The translations under genes and the position numbers were made by a program. From Pseudodesulfovibrio aespoeensis Aspo-2 (GTDB lineage: Bacteria; Desulfobacterota; Desulfovibrionia; Desulfovibrionales; Desulfovibrionaceae), in assembly GCF_000176915.2 (NCBI RefSeq), contig NC_014844.1, forward strand, positions 434,001-498,000: a stretch of DNA of 64,000 bases. Reading direction: 5' to 3'. The notes beneath the pieces are model-generated. The model ran no database searches. It saw only the letters and a list, made by a program, of their open reading frames with translations, and was not told where the DNA came from. How positions within the stretch are numbered: position 1 is the stretch's first letter; every line of letters begins with the position of its first letter. Shown here piece by piece: positions 1-64,000 of the stretch.

Positions 1-486
1 GCAGATGACCATAATGATCGTCGTAAACACCGTAAAGACCACCACGATCGAGAGGAGGTAGAAGATGCCGTGCCCAGCCCTAAAAATGAGCTCTACCTAT
101 CGGTTTGCGGTTCATGCCACATGGCCTATCCGCCGGGGTTGCTAAATTCGGCCTCGTGGGCTGCTTTGATTCAGGGGGCGAGTGAGCATTTCGGCGAAGA
201 TCTTAGTTTAGACACCAAGGATGCCGAAGAGCTCGAAACCTATCTTACATCAGGGGCATCTGAAAACGTTCAAGGAGAATTAGCTAGGGATATTTCCCGG
301 GATTTGGGGAATCGGATTGTAAAGCGCATCACCGAAATTCCTGAAATAAGAAAAGAACATCATGAGTTGAGTGCCTCAGTGTTTTCAAGAACATCTATTG
401 GTGGTCTTTCAAACTGTATTGCATGTCACAAGCGTGCTGATGTCGGAGTGTTTGACGACGACGAGGTAAGTATACCACGAGAATGA
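1..486 (+). CDS. Diheme cytochrome c (DHC family), 5' end missing
   Basis: The frame is open from the first base, so the gene begins upstream of the window. The visible part starts with a His/Asp/Arg-rich stretch and then has two CxxCH heme sites, CGSCH near the start of the globular part and CIACH about 20 residues from the C-terminus. Between them is the pattern of the DHC family (PF09626), with AYPPGLL after the first heme and HFGEDLSLD further on. Proteins of this family are periplasmic electron carriers, often encoded beside a cytochrome b561-type membrane partner, which would lie outside this window. The export signal is not visible because the N-terminus is missing. The family call is fairly secure; the redox partner is unknown. 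Confidence 0.8.
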   Translation, partial: ADDHNDRRKHRKDHHDREEVEDAVPSPKNELYLSVCGSCHMAYPPGLLNSASWAALIQGASEHFGEDLSLDTKDAEELETYLTSGASENVQGELARDISRDLGNRIVKRITEIPEIRKEHHELSASVFSRTSIGGLSNCIACHKRADVGVFDDDEVSIPRE

Positions 487-541
487 TCCAAAGAATTTGA
501 GGTTAAAGGGCGAGAGTTTTTTTGCTTATCTTTTGGTGATG

Positions 542-1639
542 TTATTTCGACCGTAAGGTGACCCGCAGGATTTCGCTTGGCCTCCACAGACGCATGCGCG
601 GCCCCCAAATGCCGGTTCCCCGGCAGATGATGACTGTCATCGAGTCGACCTCGTGACGTCCTTCCAGCAGTGGGTAGCGCAGCCGCACCAGATAACCGAA
701 AGGCCAAACTTGCCCTGCGTGGGTATGGCCGCTTAGCATCAGTCCGACGCCTTGTGCAGCCGCCTCTGCGGTGCGTAGTGGGGTGTGCGACAGCAGAACG
801 GTGGACCCGGCAGGACGGTCTGACAATGTTTCGGTTATGGGGTCTGCGGTTGCTGCCATGCGTGAGTGGATGGTTAGATCCTCCACTCCGGCTATGATCA
901 GCCCCGATGCCGGGGACTCCCACTTGTTGAGCAGCACATTGAATCCGGCATCAGCCATGAGCTGCATGGGATTCCCCTCACGGCCATATTGCTCGTGGTT
1001 GCCCTGAACCGCAAAGACACCAAACGGTGCGCGAAGGGTGCGTAGCACGGGCAGCAATCCGTCATAGTTTAGGCTGTGTCCCTCGAAGATGTCCCCGAGC
1101 AGCACGATCATGTCCGGCTGCATGGACATGGTTTGCTCTATGCGAGCTTTGAGCCAGTCCGTGTCCTGTTGGGAGCCGATATGAAGGTCCGACAGTCCGG
1201 CAATGACCATACCGTCGATGTCGAGCGGTAATTCGGGCAGGGCTACCTCGTACTCCGTGATTACAGGCGAACGTAGCCCTTGCACCATGGCCAATCCCGA
1301 CAGGAGCAGTCCGGCCAAGAACGCCGCCCCCCGCAGCTTGGGTGTCATGCGTGGCATGAAAAAACCGAATCCGGTGATGATGTCTACGAACAGCAGCAGG
1401 ACGAACGTGAGAAAAATGACGACTAACAGGTTCATTCCAGCAAGTTCAATGACCGAAGCCCATTGTTCATCGCGGCCATGACAAAACGCTCTGCCCAACC
1501 AGACGGAGACCCAGGACAGGACACAGAGGCCCAAGCGTATCGGCCAGGAAATGCGGTCGAACAGGGGGAGGCCCCCCATGCGCCAGAAGATGTACCCAAC
1601 CATTAGGGCAGCCGCAGTCAGAAGGATAGTTCCGAACAT
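542..1639 (-). CDS. Membrane-anchored calcineurin-like metallophosphoesterase (YkuE/YaeI type)
   Basis: The protein has 365 residues. Four hydrophobic segments fill residues 1-125, followed by a cytoplasmic or surface phosphoesterase domain. The metal-binding motifs appear in family order: SDLHIG (Asp151, His153), LLGDIFEG (about 195), QGNHE (about 234), LLSHTP, and SGHTHAGQ (about 304). Relatives hydrolyse phosphoesters or lipid pyrophosphates such as UDP-diacylglucosamine, using two metal ions; the substrate cannot be read from the sequence. It stands alone on the minus strand, with its 3' end close to the end of the cytochrome gene, so the two are convergent. Confidence 0.85.
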   Translation of the reverse strand: MFGTILLTAAALMVGYIFWRMGGLPLFDRISWPIRLGLCVLSWVSVWLGRAFCHGRDEQWASVIELAGMNLLVVIFLTFVLLLFVDIITGFGFFMPRMTPKLRGAAFLAGLLLSGLAMVQGLRSPVITEYEVALPELPLDIDGMVIAGLSDLHIGSQQDTDWLKARIEQTMSMQPDMIVLLGDIFEGHSLNYDGLLPVLRTLRAPFGVFAVQGNHEQYGREGNPMQLMADAGFNVLLNKWESPASGLIIAGVEDLTIHSRMAATADPITETLSDRPAGSTVLLSHTPLRTAEAAAQGVGLMLSGHTHAGQVWPFGYLVRLRYPLLEGRHEVDSMTVIICRGTGIWGPRMRLWRPSEILRVTLRSK

Positions 1640-1869
1640 GTGACCTGATTACCACAGTAAGGGAATAATGCCACCGCCTAGTTGTTTCTAAATTTTTATG
1701 ATCATCCAGCTAAAGCGTACTTCGACTCATGAATGTCCTTTCATTTTGCCAAAAGTACTCTTGAGCCGGATGAACCAATATTGAGAGGGTGTCCGGCGTT
1801 CCCCGTCTTGACGCGGTCCGCCCAGTGCCTATTTCAGGGGAGCATGTTTATCCCGGAGGAGTATTCAGC

Positions 1870-2721
1870 ATGACAAGCCAGATCAAGACCGTACTGCTTC
1901 TGGGCCTGTTGACGGGCCTGCTCATGATTCTCGGCGGCCTCATGGGGGGCCGGGGAGGTCTGGTGCTCGCCTTTGGCCTGGCCATGGTCATGAATGTGGC
2001 CAGCTACTGGTACTCGGACAAGATCGTCCTGAAGATGTACAAGGCGCGCGATCTCTCACGGGGCGACGCGCCCCACATCCACGCCGTGGTCGAGGAGATG
2101 GCCGCCAGGGCGGGCATCCCCAAGCCGCGCATCGTGCTCATCCCCCAGGACGCGCCCAACGCCTTTGCCACGGGCCGCAACCCGGACAACGCCGTGGTGG
2201 CCGTGACGCGCGGCATCGTGCGCATCCTCAACCCCGACGAGCTCAAGGGCGTGCTCGGTCACGAGCTGGGCCACATCGCCAACCGCGACATCCTCATCCA
2301 GACCATTGCCGCAGTCCTGGCCGGGGCCATTGTCTTCATCGCCACCATGCTCCAGTGGACAGCCATTTTCGGCATTGGGCGCGACAACGAGGAACGCGGC
2401 AACCCCATCGCGGCCCTGGCCATGGCCTTTCTCGCGCCCGTGGCCGCAGGCCTGATCCAGATGGCCATCTCGCGCTCGCGCGAGTATCTGGCCGACGACA
2501 CCGGGGCGCGGCTGTGCGGCAATCCCCTGCACCTGGCCGGGGCGCTGGGCAAGCTCGACGCCGCAGCAGGGACCATCCCCCTTGAGGGCAACCCGGCCAC
2601 CGAGAACATGTTCATCGTCAGTCCTTTCAGGGGGCGGGGCGCGTCCTCGCTCTTTTCCACCCATCCGCCCACGGCAGAGCGCATCGCCCGGCTGCGGGCC
2701 ATGGTCGGGCAAGGGCGCTAG
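1870..2721 (+). CDS. htpX: Membrane zinc metalloprotease HtpX
   Basis: The protein has 283 residues, the usual HtpX length. Two N-terminal hydrophobic segments are followed by the HELGH zinc motif (residues 131-135), two more hydrophobic segments, and the third zinc-ligand region containing SREYLADD. It is an inner-membrane quality-control protease that cleaves misfolded membrane proteins. I chose the ATG at 1870 because a GGAGGAG ribosome site lies just upstream and the known N-terminus MTSQIKTVLL fits; longer readings lack this. The Deg protease gene begins 1 bp after the stop, so the two envelope-stress proteases are very probably cotranscribed. Confidence 0.95.
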   Translation: MTSQIKTVLLLGLLTGLLMILGGLMGGRGGLVLAFGLAMVMNVASYWYSDKIVLKMYKARDLSRGDAPHIHAVVEEMAARAGIPKPRIVLIPQDAPNAFATGRNPDNAVVAVTRGIVRILNPDELKGVLGHELGHIANRDILIQTIAAVLAGAIVFIATMLQWTAIFGIGRDNEERGNPIAALAMAFLAPVAAGLIQMAISRSREYLADDTGARLCGNPLHLAGALGKLDAAAGTIPLEGNPATENMFIVSPFRGRGASSLFSTHPPTAERIARLRAMVGQGR

Positions 2722-2722
2722 C

Positions 2723-4078
2723 ATGGGCCGTTTCGCCAGCTGTTTCCTCTTTGCGGCCCTGCTCGCCTGTCTGGCCGCTGCCCCGGCTGCGGGCCAGTCG
2801 CCTGCTCAGGCACCCGACGGTCTCGACGAGCGGCGCACCCCGGTGGTCAGGGCCGTGCAGGCCACCAGCCCGTCGGTGGTCAACATCACCGTGGTCCGGC
2901 AGGCCCAGGTCGGGGCGCGCTCGCCCTTTGGCGATCCCTTTCTTGACCGCTTCTTCAACGAGTTCTACGGGCAACAACCCCGCGAGTCGCAGAGCCTCGG
3001 CTCCGGCGTGATCATCGACGGGCCCAGGAGGCTGGTGCTGACCAACGCCCATGTCATTGCCAGCGGCGGCGAGATCACCGTGCGCCTGCTCGACGGGCGC
3101 GAGTTCCTGGCCGACCTCGTGGGCTCGGACCCGGATTTTGATCTGGCCGTGCTTGCGCTGCGCGACGGAGCCGGGCTGCCACAGGTGGTCATGGGCGATT
3201 CCGACGACATCTTCATCGGCGAGACCGTCATCGCCATCGGCAACCCGTTCGGCTACTCCCACACCGTGACCACGGGCGTGGTCTCGGCCCTGAACCGGCC
3301 CATGGCCACCGAGCAAGGCGCGTTTGGCAGCTTCATCCAGACCGACGCGGCCATCAACCCCGGCAACTCGGGCGGGCCGCTGCTCAACATTCACGGCCAG
3401 CTCATCGGCATCACCACCGCCATCCGGGCCGGGGCTGAGGGCATCGGCTTTGCCATCCCAGTGAACAAGGCCAAGTTCGTGGTCCGCGAGCTGCTTGATA
3501 CGGGCCACGTGGCCCCCATCTGGCTCGGTATCTTTGGCCAGGATGTGGATCAGGCCACGGCGCGCTATTTCAAGCTCAAGAATCTCAAGGGCATGCTCGT
3601 GGCCGAGGTCCACGCCGGAACCCCGGCGGACACGGCGGGCATCAGGCCGGGCGACATCATCCTGGCCTTCAATGGCCGCGAGGTGGCGGGCAAGGACGAC
3701 TACCTGACCCGGCTCTTTGGCATCACCCGCAGCGAGACAGTGGTCCTGGCCGTCCAGCGTGACGGCGCGCGGCGCGAGCTGACCTTCAAGCCCCAACCAC
3801 TGGACAAGGCCAAGGCCCTGGAGCTGGTGCGCACGCGCTGGGGATTCGAGCTGGCCGACCGCCAGGGCGGCGGGGCCGAGGTGACCGTGGTCCGGCCCGG
3901 CAGCGCGGCGGCGCAGCTGGGGTTGCAGCCCGGCGATGTCATCCACCAGATCGGCAGCCGGCGGCTGGCCTCGGGCATCGACCTGCTCAACGCCTTTTTG
4001 CGCAACAGGATGCAAAAGACCGTGCTCATGCGCGTCCAGCGCGGTCGCGGTCTGTACTACGTCCGGCTGACTCTTTAG
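2723..4078 (+). CDS. Periplasmic serine protease, DegP/DegQ (HtrA) family
   Basis: The protein has 451 residues. A signal peptide (about 1-25, ending in an APAAG-type site) is followed by a trypsin-like domain with catalytic His in LTNAHVIA, Asp in DFDLAVLAL and Ser in NPGNSGGPL. Two PDZ domains follow, each with a P-G-D-I/V-I core (RPGDIILAF and QPGDVIHQI). It degrades or refolds damaged periplasmic proteins. The start at 2723 is directly after the htpX stop and gives the signal peptide; earlier in-frame starts lie within htpX. The pairing with HtpX suggests a common envelope-stress operon, which is inference from spacing. Confidence 0.92.
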   Translation: MGRFASCFLFAALLACLAAAPAAGQSPAQAPDGLDERRTPVVRAVQATSPSVVNITVVRQAQVGARSPFGDPFLDRFFNEFYGQQPRESQSLGSGVIIDGPRRLVLTNAHVIASGGEITVRLLDGREFLADLVGSDPDFDLAVLALRDGAGLPQVVMGDSDDIFIGETVIAIGNPFGYSHTVTTGVVSALNRPMATEQGAFGSFIQTDAAINPGNSGGPLLNIHGQLIGITTAIRAGAEGIGFAIPVNKAKFVVRELLDTGHVAPIWLGIFGQDVDQATARYFKLKNLKGMLVAEVHAGTPADTAGIRPGDIILAFNGREVAGKDDYLTRLFGITRSETVVLAVQRDGARRELTFKPQPLDKAKALELVRTRWGFELADRQGGGAEVTVVRPGSAAAQLGLQPGDVIHQIGSRRLASGIDLLNAFLRNRMQKTVLMRVQRGRGLYYVRLTL

Positions 4079-4173
4079 TCGGCTGTAAATAGCTATTTTC
4101 GCAGGCTGTTCAGCCACCTGCGAGGGCGGCTCGGAGAGCAGGAACTGGGGAACGCTACACCCGGAGGAGGGAT

Positions 4174-4812
4174 ATGCAGGACCACCGAAGATACTGGACG
4201 GAGCGGGGAGGGCGCAAGACCTTCACCACGCCGTTCAGGATGGACGTTTTCAAGGAACATGTGGCCAGGGACGCGCGCGTGCTCGACTTTGGCTGCGGCT
4301 ACGGACGGACCCTGGCCGAGCTGGCCGGGGAGGGCTACGCCGACCTGACGGGCATCGATTTTTCCGACACGCTCATTGAGCGTGGCCGGGCCGAGAATCC
4401 CGGCCTCAACCTCCTCGCCTATCCGGGCGGGCCGCTCCCCTTCGCAGACAACGCCTTTGACGCGGCCCTGATGCTCGGCGTGTTCACCTGCATCATCGAG
4501 ACCCGTGCGCAGGTCGAAGCCCTGCTGGAACTCAAGCGGGTGCTCAGACCCGGCGGGCTGCTCTATGTCAACGACTTCCTGCTCAACCGCGACAGGCGCA
4601 ACCTCGACCGCTACATGAGCGGCCAGGAGAAGTACGGCGTGTACGGCGTGTTTGACGTGGACGACGGCGGGGTCATGCGCCACCACGACCGCAGCCACAT
4701 GGAGGCCCTGTTCTTTGACTTCGAGCCCCTGCTCTTCGAGGAGACGGTCTTCGAGACCATGCACGGCCATATCTCCCAGGGGTTCTGCGCCCTCATGCTC
4801 CTGCCCGCCTGA
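4174..4812 (+). CDS. Class I SAM-dependent methyltransferase
   Basis: The protein has 212 residues. Motif I is VLDFGCGYGRTLAEL (about residue 30), then TGIDFS for the acidic loop, a post-motif region FADNAFDAALMLGV, and LKRVLRPGGLLYVNDF for the last conserved strand. This is a Methyltransf_11/25-type Rossmann fold that uses S-adenosylmethionine. The substrate is not evident. It has a good ribosome site (GGAGGAGG) and lies about 95 bp after the Deg protease gene, convergent with the sigma-54 activator gene that follows. It could be transcribed with the two protease genes. Confidence 0.85.
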   Translation: MQDHRRYWTERGGRKTFTTPFRMDVFKEHVARDARVLDFGCGYGRTLAELAGEGYADLTGIDFSDTLIERGRAENPGLNLLAYPGGPLPFADNAFDAALMLGVFTCIIETRAQVEALLELKRVLRPGGLLYVNDFLLNRDRRNLDRYMSGQEKYGVYGVFDVDDGGVMRHHDRSHMEALFFDFEPLLFEETVFETMHGHISQGFCALMLLPA

Positions 4813-4841
4813 CCTGCGGGTTGGGGGGACGGGGGTGTCGG

Positions 4842-6722
4842 CTAGTCCCGATCGCGCAGGCGGCGCCACAGGGTGGTGGTGCTGATGCCGAGCCGCCGGG
4901 CGGTCTCGGCCCGGTTGCCGCCGCATTCGTCGAGGGTGCGCCGGATCAGGCGCATCGTCTCCTCCTGGAGGGGCGAGTGCGACCCGGGCGAGCGTTCCAT
5001 GGGCGGGATGCATACAACCGGGTGCTCCAGGTTGTTGCGGATGTCCGTCCCGGTCACTTCCCTGCCCCGGCACTCCACCATGATCCGCTCCAGAATGGAT
5101 TTCATCTCGCGCACGTTGCCGGGGTAGGCATAGCCGTGCATGGCCTCAAGTCCGTCCGGGTTCAGCTCCGGCGGCGGCCCGCCTAGGCGGTAGCCTATCT
5201 CGCGGCTGTAGTGGCGGATCAGGGCGTCGAGGCAGCGGCCCCGCTCGCGCAGCGGCGGCAGAGTCAGGCGCAGGACATTGATGCGGAAATAGAGATCCTG
5301 ACGAAATAGCCCGTCTTCGGCCATCTTGGGTAGGTTGCGGTTGGTGGCGCAGATGACGCGCACGTCTACCGGGGTCAGCCTCTCGCTGCCCAGGCGCATG
5401 ACCTGCCGCTCTTCGAGCACGCGCAGGAGCTTGACCTGCATGGGCATGGGCATCTCGCCGATCTCGTCCAGAAAGATGGTGCCCGTGTTGGCCATCTCGA
5501 AAAGGCCCTTCCGGCCGCCCTTGGTGGCCCCGGTAAAGGCGCCCTCCTCATGGCCGAACAGCTCGCTCTCGATGAGGTTTTCGGGCAGGGCCGAGCAGTT
5601 CACGGCCACGAACGGCCCCTGCCTGCGGCGGCTGGCGTTGTGCAGGCTCTGGGCGATGAGCTCCTTGCCCGTGCCGCATTCGCCCATGATCAACACGGTG
5701 GAGTCGACTGCCGCGTATTGCCGCGCCCTGGCTATGAGCGCGCGCATGGCCTCGCCTCCGTGAACGATGTCCTCGAAATGGTGCTGGGCCACCAGCCCTT
5801 TTTCCGAGATGCTGCGCCGCTGTTGCCTGTCCTGGTGCCGGGCGGGTTCAAGCAGGACCACGGCCCCGAAATTCACGCCGCCCCGGGCCACGGGATGGGA
5901 CCGGCACAGATACTCGCTGCCGGCGTTGTGGGTGTGGATCACCCCGCACCACTGCTCGCTGCGCCGCAGGGCGTCGAGCAGCTCGCCGGGCTTGAGCCGC
6001 CGCGTCGCGCCGTCGGCCACGAACAACTCGCTCTCCACAGCCGGATCCAGGTGGACCAGCTGGTTGGACTGCAACAGCCGTCCCTGGTCGTCCAGCACCA
6101 GTACGCCCTCGCCGGTGGAGTCTATGAAGACCTGCTGCCTGAGTTGCCACTCGTTCTCTCGCCGGGCCATGTCCACCAGCTTGGCGGCCTCGTCCAGGGT
6201 CGTCAGCAGCACGGATTTTGGCGTGCGCAGGGGGAACCCCTTGATGCCGAAGGATTCGGCCAGCGACACGGAGTAGGGATTGCCCACGACCACGGTGAAC
6301 CCCTGTCGGCATATCTCGTCCACCACCATGGGGATTTCCTTGGCCGAATGGAGTTGAAAGAGGCTCAGTTCGACCGAGAGGATGGGCGCGGCCACCCGGG
6401 CCGCGTTGACGATTTCGCCAAAGCCGATGACCGCAATGTGGTCGCTGTGGGCGCGGGCCTGGTCGATGAGGGGGATGATGTCGTGCACCGTGATGGGGAT
6501 GTCCACCACTGGGACGGAAACAGCCGAGCGGATGCGCAGGGTGGTCTCGCCCCGGCTGATGAGGATCTGGGCGCCGCGGGCCACCAGATCCCGTGCCTCG
6601 TTGACGGCCTCCTCGAAGAGGCCTTTGCGCAGCTCGAATTCAAGGGCAGTCTCCTTGCGTAGCTGCTGGAACATCTCCATCAGCTTCAGGTCCGGGGCGA
6701 TGACGCCGATGTCGCAGGTCAT
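4842..6722 (-). CDS. PrpR-type sigma-54-dependent transcriptional activator
   Basis: The protein has 626 residues. An N-terminal PrpR_N-type sensor domain (about 1-180) is followed by a PAS-like region (about 190-290), an AAA+ sigma-54 interaction domain with Walker A GECGTGKE, the sigma-54 contact loop GAFTGA and Walker B IFLDEIGEMP, and a C-terminal Fis-type helix-turn-helix (NRAETARRLGIS). I chose the ATG at 6722: it has GGAGAGAC upstream and begins the conserved domain; longer readings add Pro/Arg-rich sequence with no family match. It is the last gene of the operon on this strand and is the natural regulator of the -24/-12 promoter at 14388-14403. The effector is probably a carboxylate, by analogy with PrpR. 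Confidence 0.92.
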   Translation of the reverse strand: MTCDIGVIAPDLKLMEMFQQLRKETALEFELRKGLFEEAVNEARDLVARGAQILISRGETTLRIRSAVSVPVVDIPITVHDIIPLIDQARAHSDHIAVIGFGEIVNAARVAAPILSVELSLFQLHSAKEIPMVVDEICRQGFTVVVGNPYSVSLAESFGIKGFPLRTPKSVLLTTLDEAAKLVDMARRENEWQLRQQVFIDSTGEGVLVLDDQGRLLQSNQLVHLDPAVESELFVADGATRRLKPGELLDALRRSEQWCGVIHTHNAGSEYLCRSHPVARGGVNFGAVVLLEPARHQDRQQRRSISEKGLVAQHHFEDIVHGGEAMRALIARARQYAAVDSTVLIMGECGTGKELIAQSLHNASRRRQGPFVAVNCSALPENLIESELFGHEEGAFTGATKGGRKGLFEMANTGTIFLDEIGEMPMPMQVKLLRVLEERQVMRLGSERLTPVDVRVICATNRNLPKMAEDGLFRQDLYFRINVLRLTLPPLRERGRCLDALIRHYSREIGYRLGGPPPELNPDGLEAMHGYAYPGNVREMKSILERIMVECRGREVTGTDIRNNLEHPVVCIPPMERSPGSHSPLQEETMRLIRRTLDECGGNRAETARRLGISTTTLWRRLRDRD

Positions 6723-6846
6723 GGTCTCTCCGTTGCGCTTGGCTCTCACGGGTTCGCGGGGCGCCTTCCCTGTCTGGAAAAGTAGCCCCCGTCGCCCGGA
6801 AGTGTCCAGTCCTTTGGCTGAGGGCGGCAGCGGGGAAATGAGCGGA

Positions 6847-6871
6847 GAGCCGACGGACTGTCCGTCGGCTC
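6847..6871. terminator. Hairpin between the MFS gene and the activator gene
   Basis: An 11-bp perfect stem (GAGCCGACGGA paired with TCCGTCGGCTC, loop CTG) lies in the roughly 300-bp gap downstream of the MFS gene and upstream of the activator gene. There is no strong T-run, so it may only attenuate or stabilise the transcript, allowing low-level readthrough to the regulator. I see nothing else notable in the gap. Confidence 0.45.
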
Positions 6872-7023
6872 CCCGAGGTTGGGAGAAGCGCCCAGGGGGG
6901 TGGGTGTGTGGTTGCGTGCGGTCAGGAGCCGGTGTTGTCTTGTGGCGGCAAGGAGCAGGGGGGCCGCCCAGGTGTCTCCATCGTGCGAACGGGCGCTTCT
7001 CTTGCCGTTTGCATGGGTTGGGG

Positions 7024-8313
7024 TCATCGCCCGCCATCGGGTCGGGCCATGGGTTCGCGTGCCAGCAGTGCGCCGAACACGCCGATCAGGGCCACGCCGA
7101 TATAGAGGACGCAGGACATGGAATATCCCTGGAATGTGAATCCGCCGTCAGGGTTTCGGCCATGGATTTCAAGAATCCAGCCCGTGACCGGCTGGAAGAG
7201 TGCCACGCCGAACGAGGGCAGGGTGTTGAGCAGGCCGCCGCCCGTGCCCGTGGCCTCGACCCCGAAGAGATCGCGCACCGAGGCAAAGCCCACGGACAGG
7301 GAGCCCATGCCAAAGGCGGCCAGGCAGAAGAACCAGACATACATCGACCAGCCGGGTAGGGTGTCTCCCGCCAGGGCGAGCAGGGCGAACAGGCCGACCA
7401 TGCCCAGGGCGTTGAGCAGCATCACGGGCTTGCGCGCCCTGAAGACCGAGTCGGACAGCCAGCCCGCCAGCGGTCCGCCCGCCAGCATGCCTATTCCCAT
7501 CATGATCAGCACCCCGCCCGTCTCGGACTTGGTCATGTGGTGGACATCCATCAGGAACGGGCCGCCCCACAGGCCGCCAAAGCTCATGTGCAGGCTGAAC
7601 TGGCAGAAGAACCAGACGGCGATGAACCAGAAGTCTCGGCTGGCGCAGATGCGGCGCACCGAGGCCCACAGCGCTGCCGCGCTCATCCCCTCCGGGGCGG
7701 GTTCGTGGCCCGGATAGGGGGCGGCCAGGCCTGCCTGCTCCGGGGTATCGCGCACCCACAGCCACAGGGCCACGGCCACGGCCAGTCCCACGCCGCCGCA
7801 GAGGATCAGGGCCGTGCGCCAGCCCACCAGGGAGCAGAGCACGGCCATGGGGCCAGAGCCGAGGATCAGGCCCACGCCGCCCATGCCGAGGTAGATGCCG
7901 CTCATGCGGGCAAAGGCCTCGGGCGGGAACCAGCGACTGATGAGTTTGATGCCGCAGATGAAGACCACGGACAGGCCGAATCCCATCAGGGCGCGACCGG
8001 CCAGCAGGCCGGCCACCGAGCCGGACAGGCCGAAGAGGATAGCGCCCAGCCCGGCCAGGCCAAAGAAGAGCGGCAAGGTGCGCCGGGGGCCGAACGAGTC
8101 GGCCAGCAGGCCGCTTGGCAGTTGCATGGCCCCGAAGATGAAGAAGAAGGTGGAGGCCAGCACGCCCATGGCGGGCGCGCCAAGGTGCATGTCGGCCATG
8201 ATGTCCACAGCCATGATGGCCGGGCTGACCCGGTGGAACGGGACAAAGAGATAGGCCAGGCAGAGCAGGAGGAAGATGAGCAACCCCTGGCGGGTGCGTC
8301 TGTCACGGGGCAT
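7024..8313 (-). CDS. Major facilitator superfamily transporter
   Basis: The protein has 429 residues with about twelve hydrophobic segments. The MFS signature loop between segments 2 and 3 is seen as GLLADSFGPRRTL, and its pseudo-repeat as GGPLAGWLSDSVFRARKP. The cytoplasmic start MPRDRRTRQG is typical. It lies between the LarA-like gene and the activator gene in a single direction of transcription, so it is likely a second carrier for the same pathway, importing the substrate or exporting a product such as a carboxylate or sulfite. The transported solute cannot be read from the sequence. Confidence 0.88.
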   Translation of the reverse strand: MPRDRRTRQGLLIFLLLCLAYLFVPFHRVSPAIMAVDIMADMHLGAPAMGVLASTFFFIFGAMQLPSGLLADSFGPRRTLPLFFGLAGLGAILFGLSGSVAGLLAGRALMGFGLSVVFICGIKLISRWFPPEAFARMSGIYLGMGGVGLILGSGPMAVLCSLVGWRTALILCGGVGLAVAVALWLWVRDTPEQAGLAAPYPGHEPAPEGMSAAALWASVRRICASRDFWFIAVWFFCQFSLHMSFGGLWGGPFLMDVHHMTKSETGGVLIMMGIGMLAGGPLAGWLSDSVFRARKPVMLLNALGMVGLFALLALAGDTLPGWSMYVWFFCLAAFGMGSLSVGFASVRDLFGVEATGTGGGLLNTLPSFGVALFQPVTGWILEIHGRNPDGGFTFQGYSMSCVLYIGVALIGVFGALLAREPMARPDGGR

Positions 8314-8379
8314 GGATGGTTCCTTGTGACCCGGCGCGCGCCGCGCCGGGGTGTTTGTGTGGTCGGGCCAGGAGACCGG

Positions 8380-9708
8380 CTACAGCCCGCTTTGGAGAAC
8401 GCCCTGGTCCGAGAAGGCCAGGGGGGCTTCCGGACGCCAGATTTCGAGCAGCGCGCTGCGCTCCCGCAGTTCGTCGAGCAGGGGCCGGGTGACCAGCATC
8501 CGGTCCAGGGCCGAGGTGGACTGGATGATGCAGCAGCGCGCTCGGTCCATCTCCGGCTGCCAGCACACGCGCAGGCCCGCCTGGATGGACAGTTTTTCGG
8601 TGGGGAGCACGGGCGGGATGCGTACCCGCGTCATGCAGGCCGAGGTCAGGGCGTTGAAGTACATGGACATGAGGTCGAGGTTCTGCGCGGTCTCAAGGGG
8701 GATGAAGTCCGCGTTGCCCACACCGATGCCGTTGCCCGACGAGGCCTCGGTCACGCGCAGGGCCACGATGCTGTTGATGTGCGGTGGCCGCAGAGGATCG
8801 CCCCTGAACCCCTCGCGCCCGATGGTCTTGATGTCCATGCCCGTGCCCGAGATGTCCTTGCCCAGCCGCTCCACCACCAGGGTGTCGAGCCGCTCGAAGG
8901 GGATGGACGGGGCATGGACCTTGTAGAGGGTCAGCAGCCGCCGGTCGGCCTCGAAGAAGTCGTCGGGCCGCACGCCCGAGACCACGGCCAGCTCGTGGTG
9001 GCTGTTCTCCACCAGGGCCACGCCCAGGACGAAGCGCGCGCCCTCAAGGCATCTGGCCGCGATGCGCGGCATGAGCTCGACCAGCCCCTGGCGGCCATAG
9101 ACATGGACGTTTCTCGCGCCCATGGCCTTGCCAAGGCCCACCGAGACCATTTTGCACAGGCCGCTCTCGATGTCGGCCTCGAAGTTGGTGTGGGCCTTGA
9201 CCCGGGCCACCACCACGATGCCGTCCGCCTCAAAGGCGTTGCGGTCGATGTGCGCCTCGACGCGCGGCTCCACCTCGCCGAGGTTGATGGTCTCCATGCT
9301 TGAGAGCACGGGCGCGCCCATGGCCTCGGCGGTCACGCCGAGCTTGGCCAGCACCTGGATCTGTCCTTCCGCAGTCCCCCCGCCGTGGCTGCCCATGGAC
9401 GGGACGATAAAGGGGACGAGCCCCATGGCCTTGAGGCGGCGGATGACGCCGCCCACCACGTCGGCCAGTTGGGCTATGCCCCGGCTGCCCACGGCCACGG
9501 CGACCCTGGCCCCCTCGTGGAGGGCGGCCAGGGATTCGCCAGAGCCCGCATGGCGGTCCATGGCGCGGTCAAGAGCGGCTTCAAGGTCTGTCAGGGCCGG
9601 AAGTTCCGGCTGCCTGACGGTCACCCCGACAAAGGGGGGGATGGGCTGGTCGCCCAGGCCGGGGATGTCCAGCACGGGGAAGCTCGGGGTCTGGTATTTG
9701 GATGCCAT
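8380..9708 (-). CDS. LarA-like lactate-racemase-domain protein (DUF2088)
   Basis: The protein has 442 residues. It carries the GSHGGGTAEGQ segment of the DUF2088/LarA superfamily and several conserved Gly-rich and His-containing stretches (VVARVKAHTNFE, GTGMDIKTIGREG). Characterised LarA enzymes racemise or epimerise 2-hydroxy acids with a nickel-pincer cofactor; this protein belongs to a divergent branch, and I see no LarB/LarC/LarE cofactor-making genes nearby. In the operon it sits just after TctA, which suits an enzyme that interconverts the stereoisomers of the imported hydroxy acid so that a stereospecific lyase can use both. That role is inference. Confidence 0.75.
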   Translation of the reverse strand: MASKYQTPSFPVLDIPGLGDQPIPPFVGVTVRQPELPALTDLEAALDRAMDRHAGSGESLAALHEGARVAVAVGSRGIAQLADVVGGVIRRLKAMGLVPFIVPSMGSHGGGTAEGQIQVLAKLGVTAEAMGAPVLSSMETINLGEVEPRVEAHIDRNAFEADGIVVVARVKAHTNFEADIESGLCKMVSVGLGKAMGARNVHVYGRQGLVELMPRIAARCLEGARFVLGVALVENSHHELAVVSGVRPDDFFEADRRLLTLYKVHAPSIPFERLDTLVVERLGKDISGTGMDIKTIGREGFRGDPLRPPHINSIVALRVTEASSGNGIGVGNADFIPLETAQNLDLMSMYFNALTSACMTRVRIPPVLPTEKLSIQAGLRVCWQPEMDRARCCIIQSTSALDRMLVTRPLLDELRERSALLEIWRPEAPLAFSDQGVLQSGL

Positions 9709-9753
9709 TGTCTGGTCCGCCTTGCGTGGTTTCCGTCGCAGATTGTATCCGAC

Positions 9754-11277
9754 TCAGATGGTTTCTGGGGCGCTCTCGTCCACCGGGATGCAGGCCAGGC
9801 GCTTCTTTGCCCGGTGCTTGGAGTAGAGGGAGTAGACCACGGACAAGGCCGCGGCGGCCAGGAAGCACAGGGCGATGGGGCGGCCAAGATAGCCGGAGAG
9901 GTTGCCGCCGCCCATGACGATGCTGACGCGCAGTTCGTTCTCGGCCATGCGGCCGAGGATCAGGCCCAGCACCAGCGGCAGCAGAGGGTATCCGCGTTTG
10001 GTGAAGAGGTAGCCGAGGATGCCGGTGGACATGAAGACCCAGACATCGGTCATGCTGCTGTTCAGGGCGTAGCTGCCGATGACGCACAGGCCGAGGATGA
10101 CCGGGTAGAGCACGTAGCGAGGGATGGTCAGGGCGCGGATGAGCACCCGGATGAAGTACACCTGGAGCAGCATCATGAGGATGTTGCTGATGAAGTAAGC
10201 CCCCAGGATGACCAGGACGAGGTCGCCGTGGTCACGCATGAGCAGCGGGCCGGGCTGGATGCCGTGGATCATGAACGCGCCGAGCATCATCATGGTGGTG
10301 GCGTCGCCGGGAATGCCCAAGGTCAGGAGCGGGATCATGGCCCCGCCGGTGGACGCGTTGTTGGCTGTCTCGGAGGCTATGATACCTTCGGGGTTGCCCT
10401 TGCCGAAGCTGTCCGGGTCGGGGTCCGCGGCCTTGGCCTGGGTGTAGGCCACGATGTTGGCCAGCCCCGGGCCGACGCCGGGCAGGATGCCTATGCCCAC
10501 GCCGATGAGCGAGGAGCGGACAACATTCCGGATGGAGCGGGTGAAGGTCCGCGCCACAGAGAAGAACTCGCGGGCCGTGAAATTGACGTTGACGAGCTTG
10601 AACGGCTTCTTGATCTCATCAACGTCCTTGAGGATCTGCGAGATGGCGTACATGCCGATGAGCACGGGCATCAGGGAGAGGCCCGATTGGAGTTCGGGAA
10701 TGCCGAAGGTCAGTCGGGAGACGCTGTCGGTCTCGCTCAGGCCCACCATGGCCATGAGCATGCCCACCGTGGCGGATGCGAGCCCCTTGGTCAGGGATTT
10801 GTCCGAGATGGAGATGATGCAGCTCAAGGTGAAGACGGCCAGGGCGAAGTATTCATAGGGGCCAAAGCGCAGGGCAAAGGCACCGAGCAGCGGCGCGAGC
10901 AGGGCCAGGGCGAAGAAGGAGATCAGCCCGCCCAGGAAGGAGGCGAACACGCCGTAGCTTAAGGCCTTGCCAGCCTCGCCCCGCTTGGCCATGGGGTAGG
11001 CGTCGAAGGTGGTGGCCACCGACGAGGGCGTGCCCGGAATGTTGAGCAGGGCCGCCGAGACAAGGCCGCCGGAGATGGAGCCGATGTATACGGCCACGAG
11101 CATGACCAGCCCCTGGTTGACATCCATGCCAAAGGTGATGGGCACCAGCAGGGCCACGGCCATGGTGCTGGTCAGCCCTGGCATGGAGCCGACGATGAGG
11201 CCGCCGAACACGCCCAGGACCATGAGCATGATGTTGAACGGCGACACGACCGTTAACAGGTGGGTGAAATCGAACAT
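9754..11277 (-). CDS. TTT-family transporter, large membrane subunit TctA
   Basis: The protein has 507 residues and about ten to twelve hydrophobic segments. The two conserved TctA-type Gly-rich signatures are visible: VGSMPGLTSTMAVALLVP near the N-terminus and GVGIGILPGVGPG near the middle. With TctB and TctC it forms a secondary, periplasmic-binding-protein-dependent carrier for tricarboxylates or other carboxylates. The gene follows tctB with a 9-bp gap and good ribosome site (AGGGAGGAGC), so the subunits are translated from one message. Confidence 0.93.
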   Translation of the reverse strand: MFDFTHLLTVVSPFNIMLMVLGVFGGLIVGSMPGLTSTMAVALLVPITFGMDVNQGLVMLVAVYIGSISGGLVSAALLNIPGTPSSVATTFDAYPMAKRGEAGKALSYGVFASFLGGLISFFALALLAPLLGAFALRFGPYEYFALAVFTLSCIISISDKSLTKGLASATVGMLMAMVGLSETDSVSRLTFGIPELQSGLSLMPVLIGMYAISQILKDVDEIKKPFKLVNVNFTAREFFSVARTFTRSIRNVVRSSLIGVGIGILPGVGPGLANIVAYTQAKAADPDPDSFGKGNPEGIIASETANNASTGGAMIPLLTLGIPGDATTMMMLGAFMIHGIQPGPLLMRDHGDLVLVILGAYFISNILMMLLQVYFIRVLIRALTIPRYVLYPVILGLCVIGSYALNSSMTDVWVFMSTGILGYLFTKRGYPLLPLVLGLILGRMAENELRVSIVMGGGNLSGYLGRPIALCFLAAAALSVVYSLYSKHRAKKRLACIPVDESAPETI

Positions 11278-11286
11278 GGCTCCTCC

Positions 11287-11748
11287 CTAGGGCAGGAAAA
11301 GTTTGAGCAGGGTGCCGAAAATGAACTGGAGCCCGAAGGTGACGAACAGCGAGGTGACGCCGTATATCGCCAGATTCTTTGGCTTCAGCGGGCCAAGCAG
11401 GCACATGCCCGCAAAGAGGAAGGGAATGGTCGCGAGCAGGTATCCGGCCAGGGGCAGCGCGACGAGATAGAGGGTCACCAGCCCGACCAGGGACCAGCGC
11501 AGGATCGTGGCATGGGCCGAGCCTGTGCGCGCCGAGGCGCACCATCCCTTGTTGCCTTTGATGTCCACGCTCTGCCAGAGCAGGACCAGGGAAAGGACCG
11601 CCAGGATGCCGATGAGCAATTCCGGGAAAAACACCGGGCCAAGGGCATAGATCATGGTGGTGTCGATTTCGCCGCTCTGGTGGTAGAGGGCCGCGCTCAG
11701 GGCCAGCAGGCCCAGCGCCATGAAGAAGTCGCCAGTCTTGATTCGCAT
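11287..11748 (-). CDS. TTT-family transporter, small membrane subunit TctB
   Basis: The protein has 153 residues with four hydrophobic segments, the size and topology of TctB (DUF1468). I chose the ATG at 11748, which follows GAGGAGTGG and begins MRIKTGDFFM; the longer reading adds a polar, arginine-rich tail not expected in this family. It is the poorly conserved small membrane partner of TctA. It lies between the binding-protein gene and tctA in the usual C-B-A order. Confidence 0.88.
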   Translation of the reverse strand: MRIKTGDFFMALGLLALSAALYHQSGEIDTTMIYALGPVFFPELLIGILAVLSLVLLWQSVDIKGNKGWCASARTGSAHATILRWSLVGLVTLYLVALPLAGYLLATIPFLFAGMCLLGPLKPKNLAIYGVTSLFVTFGLQFIFGTLLKLFLP

Positions 11749-11856
11749 AAAACCACTCCTCAACCGTATCCGCGTGTTGGTGCGCTCTCTTCCGGACATC
11801 CCCGCTGGGACCGGCCTCCTGGGCATGGCCGGTCCCGTTGGAGGAGGTTGGAGAGG

Positions 11857-12813
11857 CTACTTGATCAGTCCGTTTTCCAGGGCCAGCTTTTTGTAGAGGT
11901 CGGCCTCGGCCTGCCACAGGGCGCGCATTTCCTCGGGGTTCTTGTAGAAGGGGATCAGGTTCTGCTGGCGCAGCGCCTCGATGGTGGTCGGGTCGGTCAG
12001 AGCCTTCTTGAAGGCGTCGGTCAGGATGGCAATGGACTCCTTGGGCGTGCCCTTGGGCGCGAACACGGAGTAGAGGAAGTCATAGGAGGCGTCCACGCCC
12101 TGCTCCTTGAGGGTGGGCACGTTGGGCGCAAAGGGCGAGCGCTGGCTGTTGGCCATGGCCAGGATGCGCAGGTCGCCGGACTCCAGGTAGGGCACGACCG
12201 AGGCATAGCCCACGGTGGTGATGTCGCTATTTTTGCCGAGCAGGCTGACGATGCGGCCCTTGTCGCCGCTGGCCGGGATGAACATGGGCTTGAGGCCGCC
12301 CACGGCGTGGCTGATGTTCAGGAAGGTGAAGTGGGACACGGCGTTGAGCGCCAAGGTCCAGCGGTATTTGCCGGGATTGGCCTTGATGGCGTCAAAGGCC
12401 TCGGCAGCGGTCTTGAAGGGGCTGTCTCCGGGCACGATGAGGGCGGTGTCGCCCATGGCCGTGATGGCGACCGGCTCGAAGTCCTGCCACGAGAAGCGGG
12501 CCTTGGTGACCATGGGGGCCACGGCCAGGTTGCCGGGGTGTTCCCAGAGAACGGTGTAGCCATCCGGGCGGGCCTTGTAGACCTGGAGTGCGCCGTTGAG
12601 GCCGGCTGCGCCGTCGATGTTGGAGACCACCAGCGGCTGGGGCAGCAGGTTCTTCATGTGGTCGCCGATGATGCGGGCCGAGATGTCGCTGCCTCCGCCC
12701 GGTTTCCAAGGGACCACGACCTGGATGGCCTTTTCGGGATACCCGGCGGCGAAGGCCGGAACCACAGTCGCGCACAGCAGCGCCAGAATGATGAGCATTA
12801 ACCCTTTGCGCAT
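11857..12813 (-). CDS. TTT-family periplasmic solute-binding protein TctC
   Basis: The protein has 318 residues with a clear signal peptide (about 1-23, cleaved near VPAFAAGYPEK). The Bug/TctC signature follows: YPEKAIQVVVPWKPGGGSDI, then VVSNIDGAAGLNG, and the C-terminal fold typical of the family. It captures a carboxylate in the periplasm and delivers it to TctAB. Family members bind substrates from citrate to sulfolactate, and the ligand cannot be read directly. Its position straight after the lyase genes suggests that the ligand is the lyase substrate. Confidence 0.93.
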   Translation of the reverse strand: MRKGLMLIILALLCATVVPAFAAGYPEKAIQVVVPWKPGGGSDISARIIGDHMKNLLPQPLVVSNIDGAAGLNGALQVYKARPDGYTVLWEHPGNLAVAPMVTKARFSWQDFEPVAITAMGDTALIVPGDSPFKTAAEAFDAIKANPGKYRWTLALNAVSHFTFLNISHAVGGLKPMFIPASGDKGRIVSLLGKNSDITTVGYASVVPYLESGDLRILAMANSQRSPFAPNVPTLKEQGVDASYDFLYSVFAPKGTPKESIAILTDAFKKALTDPTTIEALRQQNLIPFYKNPEEMRALWQAEADLYKKLALENGLIK

Positions 12814-12855
12814 AACCTATCTCCTTTTCCGTGTTTCAGGATGTGTCGCAGTCTC

Positions 12856-14055
12856 CTAGAGGCCCGGCCCCCGGAGATACACTTCCACATTGTCGTTCAC
12901 GTCAAGCGTCTCGCCCTTGGTCAGGCGGCCGGTCGCAAAGCCGAGCACCTCGGCCACAAGCCGCTCCCCGGCCTGGGCAATGGGCTCGCGCTCGCTGATG
13001 ACCGTGCCCGAGTTGAAGTCCATCTCGCGATGGGCCTTTTCCCATGTGCGCGGATTTCCGGTCATGTACAGGGTGGGAGTTACCAGCCCCGTGTTGACCG
13101 TAGGCATCATGGTGTCATCCGTAAACCAGCCGCCGCCCACCTGGAAGATATTCAGCACCGATCCTGCCGCGGCAAAGCCGAGGAAGAGTGCGGTGGAGGA
13201 CATCCACGAATCCATGTAGTAGAGGCCGCGCCCGGCAGGGATCTCGGCGTACTGGACGCATCCCTGGATGGGCCGCGTGCCGGATTTGGCGATGGCGCCC
13301 AGGGATTTTTCCTCAAGGGTGGTCAGCCCTGCCTGGATGTTGGCCGGGATGGGGTTGATGGTGCGGATGTCCTCGCCCGTTGAGCGCGCCTCTTCCTCGA
13401 CCCGCTCCACGGCGGCCAGGAACTTGCCGCGCTCGACCGCATCGGTGAACCGCTTGGCCACGATGTGCTCGGCACCGATGACCTCGGTGGTCTCGGCAAA
13501 GAGGGCGGTGCCGCCCGCGTCCACCAACTGGTCAAAGAGGTGGCCCACCACCGGGTTGCCCGACATGCCCGAGGTGGCGTCGGAATAGCCGCACTTGACG
13601 GCCATGTTCAGTGCCCCCAGGCCCACCTCGGTGCGCACGCACTCGCTGGCCTTCTGGACCAGCATGCGCGCCTTGCGCACGGCCAGGCCCAGAGCCTGCT
13701 GAAAGCCGCCGCAGGAATCCATGAACACGGTGTCCATGGGCTTGCCGCACTTGGCGATCTCGCCCACGATGGCGTCGTAGGAAAACTCTGGATATCCGCC
13801 GTTCTGCTTGTTGCCCACAATGAGCACCGCGCCGACGTTGGCATTCTTGGCCAGCCCGACAAGGGTCCGGGCGATGGTCTTGCGGTCCTCGCCGTCGCGG
13901 CCATTCTCGTTGGGCTGCACAAAGCACCTGGTCCCGCGCACGAGCTTGGCCACCATGGCCGCCAGGGTGGCGGCGCCGCGTCCGTTGGCCATGATCAGGG
14001 TGTCGTTGCGGATGCCGGTGGAGCCGTCCGGCCTGACGTAGCCTAAAAACTTCAT
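12856..14055 (-). CDS. UxaA/SuyB-like lyase or dehydratase, large subunit
   Basis: The protein has 399 residues and is the catalytic C-terminal part of the UxaA (altronate/galactarate dehydratase) family, starting GYVRPDGSTGIRN in place of the usual GYxRxDGRxGxRN. A conserved Cys lies in FMDSCGGFQQ and a GYSDATSG segment corresponds to the family's GGSD-type loop. In altronate dehydratase the SAF and catalytic parts are one polypeptide; here they are two genes, as in (R)-sulfolactate sulfo-lyase SuyAB, whose large subunit is close to this size from memory. It overlaps the small-subunit gene by 4 bp (ATGA). Either a hydroxy-acid dehydratase or a sulfo-lyase is possible. Confidence 0.8.
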   Translation of the reverse strand: MKFLGYVRPDGSTGIRNDTLIMANGRGAATLAAMVAKLVRGTRCFVQPNENGRDGEDRKTIARTLVGLAKNANVGAVLIVGNKQNGGYPEFSYDAIVGEIAKCGKPMDTVFMDSCGGFQQALGLAVRKARMLVQKASECVRTEVGLGALNMAVKCGYSDATSGMSGNPVVGHLFDQLVDAGGTALFAETTEVIGAEHIVAKRFTDAVERGKFLAAVERVEEEARSTGEDIRTINPIPANIQAGLTTLEEKSLGAIAKSGTRPIQGCVQYAEIPAGRGLYYMDSWMSSTALFLGFAAAGSVLNIFQVGGGWFTDDTMMPTVNTGLVTPTLYMTGNPRTWEKAHREMDFNSGTVISEREPIAQAGERLVAEVLGFATGRLTKGETLDVNDNVEVYLRGPGL

Positions 14056-14351
14056 GCCTTTTCTCCCATGATGTCGCCGCGGCCTCGCTTGCCCTCGACG
14101 TTGTGGATGTGGACGCACTCGCCGGCACGGATGTCGCGCCCGGCCTGGCCGACCACTTCCTTGTACTTGATGATGTCCCCGCTGGCCGGGATATCCTTGA
14201 CCGCGGCCTTGAAGCCGAACGGAATCTCATCCACGGCGGTAAAGGTGTGCACCTTTCCGCCCACCGTGTAGGAGACCTCGTCGCCGCCCACGATGTCCTC
14301 GATGGCGTTGCCGACGTTGTCTTCCGCACTCATGACGATTAACGATTTCAT
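14052..14351 (-). CDS. UxaA/SuyA-like lyase or dehydratase, small (SAF-domain) subunit
   Basis: The protein has 99 residues and forms one SAF-type domain, with the family core EDNVGNAIEDI, IPFGFKAAVKDI and IIKYKEVVGQAG(R)DI. In altronate dehydratase this domain is fused ahead of the catalytic part; a free version is typical of SuyA. I chose the ATG at 14351 because GGAGG lies 5 bp upstream and the domain begins there. It is the first gene of the operon, about 25 nt after the start expected from the -24/-12 promoter. Confidence 0.8.
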   Translation of the reverse strand: MKSLIVMSAEDNVGNAIEDIVGGDEVSYTVGGKVHTFTAVDEIPFGFKAAVKDIPASGDIIKYKEVVGQAGRDIRAGECVHIHNVEGKRGRGDIMGEKA

Positions 14352-14387
14352 TGCATCCTCCGAGATGTCAGTGTTGCTCCTCCTGGT

Positions 14388-14403
14388 AGCAAGACCCTTG
14401 CCA
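14388..14403 (-). promoter_or_regulatory. Sigma-54 (-24/-12) promoter
   Basis: On the minus strand the sequence reads TGGCAAGGGTCTTGCT. It has GG and GC exactly ten bases apart and agrees closely with TGGCAC-N5-TTGC. Transcription should begin about 12 nt further on, giving a short leader before the small-subunit gene. The activator at the end of the operon is the expected partner. Confidence 0.85.
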
Positions 14404-14507
14404 AAGCAAATCTGTCTGTCCAACACCCAGAAATCCATTATTTAATTTTCAGAATTTTCAAGTACACAGCCATCCAGCCCCATGCCGCAAGCCCGGGTTT
14501 ATTTCAT

Positions 14508-14541
14508 TCTGCAATGCAAAATGAAACCGGCGTTGCAGAAA
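14508..14541. promoter_or_regulatory. Probable activator-binding dyad (UAS)
   Basis: The arms TTCTGCAATGC and GCGTTGCAGAA form an inverted repeat matching at 10 of 11 positions, separated by 12 bp. The dyad lies roughly 105-155 bp upstream of the -24/-12 promoter, the usual distance for a sigma-54 activator that loops DNA. It is assigned to the PrpR-like protein by position only. Confidence 0.6.
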
Positions 14542-14679
14542 GGTCCATTTCTGCCCCGCCGGTCCTTCGGCCCCATCGTCGCCACCAGTCCGCCTGCACC
14601 GACGCCTGTTCCGCCTCCCCTTGCCCTGTTTTCCCTTGACCTCGCCGCACCCCCTGGCTTAATTATTCCTTCCCATTTC

Positions 14680-14763
<84 letters not shown>

Positions 14764-14766
<3 letters not shown>

Positions 14767-14797
14767 AGGTTAGGCCGATGCGCCTAACCTCTTTTTT
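14764..14797 (+). terminator. Island-supplied terminator for tRNA-Thr
   Basis: The 11-bp stem AGAGGTTAGGC/GCCTAACCTCT is followed by a T-run. It begins exactly where the att repeat ends, so the island has brought a new terminator for the tRNA it interrupted. The probable ancestral terminator is at 40283-40319. Confidence 0.85.
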
Positions 14798-14812
14798 GTT
14801 CAACTGAGTTTT

Positions 14813-14836
14813 TTGTACAACTCGTGTACAACTTTT
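14813..14836. promoter_or_regulatory. Probable integrase arm-type sites, left end
   Basis: GTACAACT and TGTACAACTTTT occur here as a close direct repeat. The same double motif with the same spacing occurs at 40066-40088 beside the right att site, just ahead of the integrase gene. Matching short repeats at both ends of a tRNA-integrated element are typical arm-binding sites for tyrosine integrases. Confidence 0.55.
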
Positions 14837-14899
14837 CCCGATGAAGGTTTGTGAATTTTTTAAAAGCCTGTGCAGAGGAATGGGCAGGGGGGATTATTC

Positions 14900-15109
14900 C
14901 AACTATGAGGGATTTGACCACGGCTTCATAGCTCGGAGCCTTCTTGGCATTCTCAACTATGAGAGACTTGACCACAAATTCATAGTTGGGATTTTCTTTT
15001 AATATTGATCGGTTGAATGCGTATTCATAGTTGTGGGTTTTTTCAACTATGAGGGATTTGACCACCGATTCATAGTTCACCCTTGGTTCTCAACTATGAG
15101 GGATTTTAC
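14900..15109. repeat. Cluster of five palindromic repeats
   Basis: Units begin near 14900, 14954, about 15000 (right half only), 15044 and 15091 (left half only). A full unit is about 35 bp: arm CAACTATGA, a conserved core close to GGGATTTGACCAC, and arm TCATAGTTG. Spacers of roughly 10-20 bp are unrelated. Each full unit can fold into a hairpin. On the minus strand they keep one open frame (14784-15080) that repeats NYE-VVKSLIVE, but a biased composition could produce this. The spacers are too short and the units too uneven for CRISPR. Confidence 0.75.
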
Positions 15110-15186
15110 GACCCACCGCCTCGCTCCCTCCAGTGCTGCGGCACGGCGGTCCATGGTTCACGAGCAACGCACGACCACGGTTCGCA

Positions 15187-15390
15187 AGCCGCAGAGCAAC
15201 GACTTTGTGGAACCCTGCACCGGACGTTGCTCAACGATCATTTCAGGATCAAGGGCCGGGACTTTACAGACGAAAGACAGACGGATCTGGACGCCTACAG
15301 AGGGATGCGGGGACGGACGCCGTACAAGGTCATCTAGGACGGCATCGTACAAGACAAGGAATCGGAAACCAAAGCAGCAGCGTGACTCAC
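15187..15390 (+). pseudogene. Remnant of an IS481-type transposase C-terminus
   Basis: The reading QSNDFVE, then after a frameshift LHRTLLNDHFRIKGR, QTDLDAY and GMRGRTPYKVI, matches the end of the DDE domain and tail of IS481-family transposases. There are frameshifts and stops, and the N-terminal two thirds are missing. The rest of 15100-15450 shows no other credible gene. Confidence 0.65.
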
Positions 15391-15454
15391 CTCGCCAGGG
15401 GCGGCGGTGTCAGGTGAATATTATCTCTGTACACATAATTGCCCGCTAGCGCCG

Positions 15455-16570
15455 CTAAAGCTGGAAGTTCTCAACCTCAACCATCACTTCATCAAGATAT
15501 TTTCTTTTTTCTGGGCGTTTAGAAAGATATTCCTCAATTTTTGAATAACAATCACCCATGTCTTTCAACTGATCATCTGCAAATGTGACTGTCGTGATCC
15601 CAAAAGTTTCAAAATAGTCATTTCTTTTCTTCACCTCTTTAGCCCACTGCTTTGATAGCTCCTCGTTCATTTCTATAAGAGTCTTGTCACCTTTTTTCTT
15701 AATTGAAGCGTGAGTTGAGGCAGGGCTAATTTCAAACCCGATCATTTCCATCGTATATGGATTGAGGATGGTGTAATCTAACCGGTACTGATGCTCCCTG
15801 TCTTTACCTGCGTACCTTAATTCAGGAATCAAAAAAGGCTCATCAAGAGGAGCACTAGATTGTTCGATATAATTACAATAAAAATCAGCCACTTGTCTTT
15901 CGTAGGCTGAATTTGAGACCCTTTTCAAAACACTTCGATAAAATTCAAGCAGTTGTTCAAGATCATTAAATGACAGTGGTTTAGCGGAGCCTGGATCAAT
16001 TAACCCTGTTTCCAGAACATGTCTTACTGTCCAATATGAATAACCAGCCCTTCGCATCTCACTTTTATCATTCGTCCATGTGCTATCACGATATACAGGC
16101 GAAATTATTAAACCCCACACCAAGTCGCCGCCACCAAACCATAACTGCCACAGAGTCTCTGCGGGCTTCTCGCGAGTTCTGGCTAAAAAGTTGCGATAAA
16201 AATTTCTCGTTAGAAATGTAGTAATATAGTGCTGCGTTACTTCGTTTTGCAACAGCCCAAGAATTTTGTGGCTTGAAGTTGTCTTATAAACCCTTCCAGC
16301 ATACTTTTGCCGCTGTTTCGCTTCCTCTTCTCGAGCCTTATCAAGCACTCCTGATATCCAACGGGTAATGAACTCTTTTGGATCAAGAAACTGATTGTTA
16401 ACACTGTCAACATAAGTATTGTTTTTACCGCCTATAGTCCCGTGAAAAGAGCCAACATCTTCTTTTTTATCATAAAGTCTGGCATACACGCTTAACGCTT
16501 CAGGGCGCAGGGCTTGCAATTCATTAGTTAGCTCCTTCTCTCGCTCAACTAATTCAATTTTAATATCCAT
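15455..16570 (-). CDS. Unknown protein beside type ISP enzyme, possible PD-(D/E)XK nuclease
   Basis: The protein has 371 residues. I do not recognise the N-terminal two thirds. The C-terminal third contains ELRYAG, YRLDYTILNPYTMEMIGFEISP and later KKGDKTLIEMNEEL, a pattern reminiscent of a PD-(D/E)XK nuclease core (acidic residue, then E-x-hydrophobic/Ser). The Lys of the classical motif is not evident, so this is tentative. It lies 137 bp downstream of the restriction-modification gene on the same strand and may be an accessory nuclease or a second defence effector. Confidence 0.5.
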   Translation of the reverse strand: MDIKIELVEREKELTNELQALRPEALSVYARLYDKKEDVGSFHGTIGGKNNTYVDSVNNQFLDPKEFITRWISGVLDKAREEEAKQRQKYAGRVYKTTSSHKILGLLQNEVTQHYITTFLTRNFYRNFLARTREKPAETLWQLWFGGGDLVWGLIISPVYRDSTWTNDKSEMRRAGYSYWTVRHVLETGLIDPGSAKPLSFNDLEQLLEFYRSVLKRVSNSAYERQVADFYCNYIEQSSAPLDEPFLIPELRYAGKDREHQYRLDYTILNPYTMEMIGFEISPASTHASIKKKGDKTLIEMNEELSKQWAKEVKKRNDYFETFGITTVTFADDQLKDMGDCYSKIEEYLSKRPEKRKYLDEVMVEVENFQL

Positions 16571-16707
16571 ACTGCCTCCATCAATGCTAATTACAACGTG
16601 CTGAAATTTTGATGTATTTCTTTGACCAACCTTGCAATTGGCATAATATGTTCTCCAATACTGTCAACTCCCAACGAGTTTATAAGGCAACTACAACCCA
16701 AACGTAC

Positions 16708-19700
16708 CTAAATATCCAACTCCGGCAATCCGTTCACGATCTTCATTGTCTCCAGGCTTACGGTTATCACGCGCATGAAGAGTTCCAGCGGGTAGCGCGG
16801 GTTGTTCATGGTTTCAATGGCCCAGTCGTTTGCATCGTTGACGATGCCGCTTGCCTTGTCGGTCTTGACGCATTGGCGTTCCACTATCCAGTCGAGGGCG
16901 GGTTTGCCGTTCACTACGTAGTCATAGGCTTCCAGCGGGATGCCTTTCAGGGTGATATGGGCGTTGTAGATGAGCGTGGTTTTGTCCTTGCCCTTGCCGT
17001 ATTTCATCTTGACCACGCGGTATTGTTCGGCGGCCAGTTCCTTGCCGCCCGTATCCACGGTGACGGGGTACATATCCACGGTTTCATAATTCAAATGCAG
17101 GTCTGCCAAGTCCCGGCCCGCTTTGCTGAAGGCCCAGAAATCGGCAGCGGTTTTCACGCATGGGATACGGGGCAGCTCTTTGCTCAGGTTGTCCTTGAAC
17201 CGCTCCCGGTAATCCGGGGAATGGAGCAGGCCGTACACGTAATAAAAGATATCTTCCTTGCTGATGGCTTCGCCGGGGTAGGCCGCGTGGAAGTGCGCAA
17301 GGCCTTCGTCGGTTATGGCATCGCGTTTGGTTCGCTTGGCTTCTTTGGGCTTGGGTTCATCAAAGAGGCTGGCTTGTTTTTGATTTTTGGCGGGCTTTTC
17401 CTCTTCATAATAATAGAGCGGAAAGCACTGGACTCCTCCATCGGTTTGGACATCCACAACCCTGTCAACCAATAAGGCAAACTGACCATTCCCAGTCCAT
17501 CTCTGTTTGAGCATGATTGCTTTATTATCTACTGACGACTCTGGAAAGATGCTTGGCATCATGTAGCGATTTTCATTGTAGAAGCCATCATAATAATGCC
17601 AACACTTGCCAAAAGGGCGATACATTGATCGCTGCACATGCTCTGGAACATAATCGCACTTAATGCCTTTTTTATGGCGTCCGCGCAAAATCCATGACCA
17701 TCCGATTTTAGTCGGGTCGTTCATGCTTCGGTGTTCCGTGTATTCAATGCATTGATTGTAGAAAGAAATCATACTCTGAATATTGCTTTCAAGCTGGTTG
17801 CAAGAAGCATTATAAGCCCAGCTGTCACGATTAGTTTTAACACCTGAAGAATATACTGAAAACAGCGTTGCTGAAGATTTGTTCTTCTTGTCACCAACAG
17901 GTATAAAAGCATCGAAGGTTGCATCACGTTGATCAAGCCAATCAGCATGTTTGTTTGGAATAATAATATTCCAATCATTTGCCGTGGCAATGCCGTTGAT
18001 ACTTGTGTAGTTGGACACTATATCAAGCTTTTCTTCACGGCTTAAATATTCTCCTACATCGCAATAGTTAATCTGCCCTTGCTTTTCAGCATTTGGATTC
18101 TTGATCAGCAAAGTGATGGCAATGGGGGAGCGACTTCCGCTCCCAAATATCTTGCCACCTTCTTTCCTTGATTGCTCTCCAGAGGTCCGCTGATTTCCTC
18201 GCAAGTTAAACACATAAGTACTTGAAAATTCACTAACTAAGCACTTCCGCATTCCATCCGCTGCTTTTCCGTTCAGAAAGCCAGCATTAGACACGAAGCC
18301 GATGATTCCACTGTCTTTTATACGACTAGAGGCCCATCGAAATGCTCTGATATAGCTGTCGTATAAACTTCTCGGATTTCCAGTAGACGCTTTTACATAT
18401 GTGTTTTGTATTTCTTCATCTAACCCAGCGTATTTTACGTTTGCGGCGTCATCGTTATCGCTCTTCTGCCCAGAAGAATACGGCGGATTGCCTATAATCA
18501 CTCGAATATCCAATTTTTTCTGTCGCATCCTTCGCTCGCTGTTGTCTTCTAACAACTCGCTAATCATGTCCTTCCTTTCATACATTTGGAAGGTGTCAGT
18601 CAGGCAAATACCCTCGAACGGTTCATACTTCCCCTTGCCGCCCATGAGGGTGTGGTAGACCGCCTCGATATTGATTGCGGCGATGTAGTAGGCCAGCAAA
18701 ACAATTTCATTGGCGTGAATCTCATGCTTGTACTTGTGGGGGAGCTGTTCCGGCGAAATCAGGCCACTTTGCAGGAGACGGGTGATAAACGTGCCGGTGC
18801 CGGTGAAGGGGTCGATGATATGAACCCCCTCGCTGCCCAGCGTCTGGCCGAATTCGCTTTTCAGCACGTCATTGACGCTATGGATGATGAAATCCACCAC
18901 CTCGACGGGCGTGTACACGATGCCCAGGCGTTCGGTCATTCTCGGAAAGGCGTTGCGGAAGAACTTGTCATAGAGTTCAACCACGATTTTCTGTTTGCCT
19001 TCGGCGTTGTCGATGCCTTCGGCCCGCAGCTTCACGCTGTCATAGAACTTTTCCAGCGTATCGGCTTCCTTGTGCAAATGATGCCCTTCCAAGGTGTCCA
19101 ACACCTTTTGCATTGCCTGCGAGATCGGGTTTTGCTGGGCAAAGCTGTAGCCCTCGAACAAGGCTTCAAATACGGGCTTGGTCACAAGGTGCTGGGCCAG
19201 CATTTCAATGATTTCTTCGTCCGTAATGGAGTCATTGAGATCGTCCCGCAATTCGTCGGCAAACTCGGCAAACGCCTTGCGCTCCTGCTGGTTGCCTTCA
19301 TTGTCAAGGATCGCATGAATCCGGCTGATATGAGTCTGGGCTATCTTGGCAATGTCATTGGCCCAGTCTTCCCAGTGGTGGCGGTTGCCGCATTTCTGCA
19401 CCAGCTTGGCATAAATGGCGCGTTCAAAGTCGCCAATCTCAAAGGTAAGCTGTTTCGCTATCGGGTCGCGCCGGGGCGTTTCGGCCTCACCTATGCCGTA
19501 TTCGCCCTTGCCGGTGTGGGTTTTCTTTGCGGCTGTCTTGGCATTGATCTTGTCGGTTATGGAAATGACTTCGATTTTGCTGATGTCAGGGCCGACGAAC
19601 TCGGTTTTGTTCACCATGGCGTCAAAGCGGTCGTCATGCGAACGCAGGGCCTGCAACACCTGCCAGACGACCTTGTAGGTCACGTTGTCATTCAGGGCTT

Positions 19701-21549
19701 CATGGGGTTCCTTGCCTGCCGGGATAACCACGGGGAGAATGACATAGCCGCGCTTTTTGCCCGGAGCGTTTCGCATGACCCGGCCCACGGACTGAACCAC
19801 GTCAACCTGAGAATTGCGGGGAGTGAGAAACAGGACGGCATCCAGCGCAGGAACGTCCACGCCCTCGGAAAGACAACGGACGTTGCTCAGGATACGGCAG
19901 GTGTTTTCCGGCACCTCGGCCCGGAGCCAGTCGAGTTTCTCTTCCTTCGCGCTGGCGTTCATGGAGCCGTCTACATGCTCGGCCTTGCAAATGAGCGTGG
20001 AAGCAAGTTCGTCCTGTTCGGTCTTTTGGTATTCCTGGACAACCTCTTCAAACATGGCCGCTATGTTTTTAGAGCTGACCTTGTGTTTGCGCGCGTTCCT
20101 CGCAATCTCAATGACCTGGCAAAAGGCAACGGCCCGTTTCATGGGGTTGGTATCGTCCACAAGATCAGTGGTCACGTCCTGCTTTGAAAGAGCCTTCCAG
20201 CAACCAATGATCTTGGCGGCATCGTCAACCTTGAGTTGATTGTCGCCGGATTTTAGCAGGTCTTGAATACGGCGGCTGACATGGCCTTCGTCAACGGACA
20301 GCACCAGCACCTTGTAATCGCACAACAGGCCACGTTTGACGGCTTCGGAAAAGTTGATGACGTACAGGTCTTTGCCGTACCGCTCTTCATCGTCCATGGA
20401 GCAAAGCACAATGTCATCGCGCTCGGCAGTGGCTTTTGCCGTGTCCCCGTAAATGCGCGGGGTCGCGGTCATGTAAATGCGCTTCGCGGCCTGGATGAAG
20501 CGGTTCTCATGGACCTTGACAAAGTTGCTCTCATCATCCCCGGCAAATGTCGCGCCCGTGGTCCTATGCGCTTCGTCGCAAATAATCAGGTCGAATTGGG
20601 GCAAGTCGTGGTCGTATTGGGCTTGGCTGAGAACATCGATGGAGTGATAGGTGGAAAAGACCACGCTCATGTGCTGGCTGTCGTGGCGTTTCACCATTTC
20701 CTTTGCCAGCTTGTCCGGTTGCGTGGTGGCCGGGTAGCGCAATTCGTGGGTGAAGACCTGTACGCTGTCATCGTCCGTTTGGCGTTTCTTGCCCACGTCG
20801 CTATCGGAACACACGGCAAAGCTATGCAAGGGCGTTGCGCTCTCTTGCGTCCATTCCGTGAGGGTCTGGGAAAGCAGGGCAAGGCTCGGCACCATGAACA
20901 GAACACGCTTCCCCTTGCCTGCCAGTCCTTCGGCAATCTTCAGGCTGGTCAAAGTCTTGCCGGTTCCACAGGCCATAATGAGCTTGCCACGGTCTGCCGT
21001 TTTCAATCCCTTTTCAACGGCAGTGTATGCGTCCTGCTGGTGGGGGCGTAAGACCTTTTTCGGCTTCAAGACCGGCTCGGCCTTGGGTTGGTATTGCGCC
21101 CAGTCGATTTGACTGTTTTCAAGGTCGTGCAGGTCGATTTTGTTGACCGGAGGGAATTGGTCGCTGAGGGAGTCTTCGGCGGGCTTGCTCCACTTGTTCG
21201 TGGTGCAGACGATGATGCGGTTTGTGAAATACTTCTTGCCCGAGGCCGTGAAAAAGCTGTCTATGTCACTCTTTTGAATCGTGTGGTCCTCGCCATAGAG
21301 CTTACACTGGATAGCGTGGAATTCGTCCGTGCCTCGCGTCTTCGCCACAAGATCAATGCCGGTGTCCCGCTTCGCCAGCCCTTGAAGCTCGGCCCATTCC
21401 GCATACCTCCATACATCGCTGTACAGGTCTTTGTAGGTGGCCTCATTCCTGAGATAGCAGATAGTCAGTTCTTCAAAGTAGGTACCTTTTTCGCGCTCAG
21501 AGACAGCGGCGTTGCGGTAGGCGTCGAGGATATTTTGAAGGGCGGTCAT
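16708..21549 (-). CDS. Single-chain type ISP restriction-modification enzyme (LlaGI-like)
   Basis: The protein has 1613 residues, the size expected of type ISP enzymes. The order is an Mrr-like nuclease (GIDLVAK with Asp66, then AIQCKLY about residues 79-85), a superfamily 2 helicase (Walker A MACGTGKT about 192-199, DEAH near 325, then TATP), a coupler, an N6-adenine methylase (DPFTGTGTF near 911, NPPYS near 1020) and a C-terminal target-recognition region. Such enzymes methylate one adenine and, on unmodified DNA, translocate and cut after head-on collision. All catalytic motifs are intact. The last 250 residues and the helicase are richer in GC than the TRD part, which suggests domain shuffling. 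Confidence 0.9.
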   Translation of the reverse strand: MTALQNILDAYRNAAVSEREKGTYFEELTICYLRNEATYKDLYSDVWRYAEWAELQGLAKRDTGIDLVAKTRGTDEFHAIQCKLYGEDHTIQKSDIDSFFTASGKKYFTNRIIVCTTNKWSKPAEDSLSDQFPPVNKIDLHDLENSQIDWAQYQPKAEPVLKPKKVLRPHQQDAYTAVEKGLKTADRGKLIMACGTGKTLTSLKIAEGLAGKGKRVLFMVPSLALLSQTLTEWTQESATPLHSFAVCSDSDVGKKRQTDDDSVQVFTHELRYPATTQPDKLAKEMVKRHDSQHMSVVFSTYHSIDVLSQAQYDHDLPQFDLIICDEAHRTTGATFAGDDESNFVKVHENRFIQAAKRIYMTATPRIYGDTAKATAERDDIVLCSMDDEERYGKDLYVINFSEAVKRGLLCDYKVLVLSVDEGHVSRRIQDLLKSGDNQLKVDDAAKIIGCWKALSKQDVTTDLVDDTNPMKRAVAFCQVIEIARNARKHKVSSKNIAAMFEEVVQEYQKTEQDELASTLICKAEHVDGSMNASAKEEKLDWLRAEVPENTCRILSNVRCLSEGVDVPALDAVLFLTPRNSQVDVVQSVGRVMRNAPGKKRGYVILPVVIPAGKEPHEALNDNVTYKVVWQVLQALRSHDDRFDAMVNKTEFVGPDISKIEVISITDKINAKTAAKKTHTGKGEYGIGEAETPRRDPIAKQLTFEIGDFERAIYAKLVQKCGNRHHWEDWANDIAKIAQTHISRIHAILDNEGNQQERKAFAEFADELRDDLNDSITDEEIIEMLAQHLVTKPVFEALFEGYSFAQQNPISQAMQKVLDTLEGHHLHKEADTLEKFYDSVKLRAEGIDNAEGKQKIVVELYDKFFRNAFPRMTERLGIVYTPVEVVDFIIHSVNDVLKSEFGQTLGSEGVHIIDPFTGTGTFITRLLQSGLISPEQLPHKYKHEIHANEIVLLAYYIAAINIEAVYHTLMGGKGKYEPFEGICLTDTFQMYERKDMISELLEDNSERRMRQKKLDIRVIIGNPPYSSGQKSDNDDAANVKYAGLDEEIQNTYVKASTGNPRSLYDSYIRAFRWASSRIKDSGIIGFVSNAGFLNGKAADGMRKCLVSEFSSTYVFNLRGNQRTSGEQSRKEGGKIFGSGSRSPIAITLLIKNPNAEKQGQINYCDVGEYLSREEKLDIVSNYTSINGIATANDWNIIIPNKHADWLDQRDATFDAFIPVGDKKNKSSATLFSVYSSGVKTNRDSWAYNASCNQLESNIQSMISFYNQCIEYTEHRSMNDPTKIGWSWILRGRHKKGIKCDYVPEHVQRSMYRPFGKCWHYYDGFYNENRYMMPSIFPESSVDNKAIMLKQRWTGNGQFALLVDRVVDVQTDGGVQCFPLYYYEEEKPAKNQKQASLFDEPKPKEAKRTKRDAITDEGLAHFHAAYPGEAISKEDIFYYVYGLLHSPDYRERFKDNLSKELPRIPCVKTAADFWAFSKAGRDLADLHLNYETVDMYPVTVDTGGKELAAEQYRVVKMKYGKGKDKTTLIYNAHITLKGIPLEAYDYVVNGKPALDWIVERQCVKTDKASGIVNDANDWAIETMNNPRYPLELFMRVITVSLETMKIVNGLPELDI

Positions 21550-21754
21550 TGGAGGCTCCTGAAGATGATGCTAGCGGCTTTGCTTCAAACGAAACGGAGG
21601 TTAGTATCCATAATTAATGCTGATTCCGCATCAATCCATAAAATCACCCATGCGGTATTTGAACAAAAAGGCAAAAAGCATTCACCGTGAGTAAATACTT
21701 ATTGCCTTAAAAAGCAAGCAAAACGGACCCGTTCTGAAAACAGCAAAGTTGACC

Positions 21755-22011
21755 GGAAGGTTTCACCCGCGCCCTGAAAAGTCCGGGTGTAAAGACGGCT
21801 AGAATTTCGATTTTGGCCGCTTTTTTAGAGGGAGGTTTCATCCGCGCCTTTTGTCGAAATGGGCTTTTGGGCCGTCCTTTAGTGGGAGGTTTCACCCGCG
21901 CTTTGTTGTTTTGGATATTTAGCAGGAGGTTTCACCCGCGCCTTTTGGGAGGTTTCGCCCGCGTCTTTTGGGAGGTTTCGCCCGCACCCTTTGGAAGGTT
22001 TCGCCCGCGCT
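21755..22011. repeat. Seven iteron-like repeats with narrowing spacing
   Basis: Copies close to GGAGGTTTCACCCGCGCC start at 21755, 21831, 21886, 21925, 21948, 21971 and 21993. The start-to-start distances are 76, 55, 39, 23, 23 and 22 bp, so the last four form a regular tandem array. The later copies read TTTCGCCCGC. Regular 22-bp repeats of this kind are typical of plasmid origins (iterons), and a probable replication initiator is encoded at 37253-38446 in the same element. No coding potential is convincing here. Confidence 0.75.
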
Positions 22012-22019
22012 TCCGGTGT

Positions 22020-22860
22020 CTTTCTTCATATAAATTTGATAGTTGAAGCATCTCTCCCTTTTTCCCATAATCCCTTAATCCCTCCCAAGAAACTAAGAAA
22101 AAGTAAGGGACTCGAAAAGTTAAGCTTCCAGGAAGTGGGATGGCCGCCCAGCATTCGCCCCCCCTTCCATGACGGCCGCAAAGCGGCCTAAATGAGCCAT
22201 AAGCACATGGAAAAGGAACCGTCGAAGGCGCGATGTGAAAACTGCCCACGGCGCAGCCTGTGGGCGAAACGCGGCAAAGCCGCGCAAGGCAACCTTGAGG
22301 GCGCGAGCGTGAACTCGTGGCGAGCTTGTCACCGCGAGTCACGCGACCGAACTGCGGAGCAGATCCGAAGGATGCTGTAAGAGCTTTAGGGCAACTAAAT
22401 ATAGCTGCTAGCCGGAATAATCCTAAGGATGTCGCCCCTGCTTCCCCCGGGGAGGGCGGGGTCTGGAAGAAGTTGCGCAACCGTCACATCACCCCCTTCT
22501 ACCTCCATCGCTTGAAATCCTGCATGCTCAGCCTCCAATCAAGGGGGTGCGGGTATGCCGCCGAATCGCAGACGAAGGTCGAGGAAAGAGTCATATTGGC
22601 AAGAGCAGGTAGCCAGGTGGAGTAGGAGCGGGTTGAGCCAAGCCGAGTTCAGCAGGCAGGCCGGCAGCCCTGGCTGAAGTACGGCGCCCTGAAGGGATGA
22701 GAGCGACCAACCCCTTCGGTAATGAGCTGTTACTCGTAACTCAATTGGTAATAGGTGGGAAAGCTCTCTTCCTTTGCAAGAAGGTGGAGAATGTTATAAT
22801 GTATTGGTATATAACATTATGACTAAATATTATTAGCGCAGCAGCGTTCATAGCTGGCCT
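22020..22860. other. Hairpin-rich region without a convincing gene
   Basis: Short perfect stems are present, such as GGCCGCAAAGCGGCC near 22170 and GCGGCAAAGCCGC near 22271, and a longer pairing of GAGAGC near 22700 with GCTCTC near 22762. The segment 22720-22790 resembles half a tRNA (AACTCAATTGGTAA, then a loop CTTTGCAAG), but the remaining arms are missing. The open frames found here have no recognisable family. It may be remnant DNA or a structured RNA. Confidence 0.4.
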
Positions 22861-22922
22861 CATTGGCGCGGGCACAGGATCGCGACGATTGCCGGTTTCT
22901 TCCAAGGACAAAGGGGGAGGCG

Positions 22923-23048
22923 ATGAAAGTTAACGCAGCAACATCTTGGTTCGGTCTCGGACTGGTTGTCATCGTGTTTATTTGCGGCTTTCTGTATGAT
23001 CGTTACGGCAGAAGAAAAAAGCCATCCAATAATCTTCATAAAGATTGA
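22923..23048 (+). CDS. Small single-span membrane protein
   Basis: The 41-residue product has one hydrophobic segment (about 8-24, LGLVVIVFICGFLY) followed by a strongly basic tail (RYGRRKK). The start has a strong ribosome site (AGGGGGAGGCG). It resembles no family I know; the layout suits a small membrane-anchored phage or plasmid product. It overlaps a possible second small gene by 4 bp. Confidence 0.5.
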   Translation: MKVNAATSWFGLGLVVIVFICGFLYDRYGRRKKPSNNLHKD

Positions 23049-23185
23049 GTTTGAATACCTCCGCAAGCCCCAATACACGAGAGGCAGTGGCTGCGTTGAT
23101 GGAAAGGCCTGAAACCGACCTCAAGCAACATGGCATAAAAACAGACTGCGTCATAAAGAAACACCTAAAAAGGCCCGGCAGATGA
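23045..23185 (+). CDS. Possible small gene translated from TTG
   Basis: A 46-codon frame starts with TTG that overlaps the preceding stop (ATTGA) and ends just before a terminator loop. The product is basic and hydrophilic and I do not recognise it. Translational coupling and the terminator directly at its end are the only support. Confidence 0.3.
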   Translation: MSLNTSASPNTREAVAALMERPETDLKQHGIKTDCVIKKHLKRPGR

Positions 23186-23203
23186 ATTCGCCGGGTCTTT
23201 TTG
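23170..23203 (+). terminator. Rho-independent terminator
   Basis: The stem GGCCCGGC/GCCGGGTC (one G-T pair) is followed by CTTTTTG. It closes the small-gene transcript from about 22900. Confidence 0.75.
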
Positions 23204-23639
23204 TTGTTTGAGAGGGGGGGAATCTGAAGTGTTTTCGATGTGTCACTCTCATCCTGGATATGTTTTGTATTAACCTCAATTTTGCCTACTGCAATAGGCA
23301 AAGTATGGGCATACTCAAGAGTACGATTTGGAGTTGACGAAATATTCGCTGCAAGCTATATTCATTGCATCAAACATCCTCTTTAGGATTCTGGCTCTTC
23401 TGCCAGCCTTATCAGGCCACTCAGTGAAGTCTGATGAGGGAAGAAAAGGTTATGTAAGCTCCTTGAATGTGCGGTTTTCGAGAACGGTCTGTTCTTGTTG
23501 ATTTGCCATTCGAATAACTTGCCAAACGGAAGTGAAAAGCTTCGAAGTAGGGCGGCCCGTATAGCTGCATCAGTTGAAAAACGTTAACCTGCATAAGTAG
23601 AACCAGTGTTTTCCAGCCTCACACGAAACTCGTGGTGGT

Positions 23640-24540
23640 ACGCCAAGGCGGTCCTTTAGAGGGGGCGGCTCCGTAAGGAGCATGGTCCCGTTGGAATTTG
23701 AAGCGGACGAGGTATACGGCCTTTACGCTTTTTTCGAGCAAGACAACAGTCTTGTACGCGTTCGGATGAACCCTCCACTCATCCAAACCCGGCATCAGTC
23801 GGGGATGAACGTTATCAAACCAAACTATCGGAGAGGGCTGGACTATTGCGTCCGGACTTCTAGCTCTTTTGATCCTTTCTGGCGCACGAGATCCTTTGTC
23901 TCGTGCACTCTGGGACGTATTCTTGCGTCCAACACAATCCCATACCTGGGAGAGCATCGCCCCCAAGTATGGGGGAGTGCGTTCCCCTCAATCATTGAGG
24001 AGAGCAACATAAAAAAGCATATCTAAAATCGCTTCGTTGGCTTGTTTGGGTATGAGCTTCGGCGCATCAGTTACGAGCCATTGAGCCTCGCAGAAGCCTT
24101 CAAGGACAAAGCGTTTCGTAGTGAATTCTACGCGCTTGAAGACACCATCCGCGAGAACGCCATCATCCAATAGAGAGCTGAGTCTGAAGACGCGATGCCG
24201 TGCTCGATTCAGCCGATTAACCCACACCATTAAATCTCGGGATGTTCTGCGGAACGTCCTACTATCAGAACATCCGTCCTGGAGGGGGACATACAGGGTG
24301 CTCACAACCGTGCGTGTTCCATGTCCACTGTCCGCTAACCTGTCCGGTTAGTTGGGCGGTGTGCATGGGCAAAACTCGCACGGCTCTAAGAGCGAAGCTC
24401 ACTTTTGTTCGCAGAACAAAAGTGAGCGACCTCTGGCTCAGCTTGTCTGAGCCAATTCCTTATCCGGTCGGTCCCGAAGGGGCAGCTGGTTCATATAAAC
24501 AGGAGACACCTGGACTCCTGCAAATAAACAGAGGACCACG
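23640..24540 (+). ncRNA. Candidate large structured RNA or DNA hairpin cluster
   Basis: Consecutive stems are visible over about 900 bases: GCACGAGATCC with its partner GTCTCGTGC (23883-23905), GGACG/CGTCC around 23910, CCCATAC with GTATGGG (23939-23976), CCTCAATCATTGAGG (23988-24002), GCTCACTTTTGTTC paired with GAACAAAAGTGAGC (about 24399-24429), TGGCTCAG/CTGAGCCA (about 24436-24455), and CAGGAG/CTCCTG near 24501-24521. I find no recognisable protein on either strand. It directly precedes the recombinase gene at 24616. It may be a long leader RNA, an independent RNA, or recombination-site DNA; direction is assumed from the downstream genes. Confidence 0.4.
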
Positions 24541-24615
24541 GAGCCGCACTCCTAAACTGTTCTATCTTAAGAATAATCGCAGCCCCTCGCAGGGCGGGCC
24601 GGAGGGATACAGAGA

Positions 24616-25605
24616 ATGAGAGGAAGTATAATTCGTCAATGCGGCGATGCTCTTCAGACAATCACCAGAATTGGGGAGAGCCGCCATGAGGCCAAGGCAG
24701 TCGGTGAAGTTGGAATCTATTCTACGAACACGAGGCATATAACAGGGCAGCGCCTGTTACCTTTGCAGGGGTTCTGCAAGGATCATGGAATCAAAGACAT
24801 TGAAAGGTTAACGACTGCAAACATTAAGGAGTATGTCGAAGCGCGATTGCGACACCACATGGCACAAGGCAATGCTCTGACGACATTCCGGGCAGAGCTT
24901 TCAGCATTGGGGAAGCTTGAGCAGGGTTTGAACCGGTATTTTGAGCTGCATCGAGCGGATCGGATTAAATATGATTGGAACCAACAGAGAAAAGAGATTT
25001 CACGACAGGCTGGAGAAGTGCTTTCTCGTTCTACCAGCACATACCGGGATCGGGCCTTTAAAGACCCTCAGGCCGTCGTTAACGCCATTTTTGACCCTGT
25101 GCACCGGCTTCAGGCGCAAATTCAATTAGAGGCTGGCTGCCGATCAGAAGGCGTCGGTGCCCCCTCTAAGGGCGTAAAAGGGCGCAACAACAATCCCATC
25201 ACTATGGCCAATTGGTATGAGCCGGGTGGCGGTAAGGCTCTAGGAGTCGTTCGAGATCCGATTTCAGGCCAAAACGTGGCTACTTTCTGGACGAAGGAAA
25301 AAGGCGGCAAAGTCGCGTTTCATTTTTGCACGCTGCGGACGAAGGATGCCATCCTGAGTCACATAGAGAAACACGGCAAACTTGAATCCAATTACAAGCA
25401 ATACCTCGATTCGGTGAATGAGGCGGCAAAAGCTGTTGGGCAGTTCCATCAAGGCCGTGGCACTCACTCTCTACGGCATTGTTTTGCCCAGGGGCGGTAT
25501 GACCAAGCCGTACGTCGAGGTTACTCCGATGAGCAGGCCAAATATGCGGTGAGCCAAGAAATGAGTCACAATCGAGCTGATATAACGGAGACCTATTTGC
25601 GATGA
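24616..25605 (+). CDS. Tyrosine recombinase, second in island
   Basis: The protein has 329 residues. A SAM-like N-terminal domain (about 1-110) is followed by a catalytic domain in which the first Arg is probably in LEAGCRSEGVG, the HxLRH box is HSLRHCFAQ, and the C-terminal His and Tyr are in MSHNRADITETYL. It is divergent from the integrase at the island end. The downstream gene overlaps by 4 bp (ATGA). It is preceded by the long hairpin-rich stretch, which may contain its recombination site or regulatory RNA. It could mobilise a smaller element within the island. Confidence 0.75.
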   Translation: MRGSIIRQCGDALQTITRIGESRHEAKAVGEVGIYSTNTRHITGQRLLPLQGFCKDHGIKDIERLTTANIKEYVEARLRHHMAQGNALTTFRAELSALGKLEQGLNRYFELHRADRIKYDWNQQRKEISRQAGEVLSRSTSTYRDRAFKDPQAVVNAIFDPVHRLQAQIQLEAGCRSEGVGAPSKGVKGRNNNPITMANWYEPGGGKALGVVRDPISGQNVATFWTKEKGGKVAFHFCTLRTKDAILSHIEKHGKLESNYKQYLDSVNEAAKAVGQFHQGRGTHSLRHCFAQGRYDQAVRRGYSDEQAKYAVSQEMSHNRADITETYLR

Positions 25606-26102
25606 GAGATACGGCCAAAATAAATCGGATAACAGGCATGTCGGTCCAGGAACGGCAAGACGCATTGCGCTGGTATGCTCGGCAGACCGAAGAGTTTAGG
25701 GTCAATCTGATGACAAACCGGTTCCGGCTTTTCTGCGATCTCAAAGCCAAACAGGTGGATAAAGATTTGGCCTTGCTTGAGTACGCCGCACTTTGCTTGG
25801 TATTGAAGTCAGAAGGATTTTTTGCGGAGAAGCGATACCGCAGCAAAAAGGTATTAGCCGACAGCGAGATCCAGTTGTTGAGGAAACGACGGACGGAAAA
25901 GGCCCAGGCAATCCAATTGAGAACTCGGAAGCGCGGCCAGGTCATGGAGCGATTGGCAAAAAAATGGGGAGTTGTCGTTGAGCTACGAGAGAATGGTCTG
26001 AGTTTTCGGGATATCGCGGTCTACTTGAAAGAGAATCATCAGTTAAAGGTGTCATGCGGCTACCTGCATGAAAAGTTCGTAGAGTGGGAAAAGAAGGAGT
26101 AG
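25602..26102 (+). CDS. Small DNA-binding partner of the tyrosine recombinase (predicted)
   Basis: The product has 166 residues and is highly basic and helical. The C-terminal part (ELRENGLSFRDIAVYLKENHQLKVSCGYLHEKF) looks like a helix-turn-helix of the type that reads GLSxRDIAxYL in mobile-element accessory proteins. It is translationally coupled to the recombinase, so it probably acts with it as an accessory or directionality factor. I do not recognise a named family with confidence. Confidence 0.6.
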   Translation: MRDTAKINRITGMSVQERQDALRWYARQTEEFRVNLMTNRFRLFCDLKAKQVDKDLALLEYAALCLVLKSEGFFAEKRYRSKKVLADSEIQLLRKRRTEKAQAIQLRTRKRGQVMERLAKKWGVVVELRENGLSFRDIAVYLKENHQLKVSCGYLHEKFVEWEKKE

Positions 26103-26132
26103 CTACAGTTCTCCAGATTCGGTTTGCGCCGG

Positions 26133-26384
26133 TTAATTGTCGAGCAATGCTTCGACGCCGCCCTCTTCCTTGGCTGCCTGGTATCGGTAAAAGGTGCCCC
26201 GCGAAAAGCCCATCAGCCGACAGGCCTTCGAAACGTTGTCGAGCTCTTCCGTCAGATTGAGCAACCCGACCTTGTGTTTTATGACGTTGTGATTGAAGCT
26301 GGACATGAGGTTCTCCTTGAGCGCTGGGCTCAGTTTGATGGTCTTCGACATTTCCATCAAAAGGGAGAACCTCTTGATTTTCAA
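26133..26384 (-). pseudogene. N-terminal remnant of an IS481-type transposase
   Basis: The reading NVSKACRLMGFSRGTFYRYQ followed by EGGVEALLDN is the N-terminal helix-turn-helix of IS481/IS3-like transposases. The frame stops there, and no catalytic domain follows. The likely original start is the ATG at 26303. It is not the missing part of the 15.2-kb remnant, which lies 11 kb away on the other strand. Confidence 0.65.
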
Positions 26385-26439
26385 GAGGAACTATCAGATC
26401 AAATCGAAACTACTTCACTTAAGCTGCTCTCGGGGAATT

Positions 26440-27429
26440 TCACACTTTGGTGCCAGCAATTTCACTCGCGACCACCTCTTCACTATTTATAAAAGCGTCA
26501 TAGTATTCCGAATGCCGTGTAAGCAAAAGTTTCTCCCCTTCTGCATACCTACGGAACTGTTTCCAGAATTTCATGAGAGCTTGGTGGCGCGGGAGAGACT
26601 CATAGCCAAAATTATGGTGGACAACAGCATTGGGGCAATGCTCGATTGCCCAGCCCTTTTTGTTGGCTCGGTAGCAAAGCTCGATGTCTTCGGCTGCGGC
26701 AAGCGGGAATTGCTCATCAAAACGCATGATCTTGGCGACGTGGGCGCTGATAGCGAGGTTGCATGTGGGGCCGTAGAGGAGCCTGTCGGTCTCTGTGAGT
26801 CTGCGCCCGTTGAGTGTCCCATTCCGCTCATGGTACTTCCCAAGCCAGCAACGGTCGTGGGAAAGAGTGATGCCTGACAGCAGATGTACGTATGGAGAAT
26901 CGATGTAGCCATCATGGAGAGCTTTGAGCCAATCCTTAGAGGGGAGGCAGTCAGAATCTGTGAAGGCTATGAAGTCCGCACCAAGCGCAAGCGCTTTCTC
27001 CATCCCCTTGTTTCGAGCTACGGCTGGGCCTGAATTGCTATTCAAGAGCAGGAGCTCGATGTCAGGATAGAGGGGACATGGGATTGGCGACGCATCGTCA
27101 ACAATTATGATCTGACCGCCAAGCGTTTGATTCTTCAAGCGTGAGACCAAGTCGTTCAGCATTTCCAGATCAGCGGCGGTTTTGAGGTAAGCTGGTACGA
27201 CGACAGCCGGGGCCGACCTCTGATATATTTCATTAGGTACCAGCTTGAGTGGGAAGTTGACCTTTCCTTCCTTGCGAGCAAGCTTTTTGTTTTGACTGAT
27301 ACTATTTCTGAAGGCCGAGACTTCAATAGCTTTGGTCAGCAAGAAACGAATCCGGTTGGGCTCCCCCTTCAAGGCTTGCCACCAGTAGTCGAATATCTGA
27401 CCATAGGGGAGGCTGGTAAGACAACTCAT
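26440..27429 (-). CDS. Family 2 glycosyltransferase
   Basis: The protein has 329 residues. It has the GT-A fold order: VVVPAYLKTAADLEML, the nucleotide-binding IIIVDDAS, NSGPAVARNKGM, the metal-binding Asp motif FTDSDCLPS, and a C-terminal AAEDIELCYRANKKGW for acceptor binding. I set the start at 27429, where ATG overlaps the stop of the radical-SAM gene (ATGA); longer readings lie within that gene. The motif set resembles MftF of the mycofactocin pathway, another GT2 encoded beside a radical-SAM/SPASM enzyme, but that resemblance is a family-level impression. The acceptor is unknown. Confidence 0.85.
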   Translation of the reverse strand: MSCLTSLPYGQIFDYWWQALKGEPNRIRFLLTKAIEVSAFRNSISQNKKLARKEGKVNFPLKLVPNEIYQRSAPAVVVPAYLKTAADLEMLNDLVSRLKNQTLGGQIIIVDDASPIPCPLYPDIELLLLNSNSGPAVARNKGMEKALALGADFIAFTDSDCLPSKDWLKALHDGYIDSPYVHLLSGITLSHDRCWLGKYHERNGTLNGRRLTETDRLLYGPTCNLAISAHVAKIMRFDEQFPLAAAEDIELCYRANKKGWAIEHCPNAVVHHNFGYESLPRHQALMKFWKQFRRYAEGEKLLLTRHSEYYDAFINSEEVVASEIAGTKV

Positions 27430-28346
27430 GCGGTACCTCCCATACAGGCGCAGTTCGCGCAGTAGGAATGAGCTTTGTTGTTTTCGAGAAACCATCGGCG
27501 CTTCTCGCTTTCGAGGATGACACCCAAGCGTTCCTGCAGGATGTTTCCATACTCGTAGGGGTTGAACATGTTGCAAGGTGTAACTGCCCCATTGTGAAGA
27601 ATACATAGCTCCTCGCGAAGAGCTGGGCATTCTTTTTTGCCGCCGAACGTCTGGTTCGTGCCATTTTCTTGTATGATGATACCTTGGATTGAGTTGGGGA
27701 GAAGGCAATTTAATTCCGTCCCATCATACAAAGCATGTATCAACCGATACGCCTCTGCAAGCTCTTCGCGTTTGTTTTGTACCATTTCAATGAATGGCTC
27801 AATTCCTTCGTCTCTTCGAATTGTGTTGAAAATTATGTGCATATTCCTATCGATACAGTATCGAGCCATGTCGACCATTCTGTGTAGGTTGGCCTCTTGT
27901 ATGGTGAAAACTACGTGAGGCCTACGTTTCATTATGGCAAGTCTCTTTATATTCTTTTCGAGGATTGAAAATCGCGCACCTCGGCGAATTGATTCAAGCT
28001 CTAGTGCATTCGGGCTATCCATTGAAATGAAAAGCTGTACCTCTTTCTCAGCCAGGGAATAGACCAAGTCCTTGTTAGTCACCATCAGGTTGCTGAATAG
28101 ATTTATGATAGATTGCGGGTATCGCGACTGAACATGCTCCATCATGGGGATGAACGCAGGGTGGATCGTGCTTTCTCCTCTTCCGTTTAGGCGAACTCGC
28201 TCTGGGACGGATGGAACTTGGTCGAGTATGAGATTGAGGGTCTGCCATGTTATGAACCGTTTGGGACTCGCAGGCTTACCTCCAAAACCGCACATGATAC
28301 AAGCTAGATTACAATTGTGGCTTAGTTCGATGATGAGTTCTTTCAT
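27426..28346 (-). CDS. Radical SAM/SPASM protein, second in cluster
   Basis: The protein has 306 residues. The 4Fe-4S binding motif CNLACIMC (CxxxCxxC) is near the N-terminus, followed by the radical-SAM barrel with NGRGE-type strand 2. The C-terminal region has several further Cys (CPALREEL-C, TPCNMF, YCANCAC) expected of a SPASM or twitch domain that binds an auxiliary iron-sulfur cluster. Such proteins modify peptides or proteins, or act in anaerobic maturation. It lies in a three-gene run with the other radical-SAM protein and the glycosyltransferase, with overlaps of 4 bp on one side and a gap of 3 bp on the other. Confidence 0.88.
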   Translation of the reverse strand: MKELIIELSHNCNLACIMCGFGGKPASPKRFITWQTLNLILDQVPSVPERVRLNGRGESTIHPAFIPMMEHVQSRYPQSIINLFSNLMVTNKDLVYSLAEKEVQLFISMDSPNALELESIRRGARFSILEKNIKRLAIMKRRPHVVFTIQEANLHRMVDMARYCIDRNMHIIFNTIRRDEGIEPFIEMVQNKREELAEAYRLIHALYDGTELNCLLPNSIQGIIIQENGTNQTFGGKKECPALREELCILHNGAVTPCNMFNPYEYGNILQERLGVILESEKRRWFLENNKAHSYCANCACMGGTA

Positions 28347-28349
28347 TGT

Positions 28350-29165
28350 CTATTGGTTGCACTTCAACTTTTTGCAGGGGAGGTTGCATGTCTTCATACA
28401 ATTAAGCACGTTTGATGAATAGACTGAAGACAACATGGATATTATGGACGCTTCACCGAGTCTCCCGAGCGGTTGGTCGCAGCCATGCATGAGTGGTTGT
28501 TGGAAACATGTCAAGACGCTGCCGTCAGGCATGATGGAGAGATTACGCCCTGCGGCTTGGCATCGGTCCGTTGGGACGGGCGCAGAGAGTGATTCGGGGA
28601 GTTCTGTCCACTCGCCTTCAAAGCCCTGCTGAATATAATTTTGCACCGAGTGGAAGCGATTCAATTCACGGCAAAATGCCCCAACTGCCTGAACATGCTC
28701 CACAGTCTCTTGGGCGAGAACCGACTGGACACTAAGTTGTTCAGGGGCGAGTTGGTTAACGGCATAATGAAAATGCTTCATGACCCGATCGTAAGAGTCC
28801 GTCCCTCGAACGTATTTCCAGAAGGTGGGATCGATCGTGTCGAGGGAGAAGATGATATGCAGGTTGAAATCCCGAACGCGGTCAATGAATTGAGGCGTAC
28901 AAGCTACTCCATTGGTGATGAGGATTGTACGTACAGATGTGTCGGCAATTCCTTCCAACAGGTTGAGAACTCTATTTTTGTAAACGAGTGGCTCGCCTCC
29001 AACAATGCAAAGTTCTTGTGCTTTTTCCAGGTCGTGAATTGCGTCGATGACTGCGATCAAGGGCACTTGAAGACCATGATCAGTAAATGTCCAATGAGAG
29101 CATTTTGAGCAGCGTTCGTTGCAAAGCAATGACATGAGATAGTAGAGATGGGTCGGAGAAAACAT
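28350..29165 (-). CDS. Radical SAM/SPASM protein, first in cluster
   Basis: The protein has 271 residues with CNERCSKC (CxxxCxxC) at about residue 15, the SAM-binding strand CIVGGEPLV, and a C-terminal Cys-rich tail (DGSVLTCFQQP then CMKTCNLPCKKLKC). The tail suggests auxiliary cluster ligands, as in SPASM proteins. It is the first gene of the radical-SAM/glycosyltransferase operon. I looked in the 190 bp upstream for a precursor peptide and found only a ten-codon frame, so a RiPP role is not supported by a visible substrate. Confidence 0.85.
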   Translation of the reverse strand: MFSPTHLYYLMSLLCNERCSKCSHWTFTDHGLQVPLIAVIDAIHDLEKAQELCIVGGEPLVYKNRVLNLLEGIADTSVRTILITNGVACTPQFIDRVRDFNLHIIFSLDTIDPTFWKYVRGTDSYDRVMKHFHYAVNQLAPEQLSVQSVLAQETVEHVQAVGAFCRELNRFHSVQNYIQQGFEGEWTELPESLSAPVPTDRCQAAGRNLSIMPDGSVLTCFQQPLMHGCDQPLGRLGEASIISMLSSVYSSNVLNCMKTCNLPCKKLKCNQ

Positions 29166-29352
29166 AGATTTTTAGTGTCTGAACGGTGAGTTATGACGGA
29201 GTGTTTTTTTAAATAAGAGGTAGAATCGTCGATGAGTTCATTCTAATTCAGGTTGATATAAAGACTTCACATTTTGGAATTATTTCTTCGTCCCTTTTCT
29301 CTATGTCCTTGGTGGCGCATGGTGCATCATGAAAAATGCCTTTGGCTGAGGT

Positions 29353-29940
29353 TTAGTCTTCGTACACAATTAAAGCACTGGCAATCAAGTCACACATGGG
29401 TTGTTCGCTCCCGGCCACTCCTTCGATGCATGCGTCCAGCCAGCCGTGTTTGAGCTTTTCCGTGTCAATGTCATACCCTGCGTTGTGGGCCAGCAGGGAA
29501 AGATAGTAGCGAGCCGTGCGCCCGTTTCCTTCCCTGAAAGGGTGGGCAACGTTGAGTTCCAGCATATAGTATGCTGCCTGTTCAACGAATTTTTCTGGAG
29601 AATTGTTTTTGAGATGGTTTTCCTGTGCCAGTTCGGCGGTCAGGGTCGTAACTGAGTTGGCGATGAAACGCGGATTGCAGAATAGAGTCTCCCCCTTGCT
29701 GATGGAAACGGTTCTCTCCTCCCCGGCCCAGTCGTAGACGTCCTGGAACAGGTGACGGTGGATGGCTTTGATGTGCTGGTAGTCGAAGTTGCCGTTGGGC
29801 GGGTCTTCAACCATGCGGTTGGCAACTGAGAGGCGCTCGAATTTATCAAGCGCCTCTTGGTCTCTGTGGCCGGCCTTGTTTTTCAGGACGGACGAATTTT
29901 CGTATGTGTATGCGTCTTTATGCGCGTATCGCGTAGTCAT
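29353..29940 (-). CDS. Fic-family AMP-transferase toxin
   Basis: The protein has 195 residues. The Fic core motif HPFREGNGRTAR is intact, with a preceding DYQHIKAIHRHLFQDVYDWAG segment, typical of class I/VbhT-type Fic domains. Such enzymes transfer AMP from ATP to protein hydroxyls, often on DNA gyrase or topoisomerase IV. The gene overlaps the upstream antitoxin gene by 23 bp, so they are one operon. All catalytic residues are present. Confidence 0.92.
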   Translation of the reverse strand: MTTRYAHKDAYTYENSSVLKNKAGHRDQEALDKFERLSVANRMVEDPPNGNFDYQHIKAIHRHLFQDVYDWAGEERTVSISKGETLFCNPRFIANSVTTLTAELAQENHLKNNSPEKFVEQAAYYMLELNVAHPFREGNGRTARYYLSLLAHNAGYDIDTEKLKHGWLDACIEGVAGSEQPMCDLIASALIVYED

Positions 29941-30154
29941 AATTGGGGAAGCGTTCCTTCAACCGCTTGCTGCGTTCTTCTAGGGTGCATTCCTTGTTGA
30001 TGCACTCTTCGAAGACGGCAATCTCTTCACTGGTCAGTTGGAATCCTTCGATCTCAAGCGAGGCCTTGGCGTGCATGAAGCGGCGAGTCAAGACTTCGAC
30101 TTTCGTTTTTGGGCGTTTGGCCTTTGCGAAGGTGTATTTACGACTGCTTTTCAT
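29918..30154 (-). CDS. VbhA-like antitoxin of Fic
   Basis: The product has 78 residues. It carries the inhibitory alpha-helix motif (S/T)xxxE(G/N), seen here as SLEIEG followed by FQLTSEE, which occludes the ATP site of Fic. It precedes and overlaps the fic gene. The basic N-terminus (KYTFAKAKRPKTK) may help RNA or DNA contact. The pairing and motif make this assignment strong. Confidence 0.85.
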   Translation of the reverse strand: MKSSRKYTFAKAKRPKTKVEVLTRRFMHAKASLEIEGFQLTSEEIAVFEECINKECTLEERSKRLKERFPNYDYAIRA

Positions 30155-30225
30155 CCATCAAGATTAATCATTCTGGAAGGGAAAAGCAAATATTACGAGT
30201 CCGGCAAGTCGATGAAGCTCAAGAG

Positions 30226-30790
30226 CTAAACCAATCGGAGAGTGCATCCCACTTCGCCCAGTGCCTCCCATATGTCATCCAGCTGGATTCCAAACGGGGA
30301 AAGCTCGATTTCGATTTCTCTTGATGGGAATGTGCGTTCGAATATGTCGATTTTCTTTTCATTCTGGAGCCGAGCTGAGGCAATTCGAGCTGTCAAATCA
30401 ACGATGGGAAGTGGACTCGTTTCAGTGAGGCCGTCCAACGCATATGCCAGCGAGGGTTCGTCTTTGAGGAAATGTTCTGTCGGCAGCAGGGGCATGGTCA
30501 TCTTCGGTGAGATAGATCGACCTCGTAGTAATCGACATGGGCATAATCGGGATGCCAGAAAAGCCAACCTCTAGCCGGGACATTTCTCCATGCCTTCAGA
30601 ATCAGGGACGGGCTTCCTTTCATCGAAGCCACAGCGGGGGAGCGTCATAGAAATCGAAGACGACGGCCTTCTCTTGCCTAGCTTCGTCCGGGATGAATGT
30701 AGCGAATTCCTCATCTGATATTCCCACGTTGTGCCTGGCGGGCGATTGGGGGATGCCGGTTGTATGCCGGGGCAATTCGGGCGTTGGTCC
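30226..30790 (-). pseudogene. Decaying gene of unknown function
   Basis: Three frames in succession read as plausible protein: HNVGISDEEFATFIPDEARQ then VVFDFYDAPPLWL (about 30780-30620), a stretch near HPDYAHVDYYEVDLS, and the C-terminal part MPLLPTEHFLKDEP to the stop at 30226. Frameshifts and stops lie between them. I do not recognise the family. The broken gene sits beside the Fic module and ahead of another transposase remnant. Confidence 0.45.
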
Positions 30791-30927
30791 AAACATCAGT
30801 CGGCCCTGACAAATTCACAACAACCTGAAACAGAAAGACAAAATTGGATCCTCAATGTTTCATTCTTGACCAGTAACTGTAGTAATTCTGCAAGAAACCG
30901 GTCGCGCACGCCGGGTCGAGAGTGCTC

Positions 30928-31380
30928 ATGAAGGCCAAACCCGCCAGAAATGACCAGGGCAATTTTCTCTACGAGGACCTCATCGATCAACTCAATCCCA
31001 AGGATCCTCTGCTCAAGCTCGCGGCGGCCATCTCCTGGGAGCGGTTCGAGCAGGAGTTTCCCGGTCTCTACAGCGAGCATGGCCGACCGGCAAAGCCCAT
31101 CCGGCTCATGGCCGGCCTCATGATCCTCAAGCGACTCGAAAACCTGAGCGACGAACGCGTCATTGAGGAATGGGTCCGCAATCCCTACTATAGGCCTTCT
31201 GCGGCGAAACACATTTTCAATGGAAGTTTCCCTGCGACCCCACAGACTTGGTCTATTTCCGCAAGCGTATCGGCGAGGAAGGCGCACTGCTGATCTTTGA
31301 AGCCTCGGTCACATGCACGGTGACGCGCAGAGGTCTCCAGGAAGTAATCGCCCAACCGAGGCCCCTTCTGTCGAATAGCC
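30928..31380 (+). pseudogene. Remnant of an IS5-type transposase
   Basis: The N-terminal DUF772-type sequence is clear (NPKDPLLKLAAAISWERFEQEF and RLMAGLMILKRLENLSDERV). Near 31195 the frame changes, and the next frame continues with the typical FQWKFPCDPTDLVYFRKRIGEEG up to about 31300. The catalytic domain is absent. I see nothing credible in the 180 bp between this and the next gene. Confidence 0.75.
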
Positions 31381-31559
31381 ATACCCTCCTACTTTGAATA
31401 AAGAAAGAATAGCATAATAAACCGAATGTTTTAAGAGAAAAGTGTAAGTTTGCCGTGCAGAAGCCTCATAAAAGGTATCGACGTCTATATCGCGTTTGAT
31501 GTATATGGTTTTCGCATCGTCTGAGTGCCGAAAATTGTCCCTTTCAAGCTGTGGTGAAT

Positions 31560-33056
31560 ATGAATCTTGCACTGTTATCTATTCCTTTGGATGCTACGAA
31601 AAAAGAATCTGATCGGGCTCTGCCTTTTTCAATTGCTCTTAATTATGGCCTGCTGTCCATAGCAACCTATGTCTCTCAACATGGGTTTAAGGCTGAAGTT
31701 TTTGACACCCAACCTCTGCCTCGAGCAGAGGCAGTGGATCGAGCACTTGAGTGGCTCTTAGATGCCAAACCTCATGTGATAGCACTCTCCTGCATCAGCG
31801 GTTTTAGCTATAATAATTTAAAAGAATATTCAACTCGCATTCGTGAACAATTTCCGACCACACCAATTGTAGTTGGAGGACAAGATCATGTCGGTAGATT
31901 AGGGGAGAGGGTGTTCGATGATATCCCTGAGATCGATGTTGTAGTCTATGGCGAAGCAGAAAAAACAACACTAGCTATACTTCGGCATTGTATTGCTCAA
32001 AAGGATTTGGAGCCACTTTGCCGAGAGTATCCGATTTGGGTTAAAAGCCGTGACAACAAAGTATCTACTTTTTCTTCTTGTTCAGAATATAATGTAGAAG
32101 AGATCGGAGGGCTAGATTATTCGCTGTATTGCAATGCTAAAGCTTTTCCTGCTTCAATTGAAGTGGCAAGAGGTTGCCCTTTTCATTGCAGGTTTTGTTC
32201 AAACATAAAACGTAGATATATAAAGAAATCAGTAGTCAATATTTTAGGTGAAGCAAAGGAACTAGTCAAATTTTATGAAAAAAATGACATCTCGATTTAT
32301 TTCCAGTCTCCCATTTTTCGGATGGAGAAAGAAGAAATTGAGTTGTTGAAGGCTGAAAGGAATAGGGAAGGACTTTGTTTCAAATGGAGAGCTCAAACTC
32401 GTGTAGATACTTTGTCGCCAGACGACATCCCATTGCTTGTTGAGGCCGGGGCGGCGGTTATTGATCTTGGATTCGAAAGCGGAGCTCCCGAAATTTTGTT
32501 GGCAATGAAGAAAACTAAAACACCGGAAAGCTATCTTAACGATGCAAAACAAATTTTGTTGGCCGCCCATCAAGCTGGTTTAATTATCAAGCTTAACATC
32601 CTTTTTTATGCAGGAGAAAGGGATACTACTTTGCTTGAAACATTTGATTTTTTGTCAAGCAGTGAGCGTTACCTTCATTCAATTTCAGCATATCCATTGT
32701 TGGTGTGCCCTGGCACACAACTTGAGGAGTCGATCGAACCAATCCTTCTCAAACATGGTGGTTCAGTTTGCAGATCACCGGAGTGGGCAGAAAGGCACAT
32801 ATTTCCCGTCAATAGTAGTGCGGCATATTCATATGACAGGCTTAAAGAAATCGGCAAGATGTTTGGAAAAGCTTTTCAAACAGTTGACAACTATTATCAA
32901 GAAAGGCGTCATGGGTATTATCGCCCTGGACTGACAAAGAGTGAATTTGATGCTCAGTTGAACTCAGGTGTGATAGAGCTATTGCCATGCTCTATTGATA
33001 AGAAAAGTATGCTTGAATATCGTAACCGACTACATCAAACAATCATTGAAGGATAG
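31560..33056 (+). CDS. B12-binding-domain radical SAM protein
   Basis: The protein has about 498 residues from the ATG at 31560; GTG starts at 31551 and 31554 are also possible. The N-terminal part has a cobalamin-binding-like Rossmann fold without the DxHxxG motif, ending in the GEAEKTTLAIL box typical of the class. The central RGCPFHCRFCSN is the radical-SAM motif, and a barrel and a C-terminal extension follow. Class members methylate or rearrange unreactive carbons. The gene is AT-rich compared with the backbone. It is followed after 9 bp by a P-loop gene on the same strand. Confidence 0.85.
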   Translation: MNLALLSIPLDATKKESDRALPFSIALNYGLLSIATYVSQHGFKAEVFDTQPLPRAEAVDRALEWLLDAKPHVIALSCISGFSYNNLKEYSTRIREQFPTTPIVVGGQDHVGRLGERVFDDIPEIDVVVYGEAEKTTLAILRHCIAQKDLEPLCREYPIWVKSRDNKVSTFSSCSEYNVEEIGGLDYSLYCNAKAFPASIEVARGCPFHCRFCSNIKRRYIKKSVVNILGEAKELVKFYEKNDISIYFQSPIFRMEKEEIELLKAERNREGLCFKWRAQTRVDTLSPDDIPLLVEAGAAVIDLGFESGAPEILLAMKKTKTPESYLNDAKQILLAAHQAGLIIKLNILFYAGERDTTLLETFDFLSSSERYLHSISAYPLLVCPGTQLEESIEPILLKHGGSVCRSPEWAERHIFPVNSSAAYSYDRLKEIGKMFGKAFQTVDNYYQERRHGYYRPGLTKSEFDAQLNSGVIELLPCSIDKKSMLEYRNRLHQTIIEG

Positions 33057-33065
33057 GTTGTTTCA

Positions 33066-33620
33066 ATGAAAATAGCATTAACTGGCCCCTCCTCAACCGG
33101 AAAGACTACCCTAATGAACGATTTGTTGGATTGCAGTAGCATGTCGCAGATAGACGCTTCGTGTGCACGAGTGGATATTCGGTCATTGCTTCGCAATCTC
33201 GGCCTGAGAGCTGACGGTAAAGGGTGCAATAAAGAGCAGATGAGAAAAATGCAATGGGCTATTCTAGAGGAAAAGCAACGTGTTGAAAAAACGTTGGATA
33301 GCTTGGTTACTGACAGGTCTTATTTAGACCTGGCAGCTCACTGGCTTCATAGAGATGGAACTGACGATGAAGAAACAAAAGTATATGTTAATCAATGTGT
33401 AGAACTGGCGAGTGCTAACTACGATTGGCACATTTATCTTCCTTTAGGAAGAATTCCATTTGTCCCAGATGGAGAACGTCCTGAGGACATGGGCTTTCAA
33501 CTGGCCGTCAACACGAGTATTGAGCAGCTTTTAGGGAGATGCGATTCAAACGTGCTAGTTCTTCGTGAAAGTGACCGAAGGGCTAGCATCAAGGAAATAC
33601 TGCTTAATCTGGGTCTTTAA
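33066..33620 (+). CDS. P-loop nucleotide kinase-like ATPase
   Basis: The protein has 184 residues. Walker A is GPSSTGKTT at residues 7-15. A second conserved region, VTDRSYLDLAAHWLH, matches the AAA_28/NadR-kinase type, and the IYLPLGRIPFVPDGERPED stretch suits a lid and phosphate-contact region. Relatives phosphorylate nucleosides, nicotinamide riboside or sugars. It is closely coupled to the radical-SAM gene, and its stop overlaps the 3' end of the convergent HD gene by 17 bp. Confidence 0.75.
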   Translation: MKIALTGPSSTGKTTLMNDLLDCSSMSQIDASCARVDIRSLLRNLGLRADGKGCNKEQMRKMQWAILEEKQRVEKTLDSLVTDRSYLDLAAHWLHRDGTDDEETKVYVNQCVELASANYDWHIYLPLGRIPFVPDGERPEDMGFQLAVNTSIEQLLGRCDSNVLVLRESDRRASIKEILLNLGL

Positions 33621-35352
33621 GAGACTCAACTGGTATGTCGCAATGCTCTTGGAAGTGGTCATTGATTCGAGCTAAAGTCGTATTGATGGCTTCCAACGCT
33701 AACTCCTCGGAGGCGAAGGATTGCCATATTGTTGAAGTACTTCCGACAGAATTTTCATCATAATCAAGAAAGTACCTAACTGGGAAAGCTTTCTCTGATC
33801 TACTAAAAAAGCTTATAAAAAGAATTCGAACGACGCCTTGAAAAACCTGAGGGAAGATTGCAAAAGGTGTTTCAAATTCATTGTTTTCAAACGGCCTAAC
33901 CCCTTGGTTCACAATTGCCTTGTGGATGAAGTCGTACACGGAACGTCCACTTATATTACTTGTCTTAAAGACTAGAACTCTTCCGTGTCGCGTTCCCGTT
34001 AATCCTTTTTCAGCTATGATTTTTGTGAAATCTGTAGCTTTTGACGTGAAGTGCTTTAGATTATTTTGGATGATGAGAGACATCAGCTGCTCATAATGGT
34101 CATCTTCTTTTTTCTCTTGCCCAGAAACCATGATTTCATATCTTATCCCCATGGCAACGTCATGCTCTTCTCTTGTTATACCTGCTACGTGAGGATTGTC
34201 GAAGTTGCATAAACCGGCCACTTTCATCCAAAAAAGCGAATTTGAATCGAGCGAGTTGCCCGTGAATAGAGCCCGTTCATCACACAAATAGAGATTGATC
34301 CCTGCTGAAATCATCTTTTTTACTTCGATCCCAGTGATCGCGAGCGGAGATGCGAAATGCCAAGAACAATTTGAATTTTCTTGGATTTTCTTAAGAGTGA
34401 CGTCGAGCAGTGAGGGGGACAAATATAGGTCTAAAAGTGATACCGAGCTGTATTCTCTGAAGTCAAAATCTTGGAATGTTTCCTTCCAAAATGTTGTGGT
34501 TGAAAAAGTCTTATTGTGATTGCAAATCGTCGTCACTTCAAAGCCTTGCTGCTCAAGTTGTTTTTTTGTGATTGAAGCAGAAATTAAGCCATGCGCGTTG
34601 CAGTAGGCAAATACGATAGCTTTCTTCTTGGATGCGACCTCTAGGCTGCTTTGAGGTAAAGATGGGTGAATGGGGACCAGTTGCACAGGCCAAGAAAATC
34701 GAATTCCCAACAGTTCCTCTATCAGTCGGTCAATCTGCAGGCTTGCTAATTTGAAATTCTCAACGAAAAGTTCCAGTTTGGTCCCAATATGATTCACGCG
34801 CAACCTAAGAGCTATAATACTAAGCACGCTCAAATGATGTGGAATCTGGTCTTTGTTTATTCTTTCGATGATTTTTTCTCGAGATCCTTGGAAATCGGGA
34901 CTTCTTCTGTAGTCTAAGTCCATACTGTCAGCAATGCGTATCATTGAGGCCAAAAGGCCCGTCCTAATTTTTAATTGCTCCTCCACTTCATCCGGATCGA
35001 AATCTTTTCTATGCCATTTACAAAGGGTGGCAACTACATGGGCTTCTTCGGCGGAGAAAGGGAGTTCTCCAGACTCAGAGAGCTCAAGCACTAAATCATG
35101 TGCGACGATGTGGTGATTGTCTCTGTCGTCTGCCATCCCAATGTCATGGAGAAGTGAGGCAGCGAGTAAAAGAGCTTTTTCGTGCGGTGAGATGTCAAAA
35201 AGAGAGCAAAGTAACTTGGCATTCATGTACACCCGCTGGGCGTGGAGTGGCCCATGATCGTTCATTTGCAGGGCATTGGCCGTGTCCTTAGCCGCCTCCA
35301 TAAAGGGCAGGCTCGCTTTATAAACATATATTTCATTTGATAAATCATACAT
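33604..35352 (-). CDS. HD-domain protein with possible degenerate DHH-like C-terminal part
   Basis: The protein has 582 residues. The N-terminal HD phosphohydrolase domain has its metal ligands in NDHGPLHAQRV, LLHDIGMAD and HHIVAHD, and spans about residues 30-200. The rest is not recognised with confidence: VFAYCNAHGLISASI weakly recalls the DADGIxSAAI strand of DHH phosphoesterases, but the acidic residues are missing, and GTRHGRVLVFKTSNISGRSV could be a DHHA1-like segment. HD proteins hydrolyse phosphate esters of nucleotides. It is transcribed towards the radical-SAM and P-loop pair and may belong with it. Confidence 0.7.
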   Translation of the reverse strand: MYDLSNEIYVYKASLPFMEAAKDTANALQMNDHGPLHAQRVYMNAKLLCSLFDISPHEKALLLAASLLHDIGMADDRDNHHIVAHDLVLELSESGELPFSAEEAHVVATLCKWHRKDFDPDEVEEQLKIRTGLLASMIRIADSMDLDYRRSPDFQGSREKIIERINKDQIPHHLSVLSIIALRLRVNHIGTKLELFVENFKLASLQIDRLIEELLGIRFSWPVQLVPIHPSLPQSSLEVASKKKAIVFAYCNAHGLISASITKKQLEQQGFEVTTICNHNKTFSTTTFWKETFQDFDFREYSSVSLLDLYLSPSLLDVTLKKIQENSNCSWHFASPLAITGIEVKKMISAGINLYLCDERALFTGNSLDSNSLFWMKVAGLCNFDNPHVAGITREEHDVAMGIRYEIMVSGQEKKEDDHYEQLMSLIIQNNLKHFTSKATDFTKIIAEKGLTGTRHGRVLVFKTSNISGRSVYDFIHKAIVNQGVRPFENNEFETPFAIFPQVFQGVVRILFISFFSRSEKAFPVRYFLDYDENSVGSTSTIWQSFASEELALEAINTTLARINDHFQEHCDIPVESLKDPD

Positions 35353-35691
35353 TTAAGCACCATTGACCATAGTGATTCGGTTCAAGAACAACACAATAAG
35401 TGGTTCGAAACATAAGAAGATCTATCCACAAACCGTGAAGCAACTCAGCTGCTGTTCTATATTTTTTCGCCCCTTAACTCTAGCACGCTCAGACTCGCCT
35501 TTCTGGGAGCAATTCCTATTCACTGCAGATTGAACGATCAAAGCTAGTTTCAAATTCTCAAAGTCCGCCTCTCCGATATCGCTTCGCCTGAAAACCGTGC
35601 TTCCCATTTTTGAGTGAGGCTTTCTGCTTTGGCGTGATCATTTGAATCCAAGTGGACTGGCATAATGACCTTTGCGCCTCCACCCATCCTT
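35353..35691. other. Gene-free stretch before IS3-type element
   Basis: This 340-bp gap has a few short frames on the minus strand with no recognisable family. No terminator or tRNA-like structure is visible. It probably contains the promoter of the HD gene near its left end. Confidence 0.5.
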
Positions 35692-35844
35692 TGGACCACT
35701 GATCGGTCTTTTTAAGGTGGAGCCCGGCGTCCGAGTTTGTGCCTCCGAGGAGGCGGGTCGCCATAGCGTTGTGGAGCGTAGCCCGTCCCCGTAGGGGCGG
35801 CCCGAAGGGCCGAGGGCGGAGCGGAGCAACGGCTACGAGCCAAG

Positions 35845-36700
35845 TCAATGAACATTCAAGTTGCCCCTGTATACGTCAGCGGGAGTTCTTTTGTCCAACG
35901 ACGAATGACCGCGCTCCTCGTTGTAGTACCGTAAATAGCACGTAAGCCCATGGTATAGCTCGATTCCTTCACAGTACGCCCTGGGGTAAATATCCTCATA
36001 TTTCACCGTCCACCACAGCCGCTCAATGAAGACGTTGTCGATTGCGCGACCTTTGCCGTCCATGCTGATTGCAATTCCCTTGCTCTGCAGAACTCCGGTA
36101 AATTCACGACTCGTGAACTGCGCTCCCTGGTCCGTGTTGAACACCTCCGGCGTAGAGATGCGCAAAGCCTTGTTGAGCGCATCCACGCAGAAAGAACTAT
36201 CCATCGAGTTCGATAGCTCCCAAGCCAGCACGAAGCGGCTCCACCAGTCTATCACTGCCACCAAGTACAGAAAGCCGCGCTGCATGGGGATGTAGGTGAT
36301 ATCAGCGCTCCAGACTTGATTTTTTTGTTCAATGGCAACTCCTTTCAGCAGATAAGGAAACACGGGATGCTCCGGGTTGGGGACACTCGTATGCGGCCCT
36401 GGAGTAATAGCCTGCAAACTCATCATCTGCATCAGTCGCTCAACCCGCTTGTGGTTGACCTGATGCCCTTGTGTCCTCAGCCAATCTGTCATGCGCGGCG
36501 AGCCGTAATCAGGCTGACGCAGGTACTGCTCGTCGATCAGACGCATCAGGGCCAAATTTTCATCGGATTCGGCCTCAGGCTTGTAGTAAAATCCCGAACG
36601 GGAAATGTCTGCCAGCTTGCATTGCCGCCGGATGGAATACTCCCGATCCGGTTTGATCCACTGGCGGCGCAGCTCAAGCGGCAGGCTTACAATTTTTTTT
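35845..36700 (-). CDS. IS3-family transposase, orfB (DDE domain)
   Basis: The orfB frame is open from the A-run at 36693-36700 to the stop at 35845. It contains an HTH_21-like segment then the DDE catalytic core: ADITYIPM (first Asp), NTDQGAQFTS (second Asp) and a WWTVKYEDIY segment with the Glu downstream in IERLWWTVKYE. TTG at 36555 is the first in-frame start of its own, but synthesis is more likely by -1 frameshift from orfA at the AAAAAAAA run. The frame is undamaged. Confidence 0.88.
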
Positions 36701-36965
36701 CAAGCCACTTGATATCCATTTTGAGCCGACCGATCTCCTCAAATAAAGGTGCGGTGATCTCTTCCTGGCCCTTGGCTTTCTTGCCACTGGAAAAGATGCC
36801 CTCGGCATTCTCAAGAAGCTGCCGCTTCCACGTGGAAATCTGGTTTGGGTGCACCTTGTGCTCCGCAGCCAGTTGCGCCAGCGTCTTCACGCCACGAATC
36901 GCCTCAAGCGCGACCTTGGCCTTGAACTTGTCCGACTGTTTCCGTCTTTTGCTGCTCTTTGTCAT
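36687..36965 (-). CDS. IS3-family transposase, orfA (helix-turn-helix)
   Basis: The product has 92 residues and is an HTH_Tnp_1 protein: KFKAKVALEAIRGVKTLAQL then HPNQISTWKRQLLENA, and a leucine-zipper-like end. It stops right after the slippery A-run (GAAAAAAAATTG), where some ribosomes should shift by -1 into orfB to make the fusion transposase. orfA alone usually represses. Confidence 0.88.
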   Translation of the reverse strand: MTKSSKRRKQSDKFKAKVALEAIRGVKTLAQLAAEHKVHPNQISTWKRQLLENAEGIFSSGKKAKGQEEITAPLFEEIGRLKMDIKWLEKKL

Positions 36966-37252
36966 ACGTCCTTCCTTATCGGTTTAAGGACGCTGATTCC
37001 ACCTTAACCGGGTGGTCCGAATTTCGGGGGAAAGCGTAGTATGTACCAGCTGAGAAAACGGAAACAATTTGATCAGGCTGTGGGTGGCAGAGGCGCACGC
37101 GCGTCCTGACATCCATCGGTGAAGTTGCGAGGTGAAGTCGGGGATATCGTCTTTTGGAAAGAGTTGTGTGAGAAACTCGCAGAAGCAGGGGGCTTGGGTT
37201 GTCCCAGACAATATGTCGTTGATGATTTTGCTAGCGCTTGAAGGGGTAATCT

Positions 37253-38446
37253 TCATTTTTGAGTGCTTTGTTCGGCTCTTGCTTTTGCTTTTTTGAACTC
37301 GCCCTGTTGCCAATTTGCCTTTTTGATTTCGTTGATAAAAGGACTGGTCGGGTACACCGTCACCACGTAGTCCACGACCTTCTTCCTACCTCCGGCTTGA
37401 TAGACCGGCTTTATCTTGTAGCTGGTAAACTTGCAGCGCGGTTTACCTATGTTTGGATTGTCGAGCCGAATTTGTAGGTTCAAAATCTGCCGCCTGATAT
37501 CTTCGTATCCCGACTTCTCTGCCAACTTTTTCGCATAGGATCTCTCTAGTTCCTTGATCTCTCGTTGGAATTTCTCAGATTCTGTTTTATTCTCCGAAAA
37601 TCGGGCGTCCAAAGTTATTTGATCCAGTGCGACTCGAAGCTGCCGCAGCGATTCGCGCAACCTTTTACCCACCGCAAACCCTGCACCAGTGAGAAATTGG
37701 ATAAGTCCAAAACTATAGCCCTTACCGTCGAGCTGCTTATGAGTATGAACAATCCGCTCTAGGAGTTTGCGACCCAAGGTGCTGATCCGGATCGAGGTCT
37801 CATAATCAAGAATTCTAAAGTCGCCATCTATGACGGCCGCAGTGGTGAGGGTGTTGAAGCTCACCACCACTTTTTTATTCTTGCCCTCCCCCATCACGCC
37901 TAGGCCCAAAATGTATGATTCCTCAAAACTAGTGCCCAGCTCGCTTTTGAGGATAAACGAAGATCTCCGCAGAATTTGAAGGCTCGTTAGAACCTCGACG
38001 TGGCTTGCCGTATGCCCCACCCTTCTTAGTTCTCTTCTAATCTCGCGGATCGAAAAAATCACGGTCATATGGCTATCCAGTACAGTGGCTCTTCCTGTGG
38101 TTGCCGCCATGTTCTTGAGGACTTCCAGAAGAATTTCTTCCTTTCCGCCTGGGTAGTAGTCCTGCCACTCCCCTTCCTGGTGACCCTTTATGATTTCCAC
38201 CCTACCGGGCAGGATCGAAACAGAGGCAACTAAGCCATTACACACGCAAAATGTCCTATTCAATACAGGCAAATGGCCACTCTTACTTCGCGGCTGTCGA
38301 GTTTGGTAAAAGAATAAAGGCGCCATGTTGATACGGGTTGTGAAAGAATGATTGAACGACGCTTTTATCTGACTAAAGAGGGGTAGCCACTTAGGCCTAC
38401 TCTCTACCATTGCTGATAGGTCATCATATTTTGTTCGGGTAAGCAT
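37253..38446 (-). CDS. Probable replication initiator of the island
   Basis: The protein has 397 residues. The region HMTVIFSIREIRRELRR and the following SSHVEVLTSLQILRRSSF-like stretch suit the two winged-helix domains found in Rep/RepA initiators of plasmids and satellite elements; a basic coiled region lies at the C-terminus. Its position next to the excisionase and integrase genes fits an element that replicates after excision. The seven iterons at 21755-22011 are possible binding sites. The family is inferred from architecture and context rather than a decisive motif. Confidence 0.6.
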   Translation of the reverse strand: MLTRTKYDDLSAMVESRPKWLPLFSQIKASFNHSFTTRINMAPLFFYQTRQPRSKSGHLPVLNRTFCVCNGLVASVSILPGRVEIIKGHQEGEWQDYYPGGKEEILLEVLKNMAATTGRATVLDSHMTVIFSIREIRRELRRVGHTASHVEVLTSLQILRRSSFILKSELGTSFEESYILGLGVMGEGKNKKVVVSFNTLTTAAVIDGDFRILDYETSIRISTLGRKLLERIVHTHKQLDGKGYSFGLIQFLTGAGFAVGKRLRESLRQLRVALDQITLDARFSENKTESEKFQREIKELERSYAKKLAEKSGYEDIRRQILNLQIRLDNPNIGKPRCKFTSYKIKPVYQAGGRKKVVDYVVTVYPTSPFINEIKKANWQQGEFKKAKARAEQSTQK

Positions 38447-38452
38447 AGGCGT

Positions 38453-38671
38453 CTACCCGAATGTCTCTTTCAACCATTCCAAAAAGCGATCCCGCTGGAT
38501 CACATCCTTCTTCCCAAAGCGAAGCAAAATGCTTTGCGGGAACTCCCCGCGGGCTTTCATGTTTTGCAGAGTTCGCCAACGCACAGCTCCACCGGTGTAT
38601 TCATCAACCGTCTTACCTGCAAAAATAGCAGGCATCTCTGCCCTCAGTTGCTCGATAATACTTTCGTTCAT
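38453..38671 (-). CDS. AlpA-like excisionase/DNA-binding protein
   Basis: The product has 72 residues. It has the winged-helix pattern in which a helix containing GAVRWRTLQNMKARGEFP is followed by a wing and FLEWLKETFG. Proteins of this type bend att DNA and control direction of integrase action or activate integrase transcription. It lies 174 bp downstream of the integrase gene on the same strand and 6 bp ahead of the Rep-like gene. The 174-bp gap holds a stem of AAAAGGAGAG with CTCTCCTTTT. Confidence 0.7.
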   Translation of the reverse strand: MNESIIEQLRAEMPAIFAGKTVDEYTGGAVRWRTLQNMKARGEFPQSILLRFGKKDVIQRDRFLEWLKETFG

Positions 38672-38845
38672 TTTATTAACCCTTAAAACAAAAAGGAGAG
38701 GACCACGAAAGCCATAGCCATCGTTGTTTCTCTCCTTTTGCTGGCATAACCAGCTTGGGGTTTCCGCTAGGTGGGTTAATCCCTAGCCCCCCGGTGGTCC
38801 ACTAATGAGCGCATTGCTGCACTCACTAAATCCTGTAACTCAATT

Positions 38846-40063
38846 TTATTGCTTCTCCAAGCTGTTTTTTAACAACTTATCCCACATCTCCATTACCAAC
38901 CGCTTCTCAGCCACGTGCTGAGACTTGTCATAGTGTTTTTCGCCCACGCCTTGTTCCCCATGATTAAAATGCCAATTAAGTAAATATGGAGCGCAGCCAG
39001 CATCAGACAAATGGGTTCGACACGTCCTGCGAATGTCACTTGGGCGCCAAAGCTCAACTTCCTCATGAGCACAAAACTTTTTCACAATGTCATTAATACT
39101 AGTGCAAGGCATAGTTTCCTTGGGACGCCAACGCTTCGGGAAAAGATATTGACTCTCGCCCTTAAGGCTTTTTATAATACTTACAGCGCGTTCAGTAAGC
39201 GGTACAACATGCTCCCTCTTATTCTTGGTTCGTTCGCCAGGAATAATCCAAATCATTTCTTCTAGATTGAATTCAGAAAAAGGAGCTTCGAGCACTTCTT
39301 TAACTCGCTGGCCACCAACCGCCAGAACAAGCCTAAAAAAAGAAGCAGTCTGGACAGTACAGTATTTATCCATGTTTTCCCATAACAGTTTAATTTCTAC
39401 ATAGCTTAAGAACCGATTTCTAGGTTGATATGCTGCTGCGTTGCGGGGAACAACTGCAACCGGATTTGCTTTCAAATCAAATTTGACGCACTGATTTGGG
39501 CGAAAGTAGTCAAATTCCCGCGAGATACCATAAGCAAATGCCCCATGAAGATATGACCTCAGGTGCGCCGCCATGGACGGCGCATCAGCGTGAACCTGCT
39601 CTAAAACGCGCTGAATATCCCGACTGCTGATTGTATTTGCCGCCCGATTTCTACCTAAATTGTCTGCAGCAGGAGTTACATTTCGGGAAGTAAGTAAAGA
39701 ACGCGCAACCTCTTTCCAAGATGTTTTATTTTGGGATCTTAGGTGATCAACATAGCCTTCAAAAAGGTCTTCAACGCTGCCGACGTCCCTCTCCTCTTCA
39801 AAAGCATACTGCTTGGCCTCCTTCATTTCGGAGTAGGTTTGAGGCCCCTCACAATTGCGGTGATTTGCTTTGAGTTGTCGAAGAATGTCATCACACTCTT
39901 TAGCGCTCACTTTATGCGAAGCCCAGCCAATAGCCTCCGACTTCGTTTTCCCTTTCAATTTGTAGGTTATCGTGAAGTACTGGTCATATTTGACCCCATG
40001 TCTTCTTTTCTTGTGTTTTCTATATCTTACGCCAGGAAAATCTGTCTTGTGCCAAACAGTCAT
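38846..40063 (-). CDS. Tyrosine integrase of the island
   Basis: The protein has 405 residues with the P4-type layout: an N-terminal arm-binding domain with KYDQYFTITYKLKGKTKSE, a SAM-like core-binding domain and a catalytic domain. The catalytic Arg is in AVGGQRVKEVLEAPF, the second box is RPSDIRRTCRTHLSDAG (Arg-x-x-Arg in place of the usual HxxR), and the end has WHFNHGEQGVGEKHYDKS with the Tyr. It sits beside attR, and arm-type repeats overlap its start, so autoregulation is likely. Confidence 0.93.
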   Translation of the reverse strand: MTVWHKTDFPGVRYRKHKKRRHGVKYDQYFTITYKLKGKTKSEAIGWASHKVSAKECDDILRQLKANHRNCEGPQTYSEMKEAKQYAFEEERDVGSVEDLFEGYVDHLRSQNKTSWKEVARSLLTSRNVTPAADNLGRNRAANTISSRDIQRVLEQVHADAPSMAAHLRSYLHGAFAYGISREFDYFRPNQCVKFDLKANPVAVVPRNAAAYQPRNRFLSYVEIKLLWENMDKYCTVQTASFFRLVLAVGGQRVKEVLEAPFSEFNLEEMIWIIPGERTKNKREHVVPLTERAVSIIKSLKGESQYLFPKRWRPKETMPCTSINDIVKKFCAHEEVELWRPSDIRRTCRTHLSDAGCAPYLLNWHFNHGEQGVGEKHYDKSQHVAEKRLVMEMWDKLLKNSLEKQ

Positions 40064-40065
40064 TC

Positions 40066-40088
40066 AGTACAACTCCTGTACAACTTTT
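40066..40088. promoter_or_regulatory. Probable integrase arm-type sites, right end
   Basis: GTACAACT and TGTACAACTTTT appear in the same spacing as at 14813-14836. They lie immediately upstream of the integrase start codon, so integrase binding here could repress its own gene. Between these and attR the 130 bp are AT-rich. Confidence 0.55.
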
Positions 40089-40225
40089 CTCTGTGAACTG
40101 TTTATATATTCTGTGCACGATTGTGCAGGTTCACAAATTAAACTATTAAATAAAACATCGGACTGTCAACGTGTTAGTGAAGAGCTGTGTACAAATGTGA
40201 AGGTTTGATATTTCAAAGAAATACC

Positions 40226-40283
40226 GATTCGTAATCAGTAGGTCCGGGGTTCAATTCCCCGTTCTGGCTCCAAGGAAATCAAG
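40226..40283 (+). repeat. attR: 58-bp copy of tRNA-Thr 3' half
   Basis: It is identical to 14709-14766. The 5' half of the tRNA is missing here, so this is a remnant att site and not a functional tRNA. Immediately downstream is a different terminator, which likely served the tRNA before the island arrived. The prophage integrase gene begins just beyond, so this may also be the prophage attL. Confidence 0.95.
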
Positions 40284-40319
40284 GGCTGACAAGGGTTTCT
40301 ACCCAAGTCAGCCCTTTTT
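40283..40319 (+). terminator. Terminator next to attR
   Basis: The stem GGGCTGAC/GTCAGCCC with an inner GGG/CCC pair is followed by TTTTT. It is positioned as the original tRNA-Thr terminator or that of the prophage. Confidence 0.85.
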
Positions 40320-40350
40320 CATACTGTCGAAAATTGACGAAAATTGACGA

Positions 40351-40387
40351 CCGAGGGACCCTTGTGCGGGTCCCTCGGTCCTGTTTT
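40351..40387. terminator. Terminator at prophage left end
   Basis: The 10-bp stem CCGAGGGACC/GGTCCCTCGG is followed by a T-run on the plus strand and AT-rich sequence on the other, so it could stop transcription from both sides. A direct repeat of GAAAATTGAC lies just before it at about 40329-40350. Confidence 0.75.
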
Positions 40388-40413
40388 TGGGTCCCTAACG
40401 GGTCCCTCAAAAA

Positions 40414-41445
40414 TCACTTCTTGTCGGTGGTCAGGTCGAGCGGACCTAGGCGCACGAGATTGACGGCGAGCTGCAAGGCATCATCCGTGACATCCGCGTA
40501 TGTGTCGGCGGTCACCCTGAACTCGGAGTGGCCAAGCAGTTTTTGCAGGGCCTTCATCCCTCCGCCGGATTCCAGCATGGCCACGGAGAAGGAGTGCCGA
40601 AGATCGTGCAGGGAAAGGTGGCCGAAGCCGCCGCGCTCCAGGGCGCGCTTGACCTCGTGGGTGTAGGTGTCGGCGTGGGCGTAGCGGTTGAAGATCCGGC
40701 CCTTGCCCCTCGGCATGGACTTGAGCACGGCCAGGAACGAGGCGCTCATCGGGTACGTCTTGCAGAGGTGCCGCTTCTCCTTGGCGATGAAATACTCGCG
40801 CCGGTCCCACATGATATCTTCCCACCGCAAGGCGACCAGCTCCGACCGGCGACGGCCGGTGGCCAGGCAGGCGACGACAAAGCGGCGCAGCCCGACATCC
40901 TCAATGGACCGGATGAACTCGGATATCTCTTTCGGCTCGATGAAGCCCACGCGCTTGGCCTGGGGCAAGAGCTTGGCTCCCTTGAAGGGATTGGCCTTCA
41001 GGTAGCCCCACTCGACGGCCTTGTTCATCACCGCCTTCGCGTGGCGCACGTAGTTGTTGATGCTTGACGGCTTCAGGTGGCGGTGCGTCCGCTTCAGCTC
41101 GTCCATGGTTTTCAGGGTGAGCATATCCAGGCGCTTGGTGCGGCCCTCGATGTCGATGACCTTGCGCATGGCCAGCCGGTTGGCCTTGAAGGTTTTGACC
41201 GGCTGTGTCTCGATGGCCCACGCCTCGAACTCGTCAGCGAACTGGCCCAGGTTCTTGTCGTTCTCACCTGTGATCCGCTGTATCTTGCCCTTGAGATATG
41301 CGTCCTTTATGGACCGGAGCAGTCGGCAAGCCTCGGAATAGTTGGTCGTACTTAGCGACAGCCGACGCCCGTCGAGCTTGTAGTAGTAGCTGGCCTTCCC
41401 GGCGACCTTGAGCGGCTTTTTGCTGATGCCCATGATGTCCGTCAT
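40414..41445 (-). CDS. Prophage tyrosine integrase
   Basis: The protein has 343 residues. A core-binding domain occupies about residues 60-150, and the catalytic residues are seen in TGRRRSELVALRW (Arg), LHDLRHSFSVAML (HxLR) and LGHSEFRVTADTYADV (His, Tyr). It lies directly inside the left boundary of the prophage. Its start codon overlaps the stop of the small DNA-binding gene by 4 bp. Confidence 0.93.
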   Translation of the reverse strand: MTDIMGISKKPLKVAGKASYYYKLDGRRLSLSTTNYSEACRLLRSIKDAYLKGKIQRITGENDKNLGQFADEFEAWAIETQPVKTFKANRLAMRKVIDIEGRTKRLDMLTLKTMDELKRTHRHLKPSSINNYVRHAKAVMNKAVEWGYLKANPFKGAKLLPQAKRVGFIEPKEISEFIRSIEDVGLRRFVVACLATGRRRSELVALRWEDIMWDRREYFIAKEKRHLCKTYPMSASFLAVLKSMPRGKGRIFNRYAHADTYTHEVKRALERGGFGHLSLHDLRHSFSVAMLESGGGMKALQKLLGHSEFRVTADTYADVTDDALQLAVNLVRLGPLDLTTDKK

Positions 41446-41654
41446 AGGCCCGCCTTTTTCATGAGGACCAGGGCCTTGCTTTCCAGACCATCAGAAAAAA
41501 CAGGCAGCGAGCTCTCCAGAATCCGCCAATCGTGGCGGCTCCCGGCCTGGACCTTTCGAGCCACCACATACCCATCGCGACACCACTTCCGCATAGTGTC
41601 GCGGTGGACATCTGCCAGCGCGCAGGCCCTGCCCATTTTGATCCAACGGTCCAT
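41442..41654 (-). CDS. Small DNA-binding protein ahead of integrase
   Basis: The product has 70 residues and the layout of a helix-turn-helix excisionase or plasmid-type regulator (ALADVHRDTMRKWCRDGYVVARKV, then a wing). It is coupled to the integrase gene by an ATGA overlap. An excisionase-like role is suggested by position and size. Confidence 0.6.
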   Translation of the reverse strand: MDRWIKMGRACALADVHRDTMRKWCRDGYVVARKVQAGSRHDWRILESSLPVFSDGLESKALVLMKKAGL

Positions 41655-41742
41655 TGATCAGCCCTCGTTTTATGAAGGGCTGAACGTTGCCACGTCGCAA
41701 CGCTATGCGTCAACTAAACGTTCGCTTTCCACCAAGGCAGAA

Positions 41743-42261
41743 TCATTCTTCCCCGCGCAGGGTCTCCGCTCGCTTCAGGATAACGCCAGGGTCAACTCCC
41801 ACGGCACGGCAAATCTTAGAGAAGTCGCTGGCACGCATTGAGGCTTTTCCGCGCATCATCGCTTTGATGTCGGGTAAATTCAGTATTTCAAGCTCTCGCG
41901 CAATGTCCGCTGTGCCTTTGCCCACAGCCTTGGCCACTACCACCAAGGTTGAGGCAATAGCCTTGTCCAGATCGGTCGGGGCCCGGTCAGGAGAGGGCGG
42001 TGGGAGTTCCCCATCATCCGACAAAAACACTTCGCGAAGCGGGATGCGCAGCCGATCTAAATACCTGATCATGTCTCGGAAAGTGGTTCGCTCGCCACCC
42101 CTTCTGTCCTGAATCCACCGATTGACTGTGGCCCTGTCGCAGCCAAGCATTCGAGCAATTGACGACTGGGTTGCACCGGCCTTCAATCGCTCGTTGATTC
42201 TGGAAAGGATGAGTCCCCAAGCGCGTTCATTGATTTTATAGCTATCCATGATTTCGGCCAT
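41743..42261 (-). CDS. Prophage repressor, XRE/CI-like
   Basis: The protein has 172 residues. A helix-turn-helix is near the N-terminus (GATQSSIARMLGCDRATVNRWI), and a second region near the C-terminus (GKASMRASDFSKICRAVGVD) resembles another HTH-like fold. No LexA-type Ser-Lys protease is present, so SOS self-cleavage is not expected. It is divergent from the Cro-like gene, as expected for the maintenance repressor. A strong ribosome site (GGAGGATAT) supports the ATG at 42261. Confidence 0.75.
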   Translation of the reverse strand: MAEIMDSYKINERAWGLILSRINERLKAGATQSSIARMLGCDRATVNRWIQDRRGGERTTFRDMIRYLDRLRIPLREVFLSDDGELPPPSPDRAPTDLDKAIASTLVVVAKAVGKGTADIARELEILNLPDIKAMMRGKASMRASDFSKICRAVGVDPGVILKRAETLRGEE

Positions 42262-42333
42262 ATATCCTCCAATGTTAATATGGCGCAGTTTTTGTCGTTG
42301 ACCTTTGCGTTGTACTATGACAACACTCCACCC
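42262..42333. promoter_or_regulatory. Divergent lysogeny-switch operator/promoters
   Basis: The 72-bp gap between the repressor and Cro-like genes contains TTGTC and GACAA in inverted orientation (about 42294-42324), flanking a TACTAT -10-like element. It should hold both promoters and the operators for repressor and Cro. Exact promoter edges cannot be fixed by eye. Confidence 0.5.
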
Positions 42334-42543
42334 ATGAAAAACGCACTTGAGCTCTATCGGGAGTCAAATGGCTTTGGCTACGCGGAACTTTCGCGCTTGG
42401 TCGGGTTCGACCGGGCTACCGTCTGGAGGCACTGCAAGGCCACATTAGTGCCCGAGGCGGCAGCCGCGCGCTATCACGCAAAACTGCAGATCCCTCTGGA
42501 GGACCTGCGGCCGGATCTGTTCGCAAGCGATACCACAACCTAG
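42334..42543 (+). CDS. Cro/YdaS-like small HTH regulator
   Basis: The product has 69 residues with a helix-turn-helix GYAELSRLVGFDRATVWRHC. I set the start at the ATG at 42334; the longer reading runs back into the operator region. Divergence from the repressor and position at the head of the early operon fit a Cro function. Confidence 0.7.
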   Translation: MKNALELYRESNGFGYAELSRLVGFDRATVWRHCKATLVPEAAAARYHAKLQIPLEDLRPDLFASDTTT

Positions 42544-42596
42544 CACCCGGGTGTGGCCATCGCCACCTATGTGCTGAAACCACGGAGGAGAACACC

Positions 42597-43079
42597 ATGG
42601 AAACCAAGCTGGACACCCAAGCCCTGGCCGGGATGGACGCTGTGGACGCATTCAAGGTCGCCATCATGAAGTCGTCAAAGGAGTTGCCCGCAGTCGCCAG
42701 GGAGATGGGCTGGAGCGATTCGCACACGCGCCGGATATTCTCCACGGATCGCTACTTCCCCTCCTTCGAGGACATCCCCAAATTTTGCCATGTCGTCGGC
42801 AACACCCTGGTCGTCCAGTGGCTGCAGGCAAAAGCCATGACCTACGGGCTGCCCCAGGACGTGCGCAATCTGGACTGCGAGAATCTGGTCTGGAAAATCG
42901 GCGAGCTCTTTGCAGAGGTCGGCGACGTCGGGCGCAAAGGGCAGGAGGCCATAGCGGACGGCCAGCTTGAAGCGCACGAGCTGCGTGAGATCATCAACGA
43001 AGTGAAGGACGTCCTCACTGCGGGCATGGAGCTGGTAGGCGACCTGCGGGTACTCGAGCGCGAACTGTCCAAGAAGTAG
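42597..43079 (+). CDS. CII-like phage regulatory protein
   Basis: The protein has 160 residues. The N-terminal half (DAVDAFKVAIMKSSKELPAVAREMGWSDSHTRRIF, then a conserved FPSFEDIPKFCHVVG) matches the P2-type CII regulatory family (PF06892). In P2-like phages such proteins control lysogeny or early gene expression. It has a GGAGG ribosome site. The C-terminal half is helical and less conserved. Confidence 0.7.
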   Translation: METKLDTQALAGMDAVDAFKVAIMKSSKELPAVAREMGWSDSHTRRIFSTDRYFPSFEDIPKFCHVVGNTLVVQWLQAKAMTYGLPQDVRNLDCENLVWKIGELFAEVGDVGRKGQEAIADGQLEAHELREIINEVKDVLTAGMELVGDLRVLERELSKK

Positions 43080-43087
43080 GAGGCCTC

Positions 43088-43438
43088 ATGACGAGCAGAG
43101 CCGCAATACGCACAGCACGACAAAGGACCCTAGCCCGACTCATCAAAGAGGGGCTTGCCTCCCACAAGACATGCCTGGAACTCGTAGAGATCCAGGCGCG
43201 GTTTCGGGGAGACGCCGCATTCCCCCTCCTCTCACAGCTGCATCTGTTCGTGTCCACCCAGCACGTATCCGCCCCGCACCCCGGCCCCGGCCAAGTGCGC
43301 AGAGTCATTCTCCTGAACAACCTCGCCAAGCGCTACGCCAACGAGATCCTCGGGGCCGCGGAGAGCGAGGACTTGGCGACCGCCGAATTTGGCTCCATTG
43401 GCGACCCGATCTTCACAATGTCAGCAGCAAGGATGTGA
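43088..43438 (+). CDS. Unknown early phage protein
   Basis: The product has 116 residues, begins with a basic segment (SRAAIRTARQRTLARLIKEG) and has no Cys or clear motif. I do not recognise the family. It lies between the CII-like gene and a small zinc-ribbon gene in the early operon, with a GGAGG-type site ahead. Confidence 0.6.
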   Translation: MTSRAAIRTARQRTLARLIKEGLASHKTCLELVEIQARFRGDAAFPLLSQLHLFVSTQHVSAPHPGPGQVRRVILLNNLAKRYANEILGAAESEDLATAEFGSIGDPIFTMSAARM

Positions 43439-43439
43439 C

Positions 43440-43682
43440 ATGCAGGAACTCACCCAGACCCTTTGGGCATGCACCAAATGCAACAGGCTTTTCGCGGGAA
43501 TCCCGATGCCGGGCGGGGGACTGCCATGCGGGCACACCTACGAAGTCGCCGCAACTGCCCAAGAGGTAACCCGCTCCATGCGGATCGCCCTGGAGGTGGA
43601 GGTGCGAATCGCGGAGAAGGACAGCATCGACTTCGACCTACAAGACTTCGTGGAGGGACTGGAGGAGCTGGTGAATGACTAG
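43440..43682 (+). CDS. Small zinc-ribbon early protein
   Basis: The product has 80 residues. CTKCNRLF and a later CGHTYEV give a likely zinc-binding set (Cys, Cys, Cys, His), followed by an acidic C-terminus (EKDSIDFDLQDFVEGLEEL). I set the start at 43440, 1 bp after the previous stop. Its stop overlaps the start of the primase-helicase gene, suggesting translational coupling. Confidence 0.6.
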   Translation: MQELTQTLWACTKCNRLFAGIPMPGGGLPCGHTYEVAATAQEVTRSMRIALEVEVRIAEKDSIDFDLQDFVEGLEELVND

Positions 43683-46356
43683 CTTCCGCCAGGACATCGG
43701 GGCCGAGGACGTTGTCCGCGTGCTGCTGAACGACACGACATATGAATTCAAGCGCGAGGGCGGATTCCTGCGCAAGGGCGTGTGCCCGAGCTGCGGCAAG
43801 CGGGAGTTGTTCGTAGGGACAGACCACCCCTGGGTCGTGCAATGCGGCAGGCTGAACAAGTGCGGCTGGTCATCGTCGACCAGGGAGCTGCTGCCGGATC
43901 TGTTTGCCGAGTTTTCCAAACGATACCCGCCCACGGAGCAGGATCGCAATGCGACCGCCTCCGCCTACCTCGGCATGGATAGAGGGTTCGACCTGTCCAA
44001 GATCCGTGGCTGGTACGAGCAGGGGGCGCATCAGTTCCCCAGGAGCAACGACTTCGCGCCCACGGTACGCTTCTATCTGGACAGGGAAGCGGGCGTTTAC
44101 TGGGAGCGGTTCATAGACATCCGCCCCAAGGACGGACGCAAGGCGCATTTTCAGGGCAGCTACCGGGGCATGGCCTGGACGCCGCCGAACTTCGAGCTTC
44201 AGGATGGCGACCGTTGCTTTCTGGTCGAGGGATGCTTCCACGCCATCGCCCTGGCGCACATCGACATCAAGGCCGCGGCCTGCCTGTCGTGCGTCAACTA
44301 CCCAGCCAAGTTGATCGAGACGAACAAGGGCAAGGGCGTCACATGGGTCATCGCCCTGGACGGAGACCCCGCCGGACGCCGGGACGCAAGGAAGCATGCC
44401 GCGGCATTGCAGCAGGCTGGCGAGAAGTACGAGGTCCTGATCCTTCCGGACAACGGCATGGACTGGGACGACTACTACCGGGCCGGGAAGCTGACCAAGG
44501 CATTCATCCAACAGCGGCTCTACCACGGCAAGCTCTTCATGGCCGAGAGCGTGGAAGAGAAGGCATATCACTATTACATCCACACCCACTACCGCACCTT
44601 CATCCTCGACTTCCGCTCGGCACTCTACAGCGTGGAGATCAACACCACGTCCCTGCGCAACGACCTGACGCCAGGGAAGAAGGACGACCAGGAGCAGGAG
44701 CCGGACCCCATCGCCCTGGAGACACGGCAAGGCTGGGACGTCTTCATCCGCCACGTGAACGTCGACCAGATCTCAAACATCTATCCCCGCTTCCTCTACA
44801 TGGAGCGCGATGAAATCATGGAGGAGCAGCGCTATGTCTTCCAGGTCAACTACTCCAACGGCAACCCTGCGGACATCATCGGCCTGGAGGGTACGAACAT
44901 CACCAGCCCGGACGCCTTCCACAAGTCACTGCTCAACAAGTCCCGCGGCGGCACCTTCGACGGGGATCCGCGCCAGCTCAAATTTCTGCGCGACGGCTGG
45001 CTCAACTCCAAGATGCTGACCGTCACCTCCATCCCGTTCGTGGGCTACGACCGCGACTCCAAGGCATACGTCTACCAGCAGGCTGCCTACTTCAACGGCC
45101 GCGAGATCACGCTGAACCGCGATGGCTATTTTCAGGTCGGCAAGACCGGCATCAAGACCAGCCTCAACGGCGTGTCCATCACCACGGATGGAGATTTCTC
45201 GCCGGACTGGCTCGACAACTTCCACCGCGCGTTCCACTGGCAGGGCCTCGCCCTGCTGGCGTTCTGGCTGGGCAGCCTCTTTGCCCAGCAGATCCGCGCC
45301 ATCCACAAGAGCTGGCCCTTTTGCGAGTTCACGGGCGAACCCGGCGCGGGCAAGTCCACGGTCCTCGAGTTCCTTTGGAAACTCATCGGCCGCGACGACT
45401 ATGAAGGCTTCGACGTCATGAAGGCCACCACGGCGGGACGGCGGCGCGCGTTCAACCAAGTCTCGAACATGCCGGTGGTCATCATCGAGTCCGACCGCGA
45501 CAACGGCGACAAGGACGCCAAGGCCAAGCAATTCGACTTCGACCTGTGCAAGCCGTTCTTCAACGGCCGCGGCACCGGCACCCTGGGCGTGGCCCGGCGT
45601 AACAACGACGTGGAGGAGAGCCTCTTCCAGGCCGCGCTCGTCATCAGCCAGAACGCCGAGGTCGACGGGTCCGAGGCGCTGCTGCAACGCATCGTCCACT
45701 TCCACGTGGACAAGCGCCACCACGGGCCGGACTCGCGCGAGGTGGCCCGCTGGTTCGAGAGACAGACCAGCTCCACGGTGGGCGGCTTCCTGCGCACCGC
45801 CCTGCGCAACGAGCGGCGGATCCTCCAGGTCTACGAGGAAGCCTTCCATAAATACGAGGCCCTCTTTGCCCGGAGCGAGAAGATCCGCAACGAGCGCATC
45901 GTGAAGAACCACGCCCAGGTCGCAGCATTCGGCGATGCCCTGGGCGTGATCTTCCCGGCAATGACCGCCGAGCGCCAGGACAAGCTGGCAGCCTACATTC
46001 TGGCGCGGGCCGAGACCAGGGAGCAGCGCCTCGCCCATGACCACCCCATCGTCGAGCAGTTCTGGGAGAGCTACCACTACCTGAACAGCCAGCACGACAC
46101 CAAAGTCGACGGCTTCCTCAACCACGCCAACGACGACGGGATCCTGGCCATCAACCTGCAGCAGTACCGCGAGATGTGCCAGAAGCACGGCCAGGAGCTG
46201 CCGGACTTGAAACTGCTCAAGAAGCTGCTGCCCCAGGGCAAGCGCCACAAGTTTGTCGAGGCCGGCCGCAATGTCTCCAGCAGACACATGACCAGGACCG
46301 ACGCCATGGGCCGGGAAGTGCCCAGGGCGATCCGCTGTTGGATTTTCCAAAAATAG
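43675..46356 (+). CDS. Phage replication protein: zinc-finger primase, TOPRIM and helicase fusion
   Basis: The protein has 893 residues. A CHC2-like zinc finger (CPSCGKRELF, then CGRLNKCGW, about 38-65) is followed by a TOPRIM domain (CFLVEGCFHAIAL, WVIALDGDPAGRRDA, MDWDDYY). The C-terminal half is a superfamily 3-like helicase (Walker A GEPGAGKST about 560, Walker B VVIIESDRDN, and an Arg-finger region). The tail, NHANDDGILAINLQQYREMC to IRCWIFQK, is a separate module repeated by itself in the gene at 48289. It should prime and unwind phage DNA. Confidence 0.88.
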   Translation: MTSFRQDIGAEDVVRVLLNDTTYEFKREGGFLRKGVCPSCGKRELFVGTDHPWVVQCGRLNKCGWSSSTRELLPDLFAEFSKRYPPTEQDRNATASAYLGMDRGFDLSKIRGWYEQGAHQFPRSNDFAPTVRFYLDREAGVYWERFIDIRPKDGRKAHFQGSYRGMAWTPPNFELQDGDRCFLVEGCFHAIALAHIDIKAAACLSCVNYPAKLIETNKGKGVTWVIALDGDPAGRRDARKHAAALQQAGEKYEVLILPDNGMDWDDYYRAGKLTKAFIQQRLYHGKLFMAESVEEKAYHYYIHTHYRTFILDFRSALYSVEINTTSLRNDLTPGKKDDQEQEPDPIALETRQGWDVFIRHVNVDQISNIYPRFLYMERDEIMEEQRYVFQVNYSNGNPADIIGLEGTNITSPDAFHKSLLNKSRGGTFDGDPRQLKFLRDGWLNSKMLTVTSIPFVGYDRDSKAYVYQQAAYFNGREITLNRDGYFQVGKTGIKTSLNGVSITTDGDFSPDWLDNFHRAFHWQGLALLAFWLGSLFAQQIRAIHKSWPFCEFTGEPGAGKSTVLEFLWKLIGRDDYEGFDVMKATTAGRRRAFNQVSNMPVVIIESDRDNGDKDAKAKQFDFDLCKPFFNGRGTGTLGVARRNNDVEESLFQAALVISQNAEVDGSEALLQRIVHFHVDKRHHGPDSREVARWFERQTSSTVGGFLRTALRNERRILQVYEEAFHKYEALFARSEKIRNERIVKNHAQVAAFGDALGVIFPAMTAERQDKLAAYILARAETREQRLAHDHPIVEQFWESYHYLNSQHDTKVDGFLNHANDDGILAINLQQYREMCQKHGQELPDLKLLKKLLPQGKRHKFVEAGRNVSSRHMTRTDAMGREVPRAIRCWIFQK

Positions 46357-46365
46357 GAGGAGCAA

Positions 46366-46590
46366 GTGGACACGAGCATGAATGCCGCCATTGAGCCGAA
46401 GGCCCGCATGGGCGCGAGCCGGATCCCTGGCGGGCTCAACCGTAAGAGGCCCCGCTGCATTACCCAGCGCTGTCCGAGCAGGACCAGATGCCAGTGCCCG
46501 GAGTTCGACGGGCCACCGCGCGATTACTCGATCAACCTCGGCGCGTGCCAGTTCTGCGGATACTTCAAGATCAAGGAGGAAGACCAATGA
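46366..46590 (+). CDS. Small Cys-rich protein
   Basis: The product has 74 residues. CITQRCPSRTRCQC and CQFCGYF supply six Cys, probably for zinc or an iron-sulfur site. The next start overlaps its stop (ATGA). The family is not recognised. Confidence 0.55.
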   Translation: MDTSMNAAIEPKARMGASRIPGGLNRKRPRCITQRCPSRTRCQCPEFDGPPRDYSINLGACQFCGYFKIKEEDQ

Positions 46591-46751
46591 AGATCGCAAC
46601 CCGCCTGCTGTCCATGGCCATGCTCCTGTGCGTCCTCGCCTGGGCCCCGTTCTACCGGCTGGTCATGTCCATCCGCGACGGGATCTCGCTCACATGGATG
46701 GACTGGCAGGAGGACCTGGAGGTGTTCCGCAAACTGTGGCGGGAGGCATAG
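46587..46751 (+). CDS. Small membrane protein
   Basis: The product has 54 residues with one N-terminal hydrophobic segment (ATRLLSMAMLLCVLAWAPFY) followed by a soluble tail with several Trp. It is coupled by a 4-bp overlap to the Cys-rich gene. Its role is unknown. Confidence 0.55.
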   Translation: MKIATRLLSMAMLLCVLAWAPFYRLVMSIRDGISLTWMDWQEDLEVFRKLWREA

Positions 46752-46753
46752 CC

Positions 46754-46969
46754 ATGGCCAGCCACGATGTCCGCACCCGCCTCGAGGCCGTTTCCCAGGA
46801 GCTCAGTGAGCTGGTCTCCGAGTGCATGGATTCTCCGGTGCGCGTCGAGGGGACAGGCAAATTGAGCATGGCCAACTTCTTCGCCCGGCAGGCCCTGGAG
46901 GCCATGACGGCCCGGCCGGTCATCCCCCGCGGCGGCTTGGACCGAAGCCTCCCGGGCGGGGATCGGTAG
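46754..46969 (+). CDS. Small unknown phage protein
   Basis: The product has 71 residues, mostly helical, without a recognisable motif. It is placed 2 bp after the previous stop, in the accessory part of the early operon. The family is unknown. Confidence 0.5.
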   Translation: MASHDVRTRLEAVSQELSELVSECMDSPVRVEGTGKLSMANFFARQALEAMTARPVIPRGGLDRSLPGGDR

Positions 46970-46970
46970 G

Positions 46971-47456
46971 ATGGGAATGATGATCACGCAGGAAGTTTTA
47001 GACGCATGCTGCGGCGGACGCATGTTCCACTTTGACAAAAACAATCCTCAAGTCCTGTTCGCAGACATCCGGCAAGAAGATTGCCGACTCTGTGATGGCC
47101 GGTAGTTCACAGTTTCGCCGGACACTATTGAGGACTTTCGGGACATGTCTTTCGACGACGAGGCCTTCAACCTCATTATATTCGACCCGCCTCACCTTGT
47201 CCGCGCGGGAGACAATTCGTGGATGAAGGCCAAGTATGGGCGGCTCGACCGCGACAACTGGAAGGATGATCTCCAGAAGGGTTTCGCCGAATGCTGGCGC
47301 TGCCTCAAACCGGGAGGGACTCTGATTTTCAAGTGGAACGAAACGCAGATCAAAATAGGAGAGCTTCGCCCCTGCTTCCCAGCCACCCCGCTGTGTGGCC
47401 ACACGACAACCCACAACCTGAAAACGCACTGGGTAGTTTTCTACAAGGCAGCATAG
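46971..47456 (+). pseudogene. Phage class I methyltransferase interrupted by one in-frame TAG
   Basis: One reading frame of 162 codons runs to 47456, and its only internal stop is TAG at 47103-47105 (codon 45). Upstream is the SAM-binding start DACCGGRMFHFDKNNP; downstream is TVSPDTIEDFRDM, FNLIIFDPPHL (catalytic DPPH-type motif) and ECWRCLKPGGTLIFKWNE. Homologous phage proteins read continuously across this point, by my recollection of the family. Reinitiation at the ATG at 47145 would give a protein lacking the cofactor motif. Options are recent nonsense mutation, suppression of TAG, or pyrrolysine insertion. The frame is otherwise undamaged. Confidence 0.75.
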
Positions 47457-47482
47457 GTCTGGCTATCCGCAATGGAGTGACA

Positions 47483-47731
47483 ATGAGCGACTACATCATC
47501 GAATGCAGAAAGACTCTCCGGGGGCAACTCCGGGAGATACAGGACGAAAACGGGGACTACCCAGGTATTACCGTCACCTGTCCGTGTGGACGCACCCTCG
47601 CCATGTTCAGGGCGTTCCGGTGTTTCCATTGCGGGATTTGGTTTTGCTCGTCCTGCGCAAAAGAACACTTCGGCCCGGACACGTCTGAACACGCTGACCC
47701 GTTCAAGACTGGCCGAGTCGTCAACTCATAG
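47483..47731 (+). CDS. Treble-clef/zinc-ribbon small protein
   Basis: The product has 82 residues. CPCG and CFHCGIWFCSSCAKEHFG make a cross-brace of six Cys and a His, a typical zinc fold. Its function is unknown. It sits within a run of small zinc proteins. Confidence 0.55.
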   Translation: MSDYIIECRKTLRGQLREIQDENGDYPGITVTCPCGRTLAMFRAFRCFHCGIWFCSSCAKEHFGPDTSEHADPFKTGRVVNS

Positions 47732-47745
47732 GGAAGAGGTAGGCC

Positions 47746-47982
47746 ATGTTTAACCGCCCATGCCCGTTCTGCAAATCCGACAAGGTTACGGCTGTAGGCC
47801 GCGATACATCGGCAGAGGTCGCCTATTACACTACCCGCAAACCGAAGATCCAAATCCATTGCACCAACTGCCGCGCCCGTGGGCCGATTGCCCGAACAGA
47901 GGCAGAGGCGTGGGACGCATGGAATGGCAAAAAGAAAGCAGACCTTCCGCTGATGTATATGGCCGGGGAGGTGGTGGCGTGA
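47746..47982 (+). CDS. Lar-family restriction-alleviation-like protein
   Basis: The product has 78 residues. The pattern RPCPFCKSDKV, then IHCTNCRARGPIARTEAEAWDAWN is typical of the Lar family (PF14354). Members modulate type I restriction or act as single-strand binding zinc proteins. It could help this phage face the host or island restriction enzymes, but that is inference. Confidence 0.75.
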   Translation: MFNRPCPFCKSDKVTAVGRDTSAEVAYYTTRKPKIQIHCTNCRARGPIARTEAEAWDAWNGKKKADLPLMYMAGEVVA

Positions 47983-48212
47983 CCTACCGAGCAGACGAGA
48001 TCCAGCGACAGGAGTTCCTCATGCGCGCCAAGCCCGGCCTCTATTATGATTTGGTGGTGTGCCCTCGGTGTTGTGGCCACGGCCAGGAGCCTGCCGGCTT
48101 CCATGGGGATGACACGGTACCGTGCCGGGCCTGTGGCGGGCACAGGGTCGTGCAGCGCCGGGTGAGCGTGCGGGTTGACGACGTGCCCGTGGGCTCCCGG
48201 TTCCCCAGATAG
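47979..48212 (+). CDS. Zinc-ribbon protein, GTG start
   Basis: The product has 77 residues. It starts with GTG that overlaps the previous stop by 4 bp. CPRCCGHG and CRACGGH form a DnaJ-like zinc knuckle pair. Its function is unknown. Confidence 0.55.
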   Translation: MTYRADEIQRQEFLMRAKPGLYYDLVVCPRCCGHGQEPAGFHGDDTVPCRACGGHRVVQRRVSVRVDDVPVGSRFPR

Positions 48213-48288
48213 CTTTCCCTCAACCCCCTGGCCCTGCCGCCGTCCTGGTTCCTCCGTGCCAGGGCGGCGGCTTCATAGGATAATACAA

Positions 48289-48723
48289 ATGGAAAAGACA
48301 TTCGCACGGCAACTGGACAAATCCCGGCTTGATTGCGTCGTCAAGACGTTGAAGCGGCGGACAGGGATTCCCTTCTCTCCGCAGGACATCCTGGACATGT
48401 TCCACGACATAGACATCGCCCTCGGCCATGCCGAGGAAGGAACCCTGCCCGACCACTGGGTCGTGGAGCACTTCTGGGATCTGGTGGAGGAAATAGGGCT
48501 GGACAAGCTGGACCACTCGCCGAAGCCGGACATGGTGGCCATCAACCTGCGCGAGTTCCGGGAGGCGTGCTGGGAACGGGTCTTGCCCGAGCCGAGCTTC
48601 AGGATGCTGACCCACTACCTGCCCACGTCATCAACACGGTATACGTGGATCGGACCACACCGGAACGTGATGAGCAAATTGACGGGGCAGGTGAAGCGCT
48701 GCTGGGTCTTCCATAAAAACTAG
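48289..48723 (+). CDS. Stand-alone copy of the primase-helicase C-terminal module
   Basis: The product has 144 residues. It shares LPDHWVVEHFWDLVEEIG, then VAINLREFREACWERVLPEP and a final VKRCWVFHKN with the last 130 residues of the replication protein (HPIVEQFWESYHYLN, AINLQQYREMCQKHGQELPD, IRCWIFQK). It is thus a duplicated single domain, perhaps a winged-helix DNA- or protein-binding module. It may regulate or load the replication protein, or compete with it. A terminator follows. Confidence 0.75.
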   Translation: MEKTFARQLDKSRLDCVVKTLKRRTGIPFSPQDILDMFHDIDIALGHAEEGTLPDHWVVEHFWDLVEEIGLDKLDHSPKPDMVAINLREFREACWERVLPEPSFRMLTHYLPTSSTRYTWIGPHRNVMSKLTGQVKRCWVFHKN

Positions 48724-48744
48724 GCCACCCACGCCACACCCACG

Positions 48745-48776
48745 AAAAGCCCTCTGGAGTCATCCAGAGGGCTTTT
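48745..48776 (+). terminator. Strong terminator of early operon
   Basis: The 13-bp stem AAAAGCCCTCTGG/CCAGAGGGCTTTT has loop AGTCAT and ends in a T-run. It marks the end of the early operon before the AT-rich region. Confidence 0.92.
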
Positions 48777-48865
48777 GTCTGTCATAGGCTTTTTTACGCG
48801 CACGCACGCGCAGGCGCACGAGGCTTGCGGGCGAAAATTCCCAGAGCAAAGAGCATCACGGAAAA

Positions 48866-49141
48866 GTGTAATATTTGTAATTGAGGTCGGCAAAAAGCCC
48901 GCAAAGCTATGAGTGGCAACGGTTCCCGGAGATTATGAAAATGTAATAAAAGTGTAATATTTTTGTAATATTATTACACTTTGTGAGTTACATTTTCCAA
49001 AAAATCAACATATTGAAATTACTGAATATTACATTTCATATTACATTTGTTTACAGAAATATTACATTTGACTCCTGCCCTGAAACCTATGCACCATGCG
49101 GGCTAGCGGGGATTTTGAGCAGTCAATTACAAATATTACAC
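48866..49141. repeat. AT-rich region with repeated TGTAATAT/ATATTACA elements
   Basis: The 18-bp GTGTAATATTTGTAATTG at 48866-48883 recurs exactly in inverse at 49124-49141. Between them are a dyad AAAGTGTAATA with TATTACACTTT (48949-48982) and three ATATTACATTT copies at about 49026, 49038 and 49059; a partial copy lies at 49406. The region is sharply richer in AT than the rest of the phage. It may be an origin, an operator cluster, or a centromere-like site. Confidence 0.75.
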
Positions 49142-49185
49142 TCTTCCGTGATGACCTCCCGGCTAGAGAAAAAAGGAGAACCTCC

Positions 49186-49389
49186 ATGAAAGCTGGCGAC
49201 TACATCCTTATTTGTGGGAAACCTAAAAGGATTCTAAGGGCTAACGACAGATTCATTGTCGTTGATGGCGGTCTTCGGCTGACGCTGGCCGAGGCGGAAC
49301 GATTCAAGCGCAGCTCCGCCCCCTCGCCGGAACCAGGCCCCGGCCAAGGCGACAAAGGCAGGCCCGCCAGGCAACTGGCTCTGCTCTGA
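49186..49389 (+). CDS. Unknown small phage protein
   Basis: The product has 67 residues: a beta-rich N-terminal half (GDYILICGKPKRILRANDRFIVVDGG) and a Pro/Gly-rich tail. The start follows a good ribosome site (AAAGGAG). The family is unknown. It directly follows the AT-rich repeats, so it may be governed by them. Confidence 0.6.
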   Translation: MKAGDYILICGKPKRILRANDRFIVVDGGLRLTLAEAERFKRSSAPSPEPGPGQGDKGRPARQLALL

Positions 49390-49515
49390 CTTTGGGCACA
49401 CGGATAATTACAAATATTTCATGGGCATCCATCTGGCATGAGTGAGCACCCTCTCACACGTCATGCGCATTTTTTGACGCGCGGGCACACTCATAATCCA
49501 TACAGGAGAAAGCTC

Positions 49516-49695
49516 ATGCTCGAACAGAAACAGACGACTCTTGACGAAGCCCTGAACAAACTCTCCCTGGTGGCCGAGAGCCTCATCCACCTCGGCCAGG
49601 CCGAAGCCAGCCCGCTGGGCTCCCTGCTCCAGCTCCTGGGCCACAACATCAACGACTGCGTTGCTGCGCTCGATGCCCAGGAGTCGGAACGATAG
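49516..49695 (+). CDS. Unknown small helical phage protein
   Basis: The product has 59 residues, entirely helical, starting MLEQKQTTLDEALNKL. AGGAGAAAG lies just ahead of the ATG. I do not recognise it. A strong terminator closes the unit. Confidence 0.55.
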   Translation: MLEQKQTTLDEALNKLSLVAESLIHLGQAEASPLGSLLQLLGHNINDCVAALDAQESER

Positions 49696-49700
49696 AAGAA

Positions 49701-49730
49701 AGCCCCGGCAGCGTGTGTGCTGCCGGGGCT
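49701..49730. terminator. Terminator with 12-bp stem
   Basis: AGCCCCGGCAGC pairs with GCTGCCGGGGCT around GTGTGT. The stem begins with the AAAGCCCCGGC shared by the terminators at 52187 and 53281. It may also stop the HicB transcript arriving from the right. Confidence 0.85.
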
Positions 49731-49755
49731 CGGATTATGAGTTGTTCCTTTCTGC

Positions 49756-50163
49756 CTAAATCCCGCACGCGCCTGATGCCACATGCTTCCCGGCCATGGC
49801 CAGGAATTCGGACCTGTCCATGTCATACTTGGCTGCGGCCTGATCAATTATAGCCAGGTCAGACTCGGTGAAGCTGACGTTCTTACGGATGCGCTTCACC
49901 TTTTCAGGGGTGACCACCAGCGTCACGGAGTGAAAGCCCTCCCTGCCCGACACCTCGCGGTGGATCGCCTTGAAGCCGCGCGGGGCCGGGATCGCGCCGC
50001 CGTCTTCCTTGCTGGCATCAAGCCACACGAACAAGGCGTCCTTCAACATTGCGTCCAGCATTTCCAGGCTGTCGGCCTGGGTGACGCATCCTTCCAGGTC
50101 CGGGAACTCGGCGTAATAGCCGCCCTCTTCGGCGGTAAAGATCGCTGCGTAATAAGTTGCCAT
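49756..50163 (-). CDS. hicB: HicB-type antitoxin
   Basis: The product has 135 residues. The N-terminal HicB fold is clear (YYAAIFTAEEGGYYAEFPDLEGCVTQADSLEMLDAML), and the C-terminal part has a ribbon-helix-helix-like KVKRIRKNVSFTESDLAIID. I set the start at 50163, 7 nt after GGAG. It neutralises HicA and should repress the operon. It is 73 bp downstream of hicA. Confidence 0.9.
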   Translation of the reverse strand: MATYYAAIFTAEEGGYYAEFPDLEGCVTQADSLEMLDAMLKDALFVWLDASKEDGGAIPAPRGFKAIHREVSGREGFHSVTLVVTPEKVKRIRKNVSFTESDLAIIDQAAAKYDMDRSEFLAMAGKHVASGACGI

Positions 50164-50236
50164 ATTGATCACTCCTTGGTTTCTCGTTTGCAGCGCCGTG
50201 CGGCGCTGCGGGTATATGCCTTGGGGCGGGGGGGCC

Positions 50237-50434
50237 TTAGCCCCTCCCCCCTAGCTTGACTCCGGTTGCTCTTTCGATGCTCTTCAGAGTCCCGATTTTG
50301 ATTTCGCCTTTCGGGATGGTCACCTTCCCCGGCTTGTCCGGGTGCCGCATCACGGTGTGGCTTCCCTTTCCGCGCCGCTTCATGGTTTCCCATCCGGCCT
50401 TCGCCAATGTCTGTATAACTTCCCTGTCGTTCAT
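50237..50434 (-). CDS. hicA: HicA-type mRNA interferase toxin
   Basis: The product has 65 residues. The double-stranded RNA-binding-like fold has its catalytic His in GKGSHTVMRHP, with GWETMKRRGKGSH typical of HicA. It cleaves mRNA when not bound by HicB. It comes first in the operon, as usual. Toxin and antitoxin would stabilise the prophage or block other phages. Confidence 0.9.
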   Translation of the reverse strand: MNDREVIQTLAKAGWETMKRRGKGSHTVMRHPDKPGKVTIPKGEIKIGTLKSIERATGVKLGGRG

Positions 50435-50554
50435 GTGTATAATTTACCCACGGCGGCGTAGTGAGTCAAGTGTTTTGTGTGTAAAAAATACCCACAAAAC
50501 AGTGTTTCACCAAGGCAACACGACGTGTGGTATCGGGCGAAAAATGGAGGAACT
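50435..50554. promoter_or_regulatory. Divergent promoter region of hicAB with repeated operator
   Basis: Two similar segments, GTGTATAATTTACCCAC (about 50433) and GTGTGTAAAAAATACCCAC (about 50478), lie in this gap. They are good candidates for HicB binding and for the promoters of hicA and of the BRCT-like gene. Confidence 0.5.
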
Positions 50555-50917
50555 ATGCCCGAAAGCAGAGCACGCGCAATTATGGTGGAGACCGGCTTGG
50601 CTGAAGAGGAATACTCGGACCTTTCCGAGTGGGAACTGTGGGAGGCTATCTGCAAGCTGCCCGGCAGTTTCAGACAGCAATTCTATGCCCCGGAGATATG
50701 CTTCACCGGCTTTGGGCGGGGCAAGGAAAAGGCCATGCTACAAGAGATAGCAAGGATGAACGGCTATATTGTCCGCAGTGATGTGACGAATGGTCTCACG
50801 TTTCTTTGTTGCGGCCCCGAACCTGGGCCAGCGAAGATTGAGAAAGCCGAGTTTCGAGGAGTTGAGATGATTTCCTTGGAAAGCTTCCTTGGCGCGGTTG
50901 GTATACCTATGCCCTGA
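50555..50917 (+). CDS. BRCT-like domain protein
   Basis: The product has 120 residues. The C-terminal 80 residues read like a BRCT repeat: ICFTGFGRGKEKAMLQEIARMNG, then VTNGLTFLCCGPEPGPAKIEKAEF and MISLESFLGAVG. BRCT domains in bacteria occur in NAD-dependent ligase and some phage proteins and bind DNA ends or phosphopeptides. I set the start at 50555, with GGAGG ahead. It faces the gene at 50907 and overlaps it by 11 bp. Confidence 0.65.
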   Translation: MPESRARAIMVETGLAEEEYSDLSEWELWEAICKLPGSFRQQFYAPEICFTGFGRGKEKAMLQEIARMNGYIVRSDVTNGLTFLCCGPEPGPAKIEKAEFRGVEMISLESFLGAVGIPMP

Positions 50918-51539
50918 TGTTGCCAGTCATAAGGAATACAATGAATTCATCCTGGGTCATGGTATGAAATTCAAGCTCGGACAATCCATCACGAGCTGCG
51001 TTTGGTCGTTTGATAACGAATTCGACTTGCCCTGGGAAACGTGGGTAGTCAGCTTCAAGAATCCAGAACCACCGCCGAGCATTTGGCTTATACTTCAGTT
51101 CAACGGTGTATCCCTGTGACGTCAAGGATGCCTCCTGTTCTCTGGCGGCTTCCTTGTCACTTCTTTCCCACTTGCCAGAGACATGAATGGCCGGGGTAGC
51201 GGGCATTCCCTTCTTGACCTGGATTACAGCACGGATGGACTTTAACGCTTCACCCCACGGCTGATAGCCATTCGGGGTGTCATAGATGGTCACGCCTTCG
51301 TCGAAGCAAAAGGCGCTGCCTTGGGTCCATTGAAGCCCTTCATCAATTGTAGGCGTCTGGGCAATATCCAGCGGGCGGATGAACCGGGCGTCAACAAAAT
51401 AGACCCAGCCGTCCGCAATCCCATGAATGAGGCCATCCTCGCCAACCGCCATTCCTCCCAGAAATGTCCTTTCGCGGTACTGCCTTTTGCTGAACCTCGG
51501 AGTCAGCCTCTCCAACAACGCTATATCCTTGCTTATCAT
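50907..51539 (-). CDS. Unknown prophage accessory protein
   Basis: The product has 210 residues from the ATG at 51539, which has GAGGTGG ahead. It is rich in Trp and aromatic residues (DGWVYFVDARFIRPLD, RRWFWILEADYPRFPGQ) and has no known motif. It stands alone on the minus strand within the moron region, so it is probably a lysogenic-conversion or defence gene with its own promoter. Confidence 0.55.
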   Translation of the reverse strand: MISKDIALLERLTPRFSKRQYRERTFLGGMAVGEDGLIHGIADGWVYFVDARFIRPLDIAQTPTIDEGLQWTQGSAFCFDEGVTIYDTPNGYQPWGEALKSIRAVIQVKKGMPATPAIHVSGKWERSDKEAAREQEASLTSQGYTVELKYKPNARRWFWILEADYPRFPGQVEFVIKRPNAARDGLSELEFHTMTQDEFIVFLMTGNIRA

Positions 51540-51629
51540 ATCCACCTCGTTTGACTCCCACGCTATATTGTTTTGCTTTCTGTCGCAACTTGACAACGGC
51601 TCTTCTCTGTGGCTTATTGCTTTTGGTGC

Positions 51630-51831
51630 TAAACACACCTAGGCGGCAGCCACGCCCGATAGCAGTGGTTTTTTTGCGCCCGACGGAGGGGGCAAATGGC
51701 ATTGATCTTCATGCCGGGTGGTGGCCGAATACAAGACCCTTCGGGGGAATACGCCAGCAGCTCCTAGCTGTGTTTACCACCCGGCATTTTGCTTTTTGCG
51801 ATGCCGAATTAAACACACTAGGAGTTTTCCC
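51630..51831 (+). promoter_or_regulatory. Candidate RNA switch/pseudoknot ahead of a two-gene unit
   Basis: Two stems interleave. Arm A ATGCCGGGTGGT (51711-51722) pairs perfectly with ACCACCCGGCAT (51776-51787). Arm B CTCCTAGCTGTGTTTA (51761-51776) pairs, with one bulge, with TAAACACACTAGGAG (51810-51824), which contains the AGGAG ribosome site of the gene at 51832. A further copy, TAAACACACCTAGG (51630-51643), could pair with arm B instead. Three-way competition of this kind would switch access to the ribosome site. Confidence 0.55.
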
Positions 51832-51999
51832 ATGGCACAAGCCACCACCCTTTCCCCTGTCGAGGACATCCGCGATGTGGCCGGAACGCTGGCCCAGCTG
51901 TACGACCTGGCTCCCGAAGAATTCACGGCCCTGGACTACCTGGCCGGACAGTTGTTCGGAATTGCCGAAGCACTGGAAACGCGGGAGGCGGCGTCATGA
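51832..51999 (+). CDS. Small acidic phage protein, first of pair
   Basis: The product has 55 residues, acidic and helical, without a recognisable motif. Its ribosome site lies inside the inverted repeat described upstream. It overlaps the next gene by 4 bp. Confidence 0.55.
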   Translation: MAQATTLSPVEDIRDVAGTLAQLYDLAPEEFTALDYLAGQLFGIAEALETREAAS

Positions 52000-52184
52000 C
52001 TCCCGCAGACGCACGGCACCGGCTCTATCTCATTTCCTACGCGCTTGACGAACTGGGACTCGTGACAGAGGACGCCACAGAGACAACGCTATCCAGTACC
52101 TTGGGAATCCTGTCCAAGGCCATGGAGGATTGCATTGCTGTAATCCATCCCTTTGTCCCGGACCCTGTCAGACATGACGATTAA
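51996..52184 (+). CDS. Small phage protein, second of pair
   Basis: The product has 62 residues, helical, with no known motif. It is coupled to the previous gene by an ATGA overlap and ends just before a terminator. The two form a compact cassette. Confidence 0.55.
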   Translation: MTPADARHRLYLISYALDELGLVTEDATETTLSSTLGILSKAMEDCIAVIHPFVPDPVRHDD

Positions 52185-52186
52185 TG

Positions 52187-52214
52187 AAAGCCCCGGCATT
52201 CGTGCCGGGGCTTT
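52187..52214 (+). terminator. Terminator with GCCCCGGC stem
   Basis: AAAGCCCCGGCA pairs with TGCCGGGGCTTT around TTCG, a highly stable tetraloop, and is followed by CTTG. It shares its stem with the terminators at 49701 and 53281. Confidence 0.92.
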
Positions 52215-52290
52215 CTTGTTGACCAAGCCCTATTCGATTATATACGGTCAGCCTATCCCGTAGATGACCCCCACCCATCAGGAGATTGTC

Positions 52291-52479
52291 ATGACAGAAA
52301 GACAGCCCCAAAATAACAAGGCCTGCTCAAAAGGCGATTCGCTTGGCTGCTACATAAAGACTCGTGACCAGATTCTGAAAGACATGGATAAGCAAGCGGA
52401 AAGATTTAAGACTCTTCACGATAAAGTGACGCGCAAAATAGCCCAGGGCGTTAGGCGGTACACTGATGACGCTCTATGA
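52291..52479 (+). CDS. Small unknown protein ahead of DUF6414-like gene
   Basis: The product has 62 residues, basic and helical (RDQILKDMDKQAERFKTLHDKVTRKIAQGVRRY). I set the start at 52291, following CAGGAG. It overlaps the next gene by 14 bp and is presumably coexpressed with it. Confidence 0.5.
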   Translation: MTERQPQNNKACSKGDSLGCYIKTRDQILKDMDKQAERFKTLHDKVTRKIAQGVRRYTDDAL

Positions 52480-53275
52480 TTTTCTGTACATCGATCTGGA
52501 CAGAATGCAGTCCCTTTACGCCCAGCTCAACTCTGGGCTTCTTCATGCCATGGAGGCTCTTGCCAGCACGTCCGAAGAAAAAAGCAATAGCGGGCAACTC
52601 GGTGGAGACCCTGTGGGCAACCTGCGGCATGAGAACCGTTCCGCAGTATCGGAAGCGAGTACGCAACACATCTCGCCTCATGACATCATCCTCAGCGACG
52701 TGCTCGGAGGACTGCACGAGAAAGGGCTTATCAAGGACGAAGACGAAAACCTCAATGTCGGGAATTTCGTCGTACTGGAAGGGAAGGTCTCCTTTTTGAA
52801 CTACGGCATAGGGAGAGAGTTTATTGACCTCATCCCCATCTTTGCCGGTTCATCGTCCCCTGATGTGTCTCACTTGCCCAAGAATGAGCGGAAGAAGGCC
52901 ATCAGAGAACAATCAAAACACCAGGAAACCGGCGCTGCTCTAGTTTCTGCGATAGCCAAAATGCTCCCATGGGAAATCCAGATGGTGATGACCACGGGCA
53001 GACGCGAAGCCTGGGCCGTCATCGACAAGCAAAAGCTGCGTAACTCTGCGGCCGGGCTCGGGCTCATGTACGGCATGACGCTAACCGGGAAGTGGTCCGT
53101 TCTCGGCATTGTAGACCAACTCCACGACGAAAAGCCCCCACGCCCAACCGCTTTCACGGCGAATGATATGGCCTCTGGACTATGTGACGCGTCAATAGGC
53201 ATCAAAGACTTGGTCGGCTGTCCTGACTCGGCCATCGGTTTGACTCCACTTCTCCTTTTCCGAAAGGTCGGATAA
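52466..53275 (+). CDS. DUF6414-like protein, possible defence gene
   Basis: The protein has 269 residues. It begins YDFLYIDLDRMQSLYAQLNSGLL, matching the characteristic start of DUF6414 proteins (YDFxYxDxxRxxSxYAQL). A middle region has GNFVVLEGKVSFLN and the end holds small beta-rich segments. Members are often in prophages and defence islands; the mechanism is not established to my knowledge. It lies between two near-identical terminators as a separate cassette. Confidence 0.65.
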   Translation: MTLYDFLYIDLDRMQSLYAQLNSGLLHAMEALASTSEEKSNSGQLGGDPVGNLRHENRSAVSEASTQHISPHDIILSDVLGGLHEKGLIKDEDENLNVGNFVVLEGKVSFLNYGIGREFIDLIPIFAGSSSPDVSHLPKNERKKAIREQSKHQETGAALVSAIAKMLPWEIQMVMTTGRREAWAVIDKQKLRNSAAGLGLMYGMTLTGKWSVLGIVDQLHDEKPPRPTAFTANDMASGLCDASIGIKDLVGCPDSAIGLTPLLLFRKVG

Positions 53276-53280
53276 AGACG

Positions 53281-53305
53281 AAGCCCCGGCCTAGGCCGGG
53301 GCTTT
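53281..53305. terminator. Bidirectional terminator with GCCCCGGCC stem
   Basis: AAGCCCCGGCC pairs with GGCCGGGGCTT around TA and ends in TTCTCG. It separates the moron region from the convergent Ogr-like gene. Confidence 0.88.
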
Positions 53306-53319
53306 CTCGTTCCTGTCGG

Positions 53320-53646
53320 CTAGAACCTGATGGGTTCAACCTCCTCGGCCTCCTGCCGAGGCCGTGGCGGCGGGGGGATGTACGCGCCCGGCGCGCCCCG
53401 CCTCTCGGAGAACAAACTCGCCTGCTCCTGGGGCGGCGTCGTGCGGATCTGCGCGCGCAGCTCGTCGGGCAGGTTGTGGGCCGATGGGCTCAAGGTGTGG
53501 CTGAACTCCACGTTGACCACAAAGGTGTGGCCGCACTCCGGGTCGCGGCAGGCGCAATATGCCTGCTTGAAACGGAGGTCGATCTCGTTGGAGCTGGTGA
53601 TGGTGGCCAGCCGGCCGCAGGCCGGGCAACGCACACGGAAGGCCAT
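53320..53646 (-). CDS. Ogr/Delta-like late-transcription activator
   Basis: The product has 108 residues. CPACGRLATITSSNEI followed by CACRDPECGHTFVVNVEFSH is the Ogr zinc finger (CxxC, then CxxxxC), as in P2 Ogr. A Pro/Arg-rich C-terminal tail extends it beyond the usual length. I set the start at 53646 because the zinc domain begins there and GGAGAAC is ahead. It should turn on late genes from the P/O promoters. Confidence 0.85.
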   Translation of the reverse strand: MAFRVRCPACGRLATITSSNEIDLRFKQAYCACRDPECGHTFVVNVEFSHTLSPSAHNLPDELRAQIRTTPPQEQASLFSERRGAPGAYIPPPPRPRQEAEEVEPIRF

Positions 53647-53668
53647 GGTGTTCTCCTGTGGGGTTTCG

Positions 53669-54649
53669 CTACATTGGGGAGCTTTCAGAACCAGTGTCAA
53701 ACGTGACCCAGTCCCTGGGCAGCAAGACCTCGTTGATGGATTCCATCAGCAGCTCCTGCACGGGTTTGACCTCGTTGCGCTGATAGACCTCGTCTATCTT
53801 GGTGATGTCGCCGAAGCCGCCGGTGTTCTGCGGGATGAGGCAGGCCATGGCCGGGGGGATGCGGTGCGCGGCGATGATGTCATCGCGCGACAGGTTCTTG
53901 ATCTTCTCCAGCTCGTCCTTGGTGGAGAAGTCGCCCACCGGGATGATCTGGATCTCCTTCTCCTTGCCGTTTGGTATGTGGATGAACATCGAGCGGAAGT
54001 TGCCGATGCCCTTGGTCCCCTGGATTCGCTCCTTGATGGCGGTCTGGGTCTCGGGGTCCAGCTGGCCCCCGGCATAGAAGATGTACCCCATGTGCGCCCC
54101 GTTCTTGTAATACTTGCGCCGGAACAACGTCGCGTCCTCATTGAGAAGCATGGACTGGATCGCGCCGAGGTATCCGGGCAGCCCGTATATCTCCTGGCAC
54201 ACGTCGTAGTTTTTGACGTGCAGGACCTCGTCGGGCTCGAAGGTGACGACCTTGCCGGTCTCGAGCAGCAGGCAGTACACGCCGGTCGCTTTTGCCCGGC
54301 GCATGTTGATGCTCGGCAGCTGGCGCAGGCCGACCACCTCGCCGAAATGATTGCGCACCTTGAGGAAGAAGGCGTTGTAGAAGACATGGAAGTCGGTGCA
54401 GCCCGCGTGCATGGTCCGGCGCGACACCGCGCGCGACGCCTTGAACCCGCGCATGACCTGGTTGACTTTGAACTCTATGGCCGGACCGTGGTAGGCATTG
54501 GCCCGCAGCAGCCGGGCCAGCCCCTTGAAGGGCACGGGCGGGGCATAGTATGTGCCGTTGTCCGTCAGCCAGGTGCCGAGGTAGTCGTAGATGATCCCGC
54601 TCAAAACCGGCTCGGGATCGCCGAAGGTAAACAGCAGCGGTTCGCTCAT
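53669..54649 (-). CDS. Portal protein (P2 gpQ/PBSX family)
   Basis: The protein has 326 residues. LLRANAYHGPAIEFKVNQVMRGF near the N-terminus and GLPGYLGAIQSMLLNEDATLFRRKYYKNGAHMG in the middle are typical of the PBSX/P2 portal family. The ring of portals is the DNA gateway at one capsid vertex. It follows the terminase gene by 9 bp on the same strand. Confidence 0.92.
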   Translation of the reverse strand: MSEPLLFTFGDPEPVLSGIIYDYLGTWLTDNGTYYAPPVPFKGLARLLRANAYHGPAIEFKVNQVMRGFKASRAVSRRTMHAGCTDFHVFYNAFFLKVRNHFGEVVGLRQLPSINMRRAKATGVYCLLLETGKVVTFEPDEVLHVKNYDVCQEIYGLPGYLGAIQSMLLNEDATLFRRKYYKNGAHMGYIFYAGGQLDPETQTAIKERIQGTKGIGNFRSMFIHIPNGKEKEIQIIPVGDFSTKDELEKIKNLSRDDIIAAHRIPPAMACLIPQNTGGFGDITKIDEVYQRNEVKPVQELLMESINEVLLPRDWVTFDTGSESSPM

Positions 54650-54658
54650 GAGGGCTCC

Positions 54659-56431
54659 TTACTTGCCGAAGGCCACCACGGCCTTGCGTTGATGTTGTGA
54701 GTTCAGCGGCTCGTTGGCCAGGGCGTGCATGATGGCCCAGGCGACATCCGCGTGGCCGGTGGCCTCTGTCCGCCCGGCGGAATAGGTGATCATGCCGTTG
54801 CCGGTGGTGCCCTGGCGGATGGTCAGGAAGGCGTGGGCGATGTCGGTCAGGCTGGCGTCCCACTGAATGCGGCCGGACTCGATGACGTCCTTGGCCTTGA
54901 GCACCAGGGTGGTTTTGGTCTGCACCCCGTAGGTGATGGGCATGGCCGCGGGGAAGAACGCCTGCACACTCTCGAAGACGCCGATGCCCGGGCCGGTGAC
55001 ATCGATGCCGATGTGAACGAAGTTGAACTGCTGGGTCAGTTCCTTGATGCGCTGCGCCTGCCAGGTGTAGGACTTGTCCACCCACTTGTACCGGGCCAGC
55101 ACGCGGAACATGCCGCCGGGCTGCAGCGGCGGGGCCAGGATCACGAAGGAGGCGTCGTCGCGGTTGCGGCTCGGATCATACCCGCCCCAGACCGGCAGGT
55201 TGCCAAAGGGCCTGGCCGCGTCGGGGTTGAAATCCGTCCACTCGTCCATGTCGCCGTAGCACGCCTCCAGATTGTGGAGCCGGAACACGGCCTGCAGATC
55301 GTCCACGAACTCGCACATGAACAGGTTGCGGAATTCGTCCGTGCTGTACTGCAGATTGAGATCTTCGAAGTCGAAGAGGTCACAGCCTCCGGCCTCGGCA
55401 TCCTTGATGGTGATGACCTTGCGCCACACCTTGTCGGGACAGACCACGCCGCGCTGCATGGCCTCGAAGGACGGGAACTCCTTGCGCTTGGCCTGGCGCG
55501 ACCACCGCTTGTTGAATCGGTCGCCCGTCCACAGGTCGTAGGCTTCATGCGTGACCGCCGAGGGGGTGGAGAACAGGGTGATCCGCCACTTCTTGTGCGC
55601 GGCCATGGCCGAGGCGACCTTGTAGAGCTCGTTGAACTTGGTGATCCAGAAATACTCATCGATGTAGACATGGCCGTGGTAGCTCTGGGCCGACTTCGAG
55701 TTGTTGGAGAGGAAGTAGAGCGTGGCCTGGCCGTGTGCCGTGTGCAGCACGATCTCGTCCTTGCCCTTGAGCTCGATGTCGAACTTCTCCTTGACGATGG
55801 CCACAATGTAGGCGCGGAAGACATCGGCCTGGCGGCGGGTGGCCGAGAGGAATATCTGATTGTCACCGGACAGGCAGGCGTCCTCGAACGCCTCCTGGGC
55901 AAAGTACCAGGTGGCACCTATCTGCCGACTCTTGAGGATGTTCCTGACCCGGTGGGTCTCCTTGGCCTGGCGCAGCTCGTGCTGGTATTCATAGAACCGG
56001 CCGTGGAACTTCTCCCGAAAGTCGCTCTCGGTCAGGTGCGAGACATCGTTCTTGATGATCTTGCCGCGCTTCTTCTTGGGCCTGCGCGTGCGCCCTCCCA
56101 CCACGGGCCGCCCCTCGTCGCGCGCCTCGTTGGCGGCCTCGATCTCGCGCACCTGCATCTCGCGCAGCCGCACCATGTGGTCCAGCAGGCGGTCCATCTC
56201 CTTCAGATCGCCATCGGCCTTGCCGTCGCGGCCGACCAGGAGGGTGTAGCGCCTGGCGACGCAATCCAGGGCGGACTCGCCACCGAGCATGTCGTCCCAT
56301 TGACCGGCTGATCTCCATTGATATACCGTCCGCTTGGGGACGGCCAGCGTTGCGGCAATCTCCGGTACCTTGTGTTTTTTCAAATACAAGGATTTTGCTG
56401 CCTGTATTACCTCGTCAGTATGCTGCTGCAT
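54659..56431 (-). CDS. Terminase large subunit (P2 gpP family)
   Basis: The protein has 590 residues. It starts with a helix-turn-helix (VPEIAATLAVPKRTVYQWR), followed by an ATPase domain with FYEYQHELRQAKETHRVRNILKSRQIGATWYFA as Walker-A-like segment, and the C-terminal nuclease with an Asp cluster around VWGGYDPSRNRDDA and HIGIDVTGPGIG. It cuts and packages concatemeric or circular DNA. It shares the divergent late promoter region with the scaffold gene. Confidence 0.93.
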   Translation of the reverse strand: MQQHTDEVIQAAKSLYLKKHKVPEIAATLAVPKRTVYQWRSAGQWDDMLGGESALDCVARRYTLLVGRDGKADGDLKEMDRLLDHMVRLREMQVREIEAANEARDEGRPVVGGRTRRPKKKRGKIIKNDVSHLTESDFREKFHGRFYEYQHELRQAKETHRVRNILKSRQIGATWYFAQEAFEDACLSGDNQIFLSATRRQADVFRAYIVAIVKEKFDIELKGKDEIVLHTAHGQATLYFLSNNSKSAQSYHGHVYIDEYFWITKFNELYKVASAMAAHKKWRITLFSTPSAVTHEAYDLWTGDRFNKRWSRQAKRKEFPSFEAMQRGVVCPDKVWRKVITIKDAEAGGCDLFDFEDLNLQYSTDEFRNLFMCEFVDDLQAVFRLHNLEACYGDMDEWTDFNPDAARPFGNLPVWGGYDPSRNRDDASFVILAPPLQPGGMFRVLARYKWVDKSYTWQAQRIKELTQQFNFVHIGIDVTGPGIGVFESVQAFFPAAMPITYGVQTKTTLVLKAKDVIESGRIQWDASLTDIAHAFLTIRQGTTGNGMITYSAGRTEATGHADVAWAIMHALANEPLNSQHQRKAVVAFGK

Positions 56432-56473
56432 GCAGTATCAATACATGCCTCTTTATCTCGATGCGCCCCGGTT

Positions 56474-56500
56474 GATTCCGATTATGCCATAATCGGAATC
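56474..56500. promoter_or_regulatory. Perfect 27-bp dyad between divergent late operons
   Basis: GATTCCGATTATG and CATAATCGGAATC form perfect 13-bp arms around one base. It is centred in the roughly 110-bp gap between the terminase and scaffold genes. In P2 this position holds Ogr-binding sites for both late promoters, so the dyad is the best candidate operator. Confidence 0.7.
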
Positions 56501-56543
56501 CGCTTTGTTGCGTCACTGTTTTTTGCTGGCGTAGTCTTGCGCC

Positions 56544-57407
56544 ATGCCTGCCACATTCATCACCGACTGGAAGAAGATAGGACAGTCCGGCCCGACCATC
56601 GACGGCCGGAACATCGAGCCGCAGTGGCTCATCGATGCCGCCGAATCCTATGATCAGGCCACGTACACCGCCGTGATCTGGGTCGACCATTTCCGCTTCT
56701 ACGGGAACATGGGCAAGGTGGTGGAGCTGAAGACCGAGCGCGAAGGCGACATCGTCAGCCTGTATGCCCGGCTGCAGCCCAACGACCATCTGCTCACATG
56801 GAACAAGGAGCAACAGAAGCTCTATACCTCCATGGAGTTGACCCCCGATTTTGCCGGGAGCGGCAAGTGCTACCTGTCCGGCTTGGCCGTGACCGACCAG
56901 CCCGCCAGCCTCGGCACCCACGAGTTGCATTTCAACTCCCGCCTGCAGACCCCCGAGAGCTTTGTCCTGTGCGGTGTCGAGCTCGACTCCCTGCGCGATC
57001 TGGACGGGGATGCCGCTCTCCCCCAGTGGCTGACCTCGTTGCTCGGGGCTCTGGGCATCAACTCCCCCCACAGCAAGGGGGCAACCTCAACGGAAGAGGA
57101 AACCATGACCGAAGAGCAGATCAAGCAGTTCGCGGAACTCGTCGGCGAGCGCGTCGGCAAGAAAATCGACGAGATGCACGCGCAGCTCGCCGAGCATTTT
57201 TCGGCCCCCACGGATGAGCCCGCGCCCGCCCCGGCAAAGGACGACAGCACAGCCACCGGCCCCATCGACTTCACCGCGAGCCTCGCCGAGGCCGTCAAGC
57301 CGCTGGCCGACAAGCTCGATGCGCTGTCCGCCCGGTTCGAGCAGGCCCGCCCGGGCCCCGCCGTGCCCGAAACGACCAACCCCGCCGGCGAAGCGGGCCT
57401 CGTCTAG
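56544..57407 (+). CDS. Capsid scaffolding/protease protein (P2 gpO family)
   Basis: The protein has 287 residues. The N-terminal serine-peptidase-like domain has the conserved VIWVDHFRFYGNMGKV and TGSG-type QKLYTSMELTPDFAGSGKCYLSGLAVTD; the C-terminal part is a helical scaffold (EEQIKQFAELVGERVGKKI). It assembles the procapsid and cleaves itself, scaffold and capsid protein. Confidence 0.92.
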   Translation: MPATFITDWKKIGQSGPTIDGRNIEPQWLIDAAESYDQATYTAVIWVDHFRFYGNMGKVVELKTEREGDIVSLYARLQPNDHLLTWNKEQQKLYTSMELTPDFAGSGKCYLSGLAVTDQPASLGTHELHFNSRLQTPESFVLCGVELDSLRDLDGDAALPQWLTSLLGALGINSPHSKGATSTEEETMTEEQIKQFAELVGERVGKKIDEMHAQLAEHFSAPTDEPAPAPAKDDSTATGPIDFTASLAEAVKPLADKLDALSARFEQARPGPAVPETTNPAGEAGLV

Positions 57408-57418
57408 GAGATCGCGAA

Positions 57419-58453
57419 ATGAAACCTTTCACTGAGCTCAAGTTTTCCGAACTCTGCGCCGCTCTGGCCGAGGGCTACGGCGTCGAAACGGCCAAGGTGA
57501 CCCAGGGCTTCACGGTCGCCCCGACCGTCGAGCAGCGCCTGCAGGACGCCATCACCGAGCAGTCGGAGTTCCTGCCGCTGATCAACGTCATCACCGTGTC
57601 GGAGCTGGTCGGCCAGAACGTCCTGGGCAGCGCGTCCGGGCCTGTTTCCGGCCGCACCGACACCAAGGTCGACGGCAACGAACGGACCCCGCGCGATGTT
57701 TTGGGCCTGGGCAGCTTCCCTTACCAGCTCTACCAGACCAACAGCGACGTCTACATCCGCTACGACACGCTCGACGCCTGGGCCAAGTTCAAGGACTTCG
57801 CCGAGCGCTACACGCGCTACGTGCAGGAGCGGATCGCCAACGACCGCGAAATGGCCGGCTGGTACGGCGTCGATGCCGCGGCCGATACCGACATGACCGC
57901 CAACCCCCTGCTGCAGGACGTCAACAAGGGTTGGCTGCAGTACATGCGCGCGCACCTCCCCGCCAACATCCTGATCGAGGGCGCGACCACCGGTGAAATC
58001 CGCATCGGGACCACTGGCGACTTCGCCAACCTCGACCACGCCGTGTCCGACCTGCTCCAGGGCATCCCCCGCTACCTGCGCAAGGGGCTCATCACCCTGG
58101 TGGGCGACGAGCTCATCTCCCACGAGCACGCCGGGCTCTACAAGGCCATCGGCAACACCCCCTCGGAGAAGGTCCTGGCGACCCAGTCCCTGTCCCTGCT
58201 GGGCGGCCTGCCCTGGATGACCCCGAGCAACTTCCCCGGCCGCGGCCTGGTGATCACCCCGCTCAAGAACCTGTCCATCTACGTGCAGGAAGAGTCGTGG
58301 CGCCGCAAGGTCGAGGACAACCCGAAGAAGGATCGCATCGAGGACTACAACTCCCGCAACGAAGGCTACGTGGTGGAAGTGCCCGAGCAGCTCGTCGGCG
58401 TCGAGTTCGACAACGTCAAGATCAGCCGCGACGGCGGCACGACCTGGGAATAG
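57419..58453 (+). CDS. Major capsid protein (P2 gpN family)
   Basis: The protein has 344 residues. QGFTVAPTVEQRLQDAITEQSEFLPLINV and the long central region with YTRYVQERIANDREM and GDELISHEHAGLY match the P2 capsid family. It forms the icosahedral head shell. A strong hairpin follows the stop. Confidence 0.93.
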   Translation: MKPFTELKFSELCAALAEGYGVETAKVTQGFTVAPTVEQRLQDAITEQSEFLPLINVITVSELVGQNVLGSASGPVSGRTDTKVDGNERTPRDVLGLGSFPYQLYQTNSDVYIRYDTLDAWAKFKDFAERYTRYVQERIANDREMAGWYGVDAAADTDMTANPLLQDVNKGWLQYMRAHLPANILIEGATTGEIRIGTTGDFANLDHAVSDLLQGIPRYLRKGLITLVGDELISHEHAGLYKAIGNTPSEKVLATQSLSLLGGLPWMTPSNFPGRGLVITPLKNLSIYVQEESWRRKVEDNPKKDRIEDYNSRNEGYVVEVPEQLVGVEFDNVKISRDGGTTWE

Positions 58454-58469
58454 CCTCCCCGACCTTTGA

Positions 58470-58498
58470 GAGGGGTGGCGGTCCTGCCGCCACCCCTC
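58470..58498 (+). other. Strong hairpin after capsid gene
   Basis: GAGGGGTGGCGG pairs perfectly with CCGCCACCCCTC around TCCTG. There is no T-run, so it is more likely a stability or processing element than a full terminator, leaving capsid mRNA more abundant. Confidence 0.7.
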
Positions 58499-58528
58499 GT
58501 CGCAAAACTCCAACCCATGGAGGAGCCC

Positions 58529-59206
58529 ATGAGCCTGATGAGACACTGGCAGAAAACATTCAAAGACGCGGGCGCAACCTCGGATACCCCCAAACGGGTT
58601 CTGGTGGTCGGAGGGACGATCAACCAGCAGCAGCTGCTGGCCCTGATCGGCGCATCCCTGTCCGAGGACATGAAGGCGCTTGGCGAAATCAAATCCGTGG
58701 AGGCCAAGGCCGACCTTAAGGGGGCGCTGATCCCCAAGTACGCCGACTACGTCGCCCGGCTGCGTGCCGAGGACTGGCAGCACGAGCTGCTGACCACCTA
58801 CATGATCTGGCTGTTCGACATCGGACGCATCGAGGCCGCCCTCGAACTCGGCCTGTACTGCGTGCGCAAGGACATCCCCATGCCCGAGCGGTTCACGCGC
58901 GAGACATACGTGGTCGTGGCCGACAGCGTGCTGGAATGGGCCGTGGCCGAGTTCGAGGCGGACCGCAGCCCGGAACCTTTCTTCTCCACCGTCTTCGGAT
59001 TCGTGGACGGCATGAACAGCGCCTCGCCCTGGGACCTGCCCGACAAGCTGCGGGCCAAGTTCTACCGGCTGGCCGGGCTCCTCGAGGACAAGGCCGGACG
59101 GCTGGAAGCCGCCGAGGCGTGCCTGATCCAGGCAGCCGCCCTGGGTGCCCAGGTCAAGACCAAGCTCGGCGCGGTGCAGAAGTCCCTGGACGAGAAAACC
59201 AACTAG
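58529..59206 (+). CDS. Terminase small subunit (P2 gpM family)
   Basis: The protein has 225 residues. LIPKYADYVARLRAEDWQHELLTTYMIWLFDIGRIEAALELGLYC is the family signature. It recognises the cos or pac site and partners the large subunit. I set the start at 58529, after GGAGGAG. A long hairpin follows the gene. Confidence 0.9.
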   Translation: MSLMRHWQKTFKDAGATSDTPKRVLVVGGTINQQQLLALIGASLSEDMKALGEIKSVEAKADLKGALIPKYADYVARLRAEDWQHELLTTYMIWLFDIGRIEAALELGLYCVRKDIPMPERFTRETYVVVADSVLEWAVAEFEADRSPEPFFSTVFGFVDGMNSASPWDLPDKLRAKFYRLAGLLEDKAGRLEAAEACLIQAAALGAQVKTKLGAVQKSLDEKTN

Positions 59207-59220
59207 CTCCTCCATACGCC

Positions 59221-59275
59221 GCTTCCCCCAAGGCCCGCCCGGGCAACAGCCTGGAGGCGGGCCGAAGGGGGAAGC
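59221..59275 (+). other. Long hairpin between small terminase and head-completion genes
   Basis: GCTTCCCCC and GGGGGAAGC form the outer stem, and GGCCCGCC with GGCGGGCC the inner one. No T-run follows. It could slow transcription or protect mRNA ends, tuning the ratio of head and tail proteins. Confidence 0.7.
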
Positions 59276-59290
59276 CAAAAAGGATAGACC

Positions 59291-59752
59291 ATGAGTTTTT
59301 CCGGCAACGACACGCAGACATCGCCCACCGTGGTCAGCAATGCCCCGTGGTGGCCGTCGCTGTCCGTTGCCGACTTCCAGACCCGCTACCGGCTCCCGCG
59401 GGAGTATGCCGAGAGCGTGCTGGTCGACGGGCTGCAGATCGGCATGATCTGGGCCAACATGGCGCTGGCGTCCTGGCAGGCCAAGCAAGATGCCGCGGGG
59501 CATGAGTCCCTGTCGGTTGTCCCCTGCGTGGAGATCGGAGGCGAACCGTCCCTGGTCATCAGCTACCGCAGGGCGGTGATGAGCTATGCCAAGGCGTACC
59601 TGATGCAGCAGTTCCCGACCATCAACCGCCGGGAGGCTGCCAACAACGAAGCCAGGGAAAGCGAGGCGACCGAGGACAAGTTCCGCGAGTACGCCAGCCA
59701 GGCTCTTGCCCAAGTCCTCGGCGTGCCGAGCATAGCCGTGGAGTTGATATGA
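59291..59752 (+). CDS. Head-completion/stabilisation protein (P2 gpL family)
   Basis: The protein has 153 residues. SVADFQTRYRLPREYAESVLVDGLQIGMIWANM and RRAVMSYAKAYLMQQFPTINRREAAN suit gpL. It closes the filled head to allow tail joining. Its stop overlaps the next start by 4 bp. Confidence 0.88.
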   Translation: MSFSGNDTQTSPTVVSNAPWWPSLSVADFQTRYRLPREYAESVLVDGLQIGMIWANMALASWQAKQDAAGHESLSVVPCVEIGGEPSLVISYRRAVMSYAKAYLMQQFPTINRREAANNEARESEATEDKFREYASQALAQVLGVPSIAVELI

Positions 59753-60204
59753 GGAAGCTGCAGGCGCTGACCAAGGCTCTGCAGACGGCAGGGGCCGCGT
59801 CCGACGCGACGCATGCCTTTGCCGACCGGGGCGTGCTCATGCCCACGGGCCGGGATCTGGGCCACGGCATCGAGATCGGCCGGTTCAAATACGACGCCGT
59901 GATCCAGCTGGAGCGATACCCGGACGACGCATACGCGCTGCTGGCCTTTGTCACGGCCTGGCTGCAGGAGCACGACCCCGACCGTGAAGCCTACGGGCTC
60001 GCTGACCCGGACGTGGACGTGTCACTCAACGACGACAGGACCGCCGATGTCGAGCTGTCCGTGGAGTTCGAGGAAGCGCTGGAGCTGGTGCCCGACGAGT
60101 CCGGCCCCATCGAATTCAACGGCCAGCGATGGAGGGTCGCCGAGGTGCCCATAGACGTTGCCGATGCGCTGGAATCCATGGAGGGACGCGCCGATGCCGG
60201 GTAG
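59749..60204 (+). CDS. Tail completion protein (P2 gpR family)
   Basis: The protein has 151 residues. It starts RKLQALTKAL and carries the conserved VIQLERYPDDAYALLAFVTAWLQEHDPDREA, then acidic beta-rich sequence ending near IEFNGQRWRVAEVP. It finishes the proximal end of the tail. The next start overlaps the last codons (ATG at 60194). Confidence 0.88.
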   Translation: MRKLQALTKALQTAGAASDATHAFADRGVLMPTGRDLGHGIEIGRFKYDAVIQLERYPDDAYALLAFVTAWLQEHDPDREAYGLADPDVDVSLNDDRTADVELSVEFEEALELVPDESGPIEFNGQRWRVAEVPIDVADALESMEGRADAG

Positions 60205-60907
60205 CGCCATGCGCATGGACACAGACAAGGCCGGACGGCTGCGGCTGGGCGAGCAGCTCGGCGTTCTGTCCATGAGCCGCAAGGAGCGGACCGCCATCGC
60301 CTTGGAAATAGGTGCCCAGATTCGCAAGCTCTCCAAACAGAACATAGCCTCCCGGCGGACCGTAGACGGCAAGACTATGGAGCAGAGGAAACAGAGCCGC
60401 CGCGAGGGGAAAAACAACAGGCTGATGCTTCGCGGGCTGCGAAGGCTCATGGGCCTGAAGAAGGGCCGCGACGGGCAGGCCGATGTCACCTGGAAAAACC
60501 CTATCACTGCCGAGATTGCCTACAGACATCAGCACGGCGGTGTCGAACAAAGCGGCAGCATCAAGGCTCGACGGGAAGAGAGCTATGTGAAGCGCAAGGC
60601 TCCTTGCCCCAGGTGGCTGGCAAAGGAACTGAAACGCCTGGGATGGCAACAGGAGATCGTAATCCGCAACAAGCAGGGGCAGGCGGTGAAGACCATCCGC
60701 AAGCGCAGGCCGCTCAAATGGATAACGAGTAATATGACGCGCGGTGAGGCGTCAGTGGCCCTGTACCTGCTGGAGAACCGATCTCCCAAGGAGAAGTGGG
60801 AGATAAGGACCCCGGCCCGTCCCTTCCTAGGCCCCAAGCCGGGAACCGAAAACAAATTTCTGAACAACCTGGCGCGTGAAGCCGTGGCCAAGATCAAAAA
60901 CCGTTAA
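60194..60907 (+). CDS. Tail completion/virion morphogenesis protein (P2 gpS-like)
   Basis: The protein has 237 residues, basic throughout. KERTAIALEIGAQIRKLSKQNIASRRTVDGKTMEQRK is the typical start of this family, and ARPFLG (RPFLGP) near the C-terminus is another mark. It works with gpR in tail completion. The start at 60194 overlaps the gpR gene; a later ATG at 60209 is possible. Confidence 0.82.
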   Translation: MPGSAMRMDTDKAGRLRLGEQLGVLSMSRKERTAIALEIGAQIRKLSKQNIASRRTVDGKTMEQRKQSRREGKNNRLMLRGLRRLMGLKKGRDGQADVTWKNPITAEIAYRHQHGGVEQSGSIKARREESYVKRKAPCPRWLAKELKRLGWQQEIVIRNKQGQAVKTIRKRRPLKWITSNMTRGEASVALYLLENRSPKEKWEIRTPARPFLGPKPGTENKFLNNLAREAVAKIKNR

Positions 60908-60922
60908 ACCAGGAGTCCGCAT

Positions 60923-62041
60923 ATGTCGCTGGGCACAGTACAGGTCAACAAACTCAATTTGCTGCAGGGGGAGCTGGCGGACGTCGAGCGCTACTTCCTG
61001 TTCATCGGCCTCGGCGCTGGCACCAACGAGGGCAAGCTGCTGACGGTCAACACCGACACGGATCTCGACGACGTCCTGGGCGCGGCCGCCAGCAACCTGA
61101 AGACACAGGTGCAGGCAGCCAAGGTCAACGCGGGGCAGAACTGGTTCGCGGCCGTGCTGCCCCTGGCCGAAGGCGCGGCCTGGGCAGATGCCGTGGACTA
61201 CGCCATGGAACGGACCTCGGTCGAGGCCATCGTCATCACCGACCCCGTCACCGCCGCCGCGGAGATCGAGGCGATGCAGGCCAAGGCGGAGGAGATCATG
61301 GGCCAGTACATGCGCCCGGTGATCTTCATCCCCACCTGCGCGCCCATCGACCCGGCCACCGAGGACTGGAGCGCCTTCACCGCTGACCGCAACGCCCTCC
61401 TGACCGGCCTGGCCTGCGACCAGGTCAACCCCGTGGCCTCCATCTGGCCCGACGACCAGGGCGCCTATTGCGGCCGCCTGTGCGATGCCGCCGTGACCAT
61501 CGCCGACACCCCCATGCGCGTCATCACCGGCCCGGTGGTGGGCATCCGCTCGGCCAGGCCGGTGGACTCCGCCGACCGCGAGGTGGACATGTCCGTGCTC
61601 AAGGCCATGGACGCCGCCCGCTGGACCGTGCCGCAGTGGTATCCCGACTATCCCGGCGTCTACTACGGCGATGGCAACGTGCTGGACGTGCCCGGCGGCG
61701 ACTACCAGGTCATCGAGTACCTGCGCGTGGTGCACAAGGCCATGCGCAAGGTCTACCCCCTGGCCGTGGCCAAGATTGGCGACCGCAAGCTCAACTCCAC
61801 CCCGGCCTCCATCGCCTACCACGCGAGCTACTTCATGCGCCCGCTGCGCGAGATGAGCCGCAGCGTGGAGATCCTGGGCGTGACCTTCCCCGGCGAGGTG
61901 GAGCCGCCCAAGGATGGCGACATCTCCATCACCTGGACCACCAAGACCAAGGTGCAGATCTACATGGTCGTGCGCCCCTACAACTGCCCCAAGGAAATCA
62001 CCTGCAACATCATGTTGGACCTGTCCAACCACACTGAATAG
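60923..62041 (+). CDS. Contractile tail sheath protein (DUF2586 type)
   Basis: The protein has 372 residues. VERYFLFIGLGAGTNEGKL near the start, VKAMDAARW-type middle (DMSVLKAMDAARWTVPQWYPDYPGVYYGDG) and FMRPLREMSRSVEILG fit DUF2586 sheath-like proteins of K139/HP1-like phages. It builds the contractile sheath. A good ribosome site lies ahead. Confidence 0.85.
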   Translation: MSLGTVQVNKLNLLQGELADVERYFLFIGLGAGTNEGKLLTVNTDTDLDDVLGAAASNLKTQVQAAKVNAGQNWFAAVLPLAEGAAWADAVDYAMERTSVEAIVITDPVTAAAEIEAMQAKAEEIMGQYMRPVIFIPTCAPIDPATEDWSAFTADRNALLTGLACDQVNPVASIWPDDQGAYCGRLCDAAVTIADTPMRVITGPVVGIRSARPVDSADREVDMSVLKAMDAARWTVPQWYPDYPGVYYGDGNVLDVPGGDYQVIEYLRVVHKAMRKVYPLAVAKIGDRKLNSTPASIAYHASYFMRPLREMSRSVEILGVTFPGEVEPPKDGDISITWTTKTKVQIYMVVRPYNCPKEITCNIMLDLSNHTE

Positions 62042-62052
62042 GAGGCCCGGCC

Positions 62053-62505
62053 ATGAACCGGATCAGCGGAAAGAGCTTTGACATCAACATCGGCGACATG
62101 CTGGTGCACGTCGACAAGGCGACCCTGTCCATCACCGACAACAGCGCGGTGGCCAAGGATCGCGGCGTGCCCAACGGCCGGGTGCCCGGCGACGTGGAAG
62201 CCGCGGGCGAGGTCGAGGTGGACGCCACCGCCCTCAACCTCATCATCGAGGCCGCCAGGAGCGCCGGGTCGTTCCGCGACCTCGATACCTTCGACATCCT
62301 CTTCTACGCCAACTCGGGCTCGGGCGAGGAGCTGAAGGTGGAGGCGTTCGGCTGCGCCTTCAAGATCGAAAGCCTGCTCGACATCGACTCCAAGGGCGGA
62401 GAGAAGCACATCACCAAGCTGCCCTTTGACGTGACGAGCCCGGACTTCATCCGCATCAACGGCGTCCCGTACCTTTCGGCGTCCGAGACCAAGGACCTCA
62501 TCTAG
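62053..62505 (+). CDS. Tail tube protein (DUF2597 type)
   Basis: The protein has 150 residues. ISGKSFDINIGDMLVHVDKATLSITDNSAVAKDRGVPNGRVPGDVEA and FRDLDTFDILFYANSGSGEELKVEAFGC are characteristic of DUF2597. It forms the inner tube of the tail. It follows the sheath gene, as in HP1/K139-like phages. Confidence 0.87.
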   Translation: MNRISGKSFDINIGDMLVHVDKATLSITDNSAVAKDRGVPNGRVPGDVEAAGEVEVDATALNLIIEAARSAGSFRDLDTFDILFYANSGSGEELKVEAFGCAFKIESLLDIDSKGGEKHITKLPFDVTSPDFIRINGVPYLSASETKDLI

Positions 62506-62514
62506 GGGATTGCC

Positions 62515-62715
62515 ATGCCCGACTTCTGCGACATGGGACACGAGGCCGAGGAGCTGGCCCGCAAGGCGGCGCTCTCCATGGCCGGGACACGGCGGGCCGA
62601 TGCGCCGAGCCGGGAGACGTGCGCCGAGTGTGGCGCGCCCATCCCCGAGCCCCGGCGCGTGGCCGTGCCCGGCGTGACCCTGTGTGTCGCCTGCCAAGCC
62701 GCCAAGGAGGAATAA
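62515..62715 (+). CDS. TraR/DksA-type zinc-finger protein
   Basis: The product has 66 residues. CAECGAPIPEPRRVAVPGVTLCVACQ is the four-Cys zinc finger of TraR/DksA-like proteins, and the preceding part is a short helix. Phage members bind RNA polymerase in the secondary channel and mimic DksA with ppGpp. It often sits between the tail tube and lysis genes in P2-like phages. Confidence 0.9.
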   Translation: MPDFCDMGHEAEELARKAALSMAGTRRADAPSRETCAECGAPIPEPRRVAVPGVTLCVACQAAKEE

Positions 62716-62936
62716 TGGTCGAGCTGATCGGATATTCGTTCGTTGTGGACCTTTTTTACACGGCTGTGGCCCTGCTGCTGCTCTTTTTCGGCCTCCGCTT
62801 GTTGGATGCCAGGAGCGGCCGTCCCTGGACGGACACCATCAGAATAATCAGGAAGGACCCGCATGCAACGGCTCTTTACTATGCTGCTCGCTGGATTGGC
62901 GCTTGTCTACTTGTTGGCCTGCTCCTCTCGCGCTGA
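62715..62936 (+). CDS. Small membrane protein, holin-like
   Basis: The product has 73 residues with two hydrophobic segments (about 8-28 and 53-70) separated by a basic loop. Its position directly before the endolysin-like gene, with an ATG overlapping the preceding stop, suggests a holin. The sequence does not match a family I know. Confidence 0.6.
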   Translation: MVELIGYSFVVDLFYTAVALLLLFFGLRLLDARSGRPWTDTIRIIRKDPHATALYYAARWIGACLLVGLLLSR

Positions 62937-63450
62937 CGCCGGACGGTTCCCCACCCGCTACGATGGGCTCATACGGACGGCTGTCCACAGGTGGTGGCCG
63001 CGCCACGAGCTTGCTGGGTGGGAATGGTTCAAGGCGCAGCTCTATCAGGAGAGCCTTCTTTCCCCTGACGCCGTGTCCCCAGTCGGAGCGCGAGGGCTGG
63101 CTCAATTCATGCCCGCCACATGGGCGGAAGTCTGCTCGCAGTTGGGGACGGGGCTTGTTTCGCCACATGTCGCCGAGCACTCCGTCAACGCCGGGGCATA
63201 CTACATGGCGAGGCTTTGGCTCGGGTGGTCATCCCCTCGTCCGGAGGCTGACAGGTGGGATCTGGCCCGGGCCAGCTACAACGCGGGATTCGGCAATATG
63301 CTCAAAGCGCAGAAGAAGTCTGGCGGGGCCATCCTTTACACTGACATCATCGCGGCGCTCCCCAGTGTCACAGGCCACCACGCCAAGGAGACCCAGACCT
63401 ATGTCGAGCGCATCCATCATTGGCACAAAGAAATAAGAGGGGGGCGGTGA
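62863..63450 (+). CDS. Lytic transglycosylase, exported endolysin
   Basis: The protein has 195 residues. A lipoprotein-type signal (LLAGLALVYLLACSS) is followed by the SLT fold: QLYQESLLSPDAVSPVGARGLAQFMPATW with catalytic Glu in QES, and YNAGFGNMLKAQKK. It cleaves the peptidoglycan glycan strand. The gene overlaps the holin-like gene by 74 bp in another frame. Confidence 0.88.
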   Translation: MQRLFTMLLAGLALVYLLACSSRADAGRFPTRYDGLIRTAVHRWWPRHELAGWEWFKAQLYQESLLSPDAVSPVGARGLAQFMPATWAEVCSQLGTGLVSPHVAEHSVNAGAYYMARLWLGWSSPRPEADRWDLARASYNAGFGNMLKAQKKSGGAILYTDIIAALPSVTGHHAKETQTYVERIHHWHKEIRGGR

Positions 63451-63869
63451 TGCCTGCATGGGTGTCCGCAATCGTATCTGCCGTGACCGGTCTGTTCTCC
63501 GGGGCTGGCTCTCTCTCCTCGGTCGCCAAGTGGGTGGGCCTAGGCATAGGTACGCTGGCCGTTGTCCTGCTCATCGTTTGGCTCGGGTGGTCCAGATCCA
63601 GCCTCAAGGCTGACCTGGCAGTGGCCCAAGCAGATCTTGCCGCCGTCACCACGGCCTTGGACTCAAACCGTGCCGCCCTCGACGAGCTCAGGGCAGCCGC
63701 CGCGACCCAGGCCACGGCCCTAGCTGAACGGGACAGACAGATTTCGAAGATCAACGCGCAGGCCAAGGAATGGCGGCGCAAGTGGCAGGAGGCTCTCCGC
63801 AATGACAAGACTACTCGTGAATGGGCTGATGGTCCTTTGCCTGACGCTGTGCGCGGCATGCTCCGGTAG
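63450..63869 (+). CDS. i-spanin-like (Rz) protein
   Basis: The protein has 139 residues. One N-terminal transmembrane segment (GLGIGTLAVVLLIVWLGW) is followed by a long coiled coil (SLKADLAVAQADLAAVTTALDSNRAALDELR). This is the layout of inner-membrane spanins. It overlaps the previous stop, and an Rz1-like gene is embedded in its 3' end. Confidence 0.75.
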   Translation: MPAWVSAIVSAVTGLFSGAGSLSSVAKWVGLGIGTLAVVLLIVWLGWSRSSLKADLAVAQADLAAVTTALDSNRAALDELRAAAATQATALAERDRQISKINAQAKEWRRKWQEALRNDKTTREWADGPLPDAVRGMLR

Positions 63870-64000
63870 GCCCAAGGTGGTGACTGTGACCGAGGTCGTG
63901 CGCGTGGTCCCACCGGCCCACCTTATGGCGCCGACGCCGCTCCCTAGCTGCGCTTCGGCCTCCACGAATGGCGATCTTTTGCAGTGCGCCCAGGAACGCC
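63802..64000 (+). CDS. o-spanin-like (Rz1) lipoprotein, 3' end outside window
   Basis: A frame from the ATG at 63802, inside the i-spanin gene, is open to the window end. It begins MTRLLVNGLMVLCLTLCAACSG, where LCAAC is a lipobox, then RPKVVTVTEVVRVVPPAHL. Small Pro-containing lipoproteins encoded within or after Rz are typical outer-membrane spanins. The C-terminus lies outside this window. Confidence 0.75.
   Translation, partial: MTRLLVNGLMVLCLTLCAACSGRPKVVTVTEVVRVVPPAHLMAPTPLPSCASASTNGDLLQCAQER

Follow-up and report, generated by a model that had tools for sequence, protein, structure and literature searches.

The window, a stretch of 64,000 nucleotides, corresponds to positions 434001-498000 of the single-contig genome (3,629,109 bp) of Pseudodesulfovibrio aespoeensis Aspo-2. 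It contains a 25.5-kb island located between a tRNA-Thr gene and a 58-bp exact repeat of the 3' half of that tRNA. The left att repeat, which is the tRNA 3' half itself, occupies 14709-14766 and the right one, identical over 58 bp, occupies 40226-40283, both on the plus strand. The island integrase (38846-40063, minus strand; Phage_integrase, 1.8e-14) adjoins the right repeat. Island cargo includes a type ISP restriction-modification enzyme of 1613 amino acids (16708-21549) and Fic protein, radical SAM and glycosyltransferase genes. Neither a known relaxase nor a secretion system was identified among the island ORFs scanned. Behind the first island comes a second integrase (40414-41445), and the islands thus appear stacked. 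Att-like partial repeats also lie beyond the window at genome positions 510947-511007 and 524428-524484; they suggest tandem islands at this tRNA-Thr, which with its series of att-like repeats is a hotspot of integration.

Within this island lies a module that consists of a perfect hairpin, a structured leader, a tyrosine recombinase (TR) with an intact active site and a small helix-turn-helix (HTH) partner. The stretch 23640-24540, stressed in an earlier note on this DNA, forms the 5' part of the module. All parts are on the plus strand. The TR (24616-25605, 329 aa) and the HTH partner (25602-26102, 166 aa) overlap at an ATGA. Upstream, a promoter-like TTGACG-17-TATATT (23334-23362) is a candidate leader start; it has 10 of 12 matches, and the region has 3 such sites compared with 2.9 by chance. 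The proposed structured leader or non-coding RNA, a predicted transcript that shows a stem excess and has comparable leaders in relatives, would extend from 23363 to 24615. It includes a string of small hairpins at 23739-24000 (23739-23754, 23764-23784, 23884-23906, 23939-23973 and 23986-24000), within which the segment 23850-23998 folds with a z of -3.26. Next comes a long imperfect stem with apical TAACCTGTCCGGTTA (24307-24384, fold z -7.0). Its counterpart in L037, the locus of the closest relative (TR 67% identical), has a z of -7.7 and a different stem sequence but retains the tip TGTCCGGTTA (L037:5706-5778). A 47-nt block at 24382-24428, 96% identical between the window and L037, holds a perfect 14-bp hairpin (24397-24427), our proposed oriT or relaxase-recognition hairpin. 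One of its base pairs is A-T in the window and G-C in L037, and the hairpin motif is single-copy in the genome. It lacks the T-run of a transcript terminator and was therefore rejected as an intrinsic terminator. Judged by eye, L037 has other hairpins in place of the two that follow, TGGCTCA/TGAGCCA (24434-24454) and CAGGAG/CTCCTG (24500-24520), and the 3' segment of the leader around CACTCCTAAACTGTTCTATCTTAA (24546-24571) is like GACTCCCTAAACTG in L006 and CTATCTTAAGAA in L037. Just outside the module, an IS481-type HTH gene fragment lies directly 3' (26133-26384), part of which is 79% identical to genome positions 2992206-2992307, and six imperfect GGAGGTTTCACCCGCGCC-type repeats, 23-75 nt apart, lie between the restriction enzyme gene and the stretch reported earlier (21749-22011).

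The high density of stems that drew attention to 23640-24540 is real. With arms of at least 6 bp there are 9 non-overlapping perfect stems, compared with a mean of 1.65 in dinucleotide shuffles (0 of 200 reach 9); with arms of at least 8 there are 3, compared with 0.09 (0 of 200). Both stems named in the earlier note could be located, GCTCACTTTTGTTC/GAACAAAAGTGAGC at 24397-24427 and CCCATAC/GTATGGG at about 23939-23973. By the same test, the excess is absent in the TR gene and in a nearby control stretch outside the module. A weaker excess is seen at 22020-23330 (7 stems versus 2.4, with 1 of 200 shuffles as high), for which no tie to the module was found. The originally claimed span of 22020-24615 should thus be shortened: its second part is conserved, but the unit begins near 23334 and not at 22020. 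The whole of 23600-24600 folds at -407.9 kcal/mol, a raw energy with no shuffled baseline at that length. Several ORFs of 60-125 aa are present in the span, and as the earlier note had stated, no protein family is recognizable: none of the ORFs tested in 22860-24616 has a Pfam or NCBIfam match above cut-off. Large ornate RNAs such as GOLLD, ROOL and HEARO are, like this stretch, large structured non-coding regions on mobile DNA. The likeness to large ornate RNAs suggested in the earlier note is not borne out by Rfam: nothing in the module scores at or above the gathering cut-off of a family, and in the window and ten loci tRNAs alone do so.

The catalytic residues of the TR (R176, K229, H284, R287, H318 and the nucleophile Y327) are invariant or nearly so in the aligned homologues. 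An AlphaFold model (pLDDT 91.9) consists of an N-terminal helical domain of about 135 residues, with a weak Phage_int_SAM_1 match, and a catalytic domain. Its best fold matches are XerH, IntI4 and Cre, and by sequence profile the best solved relative in the PDB is IntI4 (4e-7). Given the separate integrase and the 58-bp att repeats of the island, it is improbable that the TR serves as the island's integrase. The HTH partner matches HTH_38 below cut-off only and has a helix-turn-helix-like stretch at its C-terminal end. Its family adjoins the TR in most relatives, either downstream, or upstream (~75 aa) in gamma plasmids and divergently on some plasmids; the family profile includes one out-of-frame seed (L047), and its E-values are indicative only. 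The arrangement of a structured stretch leading into a TR and a coupled DNA-binding protein is kept by homologues from many phyla. In gamma plasmids (L149 and similar Klebsiella ColRNAI plasmids), the TR stop overlaps by 4 nt with the gene of a 232-aa protein without a recognised family, possibly a further mobilisation gene.

Relatives of the TR are present in 18 further genomes of the same class. A profile search identified 49 loci, a few of them shared with the earlier set, in Desulfobacterota, Campylobacterota, Aquificota (Persephonella) and Elusimicrobia, and in metagenome-assembled genomes labelled Bacteroidota, Caldithrix and Gracilibacteria. The profile was needed to find the genomic relatives, as single-sequence scans of genome contigs and viral contigs gave no match. 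Among plasmids, tblastn with a relative returned 135 records, mostly from Klebsiella, Vibrio and Aeromonas; 127 of the 135 are typed non-mobilizable. A DNA-level plasmid search with the leader gave no match. No relative was confirmed in the IMG/VR viral contigs, either by single sequence or by profile, leaving the reading as a prophage or phage module unsupported.

In 47 homologues, 250-nt pieces upstream of the TR fold with mean z of -2.0 and -2.6; pieces taken within the TR gene average -0.64, and randomly placed ones -0.4 to -0.8. Perfect hairpins with arms of at least 10 are about six times enriched there (0.94/kb versus 0.16/kb elsewhere); the scan counted perfect arms only, and no such match was seen in a sizeable minority of the homologues. 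The arms have a common core, CGCTTTAGG, CGCTATGTA or CCGTTTTTGTC. It reads GTCGCTTTAGG in Persephonella and Geomonas, CTCGCTTTAGGC in a Desulfovibrio, CCGTTTTTGTC in Geobacteraceae, GGTTTTGTTG in the sister genus, CTTTTGTTC in the window and CGCTATGTAC / CGCTAGGTT in gamma plasmids. In the outer stem the sequences vary but the palindrome stays, which suggests that sequence and folding are both maintained. The spacing between the conserved arms varies from 13 to 15 nt among close copies and over a wider range in the family. A different pattern is seen upstream of the TR on plasmid pTRACA66 (L036, 2130-2210), where three tandem GTTCGTA-N6-TACGAAC inverted repeats have a constant 6-nt spacer that contrasts with the variable hairpins of other loci. 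Several relatives have a TTGACA promoter-like site 3' of the hairpin (by eye), which argues that hairpin and leader are probably separate parts. The upstream unit thus probably combines a DNA-site-like part, the long perfect hairpin whose core is conserved, with an RNA-like part, the covarying leader. Leaders are about 240-1250 nt long and in most families end just before the TR start. Those of the gamma plasmids contain 11 ACAGYnAA-loop hairpins on the sense strand versus 0.49 expected (2 on the antisense strand) and, close to their 3' ends, an invariant GTTCTTAC. The ACAGYnAA-loop hairpin also occurs five times in the sister genus, but none turned up in L037 or the window.

The sister genus has many copies of a ~5.7-kb element at different genomic places. 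The element has ~740 nt of non-coding DNA followed by TR, HTH, an unknown protein of ~310 aa and a serine recombinase (loci L040-L050, L053 and L092; L047 has a phage-type integrase instead of the serine recombinase). Their right ends abut hairpin-like host sequences that resemble terminators, and L091, L093 and L094 are internally deleted derivatives that retain the left end. L089 is a chimeric copy: its homology to L041 ends at the 3' edge of the hairpin, and leader and TR differ. Covariation analysis of aligned relatives, the check called for in the earlier note, revealed compensatory changes. The leader stems covary in 14 sister-genus copies, whose consensus structure has 96.5% of cells paired; this structure is itself a product of the alignment on which it is scored, a circumstance in its favour. 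Sixteen pairs are changed on both sides versus 8.7 in shuffles (0 of 500), and the covariation score is 0.211 versus 0.141 in shuffles (0 of 500) and 0.04-0.07 when the pairing is slid, where shuffles keep column make-up but not relatedness. Alignment across distant leaders gave no usable consensus (energy near -3 for the delt and ninA groups; 0 for gamma plasmids over 480 nt), and we therefore claim covariation for the 14 sister-genus copies only. A comparison of G-U with A-C pairs as a test of the RNA strand, with helices chosen by rule in the sister-genus copies, is mildly positive at 47:32. A strong bias of this kind, seen with hand-picked helices, was dropped as decisive after the rule gave 47:32 and slid pairings fell on both sides of one.

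Transfer genes stand beside the TR in some relatives. L037 has an integrase at a tRNA and, just 3' of the module, a T4SS-family gene; two small ORFs lie between structured segments. In L038 (TR 54% identical), an integrase, a TraG_N gene (1.8e-44) and a TraN gene (5.2e-22) adjoin the TR, and there is no long leader directly upstream of it. At L038:2621-8207, TraN-like and TraG-like genes thus stand beside a TR module outside the Gammaproteobacteria; L038 may represent a parasite, similar to SGI1, that exploits F-type conjugation systems in Desulfovibrionaceae. SGI1 is the Salmonella island in which the closest known system was described; its transfer requires the TR-type relaxase MpsA, the hairpins of oriT and a structured sRNA whose gene lies between oriT and mpsA (PMC6414798, PMC9299015).

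We assign a probability of roughly 0.6 to the reading that the window module is a conjugative mobilisation module, or what is left of one, belonging to the integrative island of 25.5 kb, with a hairpin oriT, a TR relaxase, an HTH helper and a leader RNA for transfer. Integration is already provided for by the integrase and att repeats of the window island and by the serine recombinase of the 5.7-kb elements, suggesting that the TR has another job. An order like that of mobSGI1, the TraG, TraN and T4SS neighbours and the separate integrases of the carriers together lead to mobilisation, and the 127 of 135 plasmids typed non-mobilizable count in its favour. So do the enriched hairpins with their common core, the folding and covariation of the leaders, the sense-strand ACAGYnAA loops and the fold matches, XerH and Cre being also the best templates of MpsA. 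Weighing against it are the N-terminal domain of the TR, the minority of homologues without a perfect hairpin, the chance-level promoter in the window, the lack of a long leader in L038 and the mild 47:32 ratio. From the arrangement and the neighbours we infer that the hairpin at 24397-24427 and its flanks would be the transfer origin or its recognition site, that the TR would be an atypical relaxase that nicks or binds the folded hairpin DNA, and that the HTH protein would be its DNA-binding helper. Covariation and the SGI1 parallel suggest that the region from promoter to TR may be transcribed into a structured RNA required for transfer, as sgm-sRNA is for SGI1. The secretion channel would be supplied by a helper element in the same cell, which is assumed because no secretion system was found among the scanned island ORFs. 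The module presumably still works. A more speculative extension, which we hold only tentatively, is that the TR complex itself contains the leader RNA as a structural or targeting subunit, which binds the TR and/or the HTH protein and docks the folded hairpin DNA to the conjugation machinery, which would make these TRs or relaxases RNA-dependent across phyla. The earlier idea of an undescribed mobile module with an RNA or folded-DNA part thus survives in its main point, as the arrangement is kept and the leader stems covary in the sister-genus set, but not as a self-contained recombination element: the island has its own integrase and att sites and is probably not moved by the TR, and the best parallel is mobSGI1.

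The strongest competing explanation, which we regard as unlikely but worth serious consideration, is that the TR is an ordinary site-specific recombinase, either a plasmid multimer resolvase or an element recombinase, acting on the hairpin as an inverted pair of binding arms, and that the leader tunes expression only. The TR retains every catalytic residue and a core-binding-like domain, the fold matches XerH, IntI4 and Cre, many carriers are small plasmids in need of dimer resolution, and the break in homology between L089 and L041 falls at the 3' edge of the hairpin, as if exchange had happened there. However, arm spacing ranges from 13 to 15 nt even in close copies and more broadly across the family, where a crossover spacer would be fixed; the window genome has a single copy of the motif; and carriers have a separate integrase or serine recombinase. 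An ordinary recombinase would also leave the TraG and TraN neighbours and the covarying leader unexplained. We consider it improbable that hairpins and leader are purely cis-regulatory, serving the TR operon as an operator plus an attenuator or translational control. Hairpins do lie near promoter-like sites and the leader does end just before the TR start in most families, but about 240-1250 nt with conserved loops and 3' ends exceed the needs of an attenuator, and the comparable SGI1 RNA acts in trans and is dispensable for mpsAB expression (PMC9299015). Very improbable is the integron-like model, in which the hairpin is a folded single-strand recombination site, as the earlier note had offered, and the upstream small ORFs and stems are captured cassettes. 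IntI4, which uses folded single-stranded attC, is the best solved relative of the TR profile, and the two small ORFs between structured segments of L037 would fit; yet there is one site in the window genome and no cassette array with repeated sites, the arms are perfect without bulged bases, and the site stands directly before the recombinase. That the stems are chance, or the span decayed protein genes, is hardly credible: several ORFs of 60-125 aa are present, but those tested match no family above cut-off, none of 200 shuffles reaches the stem excess, and the compensatory changes in relatives contradict it.

If the mobilisation module works like that of SGI1, whose sRNA requirement is so far a single, unexplained case, then a recombinase-type start of transfer assisted by RNA would be widespread, from islands of sulfate reducers to small Klebsiella, Vibrio and Aeromonas plasmids. 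Such plasmids would now be typed non-mobilizable because relaxase-based typing misses the module, and estimates of which plasmids and islands can spread would change. The family would also offer many natural variants for working out the role of the RNA, and a search profile of hairpin core, leader, HTH and TR for finding more modules. The module probably enables DNA islands and small plasmids of many bacterial groups to travel from cell to cell with the help of other elements.

Among known systems, the closest parallel is mobSGI1 of SGI1. It too has a TR-type enzyme with catalytic R/H/R/Y, an inverted-repeat oriT upstream of the TR gene (here the conserved hairpin is the candidate oriT) and a structured RNA on the same strand between oriT and TR (here predicted, as the structured covarying leader). 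The mobSGI1 order is matched, all in one orientation, by a promoter-like site, then small ORFs or none, an oriT-like hairpin, the predicted structured RNA, an mpsA-like TR and a second small gene. In SGI1 the RNA starts at a TTGACG-type promoter and its transcript also reads small ORFs, to which the promoter-like site and predicted transcript here would correspond; the sgm-sRNA promoter P5 is ttgacg-16-taatat (PMC9299015). The SGI1 oriT lies within the transcript, as the window hairpin lies within the presumed transcript. The IME context of SGI1 is shared by L038, with integrase, traG and traN, whereas the window island has integrase and att repeats only. MpsA, TraG and TraN are core SGI1-family proteins. 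Searches baited with MpsA, TraG, SgaC and TraN uncovered relatives of SGI1 whose oriT stems persist although the sequences have diverged (PMC8409611). The best structural templates of MpsA are XerH and Cre.

There are also differences from mobSGI1. The partner here is an HTH-like protein (166 aa; ~75 aa in gamma plasmids, and divergent on some plasmids), not described as core-binding-like; a core-binding-like domain forms the N-terminal part of the TR itself; the module has a hairpin core and leader motifs of its own, and its range extends far beyond the Gammaproteobacteria. MobK (pIGRK) and TcpM (pCW3; MOBM) are likewise TR-fold enzymes of small or conjugative plasmids, encoded next to intergenic DNA that bears hairpins (PMC8152469, PMC12857230), and the oriT of MobK is just upstream of its gene. 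MobK, TcpM and MpsA are stated to be without a core-binding domain (PMC8152469), and for MobK and TcpM neither PMC8152469 nor PMC12857230 mentions a structured RNA. IntI/attC, the source of the closest sequence-profile relative in the PDB, shares with the module the idea of a hairpin substrate, but here there is a single site with perfect arms and no cassette array. XerH/difH and other single-recombinase systems of dimer resolution offer the best fold match and a palindromic site near the gene; here, in contrast, the arm spacing is not fixed and there are a structured leader, an HTH partner and transfer-gene neighbours. Because the TR has an N-terminal helical domain, we report the module as a variant and not as a member of the MpsA/MobK/TcpM kind. 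The best reading, drawn from these parallels, is that of a separate and wider variant that would work like SGI1's, with a core-binding domain in its TR and an HTH partner, set apart by the published descriptions of MpsA, MobK and TcpM.
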